Assembly: GCF_017301635.1 (NCBI RefSeq)
Contig: NZ_CP071091.1
Coordinates: 5,964,001-6,028,000, forward strand
Reading direction: 5' to 3'
Origin: Myxococcus landrumus
GTDB taxonomy: Bacteria; Myxococcota; Myxococcia; Myxococcales; Myxococcaceae
DNA: 64,000 nucleotides
In this document: in pieces, positions 1-64,000 of the stretch
Position numbering within the stretch: the stretch's first letter is position 1
Layout: every line of letters starts with the position of its first letter
Program-made: the position numbers and the translations under genes
The notes under the pieces: model-generated
What the model was told of the DNA's origin: nothing
The model's input: the letters and a program-made list of their open reading frames with translations, nothing else
The model's database searches: none

Positions 1-2
1 GC

Positions 3-1436
3 TACTGGGTCGGAACCCAGTCGCTGCGCATCCAGGCCCCCCAGGGAGAGCACCTCCTCCCCGTGAAGGTGTTGCCTCGCAAGACCAAGCTCCAGGGCGA
101 GACCTGGGCACATCTGCTCAGTGACCTGGACGCATGGATGCCCGGAGCCACGGTAGGCCAGGAGGGAGGCCGGCATGGCAACGTGGGACACCAGGGCTGC
201 GACATCGCCGGAGTGGCCTCGGTGCTCGGAGATCTGGTGCCCGCGTTCGAGGCCGCGCTGACGTCCGTGCTCCGCGCCCCCAAGGAACACTCGGTCGAAC
301 ACTGGACCGAGGTTCCCATCCACTCGGTCAAACAAGCAGACCGGGGAACCTTGCGCTGGCTCGCGAGCCATCCGAACACCTACCAAGGTGTCCGCGGATA
401 CGCGGAGAGCTTCGGCACGGGCCCTGTCCCACGAGTCCCCAGTCGCGCCTGGCAAGGTGCCCTGGACCACGCGGCCAATCGTCACGTCGCGTGGCTGACG
501 CGGCAGGTGGTGCTCAAGCTCCGAGACACCGTGGAGTGTGTCCAGCGAGGAATCAAGAAAGCGAAGTCGCTGGACCCTGACCTGAAGCACTGGTGCGAGG
601 CGAGAGTCCAACGACTGACCCAGGGGGCCCAAGACATCGAGGCCCTCCTGTTCGAAACACCGCTGGGCACGATGACACCCGAGTACGCCTCGGACTCGGC
701 GATTCTCACGTTCGTCGACGACCCGCTCTACGCACGGGTCCACGCCTTCGCCCAGCTCTTCCTCGCACCTCGGTTCCGGCTCCCCGACGACGAGGCACTC
801 CTCGCCGCCCCCGTTCGGCCGTCCTATGAGCTCTACGAACTCTGGACGTTCCTCGCGTTGCGACGACTGCTGGCGGAGCTCCTCCCCAAGGCACAGTGGA
901 GTGAACGTCACACCGACTCGCTTCGACTCTTCGACAAGAAGCCTCGAGGTGCCAGCTACACCGCGCGATGGCAGGGCCACGGAACCCTGACCCTCTCCTT
1001 CAATCTCCCGTTCCCCGGCTTCCTCACGCAGGAGCGGAACCAGAGCGCGCACTGGAGCATCTCGAAAGCGAGGCGCCCGGACCTCGTCGTCACGTGGCAA
1101 CCCGACGTGGGCCGGGCACGCTGGCTGTGTCTCGATGCGAAGTACCGCACCGACCCTCAAGGCATCGCCGACGCCTTCGAGTCCGCTCACATCTACCGCG
1201 ACTCCTTGCGGTGGAGGGACATGGGAGAGCAGGGACGCTGCTCGGGCGCGGTGCTGCTCGTTCCCACCCGGCTCCCCCAGACGGAGCCCTGGTTCGAGAA
1301 GTCCTTCCGCGACGAGCATCACGTGGGCGTCTTCTGCCTGACGCCCGGGCAACCGCCGCCCACCGAGCTCATCGAGTGGCTCCGTCACACGCTCGCGCTG
1401 GAGCCCCTGGCTACTGAATCGACAGCAGGTGGATGA
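3..1436 (+). CDS. DUF2357-type PD-(D/E)XK nuclease-like protein, 5' end missing
   Basis: The frame is open from base 3 at the left edge, so the N-terminus lies outside the window. A GTG at 63 could start it, but the sequence before it reads as ordinary coding sequence. The visible 477 residues resemble DUF2357 proteins, a family often paired with McrB-like AAA ATPases in restriction-like loci. The C-terminal half shows a PD-(D/E)XK nuclease signature: RRPDLVV near base 1075 and LCLDAKYR at about 1126-1149, supplying the Asp and the D-A-K metal-site triad. Its last 26 bases overlap the 3' end of the convergent YeiH-family gene. An ATPase partner, if any, would be left of the window, so a defence role is inference. 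Family assignment is moderate; the nuclease motif is clear. Confidence 0.7.
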   Translation, partial: YWVGTQSLRIQAPQGEHLLPVKVLPRKTKLQGETWAHLLSDLDAWMPGATVGQEGGRHGNVGHQGCDIAGVASVLGDLVPAFEAALTSVLRAPKEHSVEHWTEVPIHSVKQADRGTLRWLASHPNTYQGVRGYAESFGTGPVPRVPSRAWQGALDHAANRHVAWLTRQVVLKLRDTVECVQRGIKKAKSLDPDLKHWCEARVQRLTQGAQDIEALLFETPLGTMTPEYASDSAILTFVDDPLYARVHAFAQLFLAPRFRLPDDEALLAAPVRPSYELYELWTFLALRRLLAELLPKAQWSERHTDSLRLFDKKPRGASYTARWQGHGTLTLSFNLPFPGFLTQERNQSAHWSISKARRPDLVVTWQPDVGRARWLCLDAKYRTDPQGIADAFESAHIYRDSLRWRDMGEQGRCSGAVLLVPTRLPQTEPWFEKSFRDEHHVGVFCLTPGQPPPTELIEWLRHTLALEPLATESTAGG

Positions 1437-2505
1437 GGCCCCAGGCCGACAGCGCCAGGGCCGCGAAGCCCACGAGGCCCGCGTAGACCACTCGCATGCC
1501 CGCGCGGCGCAGCATGCTGATGTGCGTCCCCAAGCCCATCGCCCCCATGGCCATCACCATGAGAAAGACGCTCGCCGTGGAGAGCGCGGCCTTCCCCGCC
1601 GCCGGCACCACACCCACCGAGCCGAGCACTCCCACCGCGAGGAACCCCAACACGAACCACGGAATCGGCGGCTCCTTCCACGAGTAGCGCACCTTCCCGC
1701 CCGCCCCTGAGACCAACCCCAGCACCACGAGCGCCGGTGCCAGCAGCACCACCCGCGTCAACTTCACCAGCGTCCCCAAATCCCCCGCCGAGGTCCCCCA
1801 GGTGAACGCCGCCGCCATCACCTGCGCCACCTCGTGCAACGTGGCCCCGGAGAGAATCGCGAGCTGCGCCGTGGTCAACCCCAGCAGCGGCCCCACGAAG
1901 ACGTAGAACAGCACGCCCATCGTCCCCAGAATCCCGCACAGCCCCACCGCCAGCGTGGTGTCCTCCTCCTCCGCGCGCGTCACGGAGCTCGCCGCCACCA
2001 CCGCGCTCGCACCACAGATGGACGTCCCCACCGCCAGCAGCGTCCCCAACTTCTCCGGCACACCGAAGCGCTGCGTCACCCACCGGATGCCCAGGATGCC
2101 GCCGACGATGACCGCCATCGCCAACACCAACACCCTCGGCCCCACCTTCGCCACGAGCGCGAAGTCCAGTCGCGCCCCCATCAGCACGATGCCCAACCGC
2201 AACACCGTGCGCGCCGAGTAGCGCTGCCCCTCCACCAACACCGAGGGAATCCCCGCCGCCATCGTCGAGCGCAGCGCGATGCCCACCAACAGCGCCACCG
2301 TCAGAGGCCCCACCACCTTCAGCCCCGGCAACGTGGCGAGCCAATAGCTCCCCACCGCCAGGCCCGCCGCCAGCACCAACCCCGGCAGACGCCTCCGCCA
2401 AACCTCCCCCGTTGAGGGCGAAGCAGCAGGTGTCACCGGGCTCGCCGCCGCACCCCCGCCAGGCGCGGAGACCGTCGTGTCGGGTGTCGCTAGTGGAGCA
2501 GTCAT
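1411..2505 (-). CDS. YeiH/UPF0324-family putative sulfur oxyanion exporter
   Basis: A polytopic membrane protein of 364 residues with about nine to ten hydrophobic segments after a 35-residue Pro/Ala/Ser-rich cytosolic leader. The segment GTSICGASAVVA is the hallmark of the YeiH (UPF0324) family, whose members are annotated as putative sulfate exporters. It is the last gene of the minus-strand sulfur cluster, 67 bases after the ETHE1-like dioxygenase, so exporting sulfite or sulfate made by that enzyme is a sensible but unproven role. The ATG at 2505 is the only start that precedes the hydrophobic core without extending into the neighbour; no strong ribosome binding site is visible. The gene overlaps the convergent nuclease-like gene by 26 bases. 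Confidence 0.85.
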   Translation of the reverse strand: MTAPLATPDTTVSAPGGGAAASPVTPAASPSTGEVWRRRLPGLVLAAGLAVGSYWLATLPGLKVVGPLTVALLVGIALRSTMAAGIPSVLVEGQRYSARTVLRLGIVLMGARLDFALVAKVGPRVLVLAMAVIVGGILGIRWVTQRFGVPEKLGTLLAVGTSICGASAVVAASSVTRAEEEDTTLAVGLCGILGTMGVLFYVFVGPLLGLTTAQLAILSGATLHEVAQVMAAAFTWGTSAGDLGTLVKLTRVVLLAPALVVLGLVSGAGGKVRYSWKEPPIPWFVLGFLAVGVLGSVGVVPAAGKAALSTASVFLMVMAMGAMGLGTHISMLRRAGMRVVYAGLVGFAALALSAWGLIHLLSIQ

Positions 2506-2572
2506 CGTGTTTGTCGTCCCTGTCCAGAAGGCACGGGCCCGAGGCCCTGTGCCCTTCCGGCTCGATGTCGTT

Positions 2573-3283
2573 TCACGCCTTCACGGAGGGCATCCGCGCC
2601 GGCTCGACCACCCCACAGGCGAGGTTCGCGGGCACGGACACGGCGAGCTTCTTGGGCGGCGGAAGCTGGAGGTTGTTCATCAACTGGATGAAGTCCTCAC
2701 GGCTCCGCCCCGCCGCGCGCGCGTTGTGGCGCTTCTCTTCGTCGATGGTGCTCACCGAGTGCCCCTTGTAGTCATGGCCGGGATACACCAGGGTGCCATC
2801 AGGAAGTTCGAAGAGGACTCGCGTGATGGAGTCATGCAGCGCGCTCGCACTCCCATTCTGGAAGTCCGTCCGCCCCGCCGAGCGCACCAGCAGGGTGTCA
2901 CCCGTGAAGACCCGGTCCGCCATCCGGTAGCTCACGCTGTCATCGGTGTGGCCCGGCGTCTCGAGCACCTCGAGCCGAAGCTCGCCCAGTTCGACCACGT
3001 CACCGTGTGACACCTGCCGGTCGACACACGGCGCCCCCAGGCGGCTCGCCACGACCCGTGCGCCCGTGCGCTGCCTCAGCACTCCCGCCGCTGTCACATG
3101 GTCGGCGTGGACGTGGGTCTCCAGCACGAAGCGCAGCGTGAGCCCCAGCTCCGTGAGCAGCTTGATGTCGCGGTCCACCTGCTCGAACACGGGGTCGATG
3201 AGCAACGCCTCACGCGTCCGCTCGTCCGCCAGCAGGTAGGTGTACGTCGAGGATTCGGAGTCAAAGAGTTGTCGGAAGAGCAT
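2573..3283 (-). CDS. ETHE1-type persulfide dioxygenase (metallo-beta-lactamase fold)
   Basis: This 236-residue protein has the length and motifs of ETHE1 enzymes, which oxidise glutathione persulfide to sulfite with O2 and one iron. Visible are the metal motif THVHADH (about residues 56-62), the PGHTDDS histidine, the GDTLLVRSAGRTDFQ stretch that is diagnostic of ETHE1 among MBL proteins, and YPGHDY near the C-terminus. The frame extends upstream to 3493, but the ATG at 3283 has a good ribosome binding site (AGAAAGG, 8 bases before it) and gives the family N-terminus; the longer form adds a low-complexity Arg/Gly/Pro segment. It lies 47 bases after the SoxB-like gene and is probably on the same transcript. 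The product sulfite may leave through the YeiH-family neighbour. Confidence 0.92.
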   Translation of the reverse strand: MLFRQLFDSESSTYTYLLADERTREALLIDPVFEQVDRDIKLLTELGLTLRFVLETHVHADHVTAAGVLRQRTGARVVASRLGAPCVDRQVSHGDVVELGELRLEVLETPGHTDDSVSYRMADRVFTGDTLLVRSAGRTDFQNGSASALHDSITRVLFELPDGTLVYPGHDYKGHSVSTIDEEKRHNARAAGRSREDFIQLMNNLQLPPPKKLAVSVPANLACGVVEPARMPSVKA

Positions 3284-3330
3284 GTTGAATGCCTTTCTGA
3301 GTACAGGACTCGGTTGAGACCAGAGATGCG

Positions 3331-4929
3331 TTACTGGACCTGCTGGGTTCGCAGCACCTCCGGAAGGTCCTCGCCCACCGCGCGGCCCTCCAGCTCCGCC
3401 TGGAGACGAGGCTTGCCGGCGAGGAATCGACGCACCGCCTCGTGCGCATCCACTTCGAGGACACGCGGCTCCTGGATGCCCGGGATTCGGCACACCATGT
3501 CCGGAGCATCCCCTTCACGCTCACACGCCGTCACGGTGTAGAGCCGCTCCGCCTCCACCGGAACGCCGCCCACCTCCAACGCGAGGAGGCGCTGTCCCTT
3601 GGGCGCATCGGCCCTGAATCGCAGCGTCATCCCCGAGGGACGCGGCAACCACCCACCGAAGCGCTTCTCCGGGTCCTTCGCGAAGACGTTCTCCAGCTCC
3701 TGCTCCCAGAACGCCCGGAGCTGACGCCCGCTCACCTTCCCCGTCTTCAGCTTGTTCACGACGGGGAACATGTTCCACAGGTCCGCCTCGCGAACCGGCC
3801 CCGGCATCAGCGGCGTGCCGAAGCGGAAGCCGTTGGACAGCCCAATCTCCGTGCCGCCCGCGACCCGAATCGCATCCGCCAACACGTTGTCGAGCGGGTT
3901 CTCCACCACCGCGTAGCGCGCGAGCGTGACGTCGGTATGGCCCACGGGAGACGCCAGCTTCTCCTCATGCGGAGCCAGCGCCGCGTCCACCAGACGCGCC
4001 ACCTCGGGGTCCTCGGGGAAGCGCGAGGCGGTGAGCTCGATGAGCTCCCAGCGGCGGTCCACCACCTGGCCACCCTCCACCCACAAGTCCAACCGCCCGA
4101 GGAACGAGCCGAACGCTCCCGGCTCCACCACCCAGCTCCCGTTCTGCACCACGGGCTCATAGGTGCGCTCATGCGTGTCCGAGGACAGGTGCGCATCCAC
4201 CCCAGGAACCCGCGCCGCGAGCCCCACCGCCTTGGCCAACCCCACATGCGACATCAACAGCACCACCTGCGCGCCCTCGCGCTCGCGCACCTCTCGCACG
4301 AGCGAAGGCAGCTCCTCGGGACCGTCGTAGCGAAGGCCCTGGCTGTAGCCCGGTGGCTGACGGCGCGGAACGTCCGGGTCCGTGAACCCCACCACCGCGA
4401 CCTTCACCCCGCCCACCTGCTTCACCAGGTACGGCGGAAAGAGGCGCTCACCGCTGCGCGCATCCCGCAGGTTCGCGGCGAACAACGGATGCTTCATCTC
4501 CCGCGCACGCTCCCGCAACACAGAGGGGCCATACACCACCTCCCAGTTGCCCGGCACCGCGCCGTCCAGACCGAGCGCGTTGAGCGGCGCGATGAGCGCC
4601 AGGCCCTCGGTGAGCGCGGCCGCGCCCGAGCCCTGAATCGTGTCCCCCGCGTCGAGCACCAGCACGTCCCCGCCGCGCTCCGCGCGAATCCGCTGGATGG
4701 CGGCGGCCACTCGCGCGAAGCCTCCGGCCTCCTCGATGCGCTCCTGTCCATCCTTCCAGAAGAGCTCGGGATGAGCGCGGAGCTGGGCATGCAGGTCCGC
4801 GACATAGAGCACGGTGAGCTGCTGACGCGCGGAAGGCGTCGGGTCGACACCGGCCCGCGAGGTCGCACAGCCCGAGGCGATGGCCCACAGGACCAGACAC
4901 GCAGCGGGCGCGCGGAGGAGACGAATCAT
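3331..4929 (-). CDS. SoxB-like thiosulfohydrolase homologue, lipoprotein (5'-nucleotidase superfamily)
   Basis: A 532-residue calcineurin-type metallophosphoesterase with a C-terminal 5'-nucleotidase domain. The N-terminus is a lipoprotein signal ending at ASGC, so it is an envelope protein. Metal motif DLHAQL and GDTIQGSG are present. Two features separate it from true 5'-nucleotidases and match SoxB: the usual GNHEFD catalytic motif reads GNWEVVYG (catalytic His replaced by Trp), and the usual GGHSH motif reads SSDTHERT. The C-terminal GFRFGT also resembles SoxB. SoxB hydrolyses the sulfate group off a SoxYZ-bound sulfane. No soxA, X, Y, Z, C or D gene is visible here, so its substrate is uncertain. 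The ATG at 4929 follows AAGGTG, and an ECF-type promoter lies just upstream. Confidence 0.82.
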   Translation of the reverse strand: MIRLLRAPAACLVLWAIASGCATSRAGVDPTPSARQQLTVLYVADLHAQLRAHPELFWKDGQERIEEAGGFARVAAAIQRIRAERGGDVLVLDAGDTIQGSGAAALTEGLALIAPLNALGLDGAVPGNWEVVYGPSVLRERAREMKHPLFAANLRDARSGERLFPPYLVKQVGGVKVAVVGFTDPDVPRRQPPGYSQGLRYDGPEELPSLVREVREREGAQVVLLMSHVGLAKAVGLAARVPGVDAHLSSDTHERTYEPVVQNGSWVVEPGAFGSFLGRLDLWVEGGQVVDRRWELIELTASRFPEDPEVARLVDAALAPHEEKLASPVGHTDVTLARYAVVENPLDNVLADAIRVAGGTEIGLSNGFRFGTPLMPGPVREADLWNMFPVVNKLKTGKVSGRQLRAFWEQELENVFAKDPEKRFGGWLPRPSGMTLRFRADAPKGQRLLALEVGGVPVEAERLYTVTACEREGDAPDMVCRIPGIQEPRVLEVDAHEAVRRFLAGKPRLQAELEGRAVGEDLPEVLRTQQVQ

Positions 4930-4966
4930 CGTGAAGCACCTTGGAAGGGGGAAGAAAGCCCTCGAA

Positions 4967-4995
4967 GGACACCAGGCCCGACGTGCGAAGTTCCC
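4967..4995 (-). promoter_or_regulatory. ECF-type promoter of the SoxB-like gene
   Basis: On the minus strand GGGAAC (4995-4990) and GTGTCC (4972-4967) lie with their first bases 23 apart, so GGAAC and TGTCC are separated by exactly 18 bases. The same sequence pair at the same spacing occurs before the CcdA-thioredoxin gene and the ECF sigma gene. The site sits in the 100-base gap between the rhodanese and SoxB-like genes and would give a leader of about 30 bases. Promoter function is inferred from the shared pattern. Confidence 0.75.
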
Positions 4996-5029
4996 GCGCG
5001 GGATTCGCGGCCCACAGCGCACCGCGCCA

Positions 5030-5374
5030 TCACTCCCACGCCGACATGGGCCCGAGGTTGAGGACCTGCTGGAAGCCACGCTCCTTCAGCAGCGTCTCCG
5101 CGCGGGTGCTGCGCTTGCCACTGCGGCAATAGACCACCACGGGCGTCTCGGGCGAGCCGAGCTCCCCCAGCCGCTCGGAGAGCAGATCCACGGGGATGTT
5201 CAACGCACCGGGCAGGTGGCCCTCCGCGAACTCCTCCGGAGTGCGGACGTCCAGCAGCAGGGCGCCAGACTCCACCCACTTGTGGGCCTCGGCCCGGACT
5301 TCCGGCCGCTCGCGTGTACAAGCAACTCCCAGCACACCCGCGAGCACTGCGACAGCAACGAGAACGAGCTTCAT
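5030..5374 (-). CDS. rhodanese-domain lipoprotein
   Basis: A 114-residue single-domain rhodanese behind a lipoprotein signal peptide with lipobox GVAC at about residue 19. The active-site loop is CRSGKRS, with the persulfide-forming Cys, preceded by the DVRTPEEFAEGHLPGALNIP block typical of the family. It probably carries or transfers sulfane sulfur in the periplasm, much as PspE does. The ATG at 5374 gives the signal peptide; the frame upstream to 5476 does not look like coding sequence. It follows the CcdA-thioredoxin gene by 111 bases, a gap holding a UUCG-type hairpin, and precedes the SoxB-like gene, so substrate sharing with that cluster is likely. Confidence 0.88.
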   Translation of the reverse strand: MKLVLVAVAVLAGVLGVACTRERPEVRAEAHKWVESGALLLDVRTPEEFAEGHLPGALNIPVDLLSERLGELGSPETPVVVYCRSGKRSTRAETLLKERGFQQVLNLGPMSAWE

Positions 5375-5395
5375 GGCGTGACTCCAACCCGCGCC

Positions 5396-5413
5396 GGAGG
5401 CTCGAAAGCCTCC
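5396..5413 (-). other. intercistronic hairpin with UUCG loop
   Basis: A perfect 7-bp stem, GGAGGCT pairing with AGCCTCC, encloses TTCG when read on the minus strand. It lies between the CcdA-thioredoxin and rhodanese genes, 22 bases before the rhodanese start. No T-run follows, so it looks less like a terminator than an RNA-stability, processing or translation-modulating element. It is not followed by a new ECF-type promoter. Confidence 0.6.
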
Positions 5414-5485
5414 AGCAGGTGATGATTCAGCGGGGTGAGAGTCACGGAGGGGGCGAAAGGATTCACCCTCCTCCACGGCGGCCCA

Positions 5486-6685
5486 TCAGGTGCCAGCGCT
5501 CCCCTGCGGCTCCGTCGGCGCCCCCGACGGGAGGAGCCCGGCACAACGCACGCCGGCAATGGTCTCCAGCCCCTCACGGAGCGAGGTCAGGGGCTGCTCG
5601 CCCACTCGGCGCGCCACTTCCTGACCAGCACTGTCCAGGAAGAGGAACGTGGGCACACCTCGGACACCATGGCGGTTCGCGGCCTGCCGCCCCTCGGCGG
5701 TGCCGACATCCAGACGCAGGACGTCAACGCCCTCTCGCGAGCACACCTGCGCGGCCATCGCCACCACGGGCTCCATCCGCTGACAGACAGGGCAGCTCTG
5801 GCTCACGAACTCCACCATCGTCGGACGCTTGATGCCCGCCAGCACGGAGGGGGCGTCGCTCGACGGAACAAAGCCCTGCTCCGGAAGCGCACACGCGCCC
5901 TCCGACTCCGTGCCACACGCCGCGGCCTCCGCTGTCGTGGACCCAGCGGGTGCGGACGACTGCACGGGAGCGGCGACCTCCACCGCCTGGACCGACGGCA
6001 CCAGCTTCTGCAGCGAATCGGTGAAGAGCAGCACACCCACACCCACGAGCAGCACACCCGTGGCCATCTCGAACTTGCGGAGGTGACGCTTCGCGCGCTC
6101 CATCCACTTCAGCGCCAGGGGCGCGATGGCGGCCGTGAGCACCAAGGGGACGGACAGGCCCGCGGCATAGGTGCCCAGGTAGAGCGCGCCCATCAGCGGC
6201 TCGGAGGTGGAGGCGGCGGTGTACGTGAGCACCGCCCCGAGCACGGGGCCGATGCACGGCGTCCAGCCCAGCGCGAAGGCGCCACCGAACAAGAAGGCCC
6301 CCGCGACACTGCCACCCTTGCGCACGCGGTCCAGCCACGGCCGCGACTCCCGGTCCACCCAGGGCAGCTTGATGAGCCCCAGTTGCTTGAGCCCGAGCAG
6401 CAGCAGCGCGACGCCACCGAAGCGCAGGAGCCACTCCCGGTGCTCCGAGAGCGCCCCACCCACGGCGGTGGCCGCCATCCCCAGCGCGATGAACACCGTC
6501 GCGAGCCCCAACGAGAACGCCAGCGCCACGCCCCAGGGACGCCGCGCGGTGCCGCCCGTCTCTCGCAACTGCGACAGGGACACGCCCGCGAGGAACGACA
6601 GATAGAAGGGGACCAGCGGGAGGATGCAGGGGGACAGGAACGTCAGCAGCCCCGCGAGGAAGATGCCGGGAAGGCCGAGGCTCAT
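5486..6685 (-). CDS. CcdA/DsbD-type transmembrane electron carrier fused to a thioredoxin domain
   Basis: A 399-residue fusion. The first 230 residues are a CcdA-like membrane domain with the two redox cysteines in SPCILPLVP (first helix) and GWTPCIGPVLG (fourth helix). A linker leads to a thioredoxin domain with active site CPVC and the cis-Pro segment GVPTFLF. It should pass reducing power from cytoplasmic thioredoxin across the membrane to periplasmic thiols or persulfides, like a DsbD without its N-terminal domain. The ATG at 6685 is chosen because GGGAGG lies 6 bases before it; the frame extends 14 codons further without a binding site. An ECF-type promoter precedes it, and the rhodanese follows, suggesting it keeps envelope sulfur carriers reduced. 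Confidence 0.92.
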   Translation of the reverse strand: MSLGLPGIFLAGLLTFLSPCILPLVPFYLSFLAGVSLSQLRETGGTARRPWGVALAFSLGLATVFIALGMAATAVGGALSEHREWLLRFGGVALLLLGLKQLGLIKLPWVDRESRPWLDRVRKGGSVAGAFLFGGAFALGWTPCIGPVLGAVLTYTAASTSEPLMGALYLGTYAAGLSVPLVLTAAIAPLALKWMERAKRHLRKFEMATGVLLVGVGVLLFTDSLQKLVPSVQAVEVAAPVQSSAPAGSTTAEAAACGTESEGACALPEQGFVPSSDAPSVLAGIKRPTMVEFVSQSCPVCQRMEPVVAMAAQVCSREGVDVLRLDVGTAEGRQAANRHGVRGVPTFLFLDSAGQEVARRVGEQPLTSLREGLETIAGVRCAGLLPSGAPTEPQGSAGT

Positions 6686-6743
6686 CGCGAACCTCCCACA
6701 CCATGGCGGAACAACCGCTGATGACAATCACTCATGTGCGCGA

Positions 6744-6772
6744 GGACACGGCGGGAACCCTCGAAAGTTCCC
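6744..6772 (-). promoter_or_regulatory. ECF-type promoter of the CcdA-thioredoxin gene
   Basis: GGGAAC (6772-6767, minus strand) and GTGTCC (6749-6744) have first bases 23 apart, identical in sequence and spacing to the sites before the SoxB-like and ECF sigma genes. The predicted start is about 50 bases ahead of the ATG at 6685. The -35 is also half of an inverted repeat, with GGGAAC on the plus strand at 6753-6758, which may or may not be relevant. Confidence 0.75.
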
Positions 6773-6790
6773 GGCCACTCGACGAAAGGT

Positions 6791-7558
6791 TCAAGGAGAC
6801 AAGCGAGCCAGGGCCTCGAGAAGCACCGGTGACTCCGCCTCCGAAACAGCCAGGGCCGCGTGCCCGCTTCCCCGAGGAGCCACACAGATGCGCTCGCCCA
6901 CCGGCCCTTGCGTGCAGCGAGTCCCATCCCCCGCGAAGCGCGCGGCGGCCTTCGCCACGGGAGACCCCGGCTCCGGCAGGAAGAGGGTCATCGCCTTGTC
7001 TCCATGCCTGTACAGCAGCGAGGCGGAGACCTCTCCATGCAGCTGGCAGCGGCGAGCGCCCAGGAGCTCCGCGCCCGGCACCGACGGCACATCCACCTCG
7101 TAGCCGACCTCCCGCTCCACCCACGCCTTGACGTCCTCCGGATTCGAGGACTCGAACTCGCACGGCGTCGCGCGCGAGAACGCCTTGAGGTGGTGCCGCT
7201 CCAGGTCCATCGCGAGGGCGTCGTTCATGCCCCCCGCGAGGCCCGCTCGCGACGTCCAGAACACCCCGACGGCCAGCAGCGCCGCGATGGCGCCTCCCGC
7301 CGCCAACGTGCCTCGGGAGAAGGCCCAGCGAGGGCGCGCGGCCAACCGGTCGACCCGCGCCTTCAGCTCGGGCGGCACTCCCGCGTCCACGGCCTGCGCC
7401 CTCAGCGCGACGCGCAGCGAGTCAAAGCGAGCCATCTCCCGGGCACAGCCCGCGCATCGCTCGAGGTGCTGCTCCAGGGCGCGCTGCTCATGAGCCTCAC
7501 TCTCCCCGTCGAACCCCGCGGAGAGCCGCTCCTGCCACTCCAGGCTACAGGCTTCCAT
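6791..7558 (-). CDS. zinc-binding (ZAS) anti-sigma factor, membrane-spanning
   Basis: This 255-residue protein has an N-terminal zinc-finger anti-sigma module with the H-x3-C-x2-C motif HLERCAGC near residue 30, one transmembrane helix (about residues 84-100) and a C-terminal domain of about 150 residues that should face the periplasm. ZAS proteins bind the cognate ECF sigma factor and release it on a signal, often a thiol-reactive one. The ATG at 7558 lies inside the end of the sigma gene (14-base overlap), typical of a translationally coupled sigma/anti-sigma pair. The sulfur genes under the shared promoter motif make thiol oxidation or persulfide a reasonable signal, but that is inference. 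Confidence 0.9.
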   Translation of the reverse strand: MEACSLEWQERLSAGFDGESEAHEQRALEQHLERCAGCAREMARFDSLRVALRAQAVDAGVPPELKARVDRLAARPRWAFSRGTLAAGGAIAALLAVGVFWTSRAGLAGGMNDALAMDLERHHLKAFSRATPCEFESSNPEDVKAWVEREVGYEVDVPSVPGAELLGARRCQLHGEVSASLLYRHGDKAMTLFLPEPGSPVAKAAARFAGDGTRCTQGPVGERICVAPRGSGHAALAVSEAESPVLLEALARLSP

Positions 7559-8063
7559 GTGCCTTCTCCTTCTCGAGGACCTCGAGCATCGCCAGCCGCG
7601 CCCTGGCCAGACGTGAGCGCACCGTCCCCACGGGGCAGCCCTGCACCTGGGCAATCTCCTCGTAGCTCAGCTCCTCGACTTCCCTCAGCCACAGCGCATC
7701 GCGCCAGTCCGGGGCCAGCGAGTCCAACGCCTTCCGCATGCCCGCGCTGAGCGAGCGCGCCTGCAGCTCCGCTTCCAGGTCCGAGAAGGGCTCCGCGACG
7801 TCCTTCCCCAACCCACCCTCCAGCACCTCCAGCCGAGGCCGCAGCCCTCGGCGGGAGTTGAGGTACACGGTGCGCTGGACGGCGAGCAGCCAGCCCTTGA
7901 GGCGCTCGGGGTCCCTCACCTCGCCCCGCCGCTCCAGGGCGCGCGCCACCGTCTCCTGGACCAGGTCATCCGCCTCCGCGGAACTGCCCGTCAGCCGACG
8001 GCCCACCCGTCGCAGGGCAGGCAGGTGCTCCAAGGCACGTTCGATGAAGGACCGGGGACTCAC
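7545..8063 (-). CDS. ECF sigma factor (autoregulated, controls the adjacent sulfur genes)
   Basis: An RpoE-like extracytoplasmic-function sigma factor. Region 2 is seen in AEADDLVQETVARALE and the GWLLAVQRTVYLN helix; region 4 in LSYEEIAQVQGCPVGTVRSR. Length is about 172 residues, normal for the family. The frame can start at GTG 8078, but the predicted promoter -10 (8078-8073) covers that codon. The transcript should begin near 8066, so I place the start at the in-frame GTG 8063, giving a nearly leaderless message; only five N-terminal residues are lost. The stop overlaps the anti-sigma start. Three promoters of one design, including its own, suggest it drives itself, the CcdA-thioredoxin gene and the SoxB-like gene. 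Confidence 0.92.
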   Translation of the reverse strand: MSPRSFIERALEHLPALRRVGRRLTGSSAEADDLVQETVARALERRGEVRDPERLKGWLLAVQRTVYLNSRRGLRPRLEVLEGGLGKDVAEPFSDLEAELQARSLSAGMRKALDSLAPDWRDALWLREVEELSYEEIAQVQGCPVGTVRSRLARARLAMLEVLEKEKAHGSL

Positions 8064-8072
8064 GTCCACCGG

Positions 8073-8101
8073 GGACACATCGGCCGCACCGAAAAGTTCC
8101 C
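8073..8101 (-). promoter_or_regulatory. ECF-type promoter of the sigma factor gene (autoregulation)
   Basis: GGGAAC (8101-8096, minus strand) and GTGTCC (8078-8073) have first bases 23 apart, matching the two other sites in this cluster. The -10 overlaps the first possible start codon of the sigma gene, arguing for a start further downstream. Confidence 0.72.
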
Positions 8102-8140
8102 GGCGCGAAAACCGAGGCGCTGTCGCCCACCGGACCCCGG

Positions 8141-8179
8141 AAAAGAGAAAGGGCCCTCGAGGAGTTCCTCAAGGGCCCT
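8141..8179 (-). terminator. rho-independent terminator of tRNA-Phe
   Basis: Read on the minus strand, AGGGCCCT (8179-8172) pairs with AGGGCCCT (8157-8150), extended by a GAGG/CCTC pair, and is followed by the T-rich tract TTCTCTTTT. It lies 22 bases after the 3' end of the tRNA gene. Confidence 0.85.
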
Positions 8180-8200
8180 GAAATCTCTTCAACTGCGATG

Positions 8201-8273
8201 TGCCCAGGGGCGGAATCGAACCACCGACACGGGGATTTTCAGTCCCCTGCTCTACCGACTGAGCTACCTGGGC
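8201..8273 (-). tRNA. tRNA-Phe (anticodon GAA)
   Basis: On the minus strand a 73-base cloverleaf runs from GCCCAGG to CCTGGGC plus discriminator A. The D-arm AGCTCAGTCGGTAGAGC, anticodon loop CTGAAAA with GAA, and T-arm GGTTCGATTCC are all canonical. CCA is not encoded. A terminator follows. No integrase or repeated tRNA end is seen nearby, so it is not marked as an attachment site. Confidence 0.97.
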
Positions 8274-8360
8274 GTACGGGTTGCCGCGAGAAGCCGCGCT
8301 CTCATATCGAGCCCGTCCCGGGGCCGTCAAGCTCCCATTTTCCGGCCCCGGTTCTCCGCC

Positions 8361-9155
8361 TTACGCCGCCCGCGGCATCGCCTCCGCGTCCCAGGGCGTC
8401 AGACTCGCGGTGAGCCTGCGCTTCAGCTTCGCCCTCAGGCCCTGTTCGATCTGCCGGATACGCACCGCCGTCACCCCGAAGCGGCGCGCCAGCAGCTCCG
8501 CGCTGGCCCCCTCCTCCACCAGCATCCGCTCCTCCACGAGCGCCCGCTCCCGAGCGTCCAGTTCCGGCCATGCCGCCTCCACGCTCGCCCGCAGCCTCGC
8601 CGCCCACTGGGCCTGGTCCACCACGTCCTCCTGCGAGGCCTCGTTCCCCTCCAGCACCTCCAGCCGCGTCACCTCCCCGTCCTGCGTCACCGGCGCGTCC
8701 AGCGACAAGTCCCGGGCCAGCGACTCCGACGCCTTGGCCACGTCCTCCTCCTTCTTGCCCAGCGCATCCGCCAGCCGGCGCACCACCTCCGGGTGACCCT
8801 CCCCCCACCGGGCCTCCAGCCGCGCCCGCTCCCGCCTCAGCTGGAACACCACCCAGGGCGCGCGCCCACCCGCCATGCTCCAGTTGCGCCCGACGTACGC
8901 CCGGATGCGCGCCCGAATCCACTGGCTGGCGTACACCCCGAACGGAATCCCCCGGTCCTCGAACCGGCCGGCCGCCTCCATCAAGCCGACGTTGCCTTCA
9001 GCGACCAGCTCGTCCTGCGGCAAGCCCGTCCACCGGTATTTCCACGCCAGCCGTTCCACCAAATCGAGGTGCTCCCGCACTCGCGCCTCAACCACGGCGT
9101 CGGGAATCTCAAGCTCAGGGGACTCGCAGGACATGTTCTCCGTGACGGCTTCCAT
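8361..9155 (-). CDS. sigma-70 family factor, RpoH/group-3-like
   Basis: A 264-residue sigma factor, too long for an ECF factor and lacking region 1.1. Region 2 runs from LVERLAWKYRW through DELVAEGNVGLMEAAGRFE and the ASQWIRARIRAYV helix; region 4 is RERALVEERML to FGVTAVRIRQIEQGLRAKL. The overall plan is like RpoH or the extra group-3 sigma factors of myxobacteria that act in stress or development; I cannot tell which. The ATG at 9155 is chosen because GGAGG lies 6 bases upstream. It is divergent from the LysR gene and 87 bases ahead of tRNA-Phe. Confidence 0.88.
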   Translation of the reverse strand: MEAVTENMSCESPELEIPDAVVEARVREHLDLVERLAWKYRWTGLPQDELVAEGNVGLMEAAGRFEDRGIPFGVYASQWIRARIRAYVGRNWSMAGGRAPWVVFQLRRERARLEARWGEGHPEVVRRLADALGKKEEDVAKASESLARDLSLDAPVTQDGEVTRLEVLEGNEASQEDVVDQAQWAARLRASVEAAWPELDARERALVEERMLVEEGASAELLARRFGVTAVRIRQIEQGLRAKLKRRLTASLTPWDAEAMPRAA

Positions 9156-9223
9156 GGACCTCCTCCGATTCACCGCGGCAACACACTCGCCCGCGGACAC
9201 CCCAAGAGATAAGGCACCGGCAT

Positions 9224-9239
9224 CCTTAAAAAAATAAGG
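9224..9239. promoter_or_regulatory. AT-rich inverted repeat in a divergent promoter region (possible LysR operator)
   Basis: CCTTA (9224-9228) and TAAGG (9235-9239) flank six A residues in the 114-base gap between the sigma gene and the divergent LysR gene. It is one of the few AT-rich spots in the window. A second ATAAGG lies at 9209-9214. LysR-type regulators often bind such T-N11-A inverted repeats next to their own gene. Function is inferred from position. Confidence 0.4.
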
Positions 9240-9269
9240 TAGTTTGAACGCAATTCATAGGTTATCCCT

Positions 9270-10175
9270 ATGGACATGAGCTGGCTCAACTACCACCATC
9301 TCCTGTATTTCTGGACGGTTGCGCGGGCGGGAAGCATCGCCAAGGCGGGCGAGGAGCTTCACCTGGCCCAGCCGACCATCAGCAGCCAGCTCAAGCTGCT
9401 GGAGGAGTCGCTGGGCCACAAGCTCTTCGAGCGGCAGGGCCGCAAGCTGGTCCTCACGGACGTGGGCCGCACCGTCATGCGCTACGCGGACGAAATCTTC
9501 CGTCTGGGCAACGAGCTGAAGAACGTGGTCGCCGGCCTGCCCACGGGCCAGCAGCTCCGGCTCAACGTGGGCGTCCTCGACGTCATCCCCAAGCTGGTGG
9601 CCGAGCAGTTGCTCAAGCCCGCGCTCGAAGCGGGGCCGTCGCTGCGCATCATCTGCCGCGAAGGGCCGCTGCCCCAGCTGCTCGCCTCGCTCGCGCTGCA
9701 TGAGCTGGATGTGGTGCTCGCCGACGCGCCCAGCTCCGAGCCGGTCAGCGTCCGCTCCTTCAACCACTTGCTGGGCAAGTGCGGCGTGTCGTTCTTCGCC
9801 GCCAAGCAGCTGAGCCATCTCAAGAAGGACTTCCCGCGCTCCCTCGACGCCGCCCCCATGCTGCTCCCCTCGGACGAGTCCTCCGTGCGCCGCTCGCTGG
9901 ACCTCTGGTTCGAGCGACAGAACCTGCGCCCCCTCATCGCCGGAGACTTCGACGACAGCGCCCTGCTCCAGGCCTTCGGGCAGAGCGGCCACGGCGTCTT
10001 CGCCCTGCCCTCCGTCATCGAGTCGCAGGTGGAGCGCGACTACAACTGCTCCGTCATTGGCCGCACCGACGAAATCGAGACGTGCTTCTACGCCATCACC
10101 GTCGAGCGCCGCCTGCGCCACCCCGCCGTCGTCGCCATCGCCGAGGCGGCTCGCTCGCAAATCTTCAGCGTCTGA
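9270..10175 (+). CDS. NhaR-like LysR-family transcriptional regulator
   Basis: A 301-residue LysR-type regulator. The N-terminal winged helix-turn-helix has the NhaR-like pattern LNYHHLLYFWTVARAGS, then AKAGEELHLAQPTISSQLK and KLFERQGRKLVLTDVG. The remainder is an effector-binding domain. In enterobacteria NhaR senses Na+ and activates a Na+/H+ antiporter, but no antiporter is next to it here, so the target is unknown. ATG 9270 is taken as the start; ATG 9276 is equally possible and neither has a clear ribosome binding site. It is divergent from the sigma gene and converges on the amidohydrolase gene with an 18-base gap. Confidence 0.88.
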   Translation: MDMSWLNYHHLLYFWTVARAGSIAKAGEELHLAQPTISSQLKLLEESLGHKLFERQGRKLVLTDVGRTVMRYADEIFRLGNELKNVVAGLPTGQQLRLNVGVLDVIPKLVAEQLLKPALEAGPSLRIICREGPLPQLLASLALHELDVVLADAPSSEPVSVRSFNHLLGKCGVSFFAAKQLSHLKKDFPRSLDAAPMLLPSDESSVRRSLDLWFERQNLRPLIAGDFDDSALLQAFGQSGHGVFALPSVIESQVERDYNCSVIGRTDEIETCFYAITVERRLRHPAVVAIAEAARSQIFSV

Positions 10176-10196
10176 GGCCTCGGCTCTCGAGGCTCA
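10173..10196. terminator. shared bidirectional terminator hairpin between convergent genes
   Basis: TGAGGCCTCG pairs with CGAGGCTCA around loop GCTCT, with one bulged base. The two ends of the hairpin are the stop codons of the LysR gene (10173-10175) and of the amidohydrolase gene (10194-10196). There is no T-run on either side. Confidence 0.5.
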
Positions 10197-11783
10197 CGGC
10201 GCGGCGCGGAACACCTCCACGCCCGCCACCACCGTGGCCAGGATGCGCGCGTCGACGAGCGATTCCGCGGGGCCCTCCACCGGGTCCACGGACAGCGCCA
10301 CGAAGTCCGCGTCCTGGCCCGGCGCCAACCGGCCGCGCCGGGCTTCGTCGAAGGACGCCCACGCGGGCCCCCGCGTGAAGCCCTCCAGCGCCTCCCGCCC
10401 CGACAACGCCTCCTCCGGAAACCATCCACCCTCCGGTCTCCCCAAGGCATCCCGCCGCGTGCGCGCCGCGTACAGGCCCGCCAGGACATCCGGATTCTCG
10501 ATGGGGAAGTCGCTGCCCAGCGCGAGGTTCGCCCCCGCGTCCTTCAAGCCGCGCCACGCGTAGGCCCCCTTCAGCCGCTCACGACCCAGCCGAGCCTCCG
10601 CCCAGGGCATGTCACTGGTCGCATGCGTGGGCTGCACGCTCGCCACCAGTCCCGCCGCGCCCAGCCGGAGGATGTCCTCACGTCGCAGTATCTGCGCGTG
10701 CTCCACGCGGTGCCTCAGTGCCCGCGTGCCCGTCTCCTCCGAGCCGCTCAGCAGCACATCCAGCACCAACGTATTGGCACGGTCTCCAATGGCGTGGATG
10801 CAGACCTGGAAGCCCTTGGACATGAAGGCCCGAGCCCTCGCGTGGAGTTCCTCGGGCGACATCAACAACAGGCCACGCTGTCCCGGCTCGTCGCAGTAGT
10901 CCTCGTGCAGCGCCGCGCCCCGGCTCCCCAGCGCGCCATCCGCCAGGAACTTCACCGAGCGCATCGTCAGCATCCGCCCCGACCAGGGCCCCTGCTCCAG
11001 ATAGGCGTGCCGCTCCTCACCCTGTCCCGCCGCCATCGCGTAGATGCGCAGCGGCAGCGTGCCCTCCGCGTCCCAGCGCTGGAGCACTCGAAACGCGTCC
11101 AGGTCCATGCCCGCGTCATGGACTCCCGTCAGCCCCACGTGTGCACAGCGCTCCAGCGCCGCGCGCAGCCGCGTCTCGAGTTGGACTCGCGTGGGTGGAG
11201 GCATCGCCGCCGCCACCACGTCCATGGCGTTGTCCACGAGCACGCCCGTGGGCTCGCCTCGCTCATCCCGGAGGATGCGGCCTCCCTCGGGGTCTGGTGT
11301 GTCCCTCGAGATTCCCGCGCGCCGCAGGGCTTCGCCGTTCACCCAGGCCGCGTGATGGTCGATTCGCGTGAGGAACACGGGCGTCGAAGGGAAGCGCGCG
11401 TCCAGCTCCGCTCGACCCGGGAAGGCGCTACCGGGCCACTCGTTCTGGTCCCACCCGCGTCCCAACAGCCAGTCTCCCTGGAAGCTGGAGGCAGGCGCCT
11501 GCGAGAGCCGGAGCAACACGGCCTCCACGGAGGGAGCCTTCTCCAGACGCACCGTGGTCAACGCGCGCCCCAGCCCGTGCAGGTGCGCATGTGCATCCAC
11601 GAGTCCGGGCACCACCGTGGCGGACCCCAGGTCCACCTCTCGAGCCCCCGGCACCGCGGAGCGGACTTCTTCGCACGTCCCCACCGCCACCACGCGCCCT
11701 GACTGGACCGCCAAGGCTCGCGCCGATGGGCGCTCCGCGTCCAACGTCCAGATTCGCTCCGCCAGATAGACCGTGGTCTCCAC
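10194..11783 (-). CDS. YtcJ-like metal-dependent amidohydrolase
   Basis: A 529-residue amidohydrolase of the YtcJ/DUF6282-free AAA-type group: N-terminal metal motif VDAHAHLHG, a buried HAIGDRANTL histidine motif, HRVEHAQIL and the late LGSDFPIENPD aspartate. The flanking beta-sandwich is formed from both ends (GRVVAVGT and GQDADFVALS). Such enzymes hydrolyse amides, carbamates or ring bonds; the substrate cannot be told from sequence. The frame extends to 11837, but GTG 11783 has GGAGG 6 bases upstream and gives the normal family N-terminus. It stands 75 bases after a small lipoprotein gene in the same direction. No signal peptide is obvious in this form. Confidence 0.85.
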   Translation of the reverse strand: METTVYLAERIWTLDAERPSARALAVQSGRVVAVGTCEEVRSAVPGAREVDLGSATVVPGLVDAHAHLHGLGRALTTVRLEKAPSVEAVLLRLSQAPASSFQGDWLLGRGWDQNEWPGSAFPGRAELDARFPSTPVFLTRIDHHAAWVNGEALRRAGISRDTPDPEGGRILRDERGEPTGVLVDNAMDVVAAAMPPPTRVQLETRLRAALERCAHVGLTGVHDAGMDLDAFRVLQRWDAEGTLPLRIYAMAAGQGEERHAYLEQGPWSGRMLTMRSVKFLADGALGSRGAALHEDYCDEPGQRGLLLMSPEELHARARAFMSKGFQVCIHAIGDRANTLVLDVLLSGSEETGTRALRHRVEHAQILRREDILRLGAAGLVASVQPTHATSDMPWAEARLGRERLKGAYAWRGLKDAGANLALGSDFPIENPDVLAGLYAARTRRDALGRPEGGWFPEEALSGREALEGFTRGPAWASFDEARRGRLAPGQDADFVALSVDPVEGPAESLVDARILATVVAGVEVFRAAP

Positions 11784-11858
11784 GAGGTTCCTCCGCGTGC
11801 TCGCGCGAACTGTGCGCGAGCCGCGGGCCGGTGTCACCCGGACTGTCTTCGCGTGCGG

Positions 11859-12071
11859 CTATTCCTCCGTGCCCGCGTCCGTCCCCGCGTCGGGAACCGC
11901 GGGCACGGGCGTGGCGGGACCGGGCGGGTCGTCGGGCACCGTCTGCCCGGTCTCCCTCACCTCATCCGGACCTCCGATGGGCATCTGGTTCTCCGCCTGC
12001 GGTGGCGTCGGCGTCTTGCACGCCAACGGCACGGCGGCCAGGCACAGGGCCACGAGGATGAGACGGCGCAT
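11859..12071 (-). CDS. small proline-rich lipoprotein, unknown function
   Basis: A 70-residue protein with a textbook lipoprotein signal: MRRL, a hydrophobic core and lipobox PLAC at residue 18. The mature part is about 50 residues, rich in Pro, Thr, Asp and Glu, and probably unstructured. The ATG at 12071 follows GGGAGG. Small lipoproteins of this sort are common in myxobacteria. Function is unknown; it is divergent from the TreT-like gene across 193 bases. Confidence 0.75.
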   Translation of the reverse strand: MRRLILVALCLAAVPLACKTPTPPQAENQMPIGGPDEVRETGQTVPDDPPGPATPVPAVPDAGTDAGTEE

Positions 12072-12264
12072 GAGTCCTCCCCTTCCAGGTTTCGAACCAA
12101 TCTGCGCCTCGCCTCGCCTGCTCACCACCCGATGAGCATCCCGGCGTGCAGGCGTCCCCTTCCGATGCCGGATACCGGACACGCAAGAGCCCCCTCGGGA
12201 AGCCCGGGACGCGCGTGCGCACCGTTGCCGCGGAAGCGCCCTCACATGCCGGGAGCCTCAAGCC

Positions 12265-13569
12265 ATGCTGGACGTCGTGGACATCGGCAAGCGCTCACTC
12301 GCCACCTACCGTGGCGTCGCGCCCGACGAGCAGCTCGATGCACTCTCCCGCTGCGCCGAACGCCTGCGCGGCGCGCGCTGCCTGCACCTGAGCGCCACAC
12401 CGTATGGCGGCGGCGTCTCCGAAATCCTCCGCTCGCTGGTGCCGCTCTACAACGACCTGGGCATCGTCGCCGACTGGAAGCTCATCCACGGCGATGACAC
12501 GTTCTTCCAGGTCACCAAGCGCATCCACAACGGCCTCCAGGGAGCCCCCGGCGCGCTCACCGAGTCCGAGAAGGCCATCTACCTGGCCAACTCGCAGCTC
12601 AACGCCCGCCGGCTCATCGCCGACTCGGAGGACTACGACTTCATCTTCGTCCATGACCCGCAGCCGCTCGCGCTCGCCACGCTCAGCGGCAATCGCGACG
12701 CTCGCTGGATATGGCGCTGCCACATCGACACGTCCCGCCCCAACCCCTCCTTCTGGGAGCTGCTGGCGCCCTACCTGCTCGACTACGACGCCGCCATCTT
12801 CACCCTCCAGGAGTTCATCCCTCCCGCGCTGCCCATCGAGCATGTGCGCGTCTACCCGCCGGCCATCGACCCGCTCAGCCCCAAGAACCACCCGCTGCCC
12901 CAGCCGCTCGCGCGCGATGTGCTCGAGTGGATTGGCATCCGCACCCACCGCCCCCTCGTCACCCAGGTCAGCCGGTTCGACCGGTGGAAGGACCCGATGG
13001 GCGTCGTCCGCGCCTATCAGCGCGTGCGCCCGCATGTCCCGGACCTGCAGCTCGCGTTGGTCGGCTCCCTCGCGATGGACGACCCGGAGGGATGGGACTG
13101 CTACGAGGAGGTGCGCGCGGCCACCGTCCACGACAGCCTCATCCATGTGCTCACCAACCTGGTCGGCGTGGGCAACGTCGAGGTCAACGCGCTCCAGGCC
13201 TACTCGGACGTCGTCGTGCAGAAGTCGCTGCGCGAGGGTTTCGGACTCGTCGTCGCCGAGGCGCTCTGGAAGGGAACTCCCGTCGTCGGCGGACGCGTGG
13301 GTGGCATTCCCCTCCAGCTTCGCGAGGACTCCGGCGGAATCCTCGTGGACTCCGTGGAGGAGTGCGCCGAGGCGATGCTCCACCTGCTGCGCCAACCCGA
13401 CGAGGCTCGACTCCTGGGTGCGCGTGGACGGGAGCACGTGCGCCAGCACTTCCTCATGCCTCGCTTGCTGCTGGACCATTTGCACCTGCTCGACACCTTG
13501 AGCAGCGCTCGGCCCCTCCCCTCGCGCGACCTCGTCCCCTCCCCTCTCACGGCGATTCAGGGAGCATGA
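12265..13569 (+). CDS. treT: TreT-like trehalose-forming glycosyltransferase (GT4)
   Basis: A 434-residue GT4 glycosyltransferase. The N-terminal SATPYGGGVSEILRSL, followed by FFQVTKRIHNGLQG, matches trehalose glycosyltransferring synthase (TreT), which makes trehalose reversibly from NDP-glucose and glucose. The C-terminal nucleotide-sugar domain has VSRFDRWKDP and the E-x7-E motif EGFGLVVAE. A closely related GT4 with another acceptor cannot be excluded. The gene's TGA overlaps the next gene's ATG, so it is translationally coupled to the NfeD-type protease, an unusual pairing. Trehalose would suit osmotic or spore protection in a myxobacterium, but that is inference. Confidence 0.82.
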   Translation: MLDVVDIGKRSLATYRGVAPDEQLDALSRCAERLRGARCLHLSATPYGGGVSEILRSLVPLYNDLGIVADWKLIHGDDTFFQVTKRIHNGLQGAPGALTESEKAIYLANSQLNARRLIADSEDYDFIFVHDPQPLALATLSGNRDARWIWRCHIDTSRPNPSFWELLAPYLLDYDAAIFTLQEFIPPALPIEHVRVYPPAIDPLSPKNHPLPQPLARDVLEWIGIRTHRPLVTQVSRFDRWKDPMGVVRAYQRVRPHVPDLQLALVGSLAMDDPEGWDCYEEVRAATVHDSLIHVLTNLVGVGNVEVNALQAYSDVVVQKSLREGFGLVVAEALWKGTPVVGGRVGGIPLQLREDSGGILVDSVEECAEAMLHLLRQPDEARLLGARGREHVRQHFLMPRLLLDHLHLLDTLSSARPLPSRDLVPSPLTAIQGA

Positions 13570-14927
13570 ACGTGGACTCGCGCCACATGGGGAAGTGGGC
13601 GGCGCTGGTGCTCTTGCCGATGTTCGCCCTGGGCCTGCTCGCGGCGACCGCCCCCGTGCGCTCCTCTGCTGGCGCTCCCTCCGTGGCGAAGTGCGAGCTG
13701 GAGGGCGTGGTGGACACAGGCTCGGGTGCCTACCTGGCCGACTGCGTGCGGCGCGCGGAGCAAGGCGGTTACTCCGCGCTGCTCGTTCGGCTGGACACTC
13801 CGGGAGGCTCGATGGAGGCCACGCGCACCATCGTCCGAGCGTTCCTCGGTTCGACGGTGCCGGTGCTCGTCTGGGTGGGGCCCTCGGGCGCACGCGCGGG
13901 CAGCGCGGGCGTGTTCATCACGCTGGCCTCGAACCTGGCCGCCATGGCGCCGGGCACCGACCTGGGCGCGGCCCATCCGGTCATCGGTGTCACGGGTGAG
14001 AACCCGGAGACCGTGGGCGGTTCACAGCTCGCGCGCAAGGTGGAGAACGATGCGGTCGCCTTCGCGGAGAGCATCGCCCATCAACGCGGACGCAACGCCG
14101 AGTGGGCCGCGTCCGCCGTGAGGGACAGCGTCGCCGCCAGCGCGGATGCGGCGCTCGCGTTGCGCGTGGTGGACCACCTGGCGCCCAGCGAAGCGGAGTT
14201 CCTCGCCTGGGCGGATGGCCGCTCCGTGGAGGTGGCGGGTGGCGACAGCGTGCGACTGTCGACGCGCGATGCCCAGCTCGTGGAGCTGGCGCCGGGTCTC
14301 TCGCAGCGCGTGGTTCATGCGCTCGCGCATCCCGCGTTGGTCTACCTGCTGTTCCTCATGGCCGCGCTGGGCCTGGTCGTCGAGCTGTCGCATCCAGGCG
14401 GCATCGCTCCGGGGGTCCTGGGCGCGGCGGCGCTGGTGCTCGCGCTCATTGCGTCGTCTGTGTTGCCCGTGCGCACGGGTGCGCTGGTCCTGTTGCTCCT
14501 GGGCGCGATGTTCATCGCCGCGGAGCTGTTCGTCACCAGCGGGTTGCTGGGGCTCGCGGGGGTGGTGCTCCTGGGGCTGGGTGGCCTGTTCCTCGTGGAT
14601 GAGTTCAATCCGAACTGGTTCGTGGACCGCTCCTTCCGCGTGAGCTGGGCCTGGCTGATTCCCACCACCGTGGTGGTCGCGGGGGCGGCGGCATATGTCG
14701 CCTGGCGGAGCGCGCAGACCCGGCGACTGCCTCAACGCGGTGGAGACGCGGGGCTGGTGGGCGAGGAGGGGACGACGCTCGCGCCCGTCACTCCCGAGAG
14801 CGGCGAGGTGTTCGTCCATGGCGAGCGCTGGCGTGCGACGTCTCCCTCGAACATCCGGCGCGGTGCCCATGTGGTGGTGCGCCGCGTGGAAGGACTCACG
14901 CTGTTCGTCGACGAGGTGAAGACATGA
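13566..14927 (+). CDS. NfeD-type membrane serine protease (ClpP class, long form)
   Basis: A 453-residue long-form NfeD protein: signal peptide, ClpP-like Ser-Lys protease domain with [10 protein letters not shown] (nucleophile Ser) and the LARKVEND lysine, four or more membrane helices at about 255-390, then a C-terminal OB-fold-like NfeDC domain ([14 protein letters not shown]). These proteases cut the C-termini of partner stomatins or other membrane proteins. The start ATG 13566 overlaps the TreT-like stop and has GGGAG just before it. Its own stop overlaps the stomatin start, giving a strongly coupled trio. The frame is open far upstream, but that part overlaps the TreT-like gene and is not coding. 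Confidence 0.9.
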
Positions 14928-15766
14928 CCGACCTGTTCGGACTGCTCGGGTTCCTCATCCCAGTGGGCATCCTGCTGCTGCTGTTCCTCTCTGGCGTGCG
15001 CATCGTCAACGAGTACCAGAACGGCGTGGTGTTCCGGCTCGGGCGCTACGTGGGGCTCAAGCGCGCGGGCTTCCGGTGGCTGATTCCCTTCGTGGAGCGC
15101 ATGGTCATCATCGACCTGCGCACGGTGGCTCGGGATGTGCCGCCGCAAGACGTCATCACTCGAGACAACGTGAGCGTGAAGGTCAGCGCCGTCGTCTACT
15201 TCCGCGTCATCCAGGCCGACAAGGCCGTGCTCCAGGTGGAGGATTACCTGTACGCCACGAGCCAGCTCGCGCAGACGACGCTGCGCGCGATTCTGGGTCA
15301 GGTGGAGCTGGACCAGTTGCTCAGCGAGCGGGAGCGCGTCAATCGCGACATCCAGCGGGTGCTCGACGCGCACACGGACCCCTGGGGCATCAAGGTCTCC
15401 AACGTCGAGGTGAAGCACATCGACCTGCCGCTCGAGATGCAGCGGGCCATCGCGCGACAGGCCGAAGCCGAGCGCGAGCGGCGCGCGAAAATCATCGCCG
15501 CCGAAGGCGAGCACCAGGCCGCGGAGAAGCTCTCCATGGCGGCGGATGTCCTCAGCCGCAACCCGGCCACGCTTCAACTGCGCTACCTGCAGACGCTCGT
15601 GGAAATCACCACGGGAGGCAATCACACCATCCTCCCCATCCCCCTCGACATCCTGCGCGTCGTGGGCGCCGCGGCCTCACGCAGCGGCTTCAGCACTCCC
15701 CAGGACGAGCACCACCCCAACGGCCACGGCGAAGAGGAGGGCCCACCCGCGGGTGGACTCTCCTGA
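14924..15766 (+). CDS. stomatin-like SPFH/Band 7 protein (slipin)
   Basis: A 280-residue SPFH protein. An N-terminal membrane hairpin (residues 1-25) is followed by the Band 7 core with [29 protein letters not shown] and the Ala/Glu/Arg-rich helix that mediates oligomerisation. The C-terminal region ends in a His/Gly-rich tail. Prokaryotic slipins are usually encoded next to NfeD proteases, exactly as here (ATGA overlap). It should form membrane microdomains that the protease regulates. Its stop is 6 bases from the stop of the convergent DUF2721 gene, and no terminator hairpin is visible between them. Confidence 0.93.
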
Positions 15767-15772
15767 CTCGCG

Positions 15773-16258
15773 CTACTCCGAGGGAGGACGGCCGGAGCTC
15801 CCGAAGAGCTCGTCTCGCTCCAGCTTGATGGCCAACCGGCTCAGCCGCAGCGAGGCCAGGGCGAGCAGCGCGACTGCGCCCAACAGACACACGCCGACGG
15901 CGAACGACACCACCGGCAAGGACTCCGGAATGTCGAGCTGCCGCTTCGTCAGATACAGCAGCGACGTCACCACGAACGACAACAGCGCCGTGTACGCCAG
16001 CGTGATGGCCCTCGCGAGAATCGCGTGCCGCCGGTCCAGGATTTCCACCTCCTGGCACAACATCTCCCGCCGCGAATGCCCCTCCGGCAACTGCCGCCCC
16101 TCCTTCAACATCTCCCGCATCCGCGTCGTCATCCGCGCAATCTGATTGTCCAACCCCGTCGCCACGATTCCGCACGCCGACACCATCACCGCCGGCGTCA
16201 CCGCCGTCCCAATCAGCCGAATCGACGACAGGTCCAACCCTTCCGACACTCCGTTCAT
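15773..16258 (-). CDS. DUF2721 membrane protein
   Basis: A 161-residue protein with an N-terminal hydrophobic segment, a charged middle (QIARMTTRMREMLKEGRQLP, then CQEVEILDRRHAILARAI) and two C-terminal membrane helices, the plan of DUF2721 proteins, whose function is unknown. ATG 16258 is directly preceded by AGAAGGGGG, which is both a candidate ribosome binding site and part of a predicted G-quadruplex. The frame extends upstream but becomes a low-complexity Gly/Trp stretch translated from the G-rich leader. Confidence 0.82.
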   Translation of the reverse strand: MNGVSEGLDLSSIRLIGTAVTPAVMVSACGIVATGLDNQIARMTTRMREMLKEGRQLPEGHSRREMLCQEVEILDRRHAILARAITLAYTALLSFVVTSLLYLTKRQLDIPESLPVVSFAVGVCLLGAVALLALASLRLSRLAIKLERDELFGSSGRPPSE

Positions 16259-16345
16259 CCCCCTTCTGTTCCACCCCGCCCCACCCCACGCAACCTCTCC
16301 CCACCCGCCTGCCCCTCCCCCCATCTCGACACCACCACTGTCCTA
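16259..16345 (-). promoter_or_regulatory. tandem G-quadruplex-forming leader of the DUF2721 gene
   Basis: Read on the minus strand, this leader carries G-runs ending against the start codon. The proximal set is GGGG (16287-16284), GGGG (16282-16279), GGGG (16277-16274) and GGGGG (16263-16259), with loops of 1, 1 and 10 bases. A distal set uses runs at 16322-16317, 16315-16312, 16106+ offset positions 16206-free 16306-16304 and 16302-16299. The last run overlaps the ribosome binding site. That the RNA folds this way is a prediction. Confidence 0.6.
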
Positions 16346-16393
16346 TCTCCCCTCCATCCCGCCACTCCCTCTTACAAATCCGACAGTGACAAC

Positions 16394-16422
16394 TTGACAC
16401 CACAAATGTCGAGTCCTACTGT
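16394..16422 (+). promoter_or_regulatory. sigma-70-type promoter of the MerR gene
   Basis: TTGACA at 16394-16399 and TACTGT at 16417-16422 with a 17-base spacer. The first predicted transcribed base is 16429 or 16430, which is the A of the ATG, so the mRNA should be leaderless. GACAGT at 16382-16387 and ACTGTC at 16418-16423 form an inverted repeat around the promoter and may be an operator. Confidence 0.7.
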
Positions 16423-16429
16423 CAGGACC

Positions 16430-16933
16430 ATGAGCCTTCGGAAGCCAAGGACAGAGTGGAAGCTGGCGGAGCTCGCCGAGGAGGCGGGCGTCTCGCCTCG
16501 CACGGTGCGCTACTACGTCCAGCGCGGCCTGCTCTCCGCCCCGAACTTCCGGGGTCCGGACACCGTCTACGGCGAAGAGCACTTCATCCGCCTCAAGGCC
16601 ATCCGCGTCCTCCAGGCCCGCTTCCTTCCCCTGGATGCCATCCAGGCGGAGCTGCAACGACTGTCGCTCGACGAGCTGCGCAAGCTCGCGGAGTCGGACC
16701 CCACCCCGGCCCCGCCTCTCACGCCCCCTCCCCCGTCCCCCGTCGCCGGGAGCCATTCCGTGGCACCGCCAGCCCCCGGCAGACGTCCCACGGAGATGAA
16801 CCGCTATCAGCGCTGGGAGCTCATGCCCGGGCTGGAGCTGCATGTGTCTGACACGGCGGATGCCAAGGTTCGCGCGCTCGCGGAACGCGTACGCGCCCTC
16901 ATCGAAGAGTTCCAGGACAAGGAGAAGCCATGA
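16430..16933 (+). CDS. MerR-family transcriptional regulator
   Basis: A 167-residue regulator. The MerR-type DNA-binding domain is WKLAELAEEAGVSPRTVRYY followed by QRGLL and a YGEEHFIRLKAIRVLQ helix. After it come a Pro-rich linker (about residues 88-120) and a short C-terminal segment with no recognised ligand motif; no effector cysteines are seen, so it is not a typical metal sensor. The upstream ATG at 16406 lies inside the promoter, so ATG 16430 is chosen. The TGA overlaps the ATG of the VIT/vWA gene, making the pair translationally coupled and suggesting it controls that gene, possibly through the inverted repeat at its own promoter. Confidence 0.85.
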   Translation: MSLRKPRTEWKLAELAEEAGVSPRTVRYYVQRGLLSAPNFRGPDTVYGEEHFIRLKAIRVLQARFLPLDAIQAELQRLSLDELRKLAESDPTPAPPLTPPPPSPVAGSHSVAPPAPGRRPTEMNRYQRWELMPGLELHVSDTADAKVRALAERVRALIEEFQDKEKP

Positions 16934-19509
16934 CGAAGGTGCCTGCAGGGCTGATGACCAACAGCGGCCTCCAGATTCCCCTCCAAGGTGTCGAAGTCAC
17001 CGGCGAGCTGCTCGGCGGCCATGCGCGCGTGCGCGTGCGCCAGCGCTACCGCAACAATGAGACCTCCCCCGTCGAGGCCATCTACACCTTCCCGCTCCCC
17101 TCCGACGCCACCCTCTCCGCCTTCACCATGACGTGCGCGGGCCGCCGCGTCGAAGGCATCGTCAAGGAGCGCGAGGAGGCCTTCCAGACCTATGACGACG
17201 CGCTCGCCGCGGGCCACGGCGCCGCCCTGCTGGACCAGGAGCGCTCCAACGTCTTCACCGCCCAGGTGGGCAACCTCCTCCCCTCCGAGGAGACCATCAT
17301 CGAGGTCGAGTTCCTCCAGGCCGTCACCGCCGAGGAAGGCAGCGTGCGGTGGATGCTCCCCACCCTCGTCGCGCCTCGCTACATCCCTGGCGGCACGTCA
17401 CAAGACCGCACCGGCCACGGCACCGCCGAGCCCACCTCCAGCGTCCCCGACGCGGACCGCATCACGCCGCCCATCGGGAACGTGAGCTACGGCCTGCGGA
17501 TGGACCTGCTCGTCGACCTGGGCCGCGAGGTCGTCGTGGAGAGCCCCTCCCACGCCATCACCCTCACGAAGGAGAGCCCCACCCGCACCCGCGTGGGCTT
17601 CTCGCGCGGAGAGGTGGCCCTGGACCGCGACCTCGTCCTGTCCCTGCGCAGCCCGGACACGAGCGCCGTCTTCACGCCGCTCGTCACCCACCGACAGGGC
17701 AACTCGCCTGGCACCTTCGCCCTCACCGTGGTGCCCGACCTCCTGTCCCACGCCACCGCGATTCCCAAGCAGGAGGTCATCTTCCTGGTCGACGTCTCCG
17801 GCTCCATGGACGGCGACAGCCTGCCCCAGGCCAAGGCCGCGCTCCGGCTGTGCCTGCGCCACCTGCGGGAGACCGACCGCTTCAACATCATCGCCTTCGA
17901 GAGCAGCTACCACTCCTTCCAGCCCCAGCCCGTGCCCTTCACCCAGCGCACGCTGGAGGACGCGGACCGGTGGGTGGACGCGCTCCAGGCCAACGGCGGC
18001 ACCGAGCTGTTGAAGCCCCTGGAGTTCGCCGCGCGCACCGCCCCCGATGGCGTGCTCGTGCTGCTCACCGACGGACAGGTGGGCAACGAGGAGCAGATTC
18101 TCCGCGCCGTGCTCGCCGAGCGGAAGACAGCGCGCGTGTACTCGTTCGGCATCGGCACCAACGTCAGCGACGCGCTGCTGCGTGACCTGGCCCGGCAGAC
18201 GAACGGCGACGTGGAGTTCATCCACCCCGGAGAGCGCATCGACGAGAAGGTCGTGGCCCAGTTCTCCCGCGCGCTCGCCCCACGTGTCACCGAGTTGCAG
18301 GCCACCTTCGAGGGCGTCGAAGGCGTGGAGCTGGCCCCCGCCGAGCTGCCCGCCATGGTCGACGGCATCCCCTGGACGCTCATGGGCCGCTACCCCACGC
18401 CGGGCTTCGGCAAGGTGACGCTGCGAGGACGCTCGGGCCGCGAGCCCTTCGCCCTCAGCGTCAACGTGCACTTCCCCGACGCGTCGGACCGCCCCGCGGT
18501 GGAGAAGTTGTGGGCCGCCGAGCGCATCAAGGGCTGGCAGGACGCGGGCCTCACCGGCCGACGCGCCGACGCCATGAAGAAGCGCATCGTCGAGCTCGCC
18601 GTCGCCCACCAGATTGTCACGCGCTACACGTCGTTCGTCGTCGTGGAGCAGCGCACCGGCGACCGGCGCACCTCCGGTCAACCCGAGACGCGCGTCGTCC
18701 CGGTGAATGCACCCGCGGGCTGGGCCATGTTCGGCGCGAAGGACAAGGAAGAGGCCGCGAGCAGCGGTGTCGTCGCCCGGCCTGGAGCGCGCGGCGGCGG
18801 TGGACACATCGGAGGCCCCCCGGCCCAGATGCCTCCCGGCATCATGGTGCCGATGTCCCCCAGCCCCGTCGTGGTCGCCGGCCCTCCGCCGAGGCCCTCC
18901 GCGGCTGCCCCCGTGGCACCCGCCGCGCCCGCCCCCAGGGCCATGCGAGACCGCGCCGCCGCTCCGGAGAAGAAGAAGAAGGGCGGCATCCTCAATCGCC
19001 TCTTCGAAGGAGGAGCCTCCAGTGATGCCGAGTCCGCCAAGAGCGTCTCCAGCGTCATGGATTATCTCCCCATGGACTCCGGCGCGGAGGAGGAGTTCGC
19101 GCCTCGAGAGCGACGCGAGAAGGCGCACTCCGGCGCGGAGGCACTCTTGGGACAGCAGCTCGCCAATGGCCTGTGGGCCGGGTCGGGCGCGGGGCCCGAG
19201 CCCGTGCGTCAGGCCCGAGCCACCGCGCTGGCCCTGCTGGAGCTGCTGCGCGAGGGCATCACCAGCAGCCACGCGCTGCACGGCGCGCAGGTGAAGAAGG
19301 CCGTGGAGGCGCTGCTGACGCTCGCCAGCCAGCTCTCCAGTGCCCCAGAGGTCGCGGAGCTGGCGCTGGGCGTGGCCTGGCTCGTCGCGGCGGGGCCTCG
19401 CACCCGAGGACGTATCGAGCAGGCCGCGAAGCCCTGGACCCGCCTCTCCGGCCGGTTGGGCAATGACACCGAGCTGAGACAACACGTCGACGCCCTGGCG
19501 TCCCGCTGA
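16930..19509 (+). CDS. VIT and von Willebrand A domain protein
   Basis: An 859-residue protein of the inter-alpha-trypsin-inhibitor heavy-chain type. The VIT domain covers about residues 10-140 (VEAIYTFPLPSDATLSAF). The vWA domain follows at about 280-450 with an intact MIDAS motif, DVSGSMDG, plus LLTDGQVGNE. A Gly/Pro/Ala-rich linker of about 100 residues and a Lys-rich patch (KKKKGG) lead to a C-terminal helical domain of about 150 residues. There is no signal peptide, so it is likely cytosolic. Bacterial VIT-vWA proteins are of unclear role; metal-dependent protein binding is expected. It is coupled to the MerR gene and followed by a strong hairpin. Confidence 0.9.
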   Translation: MTKVPAGLMTNSGLQIPLQGVEVTGELLGGHARVRVRQRYRNNETSPVEAIYTFPLPSDATLSAFTMTCAGRRVEGIVKEREEAFQTYDDALAAGHGAALLDQERSNVFTAQVGNLLPSEETIIEVEFLQAVTAEEGSVRWMLPTLVAPRYIPGGTSQDRTGHGTAEPTSSVPDADRITPPIGNVSYGLRMDLLVDLGREVVVESPSHAITLTKESPTRTRVGFSRGEVALDRDLVLSLRSPDTSAVFTPLVTHRQGNSPGTFALTVVPDLLSHATAIPKQEVIFLVDVSGSMDGDSLPQAKAALRLCLRHLRETDRFNIIAFESSYHSFQPQPVPFTQRTLEDADRWVDALQANGGTELLKPLEFAARTAPDGVLVLLTDGQVGNEEQILRAVLAERKTARVYSFGIGTNVSDALLRDLARQTNGDVEFIHPGERIDEKVVAQFSRALAPRVTELQATFEGVEGVELAPAELPAMVDGIPWTLMGRYPTPGFGKVTLRGRSGREPFALSVNVHFPDASDRPAVEKLWAAERIKGWQDAGLTGRRADAMKKRIVELAVAHQIVTRYTSFVVVEQRTGDRRTSGQPETRVVPVNAPAGWAMFGAKDKEEAASSGVVARPGARGGGGHIGGPPAQMPPGIMVPMSPSPVVVAGPPPRPSAAAPVAPAAPAPRAMRDRAAAPEKKKKGGILNRLFEGGASSDAESAKSVSSVMDYLPMDSGAEEEFAPRERREKAHSGAEALLGQQLANGLWAGSGAGPEPVRQARATALALLELLREGITSSHALHGAQVKKAVEALLTLASQLSSAPEVAELALGVAWLVAAGPRTRGRIEQAAKPWTRLSGRLGNDTELRQHVDALASR

Positions 19510-19515
19510 CCCACC

Positions 19516-19554
19516 CGACGACCCCGGCCCCCATGGGACGCGCCGGGGTCGTCG
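19516..19554 (+). terminator. terminator-like hairpin after the VIT/vWA gene
   Basis: A perfect 13-bp stem, CGACGACCCCGGC (19516-19528) with GCCGGGGTCGTCG (19542-19554), and a 13-base loop, starting 7 bases after the stop codon. No T-run follows. Confidence 0.7.
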
Positions 19555-19574
19555 CATAGAGTGGGTGGTGTCCA

Positions 19575-20702
19575 ATGACGCTCGCCACCCTCCTGCTCGT
19601 TGCTCTCAGTGCCGGCCAAGTCGGGGATGAAGCACCGCCTCCCTCTTCGCCGGCACCCGCCGCGGTCGACACGCTGTCCGCGCCTCCGCTGATGCCCACG
19701 CCGGACAGCTGCCCCGCGGAGGCGGAGACGCTCTACACCGAGGGCTTCGACGCGTTCACCCGAGGCAGGGACCGCGAGGCCTCACAGGCCTTCGAGCAGG
19801 TCCTCGCCCTGTGTCCGCAGCACCCGCATGCCGGTGAGCTCGGGCGGCTCGCGAAGGCCCGGCTCGTGCCCGGCGCGAAGCTCGCACGAGCCGCCGCCGT
19901 GCCCGTGAATCCCGCGAATGGAGAGCGGCGTTCGGGCGGCGCCACCGCCTCGTTGATGGTGGTGCAGACGCTGCACGGGGCGACCCAGGGCATCCTGCTG
20001 TGCGCCATCGCGGACTGTTCGAGTCAGGGCTACGCCACCTCGGCCATGCTGGCGGCGGGCCTTGGCGCCACGAGCGCGGCGCTGCTCGCGCAAGGCGGCA
20101 TCACCTCCGGACAGGCCGCGTCGGTCAACTCGGGCACCGTGTGGGGCCTCTGGTTCGGCATCTCGTCCATCTACGGCTTCAACATGGACGGGGAGCGTGC
20201 GCTGGCCACCGCCATGATTGGTGGCCTGGCCTTCACGGGCATCGGGGCCCTCGTCGCGACCACCATTCAGCCGACGTCGGGACAGGTCTCCATGGTCAAC
20301 TCGGGCGGGCTGTGGGCCGGGGTCGTGACGGCCTTGTTCCTCGGCTCGCTCAACGATGTGGGCACCGAGAAGATGTTCATCGCCGGGATGGCGGCGAGCT
20401 CCGCCGGCATCCTCGGGCTCTCCTTCCTGGCCCAGGACCTGCCGGTGTCCCGAGGACGCATCCTGCTCATCGACGCGGGCGGCATCCTCGGTGGACTGCT
20501 GGGGGCCAGCACCATGTTCATGTTCACCCAGAATGACGACGACGCCATCGTCTTCAGCGCGGGGCTCGGAGCCGTGGGTGGGCTGGCCCTGGTGACGTAC
20601 CTCACGCGCGACTTCGACGGCCCCGGCCTGCCCCAGGCCATGTTGGCCCCCGCCATCATGGGAAGGAATGGCGCGGGCCTGGCCATGGCCGGGCGGTTCT
20701 AG
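19575..20702 (+). CDS. repeat-built membrane protein of unknown function
   Basis: A 375-residue protein with a signal peptide, a short segment resembling one tetratricopeptide repeat (EAETLYTEGFDAFTRGRDRE to AFEQVLALCPQHP, about 50-85), and a glycine-rich membrane-like region from about 125 to 350. That region is made of tandem copies of about 57 residues, each starting like TSGQAASVNSGTVWG, TSGQVSMVNSGGLWA and SRGRILLIDAGGILG; an earlier copy (SLMVVQTLHGATQG) is weaker. I do not recognise the family. The stop codon touches the stop of the convergent M36 protease gene with no gap, leaving no room for a terminator. Confidence 0.75.
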   Translation: MTLATLLLVALSAGQVGDEAPPPSSPAPAAVDTLSAPPLMPTPDSCPAEAETLYTEGFDAFTRGRDREASQAFEQVLALCPQHPHAGELGRLAKARLVPGAKLARAAAVPVNPANGERRSGGATASLMVVQTLHGATQGILLCAIADCSSQGYATSAMLAAGLGATSAALLAQGGITSGQAASVNSGTVWGLWFGISSIYGFNMDGERALATAMIGGLAFTGIGALVATTIQPTSGQVSMVNSGGLWAGVVTALFLGSLNDVGTEKMFIAGMAASSAGILGLSFLAQDLPVSRGRILLIDAGGILGGLLGASTMFMFTQNDDDAIVFSAGLGAVGGLALVTYLTRDFDGPGLPQAMLAPAIMGRNGAGLAMAGRF

Positions 20703-23700
20703 TCACCCAGGGCGACGGCGCTGGAACGCGAGCCCCAGCGCCGCGAGCAGCCACGCCCATCCGGAGCCAGGTCCTCCGTCCGCGCAGCCATCCGGACCCA
20801 GGTTCCGCACCCGCACCGAGACGGTCGCGGGTGCGCTCGCCGCCTTGCCGTCGCTCACCACCAACTGGAAGGTGAGCGTCGTGTCCCTGGACACTCGCGG
20901 CGCGGTGAAGCTGGGGCTCGAGGCCGCGGCGTCGCTCAACGTCACGGAGGGCCCCGCGGTCTGCGTCCACGCGTACGTCAGCGCGTCTCCGTCCGCGTCC
21001 TGGCCTTCACCTCGCAACGTCACCCGGTGGCCCTCGGGCACGGACTCGCGTGCCTTCGCCTCGGCCGTGGGCGCATGGTTCAGGCACAGCCCCGCGTCAT
21101 CCACCACCGCCGTGAAGGGCGTGTTCACAATCCCCTCGAACTGGAGGTCGTCGACGTCCCAGCCGTTCGGCGTGATGAAGAAGACGTCCAGCCAGTCCGA
21201 GCCGTAGGCGAAGCGCACGCGCACCGTCTGGCCCGCGTACCTCATCCCCAGGTCCACGCTCACGGTGTCAAAGCCGGGGTACGCGCTGTTCTTCCCGCCA
21301 TACACGGGACGATGCGCGAGCGGGTTCTCGTACCCCCACGCGTCTTCGATGACGGCGTTGTAGGTCGGCGTGGCCCACTCGCCGATGTCCGTCCACGTCC
21401 GCCCATCATCCGTACTCAGCTCGAGCACCGCGCCATCCATGTACATGCGGGGCGTGCGCGCGTCCTCGAACACCTCGATGTCGTGGCGATGCCGGAACGT
21501 GAAACGAAACGGCTGGTCCGTGGCCACTTGAAGGGGCGGCGAGACGAGCATCCGGAGTCCCGGTGCCAGTCCCTGGTTGGGCGCATGGAAGAGGTGATTG
21601 CCTTCCTCCGAACGAAGCTCCCGCCGCCAAGGGCGCCCCAATCCCAGCGGCGACTCCTCGAAGCTCCAGGGGAGGTTGTTCGTCTCCACCGTCTCGGTCC
21701 TGCTCGCAGCGGGTGACTCGTCCTGGCGCACCCACAGCGGCAACGACGCCGTCTGCTCCCCAGGGAGCGTCTGGTTCTCGTCCTGGAAGGCCATCTTCAA
21801 GAAGTAGCGTCGCGGCGACGTTCCTCCCGTCACGCTCACGGGCACATCCACGCTCACCTGCTGGAATGGCTCCGAGGGAGGAATCGGCCACTGTGTTCCC
21901 GAGGGGAACACGAGCCCCTCGGGTTCGCTCGCGACACGCAGGTGGGACCGCTGGAGCCTCGCCGTCCCGCTGTTGCGAATCGTGACGCGAACGAGGGCCT
22001 GCTCACCCGCATCCAGCACACCATCGTCGTCACAGTTCCGCGCACCGGGGAGCAATTCGGCGCGGACGAAGGACAAGTCCTTGCCCGAGTCGAAGCTCTC
22101 CACCACCCCGACATGGTCGAGGGAGTCGCGATGCGGAGCCACCGCGCGCAGGCCCGCGCCCCGCTTCGCGAACGCCTGCGCGAAGAGCTCGAAGTCCCGC
22201 GAGTCCCTGACATGGGCCACCGCCAGCAAGGCGTCCCGGGCCTCCAGGAATGTCGGCGCATGGGGCGTCAGCTTGAGCGAGGCCACCAGGTAGTCCTTCA
22301 TCCTCGCCCGGGCCTGCTCGAAGCTCAGACGCTCCGAGTCCCGGACGAGCGCCACGAAGCACTCCCACAGCATGGTCGCCCAGACCTCGCCGGAGTTGTG
22401 CGGCTCCGAGTTGAACGGAACCTCGAAGGCCAAGGGATTGACGGGGATGTCCTCCGGCAAGGGGACTCCATGCTGGATGAGGCGAAAGGTCAGCGGGTTC
22501 TTGCTCGGGTTCGTCGTGTACGGATAGCGACGCCATCCCCAGTAGTAACCCTGCGCGCGTCCGGCGAGCACATGGCCACTCACGGCATAGGTCCCAGAGA
22601 AGCCCTGGTTCGAGGGGAGCTGGGCATCCTCCTCACGTGCCAACAGCAGCAGCGCGCCGAAATCGGACCAACCCTCCCCCATGCTCCATCCCTGGTTGTT
22701 GCTGAGTCCGTTGCCATCACCGATGAGCCGGTTGCTCAGGTAGTGCATCCACTCATGGGTCAGGATTCCCGTGTCGAGCGCGGTATCCCGCGTGGGTCCT
22801 CCTCGGACGAGTCGCAGCGTCGTCTCTCCTTCCGACAGCGCCGCGCGAAGCCGCTGGGCCGCGTCGACGTTCACGGAGACCAGGGGAATGGTGAGGGTGG
22901 AGATGCGCCCGGGCGTGCCTTCCGTTCCGTTCCTTCTCCAGGGCGTCAGCACGAGAACCCCCTCGGCTCCCGCCTGCTGGGCATGAAGCGCCTTGAGCGC
23001 CCTGTCACACGTTCTCGAAGCGTCCAGCAGCACAATCTTCCCTTGAACCTCCGCGCCGTTCACCAGCGGCTCACACCCATCGTTCGGTGTGCCTTCCGGT
23101 CCCGTCACGCCATCCACCCCCATCACCGCCACCCGGGTGAGGTCGAACGTCTGCGGGCCGAAGTCCGCGTAACCCAACGCGAATGACGCCTGCATCCCCG
23201 AGGCTGTCGTCACCGTGAGCGCGTTCTCACCGTTGTAGTCATAGAGGAACATCGCCATCCGAGGCCGCGCCCCATCCGCGGGCGTCTCCATCCAGGCGTT
23301 GTTCCGCATCTCGAAGGGGTTCTGTGTCTCCACGAACATGGAGTCCCCCTCCTGTCCCCCGCGTCCGAAGTTCGCGTCCTGCGCGTTCCCGGCCGCCTCG
23401 TCGAAGCCCGAGTCGTAGTACCAGTCATGCAGGAAGTTGGTGACGTAGAAGGCGTGCGTGATGCCCGCCATCTGCTGTTCATCTGTCACGCCGGGTGAGT
23501 AGCGATGGTCATATCCGTGGTCGAAGGTCGCCGCCTCCGTGACCTTCGCGTGCAGGTCTCCTTCGCTGTAGCCATCCGGTTCCACCAGGTCCGCGAAGGC
23601 CTCCACGTTGTTGCCTTGCGTGCGCGTGGCGCCCGGAGGGAGCCAAGGGTCATTCCGGCTGAACGGTGCGTTGCGCAGCGTCACGCGGCTCGGCGCGATG

Positions 23701-24662
23701 AAGGGCGCCTGATATCCATCTGGCAGGCCCGTCGGGTGCGGCGTCCCGACCAGGCCCTGGGGCCCATCCCACGGGAGATAGGGCGCCTCCGCATCCGCCC
23801 AGACCTTGTAGGTGAAGGCTCCCGAGTCCTGCACCAACGCGTGCCGGTACAACATGCGCCCGTCGTCCGCCGCGATGGCATAGGCATACAGGCCACTCGG
23901 CTCGCCCTCCATGGGCACCGTGCCCAGCTCCACGTAGTACGCCGGCACCAGCGCGTCCGGCATCGCGTAGTAGATGGGCTTCGTCCTCGCGGGCCGGGCC
24001 AGCGTCACCGCGCGGGGGCCCGGTGACAGCTCGAAGGAGCGATAGCGCCCCTGCGCTCGCCCCGTGTCCACGAGCCCCTGGATGGGCAGCACGTGGCCCT
24101 CCAGGTCTCGATACGCAGCGGCGATGGCCTCTCTGGGCTCCAGCCGGAACACCACGCCCTTCGCGTACCTCGCGCTCGAGGCCACCGGGCTCAGGTGTCC
24201 CGACACCGCCACGGGCATCTGCTTCGCGTCCAGCAGCACCTTCATCGACTGCCCGAACACCTCGACGCCATCCACCTGCTGTCCGAAGGTGATGATGCCT
24301 CCGCCCTCCCGAAGCCGGTGCTTGCCCAACACGGGTGTGTGCGCCGCGTCCATGCGCTCCAGCCGGTACACGGGCGCGTACCGCTCCAGCACCTCTCGCG
24401 CGGCCTGCTCGGGGGACTTCGACACCGTCCGGAGCGAGGCCTCCCCTGACTGTGTTTCCGTCCAGGCGAAGCTCGGTATCCCCAAGCGCTCCTGCTCATG
24501 CGCGATGGTCAACCCTGGCGCCGAGGGCCGCGCCTGACGACCGCTGGCCGACAAAGGCGTGGCGGAGAAGGCATCCACCGTCGGCAATCGCTCACGGGCC
24601 TGAGCAGGCATTGCCGCTGCCGCGAGGACAAGACTGGCGAGGAGACAGGACACACTCGTCAT
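20703..24662 (-). CDS. secreted M36 (fungalysin-type) metalloprotease with MYXO-CTERM-like anchor
   Basis: A 1319-residue exoenzyme. Order: signal peptide (AAAAMPAQA), fungalysin propeptide region, M36 catalytic domain with HEWMH at about 636-640 and the later EGWSD glutamate, and a protease-associated insert (about 520-600, QGKIVLLDASRTCDRALKAL). Then come two beta-rich domains and an Ig/PKD-like domain (GEGQDADGDALTYAWTQTAG). The C-terminus is a conserved GC followed by a hydrophobic helix and RRR, the layout of the MYXO-CTERM sorting tail. It probably degrades prey or environmental protein. ATG 24662 has GGGGG 7 bases before it; a start ten codons upstream lacks one. Length is well above fungal M36 enzymes because of the C-terminal modules. 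Confidence 0.92.
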   Translation of the reverse strand: MTSVSCLLASLVLAAAAMPAQARERLPTVDAFSATPLSASGRQARPSAPGLTIAHEQERLGIPSFAWTETQSGEASLRTVSKSPEQAAREVLERYAPVYRLERMDAAHTPVLGKHRLREGGGIITFGQQVDGVEVFGQSMKVLLDAKQMPVAVSGHLSPVASSARYAKGVVFRLEPREAIAAAYRDLEGHVLPIQGLVDTGRAQGRYRSFELSPGPRAVTLARPARTKPIYYAMPDALVPAYYVELGTVPMEGEPSGLYAYAIAADDGRMLYRHALVQDSGAFTYKVWADAEAPYLPWDGPQGLVGTPHPTGLPDGYQAPFIAPSRVTLRNAPFSRNDPWLPPGATRTQGNNVEAFADLVEPDGYSEGDLHAKVTEAATFDHGYDHRYSPGVTDEQQMAGITHAFYVTNFLHDWYYDSGFDEAAGNAQDANFGRGGQEGDSMFVETQNPFEMRNNAWMETPADGARPRMAMFLYDYNGENALTVTTASGMQASFALGYADFGPQTFDLTRVAVMGVDGVTGPEGTPNDGCEPLVNGAEVQGKIVLLDASRTCDRALKALHAQQAGAEGVLVLTPWRRNGTEGTPGRISTLTIPLVSVNVDAAQRLRAALSEGETTLRLVRGGPTRDTALDTGILTHEWMHYLSNRLIGDGNGLSNNQGWSMGEGWSDFGALLLLAREEDAQLPSNQGFSGTYAVSGHVLAGRAQGYYWGWRRYPYTTNPSKNPLTFRLIQHGVPLPEDIPVNPLAFEVPFNSEPHNSGEVWATMLWECFVALVRDSERLSFEQARARMKDYLVASLKLTPHAPTFLEARDALLAVAHVRDSRDFELFAQAFAKRGAGLRAVAPHRDSLDHVGVVESFDSGKDLSFVRAELLPGARNCDDDGVLDAGEQALVRVTIRNSGTARLQRSHLRVASEPEGLVFPSGTQWPIPPSEPFQQVSVDVPVSVTGGTSPRRYFLKMAFQDENQTLPGEQTASLPLWVRQDESPAASRTETVETNNLPWSFEESPLGLGRPWRRELRSEEGNHLFHAPNQGLAPGLRMLVSPPLQVATDQPFRFTFRHRHDIEVFEDARTPRMYMDGAVLELSTDDGRTWTDIGEWATPTYNAVIEDAWGYENPLAHRPVYGGKNSAYPGFDTVSVDLGMRYAGQTVRVRFAYGSDWLDVFFITPNGWDVDDLQFEGIVNTPFTAVVDDAGLCLNHAPTAEAKARESVPEGHRVTLRGEGQDADGDALTYAWTQTAGPSVTLSDAAASSPSFTAPRVSRDTTLTFQLVVSDGKAASAPATVSVRVRNLGPDGCADGGPGSGWAWLLAALGLAFQRRRPG

Positions 24663-24894
24663 GCGCGAACCCCCAGGTTGTTGAGCATCCACCAGTCAGG
24701 CGCGCCGCTCGGGCAGAGGGACTCCTCTCGGACTGGTCCGCATCCCGAACACCCATGGGCTTGGCGTCAGGACCACGAATCCTGGAAGGTCACACAATCC
24801 AGACAAGAAAAGCCATCCAGCGCCGGCCGGGCCTGGAACTACTTGCGCCCTGAATCGCATCCCCTGTCAGGGGTTGACAATCCAAGACACGTGC

Positions 24895-25725
24895 TCAGCG
24901 CCGTTTCAATCCAAACATGGACATCAGGATGCCCTCGAAGGTCTGCGAGGGCAGGAGCGGTTTCGCCACCACCGCCACACGCTGCATCCACTTCCCCACC
25001 GAGTAGCGCACGCGCGGGTCCTCCTCCTCCATCACCTCCGCCACCTTGCGCGCCACAAGCTCGGCGGCCACCCCTTCGCGCTCCTCCTTCTCGATGATGG
25101 ACAACACCGTCTCGAAGGAGTCGCGGTACGCGGAGGACTCGCCCGAAGCCGCCGCTCGTACCCGGCTCTGCGTCAGGCCCGTGCGCACGTCCCCGGGCTG
25201 CACCAGCGTGGCCTGGATGCCGAACGCCTCCACCTCCTGGCGCAGGCTCTCCGTCAGCCCCTCCAGCGCGAACTTGCTGGCGCTGTAGAAGCCCTGGAAG
25301 GGCAAGCCCACCACGCCACCCAGGGAGCCGATGTTGATGATGCGGCCCGCTCGCCGCTCGCGCATGGACGGCAGCACCGCCCTGCAGACTCGCAGCACGC
25401 CCAGCACGTTGGTGTCGAGCTGTCGCCAGGCCTCCTCGTCGGAGGTGTCCTCCACCGCGCCCGCCAACGCGTGGCCCGCGTTGTTCACCACGACGTCGAT
25501 GCGGCCCTCACGCTCCAGCACCGTGCGCACCGCGGCGCGCACGGACTCATCCCGCGTCACGTCCAGCTCCAGCATCCGGTAGCCCACGGTCGGCTTCTCG
25601 CGAGGCTGGCGGCTGGTGCCGTAGACGGTGTGCTCGCGCACCGCCAACAGCTCCGCACACGCCTCGCCAATCCCCGACGATGCGCCCGTGACGAGGACCA
25701 CCTTGCTTCCCTGAGACGTGCTCAT
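24895..25725 (-). CDS. short-chain dehydrogenase/reductase
   Basis: A 276-residue classical SDR: cofactor motif TGASSGIG (residues 14-21), NNAG, the catalytic Ser in NIGSLGG and the YSASK catalytic pair. It acts as an NAD(P)-dependent oxidoreductase; the C-terminal extension with KWMQRVAVVAKPLLP suggests membrane association or a lipophilic substrate. The substrate cannot be told. The ATG at 25725 gives the normal beta strand (KVVLVTGASSG). It is separated from the protease gene by 232 bases that contain a small CCCCT/AGGGG hairpin (24861-24873) but no gene I can see. Confidence 0.9.
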   Translation of the reverse strand: MSTSQGSKVVLVTGASSGIGEACAELLAVREHTVYGTSRQPREKPTVGYRMLELDVTRDESVRAAVRTVLEREGRIDVVVNNAGHALAGAVEDTSDEEAWRQLDTNVLGVLRVCRAVLPSMRERRAGRIINIGSLGGVVGLPFQGFYSASKFALEGLTESLRQEVEAFGIQATLVQPGDVRTGLTQSRVRAAASGESSAYRDSFETVLSIIEKEEREGVAAELVARKVAEVMEEEDPRVRYSVGKWMQRVAVVAKPLLPSQTFEGILMSMFGLKRR

Positions 25726-25827
25726 GCACGCGCATGATTCCGCGTCCTCGCCACGCGCACCACGAGAACCCGCGGGCGCACGGCGTCACGACGCTGGAGT
25801 CAGGGATTCCGGGTGGAGCTTTCCAGG

Positions 25828-26133
25828 TCAGACGTGCTTGCGAACGGCCTCGGGGATGCGCTCGCGCCCTTCGGCGTCACGCGGGAGGCCATCCAAGGGC
25901 TCGTCGGGCCGGTGGCGCTGCACCTCGCGCACCATGAAGAAGGCCGCCGCCGACAGCACGCCCAGGTCATCCAGCCACCCGAGCACCGGGATGAAGTCCG
26001 GCACCGCGTCCACGGGCGACAGGAAATAGACCACCGCCATCACTCCGGCCAGCTTGCGCCAGAGCGACACGCGAGGGTCTCTCACGTACCGGATGAAGCG
26101 GGTGCCCATGCCACGAAGACCTGCGATGTTCAT
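25828..26133 (-). CDS. YkvA-like DUF1232 membrane protein
   Basis: A 101-residue protein with the DUF1232 core: SLWRKLAGVMAVVYFLSPVDAVPDFIP then LGWLDDLGVL, containing the conserved SP-D-PDFIP loop between two short membrane helices. The biochemical role of this widespread family is unknown. ATG 26133 is preferred because GAGGTG precedes it; GTG 26139 is two codons upstream. It lies alone between the SDR gene and the iron transporter operon. Confidence 0.85.
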   Translation of the reverse strand: MNIAGLRGMGTRFIRYVRDPRVSLWRKLAGVMAVVYFLSPVDAVPDFIPVLGWLDDLGVLSAAAFFMVREVQRHRPDEPLDGLPRDAEGRERIPEAVRKHV

Positions 26134-26222
26134 ACCCACCTCTACGCGTGAGCAGCCCCGGTGATTGCGCCTCGACAGCCACCCCGAGAGTACGCTGGCC
26201 GCACGCTTGGAGGACAGCCGGC

Positions 26223-27278
26223 CTAGTCGGGAGTGTCTTCCAGCACGCCCGCGCGCCCCACCACTTCCAGGCGCGCCCTGTGTCCTGGCCGCAGCGGCAG
26301 CTCGGGGGCTCCGCGCACCACCAGCTCCATGCCTCCGCAGGCCACGGTGAACTCGGCGAAGGCGCCCTGGAACTCGCGCGACAGCACCTCCGCGCGCAGC
26401 GCGCCACCCACGGCCACGGCGTCCGTGTCGGGCACCAGCTTCAGCGCCTCCGGACGCAGCGAGAGGAGCACCTTGCCCTTCGCGTTCCCGGCCACCGGCA
26501 GGTTGCCGAGCATCGTGCGCGCGCCTCCGCCAAAGCCCACGCCCGGCAGGAGGTTCGTCCCGCCCAGGAAGTACGCCACGAAGGCCGTGCGCGGAGAGGA
26601 ATAAACGGACTCGGGCGCGCCCACCTGCTCCACCTTGCCCGACCGCATCACCGCCATGCGGTCCGCGAAGGCCATTGCCTCCGCCTGGTCATGCGTGACG
26701 AGCAGCACCGTGGCGCCGAGCGACTTGAGCACCCGCCGCACCTCGATGCGCGTGGAGGCGCGCAGCGCGCTGTCGAGGCTGGAGAAGGGCTCATCCAGGA
26801 GCAGCACGCGAGGCCCCGGTGCCAGCGCCCGCGCCAGCGCGACGCGCTGCTGCTGTCCCCCCGAGAGGGCATGCGGCATGCGCGCGGCGAAGTCGCCCAG
26901 GCCGAACAACGTCAGCATGGCGCGCGCCTTCTCCTCGGCGTCACGACGCGAGAGGCTCGACAGGCCGAACGTCACGTTGTCGAGCACGGACAGGTGCGGG
27001 AAGAGGGCGTAGTCCTGGAACACCATGCCCACGCTGCGCTGCTCCGGGGCGACGAAGGTGCCCGGCCCCACGAGCACCCGGCCGTCGAGGGTGATGGTGC
27101 CCGTGGCGGGACGCTCGAAGCCCGCAACCAGGCGCAGCGTCGTCGTCTTGCCACAGCCCGAGGGGCCCAGGAGGGCCACGACCTCACCGGGCTCCACGGA
27201 CAACGACAGACCATCCACGGCGGCGGAGCCACCGGCGGCGTAGCGAAGGGACAAAGCGTCAAGCGAGAGAAGGGGCAT
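26223..27278 (-). CDS. fbpC: ferric iron ABC transporter ATP-binding protein
   Basis: A 351-residue ABC ATPase. Walker A is GPSGCGKTT (about 38-46), the Q-loop sits in VFQDYALFPH, the signature is LSGGQQQR, Walker B is VLLLDEPFSSLD and the switch is THD. After the nucleotide-binding domain comes a C-terminal TOBE/MOP-like regulatory domain, as in FbpC. It powers import through the FbpB-like permease upstream. ATG 27278 is chosen for homology-like start of the first strand. A 187-base gap separates it from the permease gene, unusually long for this operon; I see no promoter in it that I would defend. Confidence 0.88.
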   Translation of the reverse strand: MPLLSLDALSLRYAAGGSAAVDGLSLSVEPGEVVALLGPSGCGKTTTLRLVAGFERPATGTITLDGRVLVGPGTFVAPEQRSVGMVFQDYALFPHLSVLDNVTFGLSSLSRRDAEEKARAMLTLFGLGDFAARMPHALSGGQQQRVALARALAPGPRVLLLDEPFSSLDSALRASTRIEVRRVLKSLGATVLLVTHDQAEAMAFADRMAVMRSGKVEQVGAPESVYSSPRTAFVAYFLGGTNLLPGVGFGGGARTMLGNLPVAGNAKGKVLLSLRPEALKLVPDTDAVAVGGALRAEVLSREFQGAFAEFTVACGGMELVVRGAPELPLRPGHRARLEVVGRAGVLEDTPD

Positions 27279-27465
27279 GGCGAAAGCGCCACGCACCCTA
27301 CCGCGTTCCGCCGCTACTTCCAGGGCGGCCGAGCGGCCATCCGCTTCGCGACGTCCCCCACCGGGTCCTCATCGACGCTGGAGACGATACCCGCCGTGGT
27401 GACTCAGTCGAGGCACCGCGAGCACGCGCGAGCGGCTTCGACACTCGCGGCTTTCGGCCCCCGCA

Positions 27466-29031
27466 TCACCCCCGAGGCGCGTCCCCCTCCTGCGACACGA
27501 GCAGGCCCACGCCCAACGTGGAGACCGCCATCAACACGAGCGCGGGCAGCGCGGCCTCGGCGAAGCGGCCCTCGGCGGTGGCGCTCCAGACACGGGTCGC
27601 CAGGGTCTCGAAGCCGATGGGCGCGAGCAACAGCGTGGCCGGCAATTCCTTCATCGCCGTGAGGAACACCAGCGCCGCTCCCGCCAGCAGGCCGGGACGC
27701 AGGAGCGGCATCGTCACCCGGCGGAACACCGAGGCGGGGGGCTGTCCGAGTGACGCCGCGGCCTCGCCCAGGTGCGGGTTGAGCTGGAGCAGCGACGAGC
27801 GCACCGTCCCCACCGCCTGCGGCAGGAAGCGCACCACGTAGGCCAGCACCAACATGACCAGCGTGCCGTAGAAGAAGGGCACCACCTGCACGCCCAGGAA
27901 CACCAGCGACAACGCCAGGACGATGGGCGGCAGGGCATAGCCCGCGTAGGACGCTCGCTCCATCGCCAGGGTGAGGCGACTCGGGTAGCGCACCGCGAGG
28001 AAGGCCAGCGGCAGCGCACCCACCACCGACATCACCGCGCCCAACACCGACGCAAGCACCGACCCCACCGCCGGCTCCAGCAGCGAGCCCCCCTCCTCCG
28101 CCAACCCGCGCGCGCCCCAGTAGAGGAGCACTCCCACCGGAAGCACCACGCCCGCCATCACCACCGCGCCACAGAACAGGAGCGCGGGCACGCGCCAGCG
28201 GCCCAGCACCACGGGCGCGACGGCACGGGCCGCGCCCTTCGAGCTGCGGTGATAGCCCGCACGTCCGCGCAGCCACACCTCGAACACCAACACCACGACC
28301 GTCACCGCCACCAGCGCCAGGCCCAGGAGCGCGGCATAGGCGCGGTCATACGCCCCTTCGTACTGGACGTAGATGGCGCGGGAGAACGCGTCGTACTGGA
28401 GCAGCGCCACCGCGCCGAAGTCCGACAACACATACAAGCCCACGAGCAGCGCACCCGAGACGAACGCCGGACGCAGGAGCGGCGCCGTCACCTTCCAGAA
28501 GGCTCGCGCCGGACTCAGGCCCAGGCTGCGCGCGCCCTCCAGCCACGCGGGGTCCTGCGAGAGCAACCCGGCTCGCAGCGCGAGGAAGAAGTACGGATAC
28601 GTGGACACCGTCAGCGCCAGCAACGCGCCGGGAAAGCCATACACCGGGGGCACCGGCAGCCCCCAGCGCGTCAGCACTTCCTCGAGGACGCCTCCCGTGC
28701 CGAAGGCCGCCAGCAACACGTAACCACTGACGAAGGTGGGCACCGCGAGCGGCACGCACAACAACACCGTCCACACGCGCCGCCCCGGCAGGTCGCTGCG
28801 CGTGGTGAGCCACGCCAACGGCAACGACATCGCGGCGGCGAGCACCGTCACCGCCGCCGCGAGCCCCAGCGTGCGCCACAAGAGTCCCCACGTGCGGTCA
28901 CGCAGCAGCAGGCCCCAGGTGCTCGCGTCGGCCTCCGCCGCGCGAACCACCAGGTACACCGCCGGCAGCACCGCGAGCGCGGCCACCACCGCCCCAGACA
29001 CCCACAACCCCACGGGAGGACGTCGCGTCAC
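27466..29031 (-). CDS. fbpB: ferric iron ABC transporter permease (fused two-domain)
   Basis: A 521-residue permease with about twelve membrane helices in two homologous halves, as in FbpB. Each half has an EAA-type ATPase-contact loop: EGARSLGLSPARAFWKVTAP in the first and EAAASLGQPPASVFRRVTMP in the second. It forms the channel for iron received from the FbpA-like binding protein, whose gene ends 7 bases upstream. The start at 29031 is adjacent to that stop, so the two are coupled. Other substrates carried by this family (for example thiamine or phosphonate) are less likely given the binding protein. Confidence 0.9.
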   Translation of the reverse strand: MTRRPPVGLWVSGAVVAALAVLPAVYLVVRAAEADASTWGLLLRDRTWGLLWRTLGLAAAVTVLAAAMSLPLAWLTTRSDLPGRRVWTVLLCVPLAVPTFVSGYVLLAAFGTGGVLEEVLTRWGLPVPPVYGFPGALLALTVSTYPYFFLALRAGLLSQDPAWLEGARSLGLSPARAFWKVTAPLLRPAFVSGALLVGLYVLSDFGAVALLQYDAFSRAIYVQYEGAYDRAYAALLGLALVAVTVVVLVFEVWLRGRAGYHRSSKGAARAVAPVVLGRWRVPALLFCGAVVMAGVVLPVGVLLYWGARGLAEEGGSLLEPAVGSVLASVLGAVMSVVGALPLAFLAVRYPSRLTLAMERASYAGYALPPIVLALSLVFLGVQVVPFFYGTLVMLVLAYVVRFLPQAVGTVRSSLLQLNPHLGEAAASLGQPPASVFRRVTMPLLRPGLLAGAALVFLTAMKELPATLLLAPIGFETLATRVWSATAEGRFAEAALPALVLMAVSTLGVGLLVSQEGDAPRG

Positions 29032-29038
29032 TTCAACC

Positions 29039-30022
29039 TCAGAGGACGCCCGTGTCCTGGAGCAGCTTCACCGTGCCGCGCAGGTCGTCGAGCTTCGACA
29101 GGTCCATGTCCGGCGAGCCCACCTTCGACAGCGCGGGCAGCGACGCGGAGGTCTTCACGCCCGCCACCAGCGGGTACTCGTACGTCTCCTGCGAGAAGTA
29201 CTCCTGCGCCTGCGGCTCCAGCAGGAACGCGGCGAACTTGCGCGCCGCCTCCGCCTTCTTCGCGCCCTGAAGGATGGCGACACCCGCCACATTCACCAGC
29301 GCGCCCGGGTCCCCGGCCGCGACGAAGTAGTTGTCGACGGGCAGCGCCGCGTTGCTCTTCTTCGCGGCGTACAGGTAGTAGTGGTTGACGAAGCCCGCGT
29401 CGATTTCGCCGCGGCCCAGCGCCTCGATGATGGCCGCGTTGTTCTTGTAGACGCGCACGCCGTTGGCCTGGATGCCCTTGAGCCAGTTCGACGCGGCCTC
29501 TTCGCCCTTGAGCAGGCGCAGCGCGGTGACGAACGCCTGGAACGACGCGTTGGTGGGCGCCCAGCCCAGCCGGCCCTTCCACTTCGCATCCGTGAACTCG
29601 AGGATGCTCTTGGGCAGGTCCGCGGCCTTCACCTTCTTCGTGTTGTACGCCACCACGCGCGCGCGTCCGCTGGTGCCCACCCACAGGCCCGTCGGCGAGC
29701 GGAAGCGCGCGTCCACCTTGTCCAGCGTCTCCTTCGGCAGCGCCTGGAGGCGGCCCGCGTTCGACAGGGCGCCCAGCGCTCCCGCGTCCTGCGCGAAGAA
29801 GACATCCGCGGGCGTCTTGTCGCCCTCTTCCAGCAACGTGGCGGCCAGCTGCGGCGTCTCGCCGTAGCGCACCTTCACCTCGATGCCGGTCTTCGCGGTG
29901 AACTTCTTGAGCAGCGGGCCCACCAGCTTCTCGTTGCGGCCGGAGTAGACGGTGAGCGTCTCCGCCGCCATCGCCGTGGTGGACAGGGTCAACAACAGGG
30001 TCAGTAGGAGTTGGCGAATCAT
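29039..30022 (-). CDS. fbpA: periplasmic ferric iron-binding protein
   Basis: A 327-residue solute-binding protein with a cleavable signal peptide ending AMA. The mature N-terminus ETLTVYSGRNEKLVGPLL is the FbpA pattern, and the paired tyrosines in NHYYLY are the iron ligands. It binds Fe3+ in the periplasm and delivers it to the FbpB-like permease. ATG 30022 follows AGGGTG and is preferred over GTG 30031. The upstream 140 bases hold no convincing Fur box by eye, so iron control cannot be shown from sequence. Confidence 0.92.
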   Translation of the reverse strand: MIRQLLLTLLLTLSTTAMAAETLTVYSGRNEKLVGPLLKKFTAKTGIEVKVRYGETPQLAATLLEEGDKTPADVFFAQDAGALGALSNAGRLQALPKETLDKVDARFRSPTGLWVGTSGRARVVAYNTKKVKAADLPKSILEFTDAKWKGRLGWAPTNASFQAFVTALRLLKGEEAASNWLKGIQANGVRVYKNNAAIIEALGRGEIDAGFVNHYYLYAAKKSNAALPVDNYFVAAGDPGALVNVAGVAILQGAKKAEAARKFAAFLLEPQAQEYFSQETYEYPLVAGVKTSASLPALSKVGSPDMDLSKLDDLRGTVKLLQDTGVL

Positions 30023-30162
30023 GGCGGGCACCCTAACGGACAGGCCCGTGGGGTTCCACCCGTAGACATTTCTCGTGAGCCCATCGGCCCCGGCGGGCAG
30101 CCCCGAGGAGGTCGGGTTAACCTGTCGCCCGGTGCTTCCTCGACGTCCTGGAGGTCCTGCTC

Positions 30163-30798
30163 ATGCCCAGACTCCTCACCGCCGTCCGCGTCGCCGCCCT
30201 GCTCATCACCTCCTCCGCGTTCGCTCAAGGCACGACTCCGCCCGCGCCGACCGCCAAGAGTGCTCCCACCCCACCCGCGCCGCCCTCGCCCATGAAGCTC
30301 GCGTCCGAGAGGACCCAGGCCGCGCTCAAGCTGGCGCCCCCTGGGCGCCCCACGGACGTGAAGTCCGTCGAGGACGTGGTGACGGCGCTCTACGACGTCA
30401 TCAGCGGCCCCGCGGGAAAGGCTCGCGACTGGCAGCGCTTCCGCTCGCTCTTCTATCCCGGCGCGCAGATGGCCTCCGTCCAGCGCCCCAGGCCCGATGG
30501 CCGTCCAGGCGTCGCGCCCGTCACGCCGGAGGACTACGTGACGTGGGGCGAGGGGTACTTCAAGGAGCACGGCTTCTTCGAGCGCGAGACACACCGGCAG
30601 GTCTCCGGCTACGGCGACCTGGTCAACGTGCTGAGCGCGTACGAGATTCGCACCTCGCCCGAGGCCGCCCCGCTCCTGCGAGGCGTCAACAACATCCAGC
30701 TCGTCTTCGACGGCCAGCGCTGGTGGGTGCTGCACATCTCGTGGACGGATGAGAAGGCCGCGGGCGCACCGGTCCCCACGGCGTTCACCCGGAAGTAG
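30163..30798 (+). CDS. secreted protein with an NTF2/SnoaL-like region, unknown function
   Basis: A 211-residue protein with a signal peptide ending SAFAQ and a Pro/Ala/Thr-rich linker. The rest, from VEDVVTALYDVISG to QLVFDGQRWWVLHISW, has the size and pattern of an NTF2-like alpha-plus-beta cone. Such folds may be enzymatic or ligand-binding; no catalytic residues are evident. It is divergent from fbpA and its stop is 8 bases before the PfkB kinase start, so the two could share a transcript, although their functions have no obvious link. Confidence 0.75.
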   Translation: MPRLLTAVRVAALLITSSAFAQGTTPPAPTAKSAPTPPAPPSPMKLASERTQAALKLAPPGRPTDVKSVEDVVTALYDVISGPAGKARDWQRFRSLFYPGAQMASVQRPRPDGRPGVAPVTPEDYVTWGEGYFKEHGFFERETHRQVSGYGDLVNVLSAYEIRTSPEAAPLLRGVNNIQLVFDGQRWWVLHISWTDEKAAGAPVPTAFTRK

Positions 30799-30805
30799 GT
30801 CCGTC

Positions 30806-31642
30806 GTGCCAGCCCGGTCCTCGTGCGATGCGCTGGTGGTGGGCAACTACTGCCATGACGAGCTGTCCCGCGCGTCGGGCGGTGTGGTGCACACGCTCGG
30901 GGGCTCGGCGGCGTATGTCTCCTCCGTGTTCGATGCCACGGGGGTGGACCACGCCGTGGTGTCCGTCGCGGGCGAGGACTTCGCCTACGCGGACCGCGTC
31001 CGGTATCCCCCGCTCATCATCCCGGGGACACGCACCACGCGGTTCATCGCGGAGTTCACGTCCCTGGAGCGCGTGCTGCGCGTGGGGGCTCGTGCCGCGG
31101 CCATCCGCCCCGAGGACATCATCTTCGATGCCCGCGTGGCGCTCGCGTGCGGGGTGATGGCGGAGGTGCTGCCGGAGACGCTCATCCGGATGTCGCAGCA
31201 CGCGGGGCAGGTGCTGGCGGATGCGCAGTGCCTGCTGCGGACGGTGGATGCACAGGGTCTCGTGAGGAACCAGTTGCTGGAGGACACCCCCTTCGCTCCG
31301 CTCCTGCGTCACCTGTCCGTGCTCAAGGCGAGCGAGGACGAAGCCAGGTCCCTCGACGTGGCCGCCGTCCGCGCGAAGACGTGTCTGGTCATCACGCGAG
31401 GCCGCGAGGGCTGCACCGTGCTCACCGCGAGGGAGACGCTTCAAGTGCCCGCATGGCCCATGGAGGAAGTGGACCCCACGGGCGCGGGAGACTGCTTCCT
31501 CGCGGGCTTCACGCTGGGCCTGCTGCGCGCATGGCCGCTGGGGCGCTGCGCGGAGCTGGCGAACTGGTTCGGTGCGCAGGCGGTGACACAGGTCGGTGTG
31601 CCGATGCTCGACTTGTCGAAGCTCCCCGCCACGCTGCGGTGA
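30806..31642 (+). CDS. PfkB-family carbohydrate kinase
   Basis: A 278-residue ribokinase-fold protein. The N-terminal GG motif appears in TLGGSAAYVSSVF and the C-terminal signature with the catalytic Asp is DPTGAGDCFLAGF. The specific sugar or nucleoside is unknown; the short length and ALVVGNYCHDEL start resemble plant inositol 3-kinase-like members. GTG 30806 is chosen because it removes a non-coding-looking extension that overlaps the previous gene; it gives a normal first strand. It lies 8 bases after the secreted NTF2-like gene. Confidence 0.85.
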   Translation: MPARSSCDALVVGNYCHDELSRASGGVVHTLGGSAAYVSSVFDATGVDHAVVSVAGEDFAYADRVRYPPLIIPGTRTTRFIAEFTSLERVLRVGARAAAIRPEDIIFDARVALACGVMAEVLPETLIRMSQHAGQVLADAQCLLRTVDAQGLVRNQLLEDTPFAPLLRHLSVLKASEDEARSLDVAAVRAKTCLVITRGREGCTVLTARETLQVPAWPMEEVDPTGAGDCFLAGFTLGLLRAWPLGRCAELANWFGAQAVTQVGVPMLDLSKLPATLR

Positions 31643-31680
31643 CGGGGCGCACCGTCTTCTCGCATCGGGCGGCGTGGGGG

Positions 31681-32340
31681 CTAGAAGCTGCCCCCGAGCC
31701 CCAGCGTCATTCCTCCCTGGCCCACCGCGACCAACGGCTGCACGTGAACCTCCGTCGGGTCGGGCGGCCTGCTGTGGATGGAGTGGGACACCTCATATCC
31801 CACGAGGGACCCCAGGATGGAGCCCGCCAGGGCGGCCGTGTAGACGATGAGGAAGTCGCCCTTCTTCACGAAGAGCAGCGAGGTCACGGTGCCAGTCCCC
31901 GCGCCGACCCCTGCGCCGAGGAGTGTTCCGCCCCATGTCCCCTTGCCGCCCAGGAGACGCGCCCCCCACATGACGCCGATGGGCGCGCCCACCGCGGCGC
32001 CCACGAGAGCCCCCGCCGCGGCCTCATCGAGGCATGCGCCGATTCCCGAGTGGTTCTGACACGACCCGTTGCCCACGAAGTAACCCGGGAGCGCCAGGGA
32101 CAAGGAGGTCGCGGACATGGCGCCGAGCTCCACCAGGATGCGGGCACTCGTGTGAAGCGCCTCGAGCGCCGCTGACCTGGACTCCGGTGCCGGCTCCTCG
32201 GGCGAGGTATTCCGCGACGGGCTCGGAAGGATTTCCTCCGAGGGGACCTCACTGGCCGCGAGCACTCGGCCCGGGGCAAGAGACGACAGGGAGAACAGCA
32301 GGGACAACATCCACGGGAAGCGAGCCGCGACGACGTTCAT
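31681..32340 (-). CDS. glycine-zipper membrane protein, unknown function
   Basis: A 219-residue protein with a signal peptide (ending VLAAS), a Pro/Ser/Glu-rich linker and a glycine-zipper region from about 95 to 190 (GALVGAAVGAPIGVMWG, then GAGVGAGTGTVTSLLF) that probably forms membrane helices. The C-terminal part reads HVQPLVAVGQGGMTLGLGGSF, an outer-membrane-like last strand. I do not recognise the family. The ATG at 32340 is the last one before the hydrophobic signal; upstream reading is Cys/Arg-rich and not convincing. It converges with the PfkB gene, 38 bases apart. Confidence 0.7.
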   Translation of the reverse strand: MNVVAARFPWMLSLLFSLSSLAPGRVLAASEVPSEEILPSPSRNTSPEEPAPESRSAALEALHTSARILVELGAMSATSLSLALPGYFVGNGSCQNHSGIGACLDEAAAGALVGAAVGAPIGVMWGARLLGGKGTWGGTLLGAGVGAGTGTVTSLLFVKKGDFLIVYTAALAGSILGSLVGYEVSHSIHSRPPDPTEVHVQPLVAVGQGGMTLGLGGSF

Positions 32341-32572
32341 GCGCGCACGCCACTGCAAGCACAGGACCCGTCCTCGGGTGCGAGGAGTTTCCAGCGGATG
32401 CGCCGCGCAAGCACACGAGGAGTGCCCACGCATGTGCACCTCCCTGCACAAACCCTCTCGAGGTGCGAAGCCAATTGTGCGGCGACAAACCAAGAGAGCC
32501 CTGCATCCGCCATCGACCGGGGAATCGCGGTGCATCCCCCACACCCCGAGTCGAGCACCTCGGACATGAAGA

Positions 32573-32604
32573 AGCCCCTCCGCCCGGAACAGGGAAGAGG
32601 GGCT
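32573..32604 (-). terminator. terminator-like hairpin after gyrA
   Basis: AGCCCCTC and GAGGGGCT form an 8-bp stem around a 16-base loop, 26 bases past the gyrA stop. On the minus strand it is followed by TCTTC. The rest of the 289-base gap up to the next gene (32341-32629) shows no gene and no other clear element. Confidence 0.6.
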
Positions 32605-32629
32605 GGAACTTCATCCACTCAGGACGACG

Positions 32630-35422
<2,793 letters not shown>

Positions 35423-35480
35423 GAGCTCTGAAGGTGTCGTGGAGGAGCCCCGCGAAGGGCCGCCATCCAGTGAGGGAGCG

Positions 35481-35509
35481 TTCGTAACCCCCGGATTTCC
35501 CTACGTCAA
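35481..35509 (-). promoter_or_regulatory. sigma-70-type promoter of gyrA
   Basis: TTGACG (35509-35504, minus strand) and TACGAA (35486-35481) with a 17-base spacer, giving a leader of about 50 bases. The -35 matches consensus in five of six positions; the -10 is weaker. Confidence 0.6.
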
Positions 35510-35550
35510 CAAGGGAAACACCCGGGAGAAGGCCCCAAGGTCGAAGTGAC

Positions 35551-35587
35551 TCAAAAACAATTCGCTGGGGCGCGAAGAAGCGCCCCA
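35551..35587 (-). terminator. rho-independent terminator of the TPR gene, upstream of gyrA
   Basis: TGGGGCGC pairs with GCGCCCCA (35566-35587, loop of 6). On the minus strand it is followed after a few bases by TTGTTTTTGA, a T-rich tract. It should stop transcripts from the 35672-36391 gene before they enter gyrA. Confidence 0.75.
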
Positions 35588-35671
35588 TACTGAACGCTCG
35601 AACACCCTGTTTTCAGCCCGTTTCCGGGCCAGAAAAATCGGGCCCCGGGGTGCTCAGCCGGAGGGTTGATT

Positions 35672-36391
35672 TCAGGTGGGGCGCAGGGGGGCGGCCAGGC
35701 GCTCGGCCTCGGCTCCGACGGGGCCGTTGGCGTCCTTGGCCCGGGCCTTCTCGAAGGCGGCGAGCGCGCCCTCGCGGTCGCCCTTGAGCTTGAGGGCCAC
35801 GCCCACGTTGAGGTGCGCGGAGGCCAGGTCGCGGTCCATGGAGACGGCCTCGCGGAACAGCTCCAGGGCCTGGTCCACGTCGCCCGACAGCAGGGCCTCC
35901 TTGCCGGCCTGGACGCGCTTCTCCGCGTCGTTCACCAATTCCACCTGGAAGACACTTCCCCCCACCACGTTGGCGATGAGCACGCGCAGGATGCCGCCCC
36001 AGTAGAACGTGAGGCCCTCCGCCGCCACCACCGCCGCGAGCGGAAGGTCGGGCAGCAGTTGCTTGCCCCGGAACTTGAAGCGCACGCGGGTGTAGCGGCC
36101 CTTGTTGGCCCAGTGCACCACCTCGCCCTGGAGCTTGCGCAGCCCTTCCTCCATGCGCTTGGGGTCGATTTCGAACGGGAGCACCCGGCCCATCCCCTCC
36201 TCTCCCGCGGGCAGCGCCTTGGGCGCCGTGTCCATGGGCTCGTCCTCGAAGACAGGCTCGGCCTCCAGGACGGGAAGCGGCGGCTCGGCGCGGGTGGGCT
36301 TCGCCTGGCTCTTCCTGGGGGCGGCGGAGCGGGCGGCGGACTTCTTCACCTTCACCTTCGCGGCGGGCTTTCGGGCGGTGCTCTTGGCCAT
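35672..36391 (-). CDS. Lys/Ala-rich N-terminus protein with TPR-like C-terminus
   Basis: A 239-residue protein in three parts: a basic, histone-tail-like leader of about 35 residues (KSTARKPAAKVKVKKSAARS), a middle domain of about 110 residues (TRVRFKFRGKQLLPDLPLAAVVA), and one to two tetratricopeptide repeats (GDVDQALELFREAVSMDRDLASAH). The basic leader suggests nucleic-acid binding, the repeats protein binding; no enzyme motif is seen. ATG 36391 is preferred because AAGGTG sits 6 bases before it, while ATG 36397 would overlap that site. It diverges from the M24 peptidase gene. Confidence 0.78.
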   Translation of the reverse strand: MAKSTARKPAAKVKVKKSAARSAAPRKSQAKPTRAEPPLPVLEAEPVFEDEPMDTAPKALPAGEEGMGRVLPFEIDPKRMEEGLRKLQGEVVHWANKGRYTRVRFKFRGKQLLPDLPLAAVVAAEGLTFYWGGILRVLIANVVGGSVFQVELVNDAEKRVQAGKEALLSGDVDQALELFREAVSMDRDLASAHLNVGVALKLKGDREGALAAFEKARAKDANGPVGAEAERLAAPLRPT

Positions 36392-36559
36392 GGTCATCAC
36401 CTTAAACGAGCCACGGCGCCGACGCTTGCGTCCACCGGCTTGTCCGGACTGGCCAGGTGCTTCTTCACGAGGGCTCGACAGGACTTCACATGGCGGCGGT
36501 CCTCGGCGGCCAGGGGCTCGGGGATGATGGGGCTTCCCCCTCGAAAGGACCTCCGACGC

Positions 36560-37927
36560 ATGAGACGCGCCCGGCCCGCCCTCCTCTCCGCCCTGCTCCT
36601 CGCCGCCCCCCTGGCGAGCGCGGCGGGAGCAGACCCCGTCGTCACTGGCGACCCCTGGCCCCGCATCCGCAAGGAGCGCATCCAGAAGCTGCTGCCCCAG
36701 GCCATGGCTCGCGCCCACGTGGATGCCTGGGTGGTGTTCTGCCGGGAGAACGACAATGACCCGCTGGCGCAGCACGTCGGCGGAGAGAACGCGGGCGGCA
36801 CCGCGGCCTTCCTGTTCCTGCGGCAGAAGGACGGCACGGTGCGCTCACTCGCGCTGTCTCCGGTGAGCGAGGCCACCGCGCTGCGCGAAGTCGCGCCCAT
36901 GGATGAAGTCGTCGCGCTGGAGCGAGGGCAGGACCTGTACGCGCAGGTGGCGTCGAGGCTCGCCGCCGCGAAGCCCGCGCGCATCGCCATCAACGCATCG
37001 GAAGCCGTGACGGTGGCGGATGGGCTGTCCTCCTCGCAGCGCGCGGCGCTGGAGAAGGCGCTGTCACCGTCGCTGCGAAAGAAGCTGGTGTCCTCCGAGG
37101 ACGTCGTCTCCGAGTGGCTGTCCGTGAAGCTGCCCGAGGAGGTGGACATCCTCCGCGAGGCCGCCGCCATCACCGCGCGGTTGGAGGTCGAGGCGTATGC
37201 CACGGTGGTGCCGGGCAAGACGCGAGACTCGGACGTGGCGCGCTTCCTCAAGAAGCGCATGGCGGAGCTGGGCGTGGGGGATGCGTGGGCACCGGACCAG
37301 AACCCCGCCGTCAACAGCGGCCCCTTGCGTGGACACACGCACGCCACCGAGCGCGTGATTCAGCCCGGTGACTTCATCCAGACGGACTTCGGCATCCGCG
37401 TGGGCGGCATGTGGGTCACCGACATCCAGCGCTTCGCCTACGTACTTGCCCCAGGGCAGACGCAGCCGCCCGCGGACGCGCTGGCCAAGTGGGAGAAGGG
37501 CAAGAAGGGCAACCGCATCGCCCTGGCGGCGCTCAAGCCCGGTGTCAGCGGCTGGGACGTGGACAAGGCCCAGCGCGACTGGATGCGCGAGGCCGGCTCC
37601 GAGCCCATGTCCATGTTCGGCACCGGCCACCCCGTGGGCTACTGGGCCCACGACGTGGGGCCCGCGCTCTCCGGGGGCATGAAGGAGAAGCCCGCGAAGG
37701 GACAGTCCGCGCGCATCGTTCGGCCCGGACAGGTGTTCGCGTTCGATGGCTTCTTCGCGTGGAAGGACGGCGGGCCGGATGCGCTGCGCGTCATCTCCGT
37801 GGAGGAGATGGCCGTCGTCACCGAGACCGGCGCGGAGTACCTGATTCCTCCTCAGGAAGACCTCGTATTGATTCCGTCACCGGACACCCAGGGGCCCGCA
37901 CGACCCGTGGTCCCCGCGCCGCGCTGA
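36560..37927 (+). CDS. secreted M24 metallopeptidase (Xaa-Pro aminopeptidase-like)
   Basis: A 455-residue secreted protein: signal peptide ending SAAGA, a creatinase-like N-terminal domain, and an M24 pita-bread domain. Metal ligands visible are the two Asp in QTDFGIRVGGMWVTDIQR, the His in GTGHPVGY and the final Glu in VEEMAVVTE. The first Glu ligand, normally in an EPG-like motif, seems replaced by Asp in FAFDGFFAW, an oddity that may alter metal choice or activity. An aminopeptidase acting on peptide debris in the periplasm or outside is likely. ATG 36560 follows AAGGA. The frame is open further upstream but overlaps the divergent TPR gene. Confidence 0.85.
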   Translation: MRRARPALLSALLLAAPLASAAGADPVVTGDPWPRIRKERIQKLLPQAMARAHVDAWVVFCRENDNDPLAQHVGGENAGGTAAFLFLRQKDGTVRSLALSPVSEATALREVAPMDEVVALERGQDLYAQVASRLAAAKPARIAINASEAVTVADGLSSSQRAALEKALSPSLRKKLVSSEDVVSEWLSVKLPEEVDILREAAAITARLEVEAYATVVPGKTRDSDVARFLKKRMAELGVGDAWAPDQNPAVNSGPLRGHTHATERVIQPGDFIQTDFGIRVGGMWVTDIQRFAYVLAPGQTQPPADALAKWEKGKKGNRIALAALKPGVSGWDVDKAQRDWMREAGSEPMSMFGTGHPVGYWAHDVGPALSGGMKEKPAKGQSARIVRPGQVFAFDGFFAWKDGGPDALRVISVEEMAVVTETGAEYLIPPQEDLVLIPSPDTQGPARPVVPAPR

Positions 37928-38005
37928 TGTCACAGATGTTTCACGCTCTACTCTCCCGGTGGGCCGGACTCGTAGACTGCGTCCAGCCAACCGGGAGCGC
38001 TCGCG

Positions 38006-38374
38006 ATGCAGACGGTGCTGGTGATTGACGATGACGTGTTCGTGCTCTCGATGGTGACGGACATCCTGCACAGCGCGGGCTACGCGGTGGTGAAGGTGCA
38101 GTCGCCGGATGACGCCTTCAAGCTGGACCTGTCACAAATCTCCGCCATCCTCTGCGACTACAACATGCCGCAGATGAATGGCGCGGACGTGCTCATCGCC
38201 GTGCGCGAGCTGAAGGAGTGCAACGCCCCCTTCATCTTCCTCACGGGGCATGAGCAGCTCGACGACCTGCTCTCCGTCGCCATCCGCTACGGCGCGGAGC
38301 TCCTGCCCAAGCCCATCCATCCGGTGGAGCTGATTCGCTTGCTGGTGAAGCAGCTCGCCAGCGCCGCGGCCTGA
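38006..38374 (+). CDS. single-domain response regulator
   Basis: A 122-residue stand-alone receiver domain. The acid pocket is DDD at residues 8-10, the phosphoacceptor is Asp51 in CDYNMP, the switch Thr is residue 80 and the conserved Lys is residue 102 in PKP. There is no output domain, so it must act through protein contacts, for example in a phosphorelay or as a CheY-like protein. No histidine kinase gene is next to it. It lies 78 bases after the M24 gene and ends 4 bases from the convergent thioesterase stop. Confidence 0.93.
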   Translation: MQTVLVIDDDVFVLSMVTDILHSAGYAVVKVQSPDDAFKLDLSQISAILCDYNMPQMNGADVLIAVRELKECNAPFIFLTGHEQLDDLLSVAIRYGAELLPKPIHPVELIRLLVKQLASAAA

Positions 38375-38378
38375 CGTC

Positions 38379-39182
38379 TCAGCCCATCACCGCGAAGAGC
38401 TGCCGGCACTGCGCCAGCAACACGCCGTCTTCCGTCCAGAGCTGTTGGAAGTCCTCCGCGTACCCCTGCCCCGCCTGACGCGAGCGGCCCGTGCGCAGGA
38501 ACTGGGCATCCGGCGCGAGGCCCGGCATGGGAAACGCGTGGAAGAAGTGGATGGTGAAGTCCACGGTGGCGGCCGGACGAAAGCCATCCACACGCGACAG
38601 CACCGAGGGCGGATACGCATCCATCAACCCCACGCACAGCGGCGCGTCCAGCACCGTGGGGTCTCTCGGGCGCAACCAGCCGCCCGTCTCCGCGATGTCC
38701 GCTCCGGAGTACGGCGCCGAGCCCAGGCAGTAGCGGTACTCGAAGAAGCGGCAGAAGTCCGGCATGGGCACGTCGTCCGGAATCATGGGCACCTCGTGCG
38801 GACGCGGCACGGGAGGAGGCGTCATCTCCTGGTACTCGATGGCGCCTCCGCGCGCGGCGCCGAACGTCGCGCTCCCCAGGGCCACGACCCCCGACTCGTT
38901 CTCCACGCGCACCGTGGCGTGCGTCACCAGCTTCCCCGCCCGTTCGATGCGCGTCACCACGTGCGCGTCCCCCTCCACCGCGGGGGAGCAGAAGTGCATC
39001 GTGAAGGAGCGCACCGGCCGCGCCGCATCGCCCAGCGTGTGCTCGAGCGCGCGCATGGCGGTGCCCGCGACAATGCCACCGTAGGCCCCGCGCCCCTGGT
39101 ACCAGGGCGCGGTGAAGCGGATGAGGTAGCGGTGGGGTTCAAGCGGTTCGGGCGTGGAGGCGGCGAGGAAGGCGGCGGTCAT
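38379..39182 (-). CDS. TesB-like acyl-CoA thioesterase family protein
   Basis: A 267-residue double-hotdog protein resembling TesB-like thioesterases: WYQGRGAYGGIVAGTAMRALEHT in the first hotdog and the late FTIHFFHAFP and GQGYAEDFQQLWTEDGVLLAQCRQL in the second, with the conserved Asp/Gln region. It probably hydrolyses acyl-CoA thioesters. The ATG at 39182 is preferred; an ATG four codons upstream is possible. It follows ung in the same direction by 72 bases. Confidence 0.82.
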   Translation of the reverse strand: MTAAFLAASTPEPLEPHRYLIRFTAPWYQGRGAYGGIVAGTAMRALEHTLGDAARPVRSFTMHFCSPAVEGDAHVVTRIERAGKLVTHATVRVENESGVVALGSATFGAARGGAIEYQEMTPPPVPRPHEVPMIPDDVPMPDFCRFFEYRYCLGSAPYSGADIAETGGWLRPRDPTVLDAPLCVGLMDAYPPSVLSRVDGFRPAATVDFTIHFFHAFPMPGLAPDAQFLRTGRSRQAGQGYAEDFQQLWTEDGVLLAQCRQLFAVMG

Positions 39183-39206
39183 GTCGCGCCGCACCGTATC
39201 AAGCCA

Positions 39207-39221
39207 CCCCCTGCGAGGGGG
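39207..39221 (-). terminator. possible terminator hairpin after ung
   Basis: CCCCCT and AGGGGG pair around a 3-base loop in the 72-base gap between ung and the thioesterase gene. No T-run follows, so it may be only a transcript-stabilising hairpin. Confidence 0.4.
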
Positions 39222-39254
39222 GCGGTCCGAAGCGGCCGGCCTTGCGACCGCGTG

Positions 39255-39932
39255 TCACCGCGACAGGCGCCAGTCCACCGGGGCGCGGCCCTTTGACTCC
39301 AGGGCCTGGTTCACTCCACTGAACGGCCGGCTGCCGAAGAAGCCGCTCTTGGCCGACAGCGGTGACGGGTGCGTGCCCTCGATGACGACGTGGCGCTTCG
39401 CATCGATGAGCTTCTTCTTCTTCTGCGCGTACTTGCCCCACAGGAGGAACACCACGGGGTCTTCCTTGGCGCTCACCGCGCGGATGACCGCGTCCGTGAA
39501 GTCCTCCCAGCCGTGGCCCGCGTGGCTGTTGGGCTCCGCCTGGCGCACCGTCAGCACCGCGTTGAGCAAGAGCACGCCCTGCTCCGCCCACGGAATCAAC
39601 GAGCCGTCCTTGGGACGGGGCACCTGCACGTCCGTCTCCAGCTCCTTGAAGATGTTCACCAGCGAGGGCGGCGGCGTCACCCCGGGCTGCACCGAGAACG
39701 CCAGCCCGTGGGCCTGTCCGGGCCCGTGGTACGGGTCCTGCCCCAGGAGCAGCACCTTCACGTCGGCATAGGGCGTCAGCCGGAAGGCGGAGAACAGGTC
39801 CTCCTCCGAGGGGAAGACGGTGGCGGACGCGCGCTCCTGTGCCACGAAGCGCTCCAGCTCCTGGAACGACGGTGAGTCCAGCGCGGCGCCCAGCGCCTGT
39901 CTCCAATCCTTCGGCAACCCGTCCTGCAACAT
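39255..39932 (-). CDS. ung: uracil-DNA glycosylase, family 1
   Basis: A 225-residue family 1 UDG, normal length. The catalytic water-activating motif is GQDPYHG (about residues 64-70), the uracil-pocket NSHAGHGWEDF block is present and the DNA-intercalation loop is HPSPLS. It removes uracil from DNA to start base excision repair. ATG 39932 follows GGGAGTGA; the frame extends upstream without a family-like sequence. It is divergent from the CpaF-like gene across 163 bases. Confidence 0.97.
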   Translation of the reverse strand: MLQDGLPKDWRQALGAALDSPSFQELERFVAQERASATVFPSEEDLFSAFRLTPYADVKVLLLGQDPYHGPGQAHGLAFSVQPGVTPPPSLVNIFKELETDVQVPRPKDGSLIPWAEQGVLLLNAVLTVRQAEPNSHAGHGWEDFTDAVIRAVSAKEDPVVFLLWGKYAQKKKKLIDAKRHVVIEGTHPSPLSAKSGFFGSRPFSGVNQALESKGRAPVDWRLSR

Positions 39933-40095
39933 GGCGTCACTCCCCAGCCAGAAACCGGGGGCATTGAAACACTCCCGGCGCGGGTGGCCCACCTCTTTCA
40001 CCTGCCTGCCCAGGGGGCGGCGGCCCCGCGGGAAGCACTCAGGTCGGACGGGTTCTTGGGGGGAAGGCACAGGCCGCGCTAGCCTGTGCGGCGCC

Positions 40096-41820
40096 ATGAC
40101 GATGTACACCGAGTCACTCCGCGCCTTCCTCAAACCCGTCCTGCCCTATCTGGACGACGAGTCGGTGTCGGAGATCATGATCAACGGTCCCACGGACGTG
40201 TGGATCGAGCGCAAGGGCCGTCTGACGAAGACGGACGCGGCCTTCACCGAGGAAGGGCTCATCGGCGCCGCGCGCAACATGGCCCAGTTCGTCGGCCGCA
40301 TGCTCACCGACGAGCGCCCGCGCCTGGACGCCCGGCTTCCGGATGGCAGTCGTATCCACGTGGTGATTCCGCCCATCGCCCGGCGCGGCACCACCATCTC
40401 CATCCGCAAGTTCTTCAGGGAGAAGCTGACCGTCCAGTCGCTGCTGAAGTTCGGCTCGCTGACGCCGCAGATGGCCCGGCTCATCGAGGCGGGCATCGCC
40501 ACCAAGCTCAACATGCTGGTGGCCGGCGGCACGGGCTCCGGCAAGACGACGCTGCTCAACATCGTCTCGTCGCTCATCCCCGACGAGGAGCGCATCCTCA
40601 CCATCGAGGACTCCGCGGAGCTCCAGCTCAACCAGACGCACATCGTCGCCTTCGAGAGCCGTCCGCCCGACAAGTTCGGCAAGGGCGGCGTGGACATGGG
40701 AGACCTGCTGCACTCCGCGCTGCGTCTGCGTCCGGACCGGATTGTGGTCGGCGAGGTGCGCGGCGGCGAGGCCTTCCACCTCATGCAGGCGATGAACACG
40801 GGCCACGGCGGCTCGCTGGCAACGACGCACGCCAACACGCCCACGGACACGCTGCGCCGCATCGAGTCGCTGTGCCTCATGTCCGGCATCGAGCTGCCCA
40901 TGGTCGCCATCCGCGCCCAGGTGGCCAGCGCCATCAACTTCATCATCTGCTGCGAGCGCCTCCACGACGGCAGCCGCAAGACGATTGCCCTCTCGGAGGT
41001 GCTGCCCCTCAACGAGAAGGGCGACTACCGCACCCAGGACATCTTCGTCTTCACGCCCGTCACCAAGGACGAGGATGGCCACATCCTCGGCTACCACGCG
41101 CCCACGGGCATCGTTCCCAACTTCGTCTCCAAGGCGAAGGCGTACGGCTTCACCGACCTGGACGACTCGTTCTTCGACCCGGCCACCTACGGCCTGCCGC
41201 CCCCGCCCACCTTCCACGCCGGCGAGTCGTACACCGTGCGGTGGGCCCCCTCGCTCAAGCACCGCGAGGAAGGACGCCCCGACCCCGAGCACTTCAAGCA
41301 GGAGTGGGCCCAGTTCGAGCAGAAGCTGAAGCAGGACGCCCGCGACGCCAAGTCGAGCAAGGCCGCCTCCGCGCCCGTGCAGGTGCCCGCGAGCCTCCCC
41401 GCCGCCAAGCCCACCGCGACGCCCGCGGCCCGGCCGGCCTCGACGGCGACGCCTCCCGCCGGACATGCCGCGGCCCGACCCGCCATCACCCAGCGGCCGC
41501 CGCCCCCGCCCGAGTCACGCGATGACGACATGACGCCGCCGCCCACGCGGAGCCCCTTCGCCGGCGGCTCCGAGGGCATGCCTCCCGAGGCCAAGGTGGA
41601 AGTGGACGAGGAGCTGCTCACCGACGCGGGCCGGGCGCCTCCGCCCCGGCGCCCGGGGCCGCCTCCTGCGCGGCCCGCTCCCGCCGCGGCCCGGCCCTCC
41701 TCCGCCACCCCGCCCCGAAGACCGCCGCCCGCGCCCGCCGACGAGGACGAGGACGGGGACACCGGGAGCCCGGAGAAGACCCAAATCCGCCCCGCCCCGT
41801 CGGAGCGACCTCGCCGCTGA
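40096..41820 (+). CDS. CpaF/TadA-family secretion ATPase with proline-rich tail
   Basis: A 574-residue type II/IV secretion ATPase. Walker A is GGTGSGKTT (about 144-152), the Asp-box region is LTIEDSAELQLNQ, Walker B region is RPDRIVVGEVRGGEA and the His box is TGHGGSLATTHANTP. This is the TadA/CpaF type that powers Flp pilus or tight-adherence assembly. After residue about 420 comes an unusual Pro/Ala-rich tail of some 150 residues with repeated RPAP-like segments, absent from typical CpaF. No other Tad assembly genes flank it, and the TadE/G-like genes lie 21 kb away. The first of two close ATGs (40096, 40102) is used. Confidence 0.9.
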   Translation: MTMYTESLRAFLKPVLPYLDDESVSEIMINGPTDVWIERKGRLTKTDAAFTEEGLIGAARNMAQFVGRMLTDERPRLDARLPDGSRIHVVIPPIARRGTTISIRKFFREKLTVQSLLKFGSLTPQMARLIEAGIATKLNMLVAGGTGSGKTTLLNIVSSLIPDEERILTIEDSAELQLNQTHIVAFESRPPDKFGKGGVDMGDLLHSALRLRPDRIVVGEVRGGEAFHLMQAMNTGHGGSLATTHANTPTDTLRRIESLCLMSGIELPMVAIRAQVASAINFIICCERLHDGSRKTIALSEVLPLNEKGDYRTQDIFVFTPVTKDEDGHILGYHAPTGIVPNFVSKAKAYGFTDLDDSFFDPATYGLPPPPTFHAGESYTVRWAPSLKHREEGRPDPEHFKQEWAQFEQKLKQDARDAKSSKAASAPVQVPASLPAAKPTATPAARPASTATPPAGHAAARPAITQRPPPPPESRDDDMTPPPTRSPFAGGSEGMPPEAKVEVDEELLTDAGRAPPPRRPGPPPARPAPAAARPSSATPPRRPPPAPADEDEDGDTGSPEKTQIRPAPSERPRR

Positions 41821-41978
41821 GCGACCCGGGTGTTCGCCGGGCGTGACACCGTGAGCCTACCCAACGAGTGGGGTCAGCTCCCACCGCACGCACCCGGAGC
41901 AACCGCGTCGCGACCCGAGGTGAGAAGCCCCTGATTCCCGGCCTTGCGAGGAGGTCTAGTCAGGGGGAAAGTGTTTGC

Positions 41979-42941
41979 GTGTTGATCTCCCTTGTCGCCG
42001 TTCTCACCGTGCTCACCCAGGCGCCCGCCGCTCCCCAGCCACAGGGGCCGATGAGCGTGTTGATCGCCCCACCAGACGCAACGGGAGTCCCCGCGCACGT
42101 CGTCGAGTTCGCGCAGGAGCACGTGGCGGACCAGTTGGAAGCACGCGGGCTGCGCGTCATCCGCATCGAGAATGTCGTCCGGAAGCTGCCCGCCACCCGG
42201 CGCCGCGCGCTGCTGCGTTGCAAGCGCACGGAGGCGCCGTGTCTCCAGTGGCTGGGAACGGTCAGCAAGTCGGAGGTCATCCTGGTGGTGGAGCTGAGCC
42301 AGCCGGCCACCGGTTATCGCGCGGGGGTGCGCACGTACGCGGCGAAGGATGGCTCGCTGGTCTCCGAGAAGGCCGCGGTCGACGCGGTCGAGGACCGGCT
42401 GCTGGATACGTTGACGCAGTTGCTGGACACCGTGGTGCCCGCAACGCAGCGCGCGGTGCGGGGGATGCCGCCTCCGCCGCCCATCGACGATGTTCCCCCG
42501 CCGACGCGTGTGACTCGGCCGAAGGAGACTGTGCCGCCTGCTGGGAAGGGGCCCGTGACGCAGGACCCCCTGGTGCCGGTGCAGCCCGTGGAGAACGTGG
42601 CTTCCGCGCCATCGTCGCTGCGCAGGTGGGCGTGGCTGCCCGCAGCGGGCGGTGTGGCGCTGGCGGGTGTGGGGACTGTCTTCTACCTGAAGGCCAAGGA
42701 CCGCTTTGACACGCTGGACAAGGGTGGCTCGGATATTCCCGTGAAGGACTCGGAGGCCCTGGTGTCCTCCGGGAAGCAGGCGCAGACCGTGAGCCGCGTG
42801 GCGTTCGGGTTGGGCGCCGCGGGTCTTGTCGCTGGCGCGGTGATGTTCCTGTGGCCCGACGACCCACCCGCGAACGTTGTCCCCACCGCCGCCGCGACGT
42901 CGGGTGGCGCCATGGTGGGCGTGTCCGGGACGTGGCCATGA
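41979..42941 (+). CDS. exported protein with a single membrane helix, unknown function
   Basis: A 320-residue protein. A short signal peptide (LISLVAVLTVLTQAPAA) leads to a domain of about 140 residues (VEFAQEHVADQLEARGLRVIR, LLRCKRTEAPCLQWLGTVSK) that resembles the N-terminal part of other myxobacterial envelope proteins, with a Cys pair. A Pro-rich linker, then a hydrophobic segment (LPAAGGVALAGVGTVFYL) and a second near the end follow. GTG 41979 is chosen because GGGGGA precedes it; earlier starts give no signal peptide. The stop overlaps the possible start of the glycine-rich lipoprotein gene, so they form one unit. Function unknown. Confidence 0.75.
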   Translation: MLISLVAVLTVLTQAPAAPQPQGPMSVLIAPPDATGVPAHVVEFAQEHVADQLEARGLRVIRIENVVRKLPATRRRALLRCKRTEAPCLQWLGTVSKSEVILVVELSQPATGYRAGVRTYAAKDGSLVSEKAAVDAVEDRLLDTLTQLLDTVVPATQRAVRGMPPPPPIDDVPPPTRVTRPKETVPPAGKGPVTQDPLVPVQPVENVASAPSSLRRWAWLPAAGGVALAGVGTVFYLKAKDRFDTLDKGGSDIPVKDSEALVSSGKQAQTVSRVAFGLGAAGLVAGAVMFLWPDDPPANVVPTAAATSGGAMVGVSGTWP

Positions 42942-42958
42942 GCAGCTCGAGGGAACAG

Positions 42959-44641
42959 ATGCGGAAGATTTGGACGCTCGGCGCGGCCGGTGTGGCGATC
43001 TCAGCGGTGCTCGCCGGAGGTGGTTGCTACGACTTCGATGCGGCGCAGAAGCGCTGCCGCGAGCAGGGCCGGTGTGAGCAGTCCGTGCCCGAGGACGCGG
43101 GCTGTACGCCCTCCTCCTCCAGCGAGGACCTGCCGGATGATGAGTTCAAGGACTCGGACTGTGACGGCATCGATGGCCGGGCCAGCGCGGGGTTCTTCGT
43201 CGACCCGGTGAATGGCAGTGACAGCACGGGGATGGGGACGCGGGAGAAGCCGCTGCGCTCGTTGAGCGCGGCGCTGACCCGGCTGCGGCAATGGGATGGG
43301 GGCAGCGCGCCCACGCGTATCTTCCTCGCCAGTGGCACGTATGCCGAGGGACATGTGGAGCTGGATGTCCCCGTGTCCCTGCACGGGGGTTACGCGGGTG
43401 CGGATGGTGGGTGGAGGCGCGCGGGAGAGCAGCTCGCGTACGTGGAGAGTCTTGGGACCACCGCGTTCACGGTTCGCGTTCCGACGGATTCAGGCGTGGT
43501 GCTGGAGTACCTGCACATCCGGTCGGCGGATGGGACAGCGAATGGGCAACCGTCCATCGCGATGCGGGTCATCGATTCGTCGAACGTTCGCTTGCGGCAC
43601 ACCCTCCTCGAAGCGGGGCAAGGTGGGCCGGGCACGAACGGCGGTGATGGCAACCCGGGCCAGCCGGGCCAGCCAGGCCAGCCGGGCCAGAAACTCCAGG
43701 AGAGCGTTCCAGGTGACGGAGGAACGGGGGGCCCCGCCACGTGCCCTTCGGGCAACGCTGGAGGCCAGGGTGCGGGAGGAGTCCTTCGAACCGCAGGACA
43801 GGATGGGCAACCGGGCCAACCAACGCCCTCGTCTGGAAGCCCTGTGTCAGGAGGAGCGGGTGGAGAGGGCGGCGATGCAGGTGTCCTGCCTTGCACCAGC
43901 GGCACTTGCGTTTGCAGTGGAGAGGCCGCTCACGAAGGCCATGATGGCGGACCCGGTGCTCCGGGTGACGCAGGCACATCCGGGTCGGGAATGGGCGAAG
44001 TCGCCATGTCGACCTGGATGACGACGGATGGCATGAAAGGCCGGGCCGGGTCCGAGGGAATAGCAGGAGGTGGTGGCGGTGGTGGTGGCGGTGGTGGCTC
44101 CTGCATCATGGCCAGCACGTTGACCGCCTCGGCCGGTGGTTCGGGTGGCGGCGGCGGATCCGGCGGCTGTGGAGGAGAGGGGGGCGCGGGAGGTGGTGGT
44201 GGCGGTGCATCCATTGGGTTGCTGGTGCTCAACTCCCAGGTGACGCTGGAGGCGGACTCCCGCGTTCGGACGCACGGCGGTGGAACGGGTGGACAGGGAG
44301 GGCTGGGAGGCCCAGGCGGAAGTGGTGCCGGCGGAGGTAACGGTGGCACGACGAGCGTCGCCTTTGGCACCTTTCCCAGTCCGCCTGGTGGCTCATTCGA
44401 CACCAAAGGTGGCCAGGGCGGCATGGGAGGAACCGGAGGCCAGGGCGGCCCGGGCGGGCCCGGAGGAGGCGGCGCCGGCGGCCCGTCCGTGGGCATCTGG
44501 TGCGCATCAGGCTCACAGGTGACCCTGGACGGCGGCACCACCGTCGACGCGGGGCCTGGCGGTAGCGGCGGTGGGAGCACGGGCCAGCCCGGCCCGGGTG
44601 GCATTTCCGAGCGCAGTTTTTCCTGCACCCCCATCCCCTAG
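42959..44641 (+). CDS. glycine-rich, collagen-like repeat lipoprotein with DUF1565-like region
   Basis: A 560-residue surface protein candidate. A lipoprotein signal ends at GGGC (about residue 23). A Cys/Asp-rich stretch leads to a parallel-beta-helix-like region with the FFVDPVNGSDSTGMGTREKPLRSL signature of DUF1565 proteins and then long Gly-rich blocks, including GQPGQPGQPGQ and runs of up to twelve Gly (44068-44100), with interspersed beta strands (GLLVLNSQVTLEADS). ATG 42959 is chosen because GAGGGA lies 4 bases before it; ATG 42938 overlaps the upstream stop and would add seven residues. Such proteins may be fibrous outer-surface components. Function unknown. Confidence 0.72.
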   Translation: MRKIWTLGAAGVAISAVLAGGGCYDFDAAQKRCREQGRCEQSVPEDAGCTPSSSSEDLPDDEFKDSDCDGIDGRASAGFFVDPVNGSDSTGMGTREKPLRSLSAALTRLRQWDGGSAPTRIFLASGTYAEGHVELDVPVSLHGGYAGADGGWRRAGEQLAYVESLGTTAFTVRVPTDSGVVLEYLHIRSADGTANGQPSIAMRVIDSSNVRLRHTLLEAGQGGPGTNGGDGNPGQPGQPGQPGQKLQESVPGDGGTGGPATCPSGNAGGQGAGGVLRTAGQDGQPGQPTPSSGSPVSGGAGGEGGDAGVLPCTSGTCVCSGEAAHEGHDGGPGAPGDAGTSGSGMGEVAMSTWMTTDGMKGRAGSEGIAGGGGGGGGGGGSCIMASTLTASAGGSGGGGGSGGCGGEGGAGGGGGGASIGLLVLNSQVTLEADSRVRTHGGGTGGQGGLGGPGGSGAGGGNGGTTSVAFGTFPSPPGGSFDTKGGQGGMGGTGGQGGPGGPGGGGAGGPSVGIWCASGSQVTLDGGTTVDAGPGGSGGGSTGQPGPGGISERSFSCTPIP

Positions 44642-44691
44642 GTAAACTCATCCGTCGGCTGTCCGACGCTGGGAGACAAGCAGCCCCCGCG

Positions 44692-44718
44692 GGGTGAGCG
44701 ACGCCTGAACGCTCACCC
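44692..44718 (+). terminator. terminator-like hairpin after the glycine-rich lipoprotein gene
   Basis: A perfect 9-bp stem, GGGTGAGCG (44692-44700) with CGCTCACCC (44710-44718), and a 9-base loop, 51 bases after the stop. No T-run. The rest of the 148-base gap before the kinase gene shows no clear promoter. Confidence 0.65.
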
Positions 44719-44789
44719 TGCACTCGGGTCCCAACCACATCGCGTCAATCACCTCGTCTTGTTACGCTGACCCTTCCTCCTGGCGCGAG

Positions 44790-46613
44790 ATGGCTTCCGA
44801 GTTGAACTGTGAAACCTGTGGTCTTCCCGTCCCCGCAAGCACCGGTGTGTGCCCGAGGGACGGCACCGTGGCACTCGCATCGTTCCATGTCCCACCGCCG
44901 GTTCCGGCATCGCCGGTGGCCGACGAGCCGAAGGTCATCGTGCAGAGCACCCTGGAGGCCCAAGCAGAGGTCCTGAAGGATCCGCTCATCGGCCTGAAGC
45001 TCGGTGAGTACGAGCTGCGCGCCCGCATTGGCGTGGGTGGAATGGGGCTGGTGTACGAGGGCATCCAGCCCCTCATCGGCAAGCGCGTGGCGGTGAAGGT
45101 GCTCCGCCCGGAGCTGGCCCACTCCACCGAGCAGGTGGAGCGCCTCCTCGCCGAAGCCCGCGCGGTGAACGCCATCCGCCACCGCGGCATCATCGACATC
45201 TTCGGCTTCGGCCAGGTGCCCGACGGCCGGCAGTACATCGTCATGGAGTACCTGGAGGGTCAGCCGCTCGACGCCGTCCTGGTGGAGAAGAACCGGCTCC
45301 CCCTGGATGAAGCCCTGCCCATCCTGGACGAGGTGCTCGCCGCGCTGGCCGCTGCCCACGGCGCCGGCGTCGTGCATCGAGACCTCAAGCCCAGCAACAT
45401 CTTCCTGGTGCGGCAGCCGGACGGCTCGCGCTACGTGAAGGTGCTGGACTTCGGCCTGGCCAAGCGAGGCCAGGGCCCCACGGGCCGCACCGCGCAGACG
45501 CGCACGGACATGGTCGTGGGCACGCCGGAGTACATGGCTCCGGAGCAGGCGCGAGGCCAGGAAGTCGGTCCCATGACGGACCTCTACGCGCTGGGCGTCG
45601 TCACCTTCGAGATGGTGACGGGCCGGCTGCCCTTCACGGGGACCTCGCCCGTGGACCTGCTGATGAAGCACGTGGAGGCGCGGCCTCCCAGGCCGTCGGA
45701 GTTCGTGCCCGACCTGCCGCCCGCGCTGGACGCCTTCATCCTCCAGATGCTCACCAAGGACCCGGAGGCGCGCCCCAACTCCGCGGACCCCTTGCGCCAG
45801 CAGCTCAACAAGCTGCGCCGCTCGCTGCGCGCCACGCGCTCCAATCCCAGCGCGCTCTCGCCGATGCACGAGAAGCCCCGGGTGTCCGACGACGCGTCCT
45901 CGCGCCGCCCCACCACGCCCGTGGCGGTGCCTCCCGAGCTGAGCGCGAAGGCTCCCGAGAAGGAGTCCGCGCCCACCGCCCCTCCTCCGCCACGCAGGCA
46001 CCTGCCCATCGCCATCGCCATGGGCGCTGGCGCACTGATGCTCGCGGGTGCCGTGGCCCTGGTCTTCCGGGAGCCCGCTCGCGCCGTGCCGCTCACCGCG
46101 CCCCGCGAGTCACCTCCCATCGCCGAGGCCCGCGTCGAACCGCCCGCCCCTCGCCCCACTCCGCCTTCCGCGCCCGCCGACAGGGGTGGCGCCATCGCGG
46201 CCGTGGTGGACACGAAGGCGCCTCCGTCCACGGAGCTGCCCGCTCAGGATGAGCAGCCAGAGGCCGCCCCGGGCCCGAAGGAGCTCCCGTCCACCACCGA
46301 GAAGCCCAGCGGCGTCCTGGCCAACGAGGACTCGTCCACCAAGGAGACCGGGGCCCAGGCCCGGACGGTCTCCACCTCGAAGCGGGCGGAGGGCAGGGAC
46401 TCCTCGGAGAAGCGTCAGCTCCTCAAGCGCATCGACGCGTTGATTGAGGCGACACCCGACCTCATCGCGCAAGACCGGGTGACGAGCCCCGACACCATGC
46501 TGAAGATGCTGGAGAAGACCCGGACGGAGGTCGAACTCTCCAGCGACACCGAGGAGCAGCGTCAGCTCAGCCGGAAGTTCGACGGCTTGAAGAAGATGTT
46601 CCTCAAGCGCTGA
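44790..46613 (+). CDS. membrane-anchored Ser/Thr protein kinase
   Basis: A 607-residue Hanks-type kinase. An N-terminal zinc-ribbon-like stretch (CETCGLPVPASTGVCPRDG) precedes the kinase domain at about residues 70-330: glycine loop GVGGMGLVYEG, VAVKVL lysine, HRDLKPSN catalytic loop, DFG in VLDFGLAKRG and the GTPEYMAPEQARG activation segment end. One transmembrane helix (about 407-428) follows, then a Pro-rich extracytoplasmic linker and a charged helical tail. Myxobacteria have many such kinases. Its target is unknown; the C-terminal part could sense the periplasm. It is preceded by a hairpin terminating the previous unit, so it has its own promoter. Confidence 0.95.
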   Translation: MASELNCETCGLPVPASTGVCPRDGTVALASFHVPPPVPASPVADEPKVIVQSTLEAQAEVLKDPLIGLKLGEYELRARIGVGGMGLVYEGIQPLIGKRVAVKVLRPELAHSTEQVERLLAEARAVNAIRHRGIIDIFGFGQVPDGRQYIVMEYLEGQPLDAVLVEKNRLPLDEALPILDEVLAALAAAHGAGVVHRDLKPSNIFLVRQPDGSRYVKVLDFGLAKRGQGPTGRTAQTRTDMVVGTPEYMAPEQARGQEVGPMTDLYALGVVTFEMVTGRLPFTGTSPVDLLMKHVEARPPRPSEFVPDLPPALDAFILQMLTKDPEARPNSADPLRQQLNKLRRSLRATRSNPSALSPMHEKPRVSDDASSRRPTTPVAVPPELSAKAPEKESAPTAPPPPRRHLPIAIAMGAGALMLAGAVALVFREPARAVPLTAPRESPPIAEARVEPPAPRPTPPSAPADRGGAIAAVVDTKAPPSTELPAQDEQPEAAPGPKELPSTTEKPSGVLANEDSSTKETGAQARTVSTSKRAEGRDSSEKRQLLKRIDALIEATPDLIAQDRVTSPDTMLKMLEKTRTEVELSSDTEEQRQLSRKFDGLKKMFLKR

Positions 46614-46637
46614 GCGCCCCGCCTGGAGCGACGTCCC

Positions 46638-47408
46638 CTACTCCAGGCAGCCCAACCGCTGCGACGTCGCGTTGCGAGCCCGGTCCTCGCTCACGAGCTT
46701 CCAGCCCGCGAGGTCCGCCAGCAGCGTGTCCCGGTCCTGCCGCAGCACCGTGGGGTTCTTGCACTGGCGGATGTCCCAGTACCGGTAGAACGGCGGCAGC
46801 GCGAGCTGGAGCTCCGCCAGCTCCGGGAGCTGAAGCTCGTTGAGCTCCTTCTTGAAGAGCGTGAAGGCCGCGTCCTCGACGCCCACGACGCCGCGCTCGA
46901 AGTAGAGGATGGCCATGTCGTACGCGACGAGCTGGTCCTTCTGCATGAAGGCGTGGAGCCGATGCGCGGCCACGGTGAGCTGGAGGTTGCCCTTGATGCC
47001 CAGGCCCTCCGCGATGCGCATGGCCAACAGCCGCTCACAGGAACCCTCTCCCGGAGGAGACGACCCCACCGTCGCGCCCACGAACAGGCGCCACGCCCAC
47101 GCCGTCCCGTCCTCGCGCGGCGTCTGGAAGTACCGCGGACAGTCCATGTGGCGGATGTACAGCGCCACCAGGTCCTTCGGGAGGCGCGAGAAGTCCGGGC
47201 GGTTGAAGGTGACGGGGCGGGGGTTGCGCTCGGATTGCCCGGCGCGGAGACTCATCCGCTCCCCTTCGATGCTGTGCTTGAGCAGCTTTTCGACGTCGAA
47301 CTCACTCTCCAACTGGGGAAGCTTGCTCGCCGTATAGAGATACGTCAGCGGAATGAGCACGCCGGCCAGGCCGAGCACGAACAGGATTATCCAAAGAAGG
47401 CTCTTCAC
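46638..47408 (-). CDS. membrane protein with a degenerate GT51 transglycosylase-like domain
   Basis: A 256-residue protein with one N-terminal membrane helix (residues 5-25). From about residue 140 the sequence KDQLVAYDMAILYFERGVVGVEDAAFTLFKKELNELQLPELAELQL, here given as separate motifs AILYF, GVEDAAFTLF and ELQLPELAEL, follows the second half of the GT51 fold of class A penicillin-binding proteins. The catalytic region should contain an ED-x-R-F motif, but the aligned part reads HMDCPRYFQTP, without the Glu. Three Cys residues may form disulfides. It is therefore probably a catalytically dead relative that binds glycan or regulates a synthase. It diverges from an oxidoreductase gene. Confidence 0.6.
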   Translation of the reverse strand: MKSLLWIILFVLGLAGVLIPLTYLYTASKLPQLESEFDVEKLLKHSIEGERMSLRAGQSERNPRPVTFNRPDFSRLPKDLVALYIRHMDCPRYFQTPREDGTAWAWRLFVGATVGSSPPGEGSCERLLAMRIAEGLGIKGNLQLTVAAHRLHAFMQKDQLVAYDMAILYFERGVVGVEDAAFTLFKKELNELQLPELAELQLALPPFYRYWDIRQCKNPTVLRQDRDTLLADLAGWKLVSEDRARNATSQRLGCLE

Positions 47409-47466
47409 CCCCCCAGGCTACCAGGGGCAGCACGCTCCCGGCACACGGGTTAAAACCGTCATCACC

Positions 47467-48159
47467 ATGCCCGACTGGCATTCCGGCGTTGTCACATCTC
47501 GCTCTCCCGCAGCCGACGGGCTCACCGACCTCGTGCTCGACATCCAGGGCACCCCGCTCGAGGGGACCCACCTCCACCCCGGCCAGTACGTCCGCCTGAG
47601 TCTGCCCGGGCTGCAGGCGAGCCTGTTCGCCATCGCCTCCGCGCCCGAGCCTCACGGCACCCGGTGGGAGTTCCTCCTCAAGGACGGCAGCCCGCTGCCC
47701 GATGCCCTCATCCGGCTGCCCCTGGGCTCCAAGGTCCAGGTCACCGCCCCGGAGGGAGCAGGCTTCCCGCTCGAGCGCGCGCGCGGTCATGACGTGCTGC
47801 TCTTCGCCACCGGCTCCGGCATCTCCGCCATCCGCCCCCTCATCGCCAGCGTGCGCCGAGAGCGGGACACCTTCGGACGGGTGAAGCTCTACTTCGGCGC
47901 GCGCACGCCCACCGCGTTCGCGTACCAGGGAGAGCTGCACGACTGGGAGGGCGGCGACATCCAGGTGGTGCGCACCGTCAGCCGGCCCGGCGCCAGCGGC
48001 TGGCAGGGCCTCACCGGCTACGTGCAGGCCCACCTGGGCGAGGAGTCCGTGCAGAACGCCCGCGCCTTCGTCTGCGGGCAACCGGACATGGTGCGGGGAG
48101 TCCTGGACGCCCTCAAGGAGCGCGGAGTCCCCCGCGAGCACATCTTCTTCAACTACTGA
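47467..48159 (+). CDS. ferredoxin-NADP reductase-fold oxidoreductase
   Basis: A 230-residue FNR-superfamily protein: an FAD-binding barrel (GQYVRLSLPG, FAIASAP) and a nucleotide-binding half with LFATGSGISAIRP and the closing CGQPDMVRGVLDALKERGV. The usual Arg-x-Tyr-Ser FAD motif is altered to SLFAIAS, so flavin binding may differ. No iron-sulfur or globin domain is fused, so it needs a separate electron partner that is not next to it. ATG 47467 is the first start that clears the divergent gene. Its last 7 bases overlap the end of the convergent WD40 lipoprotein gene. Confidence 0.8.
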   Translation: MPDWHSGVVTSRSPAADGLTDLVLDIQGTPLEGTHLHPGQYVRLSLPGLQASLFAIASAPEPHGTRWEFLLKDGSPLPDALIRLPLGSKVQVTAPEGAGFPLERARGHDVLLFATGSGISAIRPLIASVRRERDTFGRVKLYFGARTPTAFAYQGELHDWEGGDIQVVRTVSRPGASGWQGLTGYVQAHLGEESVQNARAFVCGQPDMVRGVLDALKERGVPREHIFFNY

Positions 48160-49775
48160 GTGGCCGCGGCACCGGGCGCCACCACGGTGGCCCCCTCCGC
48201 GTAGCGCACGTCGAGCAGCACCGCGGACGGGTCGCTCTCCCCGGAGCTGCTGGCCACCTGCGGGGTCCACGCCGCCACACCCACCCAACGGCCATCCGGG
48301 CTGAAGCGCACGCGGCGCACGGCCCAGTCGAAGGAGTGGGTGCCTCGCGCGGAGGGCTCGCCTTCCGTGAAGAGGTACACCTTCTTGTCCCAGCCGCCGG
48401 AGACAAGCGAACGGCCGTCCGGAGAGATGGCCGCGGTGGACACCACACCCCGGTGCACCGGCCACTTGTGCAGCACCTTCCCCGTCGCCGCGTCCACCAC
48501 CGCGCCCGCGTTGAAGGGGCCCTGGGGCTCCTCGACACCCTGACGCTCGCGCTCGTACACGGCGCGGTCCCGCTCCGGCTTCTGCTCGGAGAGCCCCACG
48601 CCCAGCCGCTGCCCCCGCGCGTCCACGGTGACGTCGCTGACGTAGGCGGGGAACGTGAAGTCCGAGCGCGCCGCCAGCACCAGCGTCTCCACCGGCGCCG
48701 AGCCCTCGGGAGCCCCCGACGTCAGCGTGAGGCGAGCCTCCTTGTGGACCTCATCGAAGACCACATTCACCCGCTGCGAGAACGGCGCGCCCAGGACACC
48801 GCGCAGGCCCTGCGGCACACACGCGTCGCACACCGCCACGTCCACGTCGCGCACCACCAGCGACTTGAAGCGCAGGAACTGGCCTCGCGCGAGCCGGGCC
48901 TGGGTGGTCCCCAGCGCGCCCGGCACGTCCACCGTCTCCTTCAGCGAGGCCACGTCGATGCCCGCGGCCGAAGCCACCTCGCTGGTGACGACAATGGCGG
49001 GCACTCGCGCATCCAGCGCGAAGCTCCCCATGGCCTTGCCATTCACCGAGCCCGACACCACCGCGGAGCCACTCGTGCGCTCGAAGCGCGTGCGCGCCTC
49101 ATGCGAGGACACCGCCTCCATCCGCGCATCCCACGCGCGCACGTGCTTGTCCCAGCCTCCCGAATACAGCGTGCCGTCCGGCGCGAAGGCCAGCGCGCTC
49201 ACCGGCCCTTCATGCCCGCGCTCCTCGGAGGCATGGACGAGCCCGTCCACCGCCAGCACGGTGATGAGCCCCTTCACGCTGCCCACCACCAGCCACCGGC
49301 CCTCGGGGTGGAAGGCCACCACGGAGAGCGGCTCCTCGGTGATGCGCATCCCCCGAGCCTCACCCGTGGCCGCGTCGAACACGCGCACCGCGCCATCGCG
49401 GCTCGCGGTGGCGACCAGCCCTCCATCCGGAGAGAAGGCCACGCCCTCCACGTCGAACTCGTACGGGTTGATGGTCGGGTCCGCGAGCAGGCGCGGCGGT
49501 GACTCCAGCGACCAGATGGACAGGAAGTACGAACGCGAGCCCAGCCGCGTGTACGCCACACGCCGCTGACGGGGCGAGAAGTCCAACCCCCAGATGAAGT
49601 CCGTCTTGTTGAGGACGGACGCCCGGCCCAGCCCCGCCGTCGCGCCCGTGAGATAGCCGCCCTGCGTCTGGGTGAGCCGCGTCTGCGTCTCCGCGGACAG
49701 CCCCGCGGCCTGATGCGCGCACCCGCCCGCCATCGCCAGCAGTCCCGCCGCCAGCACTCCCGTCCCCCACTTCAT
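48153..49775 (-). CDS. WD40-repeat lipoprotein with an inserted retropepsin-like domain
   Basis: A 540-residue lipoprotein (lipobox AGGC, Cys19). WD40-like blades are visible at about 60-215 (VAFSPDGGLVATASRDGAVRVFD-like units) and again at about 375-530 (ISPDGRSLVSGGWDKKVYLF). Between them, about 236-352, lies a segment shaped like a clan AA aspartic protease: VNGKAMGSFALDARVPAIVV, then LRGVLGAPF where retropepsins have an LLG-type motif. The catalytic D-T/S-G reads D-A-R, so it is probably inactive or a dimer partner. ATG 49775 overlaps the stop of the LpoA-like gene, so they are translationally coupled. Confidence 0.8.
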   Translation of the reverse strand: MKWGTGVLAAGLLAMAGGCAHQAAGLSAETQTRLTQTQGGYLTGATAGLGRASVLNKTDFIWGLDFSPRQRRVAYTRLGSRSYFLSIWSLESPPRLLADPTINPYEFDVEGVAFSPDGGLVATASRDGAVRVFDAATGEARGMRITEEPLSVVAFHPEGRWLVVGSVKGLITVLAVDGLVHASEERGHEGPVSALAFAPDGTLYSGGWDKHVRAWDARMEAVSSHEARTRFERTSGSAVVSGSVNGKAMGSFALDARVPAIVVTSEVASAAGIDVASLKETVDVPGALGTTQARLARGQFLRFKSLVVRDVDVAVCDACVPQGLRGVLGAPFSQRVNVVFDEVHKEARLTLTSGAPEGSAPVETLVLAARSDFTFPAYVSDVTVDARGQRLGVGLSEQKPERDRAVYERERQGVEEPQGPFNAGAVVDAATGKVLHKWPVHRGVVSTAAISPDGRSLVSGGWDKKVYLFTEGEPSARGTHSFDWAVRRVRFSPDGRWVGVAAWTPQVASSSGESDPSAVLLDVRYAEGATVVAPGAAATQ

Positions 49776-51934
49776 GAACCGGAGCCTCCCGTGGCGGCCT
49801 TCTCGCGCTCCTGGTCCACGTTGATTTCGGTGACGCCCTTGTTGTCGATGGAGAGCAGGAACAACTGCTTCACGGCCTCGCGCTTCTCGTTGAACGAGGT
49901 GCGGCCCGTTGCGCCGTCGAAGTCCTTCAGGTTGGCCAGCGACTCACGCATCTGCGCGCGCGTGCGAGGCGCCCCCTCCTTCTTGTCCACGAGCTGCCGC
50001 AGCATGCGCCCGGAGTCGTAGCCGATGGCCTCCAGCAGCCCCGGGTCCTTGCCCGTCTCCTGCTTGTACGACTCGCGATACTTGCGCACGAAGTTGCGCG
50101 TGGCCGGTCGCTGCGAGTCCACGAAGAAGCCATCCACGTACACCGAGCAGGTGACGAACTTGCCACCGCGCTCAATCAGCTCCGGCAACCCCGAGCGCCC
50201 CTTCGGGCTGCTCCACTGGTTGGCGCCGAAGAGCGTCACCGTCTTCAGCTCCTTCTTGCCCGTCGTCTTGCGGATGCGCTCCAGGTCGCGCGGGTCACAC
50301 GCGTTGGTGACGATGTCCTCCACCGCCAGCGCCGGAGCCACGAGGCTCACGCGCCGCCAGTCATCCGGCATGAAGATGGCGTCGAAGTCGACGATGGGCT
50401 CGACGTTGCTCTTCACCTTCTCCAGCGCCTTGCGGCGGCGGAACGCGTCCAGGTTCTCTCCCTGCAGGTCGCGCACGCCTTCGACGTAGTCGCCGCGGTC
50501 CTCCAGGTAGTAGCGGCCCACCAGCTTCTTGGCCTCGGTGGTGAAGGTCGTCTGGTCATGCGAGTAGCGCTCCGCTCCGCGCACCGCGCCGCCGCGCTCC
50601 ACGACCTGGTCCCAGAACGAGTCCGCCAGCTCCACGCCGTAAGGGATGTTCGGGTACAGCAGGGCGAAGCGCTTGTAGCCCTTCACGTTGATGGCGTAGT
50701 CCGCGATGGCATCCGCCTGCGCCGCGTTCGTCAGCATGTTGCGGAAGACGTACGAGCCCAGCTCCGTGACGCCCTCCTGGCGCGTCATCGTGAGCAGCGG
50801 AACCTGGAGCTCCTCGGCCACCAGCGCCGCGCGCTTGGAGTCATCCCCGAGCAGCGGCCCGAGCACCGCGATGGCGCCGTCGTCGAACGCGAGCTGCTCC
50901 ATCGCCTGGCCCGTCTTGTTGACGTCCCCCTGCGTGTCCTTCACCACCAGCTCGATGTCGCTGCCCTCCAGGCCCAACTGGATGCCGCGCAGCACCGCCT
51001 CGCCAATGGGCTGGTAGCGGCCCGTCATGGGCAGCAGCACGCCCACCGTCTTCGGCTTCGCCTCCACCCGCCGCGTCGCCCGCGCCAGCAGCTCCCGCGC
51101 CTGGGGCGCGAAGGGACTCTGGGGCGCCTCCGCGAGGAAGCGGTTCAGCGTCTCCTCCAGCCGCGTCCACTCGCGCAGGTGGTAGTAGATGCGCGCCAGC
51201 TTGAAGGTGAGCACCGGCCACGCGGGGTTGGACGAGGACAGCCCCTCCGCCACGCGGGCGATGTCCACGAAGTCCGCGCGGCCCTCCACCAGCGCCTCCA
51301 CCCGAGCCACCGCCGCGTCGCGCTCCGCCTCCGTCCGCGCCTTCCCCGCCTCCTCCACCGCCATCGTCAGCGACTGGCCATACAGGCCCGCGCCCTCGGC
51401 GGCCCGCGCCGCGTCGCGCAGGAGCTGCTCACGCTCCGCGCCCTCGGCGTGCTCGGCCAGGCTGGACAGCGTCTGGTACGCGTCGCGGTAGGCCCCGACC
51501 TCCATGGCGGACAGCGCCAGCTTGCGCTTGGCGTCGTCGGCCTTGCCGTACAGGGGGTTCTCGAAGAGCAGCTCGTTGAAGGACTTGCGCGCGTTGGCGT
51601 AGTCCCTCGACTCGAAGAAGAGGACACCGGCCTGGTAGAGCGCGTCCTGGCCCGCCGTCGTGGCGGGGTACGCCTTGCGCACCGACAGGTAGGCCTCCGC
51701 GGCCTTCTTCTTGTCGGGCGAGGACTGGGCCGTGCGCCGGGCCTCGGAGAGCGCCGCGTCCGCGGAGGCGTCCTTCCTGGCCTCCACGGCGGGCCGCTTG
51801 GGGAAGGGGTCGCCCGTGGGGACTTCCTCCCCCGTACTCCCTCCAGCGGGGATGCGCGAAGGACGGGGACAGGCGGTCAGCAGCAGGGCCAGCGCGACGA
51901 GGAGCGAGCGGCGCAAGGTGGGCAGGACTTCCAT
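49772..51934 (-). CDS. LpoA-like lipoprotein with TPR-like and type 1 periplasmic-binding domains
   Basis: A 720-residue lipoprotein (signal ending TAC). The N-terminal 300 residues are helical TPR-like repeats (AEAYLSVRKAYPATTAGQDAL), and residues from about 305 form a type 1 periplasmic-binding fold (VGVLLPMTGRYQPIGEAVLRGIQLGLEG). This is the plan of LpoA, the outer-membrane activator of penicillin-binding protein 1A, although branched-chain amino-acid-type receptors are also similar. Its partner gene downstream is the WD40 lipoprotein (4-base overlap). ATG 51934 is used; ATG 51949 adds five residues. A role in peptidoglycan synthesis is inference from architecture. Confidence 0.78.
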   Translation of the reverse strand: MEVLPTLRRSLLVALALLLTACPRPSRIPAGGSTGEEVPTGDPFPKRPAVEARKDASADAALSEARRTAQSSPDKKKAAEAYLSVRKAYPATTAGQDALYQAGVLFFESRDYANARKSFNELLFENPLYGKADDAKRKLALSAMEVGAYRDAYQTLSSLAEHAEGAEREQLLRDAARAAEGAGLYGQSLTMAVEEAGKARTEAERDAAVARVEALVEGRADFVDIARVAEGLSSSNPAWPVLTFKLARIYYHLREWTRLEETLNRFLAEAPQSPFAPQARELLARATRRVEAKPKTVGVLLPMTGRYQPIGEAVLRGIQLGLEGSDIELVVKDTQGDVNKTGQAMEQLAFDDGAIAVLGPLLGDDSKRAALVAEELQVPLLTMTRQEGVTELGSYVFRNMLTNAAQADAIADYAINVKGYKRFALLYPNIPYGVELADSFWDQVVERGGAVRGAERYSHDQTTFTTEAKKLVGRYYLEDRGDYVEGVRDLQGENLDAFRRRKALEKVKSNVEPIVDFDAIFMPDDWRRVSLVAPALAVEDIVTNACDPRDLERIRKTTGKKELKTVTLFGANQWSSPKGRSGLPELIERGGKFVTCSVYVDGFFVDSQRPATRNFVRKYRESYKQETGKDPGLLEAIGYDSGRMLRQLVDKKEGAPRTRAQMRESLANLKDFDGATGRTSFNEKREAVKQLFLLSIDNKGVTEINVDQEREKAATGGSGS

Positions 51935-52115
51935 GGCAGTGGGGTGCATAGCAGCGGCGACGCGCCTCCGTCGACAACGGAGCAGGGGAAGATTCCGAGA
52001 GGAACCCCACCCCCAGTGCACCTCGCGTGCCCAACCCCTCACCGCCGGAGAGACGTCCACTACCTCACGCAACCGTGGCGCCTGGACCACGCGCGTGTGG
52101 TCTCCAGGCCACGAC

Positions 52116-52161
52116 GGCCGGCCACCGGGTGCCCGCTCCAAGAGCAAGCGGGCGGCCGGCC
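52116..52161 (-). terminator. terminator-like hairpin after dnaJ
   Basis: GGCCGGCC outer arms (52116-52123 and 52154-52161) and an inner 7-bp stem GCCCGCT/AGCGGGC (52131-52137, 52147-52153) form a strong structure 16 bases past the dnaJ stop. The 242-base gap also has an imperfect CCTGGA/TCCAGG hairpin at 52081-52108. Confidence 0.65.
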
Positions 52162-52176
52162 CACTTCAGCCAGGCT

Positions 52177-53304
52177 TCAACCGAACAGCTCCTTCACCTT
52201 GGCGAAGAAGCTCTTGGACTGAGGATGGGACTCCTCGCCGGACAGCTCCGCGAGCTTCTCCAGGAGCTCGCGCTGCTTGGAGGACAGCTCCGTGGGCGTC
52301 TCCACCACCACGCGCACGTGCTGGTCGCCGCGCTGCTGGCTGTGCAGGTGGGGGATGCCCTTGCTCTTCAGGCGGAACACCTTGCCGGACTGAGTGCCCG
52401 CGGGGATGGTCATCTTCACCTTCCCATCCAGCGTGGGGACGTCGATCTTCGCGCCCAGCGCCGCGTGCGTGAAGGAGATGGGCACCTCGCAGAAGACCTC
52501 GTACTCCTCGCGCTGGAAGAGCGGGTGCTCCTTGACGATGACGGTGACGTAGAGGTCTCCGGGAGGACCGCCCCGGTCTCCGGGCTCGCCCATGCCGGAC
52601 AGCCGCACGCGCGTGCCGTTGTCCACGCCTCCGGGGATGGCCACCTCGATGACCTCCTCCGACGGCGTCTTCCCGGAGCCCTTGCAGCGGGTGCACGGGT
52701 CCGGCACCACCGAGCCCGAGCCACTGCAGTCGCCACAGGGGCGCGACACCGCGAAGAAGCCCTGCGTGTAGCGCAGCTCACCGCTGCCACCGCACGTGCC
52801 GCACGCCCGCGGGCCCGCGCCGCTCTTGCTGCCGGAGCCGCTGCACGTCTCACACTTCTTGGGCCGCGGAATCGTCACCTTGGGACGGCTGCCGAAGGCG
52901 GCTTCCTCGAAGGTGATTTCCAGGTTGTAGCGAAGGTCCGCGCCGCGCGAGCTGGTGCGGCGCCCCCCCCGGCCACCGCCGAAGATGTCGCCGAAAATCT
53001 CGCCGAAGATGTCGTTGATGTTGACGCCCTGGAACCCGCCCCCGGCGCCACCAAACCCGTCGAACGGGTTGCCCGCGTGCCCGAAGCGGTCGTACTTCGC
53101 CCGCCGGTCAGGGTCGCTCAGCACTTCGTAGGCTTCCGAGGCTTCCTTGAACTTCTCCTCGGCCTCGTTGTTCCCCGGGTTCCGGTCTGGGTGGTACTGC
53201 AACGCCACCTTGCGAAACGCGCTCTTGAGCTCCTGCGCGGAGACGGTCTTGGTGACCCCCAAAATCTCGTAGTAGTCGCGCTTCTGACCCGCCGCCGCTG
53301 GCAT
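52177..53304 (-). CDS. dnaJ: chaperone DnaJ (Hsp40)
   Basis: A 375-residue type I DnaJ. The J domain has the HPD motif in YHPDRNPGN (about residues 39-41), followed by a Gly/Phe-rich region, four CxxCxGxG zinc repeats ([32 protein letters not shown]) and a C-terminal substrate-binding domain. It stimulates DnaK's ATPase and delivers clients. ATG 53304 is used. The promoter upstream looks like an ordinary sigma-70 site rather than a heat-shock one, and no CIRCE element is seen. Confidence 0.97.
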
Positions 53305-53360
53305 TCGCTTCAACCCCTGGAAATTGCTGGACTTTTTGACGCAGACAAAAACTCTGAGTC

Positions 53361-53388
53361 ACTATAACGCAGCGGAACGCGCCAGCAA
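53361..53388 (-). promoter_or_regulatory. sigma-70-type promoter of dnaJ
   Basis: TTGCTG (53388-53383, minus strand) and TATAGT (53366-53361) with a 16-base spacer, giving a leader of about 50 bases. The -10 matches the consensus in five of six positions. Confidence 0.6.
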
Positions 53389-53408
53389 TCCGCAGGGGAA
53401 GAACGCAG

Positions 53409-53441
53409 GCCGCCCGGGGACCTGGGAGGCCACCGGGCGGC
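53409..53441 (-). terminator. terminator-like hairpin after the PD-(D/E)XK-like gene
   Basis: GCCGCCCG and CGGGCGGC form an 8-bp stem around a 17-base loop, 39 bases past the stop of the 53480-53920 gene. No T-run. Confidence 0.5.
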
Positions 53442-53479
53442 TCGAGGACTTGGCGAGGCGTGAGGAAGGCCCCAGGGGC

Positions 53480-53920
53480 CTAGACGGTCCACACGCGGTT
53501 GGCGGTCAGCTCCATGCGGGCCAACCGGCGTTTGAGGGCGGGGTCCACGGGGCCATTGGTGGCCCACTTGGGCACCACGAAGTGAAGCTCCGCGTTGTAG
53601 AGCTTGGCGGCGCTGGCCAGCAGGCTCCAGCGGTTCTCCGCGGTGGGCTCTTCCACCATGCCCGGGGTGACAATCTCGAGGATGATGGGCGTGCGCGCCG
53701 AGTCCGACTGGCGGCAGGTGAAGTCGGGCCGATGGTCCTCGATGGTGCCCGACAGGATGGGGGGCGGCATGAAGCCCGGGAGCCGCGCCTTGATGTCCGT
53801 GTACCCGATGGTGCGGAAGTACTCGGCCATGAGCCACAGGAGCCGACGGCGCTCCTCGTCTTCAACGACCGGCTCACAGCCCGGATTGAAAAGGACCTCT
53901 TTTTCGTTATTGGTGTCCAT
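53480..53920 (-). CDS. small conserved protein with a PD-(D/E)XK-like core, unknown function
   Basis: A 146-residue soluble protein. HRPDFTCR (Asp66) followed after about 15 residues by IILEIVT (Glu82) has the spacing of a PD-(D/E)XK nuclease core, but the Lys of E-x-K is replaced by Val/Thr, so catalysis is doubtful. I do not recognise it beyond this fold hint. ATG 53920 gives an acidic N-terminus (MDTNNEKEV). It lies upstream of dnaJ in the same direction, but a hairpin and a promoter separate them, so they are probably independent. Confidence 0.65.
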   Translation of the reverse strand: MDTNNEKEVLFNPGCEPVVEDEERRRLLWLMAEYFRTIGYTDIKARLPGFMPPPILSGTIEDHRPDFTCRQSDSARTPIILEIVTPGMVEEPTAENRWSLLASAAKLYNAELHFVVPKWATNGPVDPALKRRLARMELTANRVWTV

Positions 53921-54078
53921 GGCTCCCCTGAACCTGTCCGCAGCGACGGAGGGGGGCAACGGAATGGGCCTGCTTGCCACGCACGGCCGGTGGCAGGGCA
54001 AGCAGCAAGGCTCGGCGGCCCTGGCTCCTCTGGACTTGGACGCGCCGGCGACTCGGTGACAGAGTCCGCCGCCACACA

Positions 54079-55848
54079 GTGGCTCCTCGTCCTCGTCCCT
54101 CCGCACACGTCTATCGCCGGCTCCTCGGCTACCTGCGCCCCTACCGCCCGCTGCTGGCGGCGGGAGTCGGCGCGTCACTGGTCGCCGCGGCGGCCACCTC
54201 CGCGTATGCCTGGGTGGTCGGCCCGCTCCTGCGCGCGGTGCTCACGAACCAACCCGTCACCGTGGCGGGCGTGTCGCTGCCAGGCGATGAGCTGCTGCGC
54301 AAGCTGCCCCTGGTGGTGGTCGCGCTCGCGCTGACGAAGGCCCTGGCCCAGTTCCTCCAGGGCGGGCTCATGCAGCGGCTGGGCCAGCGCGTCATGGCGG
54401 ACCTGCGCGGCTTCCTGTACGGACGGCTGCTGGGTCAGCCTCCCGCGTTCTTCGAGCGGCGCCACTCCGGAGAGCTGCTCGCGCGCTTCACGTCGGACGT
54501 GCCGCTGGTGGAGTTCTCGATAACGCAGGCGTTGTCCTCGTACGTGAAGGACGGGCTGCAGGCGTTGGCCCTGCTGACGACGTGCTTCCTCATCGACGCG
54601 AAGCTTTTCCTCTTCACGTTCATCGTGGTGCCCGTCACCGTCCTGCCCATCAACCGCTTCGCCCGCTCACTGAAGAAGGTGGCCGCGCGCTCGCTGCAGA
54701 GCCTGGGCGCGCTGACCTCGCTGACGGCCGAGCAGCTCCAGAACCTGCCCGTGGTGCAGGCCTTTGGTGGACAGCCTCGGGCGCTCGAGAGCTTCGACGT
54801 GGAGGCGGACAAGTACCTGGGCGAGATGCGCCGCTCGCTGTTCCTGCGCGGCGCGGTGAGCCCCACGGTGGAGTTGATGGGCATCGCGGGCGTGGCGATG
54901 GCGGTGGCCTGGGGCGCGAGGGCCGTGTCCGCGGACCCGGAGCTCGCGGGGCGGCTCCTGTCGTTCCTCGCCGCGGCGATGCTGCTCTACCAGCCGGTGA
55001 AGTCGCTGAGCGGCACGCTGTCGCAGGTGCTCACGGGGCTGGCGGCGGCGGAGCGGCTGTTCGCCATCGCGGACGAGCCCTCGCCCCCCGACGCGGGAGA
55101 CACGGCGCGGCCGCTGTCCCAGGCGCTGGTGCTGGAGGGCCTCAAGGCCACATATCAGGACGGGCGCGAGGCGCTGCGCGGCGTGGACCTGGTCGTGCCC
55201 GCGGGCAAGCGCGTGGCGGTGGTGGGGCCGTCCGGCGCGGGGAAGACGACGCTGTTCTCCGTGCTGCTGGGCTTCCTGCCCGCGTCGGGTGGACGCGTGC
55301 TGTGGGACAGCGAGCCGCTGTCGTCGCTCAAGCCGTCGAGCGTGCGCGCCCAGGTGGCGTGGGTGCCGCAGGAGCCCGTGCTGTTCTCCGGGACGGTGCG
55401 CCACAACCTGCGGCTGGGCCGTCCGGAGGCCACGGACGCGGAGCTGTGGGAGGCACTCTCGCTGGCGCACGCGGAGGACTTCGTGCGCTCGTTGCCCCAG
55501 GGGCTGGACGAGTCCGTGGGCGAGCGCGGCGGCCGGCTGTCGGGTGGACAGCGTCAGCGGCTGGCGCTGGCGCGTGCGTTCCTGTGCAAGCCGTCCGTGC
55601 TGCTCCTGGATGAGCCCACCAGCGCGCTCGACGCGGCCAGCGAGGCGGCGGTGGGCGCGGGGCTGGAGAGCCTCATGCGTGGCCGCACGGTGCTGGTGAT
55701 TGCCCACCGGCTGTCCACCGTGCGCGACGCGGACCTGATTGCCGTGGTGGAGGAAGGCCGCGTGGTGGAAGCAGGCACGCACGCGGAGCTGCTCGCGTTG
55801 CGTGGACGCTACACACGTCTGCTGGGAGAAGGTTCCGTCGCGGCGTAG
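54079..55848 (+). CDS. ABC exporter, MsbA-like half-transporter
   Basis: A 589-residue half-transporter with six membrane helices and an ABC domain: Walker A GPSGAGKTT (about 380), signature LSGGQRQRLALARA, Walker B VLLLDEPTSALD and the switch IAHRLST. As a homodimer it should export a lipid, peptide or drug; MsbA-type lipid A flipping is possible but not certain. GTG 54079 is chosen as the first in-frame start that gives the family length; no good ribosome binding site is seen. The frame upstream to 53974 runs into the divergent gene's leader. Confidence 0.85.
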   Translation: MAPRPRPSAHVYRRLLGYLRPYRPLLAAGVGASLVAAAATSAYAWVVGPLLRAVLTNQPVTVAGVSLPGDELLRKLPLVVVALALTKALAQFLQGGLMQRLGQRVMADLRGFLYGRLLGQPPAFFERRHSGELLARFTSDVPLVEFSITQALSSYVKDGLQALALLTTCFLIDAKLFLFTFIVVPVTVLPINRFARSLKKVAARSLQSLGALTSLTAEQLQNLPVVQAFGGQPRALESFDVEADKYLGEMRRSLFLRGAVSPTVELMGIAGVAMAVAWGARAVSADPELAGRLLSFLAAAMLLYQPVKSLSGTLSQVLTGLAAAERLFAIADEPSPPDAGDTARPLSQALVLEGLKATYQDGREALRGVDLVVPAGKRVAVVGPSGAGKTTLFSVLLGFLPASGGRVLWDSEPLSSLKPSSVRAQVAWVPQEPVLFSGTVRHNLRLGRPEATDAELWEALSLAHAEDFVRSLPQGLDESVGERGGRLSGGQRQRLALARAFLCKPSVLLLDEPTSALDAASEAAVGAGLESLMRGRTVLVIAHRLSTVRDADLIAVVEEGRVVEAGTHAELLALRGRYTRLLGEGSVAA

Positions 55849-55932
55849 TCACGCGAAACGTCTCCAGAAGAACCCCGCCCGGGCCCGCGCTTGCCTCGCC
55901 GGGGCAGCTCTGCGAGCGTCCCCTCTCGCATC

Positions 55933-56310
55933 ATGCGTCTTCGGGAGCCCCTGTCCTTCACCACGCTGTTGCTGGTGCCCGCACTCGCGCTCGCGGCCCT
56001 CGCGTGCGTGGCCGTGTCCGCCCGGCAACTGCCGCTCGCCGCCGCGGCCACCGGAACGCTCTTGCTGCTGCCCGTCGTCTTCCGGTTGTGGACACGCACC
56101 TGGTACCGAGGGCTCGTCCTGCGCGGCGTGGGCGTGTTCCTGTTGGGAATGCACGTCCCCTTGTTGTTGGGTGGAGCACTCGCCTACAGCCGCATCGGCT
56201 GTGGCGAAGGTGGGTGTCCCGAGCTCTACCTCCTGGGTGTGCTCGTGTCGCCCATCGTCGGCACGCTCTCCAGCGTCGTGTACTGGCTGGTCGGTCGTCC
56301 CCCAGTCTGA
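55933..56310 (+). CDS. small four-helix membrane protein, unknown function
   Basis: A 125-residue protein that is almost wholly hydrophobic, with about four membrane helices (LLLVPALALAALACVAV, AAATGTLLLLPVVF, VGVFLLGMHVPLLLGGALA, LLGVLVSPIVGTLSSVVYWLV). A short Cys pair in the loop CGEGGC is the only distinctive motif. ATG 55933 is used. It lies 84 bases after the ABC exporter and could be co-transcribed with it. Confidence 0.68.
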   Translation: MRLREPLSFTTLLLVPALALAALACVAVSARQLPLAAAATGTLLLLPVVFRLWTRTWYRGLVLRGVGVFLLGMHVPLLLGGALAYSRIGCGEGGCPELYLLGVLVSPIVGTLSSVVYWLVGRPPV

Positions 56311-56348
56311 ATTCCAAGAATTACCAGGAGAGACTAGCCTGTCGTGGA

Positions 56349-57407
56349 ATGCTTGTTCCTCTGCGACTCCGTTTCGCTCCAGGGCTCTCGGTGGCCTCCA
56401 CCGTGCCCATCACCGTGTTCTTGTGGTGCTTCACACTCGCACCCCTGATGCACGGGCCGGAGGCGCTTGCGGGAACGGTGGACGCGGCGGGTCCGTTCGC
56501 CGCGGTGGTGGCGATAGCGCTGCTGGTGGAGCTGCCGCTGCTGGCGTTGGCGCTCGCGGGCACGGGCATGGGGCGCCGCGTACCGCTGGCCGTCATGCTG
56601 GGCATGGCCACGCTGCCGTGGATGGTGGGGCTCTTGGGCACGGAGGTGCTGGTGGGCCGCGCGATGGCGGGGCTGACGCGGCTGTCCACGCAGGACACGG
56701 CGTTGGATGTCGCCGCGCGCACGGGCGAGGCCATGGCGCCGCGGCTGTTGGGCGCGTGGACGAGCGCGGCGCTGCTGTTGGGGTTGTCGCTGGGGCTGCT
56801 CCTGGCGCGCTTCGGGCGCTCGTGTGAGGACGCCATCTTCGGGCCCCGGCGAGCACAGGGGCTGTTGCTGGCGAGTGGAGTGACGGCGGCGCTGGCCTCC
56901 GTGGCGGCCGCGGGAGCACTGGAGGCGCGGCACTTCCTGCTGATGCTCACCCGCCTGGGCCAGGTGCCCGAGGCGAAGCGTCAGGAGTGGGTCGTCTCCG
57001 GCATGGAGACAGCGGCGTCGCTGCGTGACGTGCGCTGGCTGTGCACCTCCGTGCTGGTGGTGCTGGGCCTCATGCTGCTCGTCCGAGGGCTGCGCTGGGA
57101 CGTGTCACGCCCCGCGCCGCGCTGGATGCCCAAGCTGGTGCCCGCAGCCGCCGTGGTGGCGCTGCTCATCATGGACCTGCACCCCGTGCAGTCCATCGCC
57201 GGCAACACGAACCTCTCCCTGCCAAGAGACCAGGATGCGGTGCCCACCACCCTGGACATGCTGCGGCTGCTGGGCCTGGACGTCGCGCCCGCTCAGAGCA
57301 GCCAGATGAGCAGGAGGAGGCCCACCACCACGCCCACGCCGAACACGGCGAGCATCACCAGCCCCTCGGAGCCGCGCGACACCGGAGGCGTCACCTCCTC
57401 CGGGTGA
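56349..57407 (+). CDS. polytopic membrane protein with an overprinted tail, unknown function
   Basis: A 352-residue protein with about eight membrane helices in its first 300 residues (for example TVPITVFLWCFTLAP, AVVAIALLVELPLLALALA, LLLGLSLGLLLARFG). The last 38 residues, from about SSQMSRRR on, are Thr/Ser/Pro-rich and are encoded opposite the end of the next gene. ATG 56349 is used; the open frame to 56004 overlaps the previous gene in another frame. I do not recognise the family. Confidence 0.65.
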   Translation: MLVPLRLRFAPGLSVASTVPITVFLWCFTLAPLMHGPEALAGTVDAAGPFAAVVAIALLVELPLLALALAGTGMGRRVPLAVMLGMATLPWMVGLLGTEVLVGRAMAGLTRLSTQDTALDVAARTGEAMAPRLLGAWTSAALLLGLSLGLLLARFGRSCEDAIFGPRRAQGLLLASGVTAALASVAAAGALEARHFLLMLTRLGQVPEAKRQEWVVSGMETAASLRDVRWLCTSVLVVLGLMLLVRGLRWDVSRPAPRWMPKLVPAAAVVALLIMDLHPVQSIAGNTNLSLPRDQDAVPTTLDMLRLLGLDVAPAQSSQMSRRRPTTTPTPNTASITSPSEPRDTGGVTSSG

Positions 57408-57955
57408 GGCTTGCCGTACTGGTACTGGGGCGCGACGACGGGCGCCGCCACGACGGGCGTCGCGGGCCCCGTCGTCTCGAGCGAGGGCAGCGTGGGCTCG
57501 GACGGAGGACGGTGCGTGTCGCGGGCGATGACTCCCGCGCCCGCCATCTCCAGGCCCTCGCGGGCCAGCGCCAGCACGCGCTGCATGTGGAGGATGTAGC
57601 GGTCCTGTCCGGTGTACGTGCCCAGGGCCTGCGCCGCCCGCACCAGCCGGTGCGGGACGAGCTGCGGGTCTTCCTTCACCACGGAGGCCGCGGGACTGGC
57701 GCGCTCGCCGTCGGACTCCACGCGGCCGGTGCGCACGCCCTCGCCGCTGGCCCACATGTAGTGGTCCTCCAGCAGCGTCAATTCCTGCCGGCGCACGCGG
57801 CCTTCGGAGTCCACCTGGGACATCAACTCCGCGCCGTCCGTGCCCATGTGCCAGACGGTGCGCAGTCCGTTCTCACCCGGCGGGCCCTCCACCGCATGCA
57901 CGCGGGAAAGGGCCTGCACCGCGGTCTTCAACGTCTCTGGCGAGGACTCAGACAT
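57293..57955 (-). CDS. tail-anchored membrane protein, unknown function
   Basis: A 220-residue protein with a soluble N-terminal part (GLRTVWHMGTDGAELMSQVDSEG, then LTLLEDHYMWASGEG), a Pro/Thr/Val-rich linker and a single C-terminal membrane helix (LVMLAVFGVGVVVGLLLLIW), so it is probably tail-anchored with the body in the cytoplasm. The TM-coding end overlaps the preceding gene by 115 bases on the other strand. I see similarity to no named domain. ATG 57955 is the only credible start. Confidence 0.72.
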   Translation of the reverse strand: MSESSPETLKTAVQALSRVHAVEGPPGENGLRTVWHMGTDGAELMSQVDSEGRVRRQELTLLEDHYMWASGEGVRTGRVESDGERASPAASVVKEDPQLVPHRLVRAAQALGTYTGQDRYILHMQRVLALAREGLEMAGAGVIARDTHRPPSEPTLPSLETTGPATPVVAAPVVAPQYQYGKPHPEEVTPPVSRGSEGLVMLAVFGVGVVVGLLLLIWLL

Positions 57956-58147
57956 CAGGCGTCCGAGACTAGGTGCGAAGGCGCGGAAACGGAAGACGGC
58001 CGTGCCCCCGTCCGCCCGCTTCCCACCGCTCCCGCGTCGGCCGCCGCCTGCCCAGGTTCCACGTTGAACGGGAGACCCTCGCGGGCACGTGCGCCAACGG
58101 ACATCGGGGGATGCGCGCTCGGACGCGCCTCTCGCGGAGATTGCGCC

Positions 58148-58372
58148 ATGGCCATCATCATCCCCGACAAACCCTTGGACACGCCCTTCACCGTCCCCGC
58201 CAACCGCGCCGAGGTGACGGAAGAGCCCGATGAGCGCTTTCTCCTGGGACAGGTGAGCTGGGATGGAGAGCGCCAGCACGGCGGTGGCCATGTCCCCGAG
58301 GACTTCGAATGGACGTCCAACCCCAAGGAGGAACAGGACGCGCGCATGGGCGAGTGGCCCCGGGAGCACTGA
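58148..58372 (+). CDS. small acidic protein, unknown function
   Basis: A 74-residue soluble protein with no signal or membrane segment. It is acidic and contains a conserved-looking middle (EEPDERFLLGQVSWDGER) and a charged end. ATG 58148 has no strong ribosome binding site. It is a coding call from codon bias and from lying tandem with the two following genes. Function unknown. Confidence 0.6.
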   Translation: MAIIIPDKPLDTPFTVPANRAEVTEEPDERFLLGQVSWDGERQHGGGHVPEDFEWTSNPKEEQDARMGEWPREH

Positions 58373-58417
58373 TGCCGCGTGCGCTCGGCTGCCCGCCGGG
58401 GTAAGCGTCCCGCCGCC

Positions 58418-59182
58418 ATGAGCCGCTCCAAGAACCGAGACAGCGACGACTTCCAGCGCCAGTTCGAGGGCGCGCCGACACTCGATGGATTGCTGGACCT
58501 GTCCGGCAGCGCGCTCGACAGCGCCCAGGTGCTCGCCCGCATGCAGGAGGCGCACGCCCAGGGCCGCCCGCATACCGACGTCATCCCCTCGCTGTTCGAC
58601 GGCGAGCCGCGCTTCCCCTCGCCGGACATCGCCCGGCGGCTGTACCAGAACCTGCTCGGCCTCTGGGATTGCGTGGAGTCGGGGCAGACGGTGCGCCTGG
58701 ACGACGGGCCCCGGCCGCCCCGACCCAAGAAGGTGAAGCCAGCACCCCCTGCCGCCTTCCACCCCGGCGAGCCCACCCGCGAATTCGTCGAGGCCGCCTG
58801 GCGTTACCTGGAGGACGACGAGAAGGCGCGCACGCGGCTGTCACACTCCTTCGAGAACCGGCAGGACACCTTGCTGGGCGAGCTTGACGGCGCGGGGCTC
58901 ACGGACGAAGGATATGGAGTCGCCCGCCACCTGCTCTTCGAGCTGTACGCCATGCTGGAGCTGGGTTGGCCGCCGGGAGTCGCTTCGGTGCGCTCGGCGG
59001 CGCTGGTGGCGGACACGACGGCTCCACCCATGCCCGAGTCCCTGCGAACGTACGTGGACGAGGTGCTCTTCGAGGCGGAGCAGGACGAGGAGCAGCCCCT
59101 GGAAGGACAGGAGCTGGAGGCGGTGCGCGCCCTCGTCCAACGCGGACTCGCGGCGCTCTGGAGCGCACGCAAGGGGAGATGA
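58418..59182 (+). CDS. uncharacterised soluble protein
   Basis: A 254-residue soluble protein with no signal peptide. It has an N-terminal helical block (LDGLLDLSGSALDSAQVLARMQEA), a Pro-rich linker and a second helical half (LGELDGAGLTDEGYGVARHLLFELY). It may be a myxobacteria-specific family. Its stop is 3 bases before the next start, so the two are an operon. Confidence 0.7.
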   Translation: MSRSKNRDSDDFQRQFEGAPTLDGLLDLSGSALDSAQVLARMQEAHAQGRPHTDVIPSLFDGEPRFPSPDIARRLYQNLLGLWDCVESGQTVRLDDGPRPPRPKKVKPAPPAAFHPGEPTREFVEAAWRYLEDDEKARTRLSHSFENRQDTLLGELDGAGLTDEGYGVARHLLFELYAMLELGWPPGVASVRSAALVADTTAPPMPESLRTYVDEVLFEAEQDEEQPLEGQELEAVRALVQRGLAALWSARKGR

Positions 59183-59185
59183 AGG

Positions 59186-59743
59186 ATGGCGAAGGACAAG
59201 GACGACAACGGCGGCGGCTTCTCCGGGAAGCGCAACAAGTCGTGGCGCGAAATCGACGCGGGGCGCGCCAAGGGCAGCAAGTACCACTCGCGGCAGGATG
59301 ACCCCGCGCAGCAGAAGATTGAGCGCAGCGCGAGCTACCAGAAGTACAAGGCCGCGGCGGACGCACTCTTCACCGGCGGCGAGCTCCCCGAGGGCCTCGC
59401 GAAGACGTTCGACCCCGAAGGCAAGCGCAAGGCCCAGAAGCAGGCCATGCAGAAGGTGACGGAGTCCGAGTCACGCGCCGACTGGGTGAAGGCCGTGGTG
59501 GACTACCTGGAGAAGTACCCGGAGCTGCCCGAGGACGCCTACTTCCTCGACAGCCTGCTGGACCATCCCCGCGAGCGCATCGTCGACAAGGCCCTGGCCC
59601 GGCTGGAGGTGCTGGCCGACGAGGGCAAGCTGCTGAAGAAGCCCCAGAGCCTGGACCAGCGACTGAAGTCCGTGGAGCTGACCAGCATGGACCCGGACAT
59701 GCAGGGCCGCGCCAAGGCGCTGCGCGAGAAGCTGCGCGCCTGA
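59186..59743 (+). CDS. uncharacterised basic/acidic helical protein
   Basis: A 185-residue, highly charged helical protein, Lys-rich at the N-terminus (KDKDDNGGGFSGKRNKSWRE) and helical later (QKVTESESRADWVKAVVDYLEKYPELPEDAYFLDSLLDH-like, given in parts). It resembles proteins in other myxobacteria that follow the preceding gene, but I cannot name a function. GGGGAGATGAAGG provides the ribosome binding site across the junction. Confidence 0.7.
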   Translation: MAKDKDDNGGGFSGKRNKSWREIDAGRAKGSKYHSRQDDPAQQKIERSASYQKYKAAADALFTGGELPEGLAKTFDPEGKRKAQKQAMQKVTESESRADWVKAVVDYLEKYPELPEDAYFLDSLLDHPRERIVDKALARLEVLADEGKLLKKPQSLDQRLKSVELTSMDPDMQGRAKALREKLRA

Positions 59744-59832
59744 GCCGCCAGCGACAAACCTGACACAAGGCTGACAGGACAGAGGGCCAGGATGGTGTCC
59801 CTCGGCGATGAGCGCCGAACAGGAGACACGTC

Positions 59833-60210
59833 ATGGCCCATCGAGTGAACTGGTTCGAGATTCCCGTCGTGGATTTGGCGCGCGCCACGCGCTTCTACGA
59901 GAGCGTGCTGAGCACCACCCTCAAGGTGGAGGACTTCCACGGCACGCGCATCGCCGTCTTCACCCGGAAGCAGGAGGGAGACGTGACGGGCGCGCTCGTG
60001 CAGGCACCGCATGCGAAGCCCTCGCTGGAGGGCAGCCGGGTGTTCCTGGACGCGGGGGCGGACTTGGATGGAGCCCTGGGGCGCGTCGTCAAGTCGGGCG
60101 GCAAGGTGCTGGTGGAGAAGACGTCCATCGGGCCCATGGGCTCGTTCGCCGTGTTCCAGGACACCGAGGGCAACGCGGTGGCGCTGCATGCCCACGCGAG
60201 CCCGCGCTGA
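59833..60210 (+). CDS. VOC (glyoxalase/bleomycin-resistance-like) superfamily protein
   Basis: A 125-residue vicinal-oxygen-chelate protein with two beta-alpha-beta-beta-beta halves: NWFEIPVVDLARATRFYESVL and FAVFQDTEGNAVALH. The metal ligands usually provided by His and Glu are only partly present, so the reaction cannot be told. ATG 59833 follows AGGAG. A plausible ECF-like or sigma-70 promoter is not obvious in the 89-base gap. Confidence 0.85.
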   Translation: MAHRVNWFEIPVVDLARATRFYESVLSTTLKVEDFHGTRIAVFTRKQEGDVTGALVQAPHAKPSLEGSRVFLDAGADLDGALGRVVKSGGKVLVEKTSIGPMGSFAVFQDTEGNAVALHAHASPR

Positions 60211-60223
60211 CACCCCGATTTGC

Positions 60224-61393
60224 TCAGGGCACCGTGGAGCCCTGCGCGGCGCGAGCACGGCCTCGGAGGATGAGGACCACCGAGCGCAGGCCGCCCTCCG
60301 CGGGCTCGTGCACGACGCGCAGCTCCTCGCTTGCACGGGTGTAGCTGGAGGCATCGCCTTCGGTGCGGCGCCAGCCGTCGCGGCCGAGGACCTGGGCGTA
60401 GAACGTGTCCACCTCGCTCGCGGACATGGGGACGAGGAAGGACATCGTCCGCGAGCCCTCGTCATTCACGCGCAGGACCTGGTGCGCACCGGGAGGGAGC
60501 GTCGCGACGTCGCCTTCGGCGCTCGGCTCCCGGCGGAGGGTGTGATTGGCCTCGCCCAGGTAGACGAGGGTGACGTCGCCTTCCTGCGGCTGGAGGATGA
60601 CCGTGAAGGTCAGCCCCCGGTACATGTCGACGGCGGTGAGCATGGCCGCGCCGCTGGCGAGTTGGGGCTGCTCATTGCCGGGCGGGACATGGAGTCCTCC
60701 CGCGCGGAAGGCATCCGCGAAGCGCTGCACCAGGTCCTGCACGCTGTCCTTCACCACCACCGCGCGCAGGACCACGGGGACGCCGCCCGCCTCCACCACC
60801 TCGCTCGCGTCCACCTGTTCGAGGACACGCAGCGAGGGCCACACGAAGCGCGGTGTGCTCCGCGCATCCGGCTGCGCGGGGGGCTTGTCGGTAGCGTCTG
60901 ACTTCGACCTGGGCGCGGAGACTGGCTTCGGGCCGCGCGGAGCCGCGCGCTCCGTTGGCTTGTGCGTGGAGGGCGTGGGTGCGGGGATGCTCGCGGCCGC
61001 GTGCTCGGCAACTTTGTCCGAGGCGGTGTCGACCTTGGGAGGCGAGGCGCTCGCACCACTCGCAGCCGTGTGCTCGGCAACCTTGCCCGAGGAGGCATCC
61101 ACCTTGGCCCTGGGAGGCGAGACGCTCGCACCACTCGCAGCCGTGTGCTCGGCAACCTTGTTCGAGGAGGTGTCAACCTTGGCCTTGGATGCGGAGACCT
61201 GCTTCGCGGAGACACTCGCGCCCTGTACCTCCGTGCGTTCAGCGGAGCCGCCCGTCTGGGCCGTGGACGCAGAGGCCGGCTTCGCCGAAGCACCTTCGTT
61301 GGAACCCTCGGGCGTCGCTCGCGCGAGCGCGGAGCCGGGCGCGGCCAACCACACCATGCAGCCCAGCACCCACGCGGCACTCCCGCGCTTCAT
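60224..61393 (-). CDS. secreted repeat-containing protein next to TadE/TadG-like genes
   Basis: A 389-residue protein with a signal peptide (ending ALA), a Ser/Ala/Lys-rich region (about residues 30-170) with imperfect tandem copies of about 25 residues (KVAEHTAASGAS pattern), and a C-terminal globular domain from about 190 (RVLEQVDASEVVEAGGVPVVLRAV, MSASEVDTFYAQVLGRDGWRR). The globular part is unknown to me. ATG 61393 overlaps the stop of the TadE-like gene (ATGA), placing it in the envelope-protein operon. The C-terminus may bind or process pilus-like partners; this is inference. Confidence 0.78.
   Translation of the reverse strand: MKRGSAAWVLGCMVWLAAPGSALARATPEGSNEGASAKPASASTAQTGGSAERTEVQGASVSAKQVSASKAKVDTSSNKVAEHTAASGASVSPPRAKVDASSGKVAEHTAASGASASPPKVDTASDKVAEHAAASIPAPTPSTHKPTERAAPRGPKPVSAPRSKSDATDKPPAQPDARSTPRFVWPSLRVLEQVDASEVVEAGGVPVVLRAVVVKDSVQDLVQRFADAFRAGGLHVPPGNEQPQLASGAAMLTAVDMYRGLTFTVILQPQEGDVTLVYLGEANHTLRREPSAEGDVATLPPGAHQVLRVNDEGSRTMSFLVPMSASEVDTFYAQVLGRDGWRRTEGDASSYTRASEELRVVHEPAEGGLRSVVLILRGRARAAQGSTVP
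61050..61187 (-). repeat. two 63-base tandem-type repeats inside the secreted protein gene
   Basis: A block beginning at 61050 recurs at 61125, a period of 75 bases, with 36 bases identical at the start of each copy and most of the next 25 conserved. A weaker third copy lies near 60990. In the protein it yields the KVAEHTAASGAS units. Confidence 0.75.
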
Positions 61394-62340
61394 CGCACCC
61401 TCACACCACCGAGCCACCGGTTCTCCCGCGGCACGTCATACGTGCGCGACAGGTTCGACGCGCGAAACGGCGTCGTCTCCCAGACCGACTGTCCTCCCGC
61501 GTGCGTCGCTCCGATGTTCTCCTGGTAGCGGTCCTCCTCGCCCCGGAAGCTCATGAAAAACTGGTCCTCTGGAACCGACTCGGCCCCCACCAGCGCCGCC
61601 AGCGCCGAGCCCGCGCCGCCTCCTCCCCCATTCGTCCGGTACACCCGCTCCGCCCAGAGGTAGTAGTCGCGATTGGCGCAGACCGCCCCGCTGTTCATGC
61701 TCAGCGCACAGGCCCGCCCCTCCGCCACCGTCGACAAGCCCCAGTCATCCAGGAACAGGCCGAAGCGCCCTTCACACACGCCATTGGTCGCACGACCCGC
61801 CGCGCACACGCGGAAGGCCGCGCCCGCCAGGCGGTGCGAAGTCCGGAAGGTGTCCGGCTCCATGAAGCGGCCAATGCGCTCGGCGCGAAGCTGCGTGGAC
61901 GCCGTGCACCGCATGCCCGGCGACTGGACCCACATGGCCGCGAGCGGGCCGCCCGCGTGCTCCGGCCCCAGCGTGGGCACACCGGCGGGAAGCTCCGGCT
62001 CACACTCCACCCGGATGGGCTGCGCGCGCGCAATCGCCTGCTGAATCTCCACCCCACCTCGCCCATCCACCCGGCCGCGCCCGTCGAAGTCCACGTAGCG
62101 CCCGTTCGCCTCCGCCAGCGCGCCCGTCACCGCCGACGTCCGCTGCCACTCCTGCATCTCCGGGTCATGCACCACGCGGCCCGTCGCATCCCAGAGCGCG
62201 AAGTTGGCGGCCTCCTGCACCTTCAACGACAGCGCGCCCACCTCCGCGAAGTAGATGCCGAACAGGAGGATGGTGATGAACACCATCAACCCCAGCGCGG
62301 CCTCGACGAGCGACTGGCCTCGGGCGGTCCTCGAGCGCAT
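61390..62340 (-). CDS. TadE-like envelope protein
   Basis: A 316-residue protein with the TadE-like start: a short Arg-rich leader, GQSLVEAALGLMVFITILLFGIYFAE (shown here only in pieces: GQSLVEAAL, then the hydrophobic helix) and a long extracytoplasmic part with several Cys. TadE proteins are minor pilin-like partners of the Flp/Tad system. The start ATG at 62340 sits one base after the stop of the TadG-like gene. Its stop overlaps the next gene's start. Confidence 0.8.
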   Translation of the reverse strand: MRSRTARGQSLVEAALGLMVFITILLFGIYFAEVGALSLKVQEAANFALWDATGRVVHDPEMQEWQRTSAVTGALAEANGRYVDFDGRGRVDGRGGVEIQQAIARAQPIRVECEPELPAGVPTLGPEHAGGPLAAMWVQSPGMRCTASTQLRAERIGRFMEPDTFRTSHRLAGAAFRVCAAGRATNGVCEGRFGLFLDDWGLSTVAEGRACALSMNSGAVCANRDYYLWAERVYRTNGGGGGAGSALAALVGAESVPEDQFFMSFRGEEDRYQENIGATHAGGQSVWETTPFRASNLSRTYDVPRENRWLGGVRVR

Positions 62341-62341
62341 G

Positions 62342-63874
62342 TCAGTACCCCGCTCCCCGCCGGCTGCCGCCGCGATAGCCCGCCTGCTCCAGCGCTCGCA
62401 GCACCTGGCCATGCTCCGTGAAGCCCGCCGCCTCCAGGCTCGCCGCGGGCTTGTCGTCGATGGACCCCTCCGGGCTCACCAGCGTCGCGCGCCAGAAGGG
62501 ATTCAAGAAGTTGGGAGGCTCGCGCCAACCCCCGCCCTGCCCCGCCCCGCGAGGACGGTGGTAGTAGATGATGCCCGCGGACAGCGCCACCTGGTTGCGC
62601 TGAATCCCCTCCCGCCCCGTGGGACGCGAGCGGCCCAGCGGAATCGAGAGGTCGAACTCCGTCGTGTTCTCCGCCGAGAACGGGAAGCGGAAGAAGAGAT
62701 TCCACGGGTCTGGGCTCTTGCGGCGCGCGTCACTGCCGTAATCGCGATGCAACACCGAATACAGCTTCGGCTGCCCGTAGTGGTTCGCCTGCCCCCGCTG
62801 CAGCTCATCCACGTTGTAGCCCATGGCGAACGGCCAGATGCCGGGGCACGACACACACGCGCCCAACGTGTGGCGCTCGTAGAGCGGCTCGCCATCCTCG
62901 GGCGCCTGGCCCGGCGGCAGGCGCACGCCGTACACGTGCTGGTCCTCCGGCGTCTGCTGCTCGTCGGACATCACCCACGCATCCGTCACCGGCACCGGAA
63001 TGGGCGGCGGATTCGTGCAGCGCGTGGGCACCACCACGGTGGCGTGGTCATGCCCCGTGGAGTTGCGGCCGGACACCGTGTTGTACGTCGACGGGTCCAT
63101 CTCCGCGGCCGCGCCGTAACGGCGGAAGGCCGTGGACCGGGCCGCGCCTCCCGTCCCGAACCCCGCGCTGCCCGTGGGCCGGTTGTGGACCCACGTCCAC
63201 CCCAGGCTCCCCATGGTGGCGTTGAGATGCGCGGACGTGCTGCCGCCCACCGCGCACACCGCGCCCGCGCCACACGCCACGCCTCCGCGCCGCACGGCGT
63301 TCATCAAGTCGCCGTGGTTGGGCACGTCGTTCTCGCCGTTGAGCTCCATGAAGCTCTTCGCCGCGCCCTCGGGCGTCGCCTGCAGCTCCGGGTTGGCGCC
63401 CCGCGCGATGCGGTACGCCAGCCGCTGGTCCACGATGTGCTCGCGCAGCAGATGACCGTAGAGGTTCAACCCCGCCCGATAGAGGCTGCCCGCGCGTCCT
63501 TGCAGCTCCTTCACCTGCGTGGCGGCGGCGGCATCGCCCAGGCCCCACTGCGCGGGGGTGAAGGCGGGCGTGCAGACCATGTGGGCCGCGTACACCTGGC
63601 TGCTGCGGCTGATGAGCGCCTGCGTGCCGGCCATGGCCACCATGTGGGCCACCTGCGCGCGGTTCATCACCGAAATCGCGTTGAAGGTCCGCGCCGTCGC
63701 CACGGCCTGGCTGTAGGCCGCCGCGTCCGCGGCCATCTGGATTTCCACGCGCTCCTTCGCGCGCATGCCGAAGCCCAGCGTCATCAACACCATCAACGCC
63801 AACAGCAGCAGCGTCAGCGCGAAGAGGACCAGGGCCTGCCCTCGCGAGGAACTCAGAAGCCGGTGACGGGACAT
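62342..63874 (-). CDS. TadG-like pilus-assembly-associated protein
   Basis: A 510-residue protein with the N-terminal signature SSRGQALVLFALTLLLLALMV, here split as RGQALVLFAL and the following helix, then RVEIQMAADAAAYSQAVATAR, as in TadG/RcpC-associated Flp pilus proteins. The body is periplasmic or outer-envelope, with Cys pairs (CGAGAVC; CVSCPG). ATG 63874 is used; it overlaps the end of the preceding gene by 22 bases. It is probably cotranscribed with the TadE-like and secreted genes. Confidence 0.82.
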   Translation of the reverse strand: MSRHRLLSSSRGQALVLFALTLLLLALMVLMTLGFGMRAKERVEIQMAADAAAYSQAVATARTFNAISVMNRAQVAHMVAMAGTQALISRSSQVYAAHMVCTPAFTPAQWGLGDAAAATQVKELQGRAGSLYRAGLNLYGHLLREHIVDQRLAYRIARGANPELQATPEGAAKSFMELNGENDVPNHGDLMNAVRRGGVACGAGAVCAVGGSTSAHLNATMGSLGWTWVHNRPTGSAGFGTGGAARSTAFRRYGAAAEMDPSTYNTVSGRNSTGHDHATVVVPTRCTNPPPIPVPVTDAWVMSDEQQTPEDQHVYGVRLPPGQAPEDGEPLYERHTLGACVSCPGIWPFAMGYNVDELQRGQANHYGQPKLYSVLHRDYGSDARRKSPDPWNLFFRFPFSAENTTEFDLSIPLGRSRPTGREGIQRNQVALSAGIIYYHRPRGAGQGGGWREPPNFLNPFWRATLVSPEGSIDDKPAASLEAAGFTEHGQVLRALEQAGYRGGSRRGAGY

Positions 63875-64000
63875 TCGGCGCCTCGCAGGAAGTTGTCGGC
63901 CATCACCGGCGTCATCATCCGCATCGCCGCGTGGACCTGGATGGGGAAGACGAAGTGGCCCGCCGCGCTCCACGCCACCATGCGGTCATCCAACGGGCCG
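63853..64000 (-). CDS. 3' end of a gene entering from the right edge, probably Tad-associated
   Basis: Only 49 C-terminal codons are visible, ending FLRGAECPVTGF before a TGA at 63853-63855. The frame is open to the window edge. It overlaps the TadG-like start by 22 bases, a typical operon junction, so it is likely another gene of the same envelope or pilus group. There is too little to name it. Confidence 0.6.
   Translation of the reverse strand, partial: GPLDDRMVAWSAAGHFVFPIQVHAAMRMMTPVMADNFLRGAECPVTGF

Follow-up and report, generated by a model that had tools for sequence, protein, structure and literature searches.

An ECF sigma factor encoded in the window (the whole stretch of 64,000 nucleotides analysed here) appears to be a stress factor that activates, through one shared promoter sequence, its own gene together with a few genes for thiol and sulfur handling. 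The three copies of this sequence in the window are very probably promoters read by RNA polymerase together with the adjacent sigma factor, including autoregulation and control of both target units. The sequences themselves show the sites, how these are conserved and coupled to the sigma factor, the target genes and the cysteines discussed below, and the genes next to the sites are thiol or sulfur related. For comparison, we used 145 genomes of the order, 27 with the sigma/anti-sigma pair and 118 without it.

An earlier note on this DNA had described three minus-strand sites of the same design, and each of them proved to be an exact match to GGGAACTT-N15-GTGTCC, with the first bases of the –35 and –10 boxes 23 apart. 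Site 1, the putative sigma promoter (8073..8101; –35 box GGGAACTT at 8101-8094, –10 box GTGTCC at 8078-8073), is located beyond a terminator-like hairpin (8150..8179, minus strand, 13-pair stem) that itself trails a tRNA-Phe gene (8273-8200); four such hairpin patterns occur in 8 kb versus 3.1 expected, and that at 8179-8150 has the longest stem. Site 2 (6744..6772), the candidate promoter of the CcdA-thioredoxin gene and possibly of the rhodanese gene, starts 18 bases past the anti-sigma stop codon, and site 3 (4967..4995) falls between the rhodanese gene and the SoxB-like gene, of which it is the candidate promoter; both assignments draw on the pattern match and on conservation in relatives. 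All three sites are intergenic; they stand before the sigma, CcdA-thioredoxin and SoxB-like genes, as stated in the note, and their spacers do differ. The exact pattern was seen 3 times in the window versus 0.00 expected from 100 dinucleotide shuffles. It has zero other matches across the 10.37 Mb genome, and the wider pattern GGGAACTTN14-18GTGTCC returned only the three cluster sites in all 10,367,529 bases, with one match for the reversed-pattern control. Two outcomes that the note had named as refuting its reading did not arise: with three exact sites the motif is rare in the genome, and it is conserved in relatives. A relaxed site, GGGAACTC-N15-GTGTCC, precedes an unlinked DsrE gene outside the window (G000:C1:1737704, G000 being the window's genome).

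The sigma gene (7545..8063, minus strand) starts with GTG at 8063 or with an in-frame GTG at 8069. Its product contains regions 2 and 4 only (Sigma70_r2 and r4, Pfam) and scores 78.9 bits against TIGR02937, for which the cut-off is 42.9. The start codon lies 8-10 nt past GTGTCN in 22 of 25 loci, and the sigma mRNA is likely to be leaderless. The gene adjoins that for an anti-sigma factor (6791..7558, minus strand) in 27 of 27 cases. The anti-sigma protein consists of a zf-HC2 head (PF13490 over cut-off), a predicted transmembrane segment and a C-terminal domain with four cysteines (C133, C171, C215, C225) that are invariant in 27/27 aligned sequences; the hydrophobic stretch and the added domain were judged by eye from the alignment. 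An HxxxCxxC motif is present in the N-terminal domain of all 25 aligned anti-sigma sequences that include this region, and this motif and the neighbouring sigma gene mark the protein as a zinc (ZAS-like) anti-sigma factor. The C-terminal domain is presumably periplasmic and appears to resemble RseB in a structure model of medium confidence (mean pLDDT 67). The model matched the RseB/MucB C-domain with a Z of 9.3 over 93 residues, and the top six VIA rows for this medium-confidence model were all RseB/MucB (Z 8.9-9.3); for models without relatives, a best Z between 7 and 8 is common. The best Foldseek E value was 0.039; no RseB/MucB-type Pfam match was found in the anti-sigma protein, its sequence profile gave nothing significant against solved structures (best E 0.47), and a plasmid search with it gave no match.

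Downstream of site 2, a mini-ORF of 17 codons (6682..6735, minus strand) starts 8 nt past GTGTCC, and its stop overlaps the CcdA start (ATGA). Its length is identical in G000, G110, G112, G113 and G063, and an ATG is found exactly 8 nt past GTGTCN in 13/13 CcdA loci given. The next gene (5486..6685, minus strand) encodes a fusion of a CcdA/DsbD membrane domain (PF02683) with a thioredoxin domain (PF00085), both over cut-off, and the rhodanese gene (5030..5374, minus strand; PF00581 over cut-off, lipoprotein-like signal with a lipobox seen by eye) is likely co-transcribed with it. The CcdA-thioredoxin protein had no match at E 1e-30 in 8 of the 27 sigma-carrying genomes and is found in short or broken frames in G069, G071 and G045, and it is therefore not indispensable. 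Site 3 is followed by the gene for a relative of SoxB thiosulfohydrolase and 5'-nucleotidase (3331..4929, minus strand; lipoprotein-like signal by eye). This protein matched SoxB 2wdc with an E of 2.7e-50, and its score of 275 bits against TIGR04486 is under the cut-off of 550, so that we call it SoxB-like only; SoxY was found in none of the 4 genomes searched, in a search whose control was equally silent. Next comes a homolog of type I persulfide dioxygenases (ETHE1 family; 2573..3283, minus strand), with full-length homology to ETHE1/MxPDO (E 4.6e-101 to 4ysb_A and 3.3e-63 to human ETHE1, 4chl). The metallo-hydrolase of the G117 cluster is identical over 233 residues to 4YSB, which is the Myxococcus xanthus persulfide dioxygenase MxPDO according to excerpts of PMC6060420; the window copy is a clear homolog. 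No report on the regulation of MxPDO was among the literature matches listed. The last gene (1411..2505, minus strand) encodes a YeiH-family membrane protein (PF03601 well over cut-off; 163.5 bits against TIGR00698, under the cut-off of 232.6).

Our best reading is that of an ECF system which regulates its own expression and responds to periplasmic reactive-sulfur or thiol stress; binding by the sigma factor, the transcript starts, the membrane topology, the signal, the release of the sigma factor and the feedback are what we infer. Through site 1 the sigma gene would be autoregulated together with the anti-sigma gene; site 2 would drive CcdA-thioredoxin and rhodanese, and site 3 the SoxB-like gene, the persulfide dioxygenase homolog and the YeiH-type membrane protein. 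The zinc-finger head of the anti-sigma factor would keep the sigma factor at the inner membrane, and the RseB-like domain with its four invariant cysteines would sense the periplasm. As the likeliest route, with a chance slightly under even, oxidised or persulfidated periplasmic sulfur species would modify these cysteines and so release the sigma factor. CcdA-thioredoxin would then provide the periplasm with reductant, rhodanese and DsrE would move sulfane sulfur, and the dioxygenase would oxidise persulfide, the products being exported; through such reduction, sulfur transfer, oxidation and export the regulon would reset the sensor. The signal is a guess from gene content, with which metals, sulfite or disulfide stress would also be compatible.

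A more specific and tentative proposal is that this is the first ECF system to sense sulfane sulfur directly. The four cysteines of the RseB-like domain fused to the zinc anti-sigma factor would be persulfidated or cross-linked, CcdA-thioredoxin from the regulon would strip them again in what would be the periplasmic equivalent of the SigR-RsrA-thioredoxin loop, and leaderless sigma and CcdA mRNAs would make for fast output. SigR-RsrA is the thiol-oxidation sigma system of actinomycetes, and the zinc anti-sigma factor and thioredoxin targets common to both systems suggest the same homeostatic loop; RsrA is cytosolic, whereas the system described here has its added cysteines in a domain that follows a predicted membrane helix. 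The C-terminal domain appears to resemble that of RseB/MucB in the RseA-RseB and MucA-MucB control of sigmaE; RseB is a separate protein, whereas the domain is here part of the anti-sigma factor itself and contains four cysteines. No publication on this sigma system was among the matches listed (open-licence PMC papers).

The same promoters and sigma factor could instead serve a response to general disulfide or oxidant stress or to metals (Cd, Cr, Cu, Hg), with the sulfur genes as a thiol-repair set, a possibility that we take seriously but do not favour. No other target next to a site spans as many families as CcdA and/or thioredoxin (G013, G014, G019, G021, G122, G143 and G144 among them), as such a role would have it, whereas genes for persulfide dioxygenase, YeeE-type sulfur transport, rhodanese and DsrE recur in the clusters and speak against it. 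Excerpts of PMC3511200 describe a Caulobacter system, sigmaF-NrsF, that responds to Cr and Cd via conserved cysteines and has DoxX and a subunit of sulfite oxidase under its control. It is similar in its small regulon with sulfur-type genes (DoxX in Caulobacter) and in the importance of anti-sigma cysteines, and it differs in its promoter, GTAACC-N16-CGAA, and its metal signal (PMC3511200).

Sulfite or thiosulfate as the signal, in a response like that of rhizobial RpoE1/RpoE4, seems unlikely to us. The dioxygenase family activity would yield sulfite, as this explanation would have it, but a sulfite dehydrogenase is absent among the identified cluster genes. Sinorhizobium meliloti RpoE1/RpoE4 belong to group ECF26 and respond to sulfite, according to excerpts of PMC3511301, PMC6180224 and PMC6527743. 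As described there, they too combine an autoregulated ECF factor with a membrane anti-sigma factor that has a periplasmic C-terminal domain, they have few targets, and sulfur oxidation genes stand beside the RpoE4 sigma gene. Their promoters are also similar, with a GGGAAT-type –35 and CGTGTC or CGTC as –10 (GGGAATA...CGTGTC for the rpoE1 operon; Table 1, excerpted, PMC6180224). The –35 of ECF26 is nevertheless GGAATA in the excerpts of PMC6180224 and that of the myxobacterial system GGGAAC, the targets are CcdA-thioredoxin, rhodanese, SoxB-like and DsrE proteins instead of SorT, and the sigma factor shares just 35% identity with RpoE6, the ECF26 member used for comparison.

Together the 27 sigma-carrying genomes have 33 exact N15 sites, and the 118 others have 0. 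Such sites are missing from 11 of the 27, and under the relaxed pattern at least one site is found in 25/27. The CcdA-thioredoxin gene is preceded by a perfect relaxed site in 17/19 sigma-carrying versus 0/6 sigma-less genomes, and SoxB-like orthologs are so in 17/19 versus 0/4; two sigma-less genomes retain a decayed site with an altered –35 box. In G061, GCGAGC stands in place of GGGAAC. Related species thus appear to keep or lose the promoter sequence together with the sigma factor. That another ECF factor reads the sites, with the adjacent one as a bystander, is very improbable: the window genome does contain further ECF factors with up to 39% identity to the sigma factor, but so do all 10 sigma-less genomes examined (ECF relatives, 36-39%), yet these are without perfect sites. 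A genome contig scan found 4 named relatives, and a plasmid search with the sigma factor gave 838 records with ECF relatives, at 34-41% identity for the 40 matches listed.

Conservation was measured on alignments of upstream regions made blind to the motif (sig, n=20; soxB, n=18; ccdA, n=13). It reached 1.0, 0.97 and 0.92, respectively, for GGGAAC and 1.0, 0.99 and 0.92 for GTGTC, versus 0.64, 0.74 and 0.74 beyond site and spacer. GGGAAC was the top-conserved hexamer upstream of the sigma and soxB-like genes and among the best for ccdA; it is present in 20/20 sig regions aligned blind and, among sigma-carrying genomes, in 17/19 ccdA and 17/19 soxB regions. Relocated CcdA-thioredoxin genes (G116, G117) and DsrE genes (G000, G112) each have a site of their own. 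The relocated gene of G117 is still behind an anti-sigma gene fragment that has diverged (53% identity), yet its site is perfect. In G019 and G021 relocation of the CcdA genes was ruled out; they are divergent from the sigma gene, on contigs that end inside the anti-sigma gene, and were therefore counted as cluster sites. In G063 the site is absent before soxB, which there follows CcdA. The 22 relaxed matches off the anti-sigma contig or >6 kb away in the 27 genomes comprise the 2 split clusters of G019 and G021, 6 before thiol or sulfur genes and 14 without an assigned sulfur gene; at the 5 of these 14 that were inspected (L087, L090, L092, L094, L096) no sulfur gene was seen. The promoter assignment of the sites is strong, and the view of the earlier note that they are binding sites of the adjacent ECF factor gains support from co-occurrence, motif-blind conservation and relocated targets. 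The spacer of the G000 DsrE site resembles that of relatives' soxB promoters and the G117 CcdA gene brought along flanking DNA, so that these may be copies, but chance or copied DNA as the general origin is a negligible prospect given that the three window spacers differ and conservation is centred on both boxes; chance was rejected on 0 sites expected in the window, just 3 observed genome-wide and the co-occurrence with sigma among the 145 genomes.

Myxobacteria carry many ECF sigma factors, few of them with known targets. For one such factor the promoter is now defined, the regulon is small and a signal can be proposed; the system occurs in relatives of Myxococcus xanthus, a genetic model, and would link a solved persulfide dioxygenase to its regulator. 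The two sigma-less relatives with a decayed –35 box at a former target offer natural loss experiments.

As an earlier note had claimed, three copies of the motif GGGAACTT-N15-GTGTCC, with GGGAACTT as putative -35 and GTGTCC as putative -10 element of an ECF promoter, were found on the minus strand of the window at 8101-8073, 6772-6744 and 4995-4967 (sites 1, 2 and 3, respectively); 100 shuffles of the window contained none. The motif is not frequent at random places, given that a search of the whole genome (10,367,529 bases) with spacers of N14-18 returned the three window sites only. A relaxed motif, GGGAACYY-N15-GTGTC, yielded six matches in this genome, including the window sites; a fourth precedes a DsrE gene at 1,737,704, and no sulfur gene was seen downstream of the remaining two.

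The cluster runs on the minus strand from tRNA-Phe (8273-8200) and a terminator-like hairpin (8179-8150, stem of 13 pairs) through site 1, the ECF sigma gene, the anti-sigma gene, site 2, a gene for a CcdA/DsbD membrane domain fused to a thioredoxin domain (CcdA-Trx) and a rhodanese gene to site 3 and the genes for a SoxB-like protein, a persulfide dioxygenase homolog (ETHE1) and a YeiH-type membrane protein. The hairpin points to a sigma gene that relies on site 1 for its transcription. No sites precede the rhodanese, dioxygenase and YeiH genes, as had been reported; since each trails another member of the set (by 111, 47 and 67 bases, respectively), transcripts begun at sites 2 and 3 would extend into them. 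Beside the tRNA lies a sigma-32-like gene (8361-9200, minus strand), a divergent second sigma factor near the ECF gene; its scores fall short of the threshold for each RpoH-type model listed. A LysR-type regulator that exceeds the NhaR model cut-off is encoded at 9270-10175 (plus strand).

Among 145 genomes of the order, an anti-sigma ortholog was detected in 27 (E 1.8e-24 or better; the best match in the next genome was E 4.5e-14), and the sigma gene adjoins it in all 27, the contigs of G019 and G021 stopping within the anti-sigma gene. Conservation in relatives, which the earlier note had proposed as a check, was borne out: 33 copies of the exact motif were present in 16 of these 27 genomes and none in the 118 without the ortholog. 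With a spacer of N14 or N16-18, the motif occurred three times in the 27 and ten times in the 118. Fisher's test over genomes gave p = 1.7e-14, a value to be read in light of kinship, which makes the genomes non-independent. The relaxed motif had 76 matches, in 25 of the 27 pair-bearing genomes, and its reversed pattern five. Fifty-four of the 76 lie within 6 kb of an anti-sigma match; of the 22 others, two (in G019 and on contig G021:C4) are parts of contig-split clusters, 14 have no assigned gene and six stand before a thiol or sulfur gene. In G116 and G117 this gene is CcdA-Trx, and in the window's genome and G112 it is DsrE; in G021 it encodes a DoxX protein whose tail is DsrE-like, and in G098 a thioredoxin-fold-like lipoprotein, the last assigned by eye (Pfam AhpC-TSA, 16.3 bits versus a cut-off of 26).

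The G098 lipoprotein gene (L089:3695-4265, G098:C277) contains an in-frame TGA at 3942-3944 in the context WVPG-TGA-SSC, a UxxC motif, and a tRNA-Sec above cut-off was found in that genome; the protein, whose fold is weakly supported by Pfam, is possibly a selenoprotein. Given that an additional relaxed site in G098 (L047:1411, reversed orientation) lies 96 bases upstream of a YeeE-type gene, transport genes of this genome may also belong to the regulon. Record BNCN01000004.1 (L098), titled Comamonas sp. KCTC 72670, bears the myxobacterial cluster and looks mislabelled.

Upstream regions of 22 loci were picked by gene position and aligned blind to the motif. GGGAAC ranked first among hexamers at sig (20 sequences, 1.0) and soxB (18 sequences, 0.97), and reached 0.92 at ccdA (13 sequences), where the start codon leads. 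Conservation of GTGTC was 1.0, 0.99 and 0.92 for sig, soxB and ccdA, respectively, and that of columns beyond site and spacer 0.64, 0.74 and 0.74. The sigma start codon lies 8-10 bases past GTGTCN in 22 of 25 loci (exceptions, G122, G143 and G144), and each of the 13 CcdA loci examined has an ATG exactly 8 bases past it, distances that suggest leaderless sigma and CcdA mRNAs whose 5' ends would lie close to the start codon's first base. For G063 and the window's group, that ATG begins a mini-ORF of 17 codons, and the stop of this mini-ORF overlaps the start of CcdA. CcdA loci beyond those 13 showed longer distances (for example, G093, G013, G014, G019 and G021).

The sites were also followed in genomes with and without the sigma/anti-sigma pair. 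CcdA-Trx relatives occurred in 25 of the 145 genomes at E 1e-30, with the CcdA part alone in G143 and G144. Within 250 bases upstream, a perfect relaxed site was present in 17 of 19 genomes with the pair, a site with one mismatch in the other two (G143, G144), and a perfect site in none of six genomes without it, the closest of these being G025 (one mismatch; assembly 80% complete). SoxB-like matches were obtained in 26 genomes, of which 23 were kept after exclusion of G013, G014 and G082, whose 34-35% matches look like paralogs. A perfect site preceded the gene in 17 of 19 genomes with the pair (exceptions, G063, where soxB comes after CcdA, and G144, with one mismatch) and in none of four without it (G044, G061, G103 and G100, the last a partial match). 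In G061 and G103, the -10 element and most of the spacer are kept in place and GGGAACTT is changed to GCGAGCCT or GCGAGCCG. In each of ten genomes that have CcdA or SoxB and no anti-sigma, the top-scoring sigma match showed 36-39% identity, compared with 99% in the sigma's own genome. The dioxygenase, YeeE-pair, SoxB and DsrE genes are still together in G061 and G044, with sigma and anti-sigma absent. The relocated CcdA-Trx gene of G117 is preceded by an anti-sigma fragment (L086:5044-5172, minus strand, G117:C19; residues 213-255, 53% identity), indicating that the site moved along with flanking DNA and remained perfect as the fragment decayed. At L041, L046 and L050 (G069, G071 and G045; reversed orientation), the CcdA-type site is intact and the frame from the ATG behind it is short (75, 57 and 155 codons, respectively); to judge from their sequences, these CcdA genes are decayed.

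The anti-sigma factor comprises an N-terminal zf-HC2 head, a hydrophobic stretch that we read as one predicted membrane helix, and a C-terminal domain with four cysteines invariant in all 27 sequences, of which two are incomplete because a contig ends within them. Its AlphaFold model was of medium quality (pLDDT 67). The modeled C-terminal domain aligned best with RseB/MucB C-terminal domains (Z 9.3, 93 residues, 2.7 A) and the head with RsiW (Z 6.5, 56 residues); Foldseek alone gave no significant match for the model (best E 0.039). With regard to the sulfur enzymes, the metallo-hydrolase of G117, whose gene runs divergently from those of the YeeE pair and sigma, is identical at 233 of 233 residues to 4YSB, the M. 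xanthus persulfide dioxygenase according to PMC6060420, and the window's copy matches 4YSB at E 4.6e-101. The G117 YeeE pair has matches to Sulf_transp and DUF6691. DsrE is present in 17 of the 27 pair-bearing genomes, 13 of which have it no more than about 7 kb from the anti-sigma gene; it is unlinked in the window's genome and G112, and on another contig in G021 and G144.

The sites are very probably promoters of this sigma. Periplasmic reactive sulfur or thiol oxidation would act on the four cysteines of the anti-sigma, the change would set the sigma free through proteolysis or rearrangement, and CcdA-Trx and the sulfur enzymes would restore the state; sulfane sulfur is a tentative candidate for the signal. 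The nearest described system is the rhizobial ECF26 pair RpoE1/RpoE4, for which a sulfite response and GGGAAT-type boxes are reported (PMC3511301, PMC6180224, PMC6527743). The -35 of the myxobacterial sites differs from that type and the window's sigma shares 35% identity with the ECF26 member RpoE6, so we did not assign it to ECF26. Caulobacter SigmaF-NrsF, a further ECF system, is similar in its sulfur-type targets and important cysteines (PMC3511200). M. xanthus CorE, a copper-dependent ECF factor (PMC3107203), does not match in kind. Among the titles listed by searches of open-licence papers, none dealt with this myxobacterial system.
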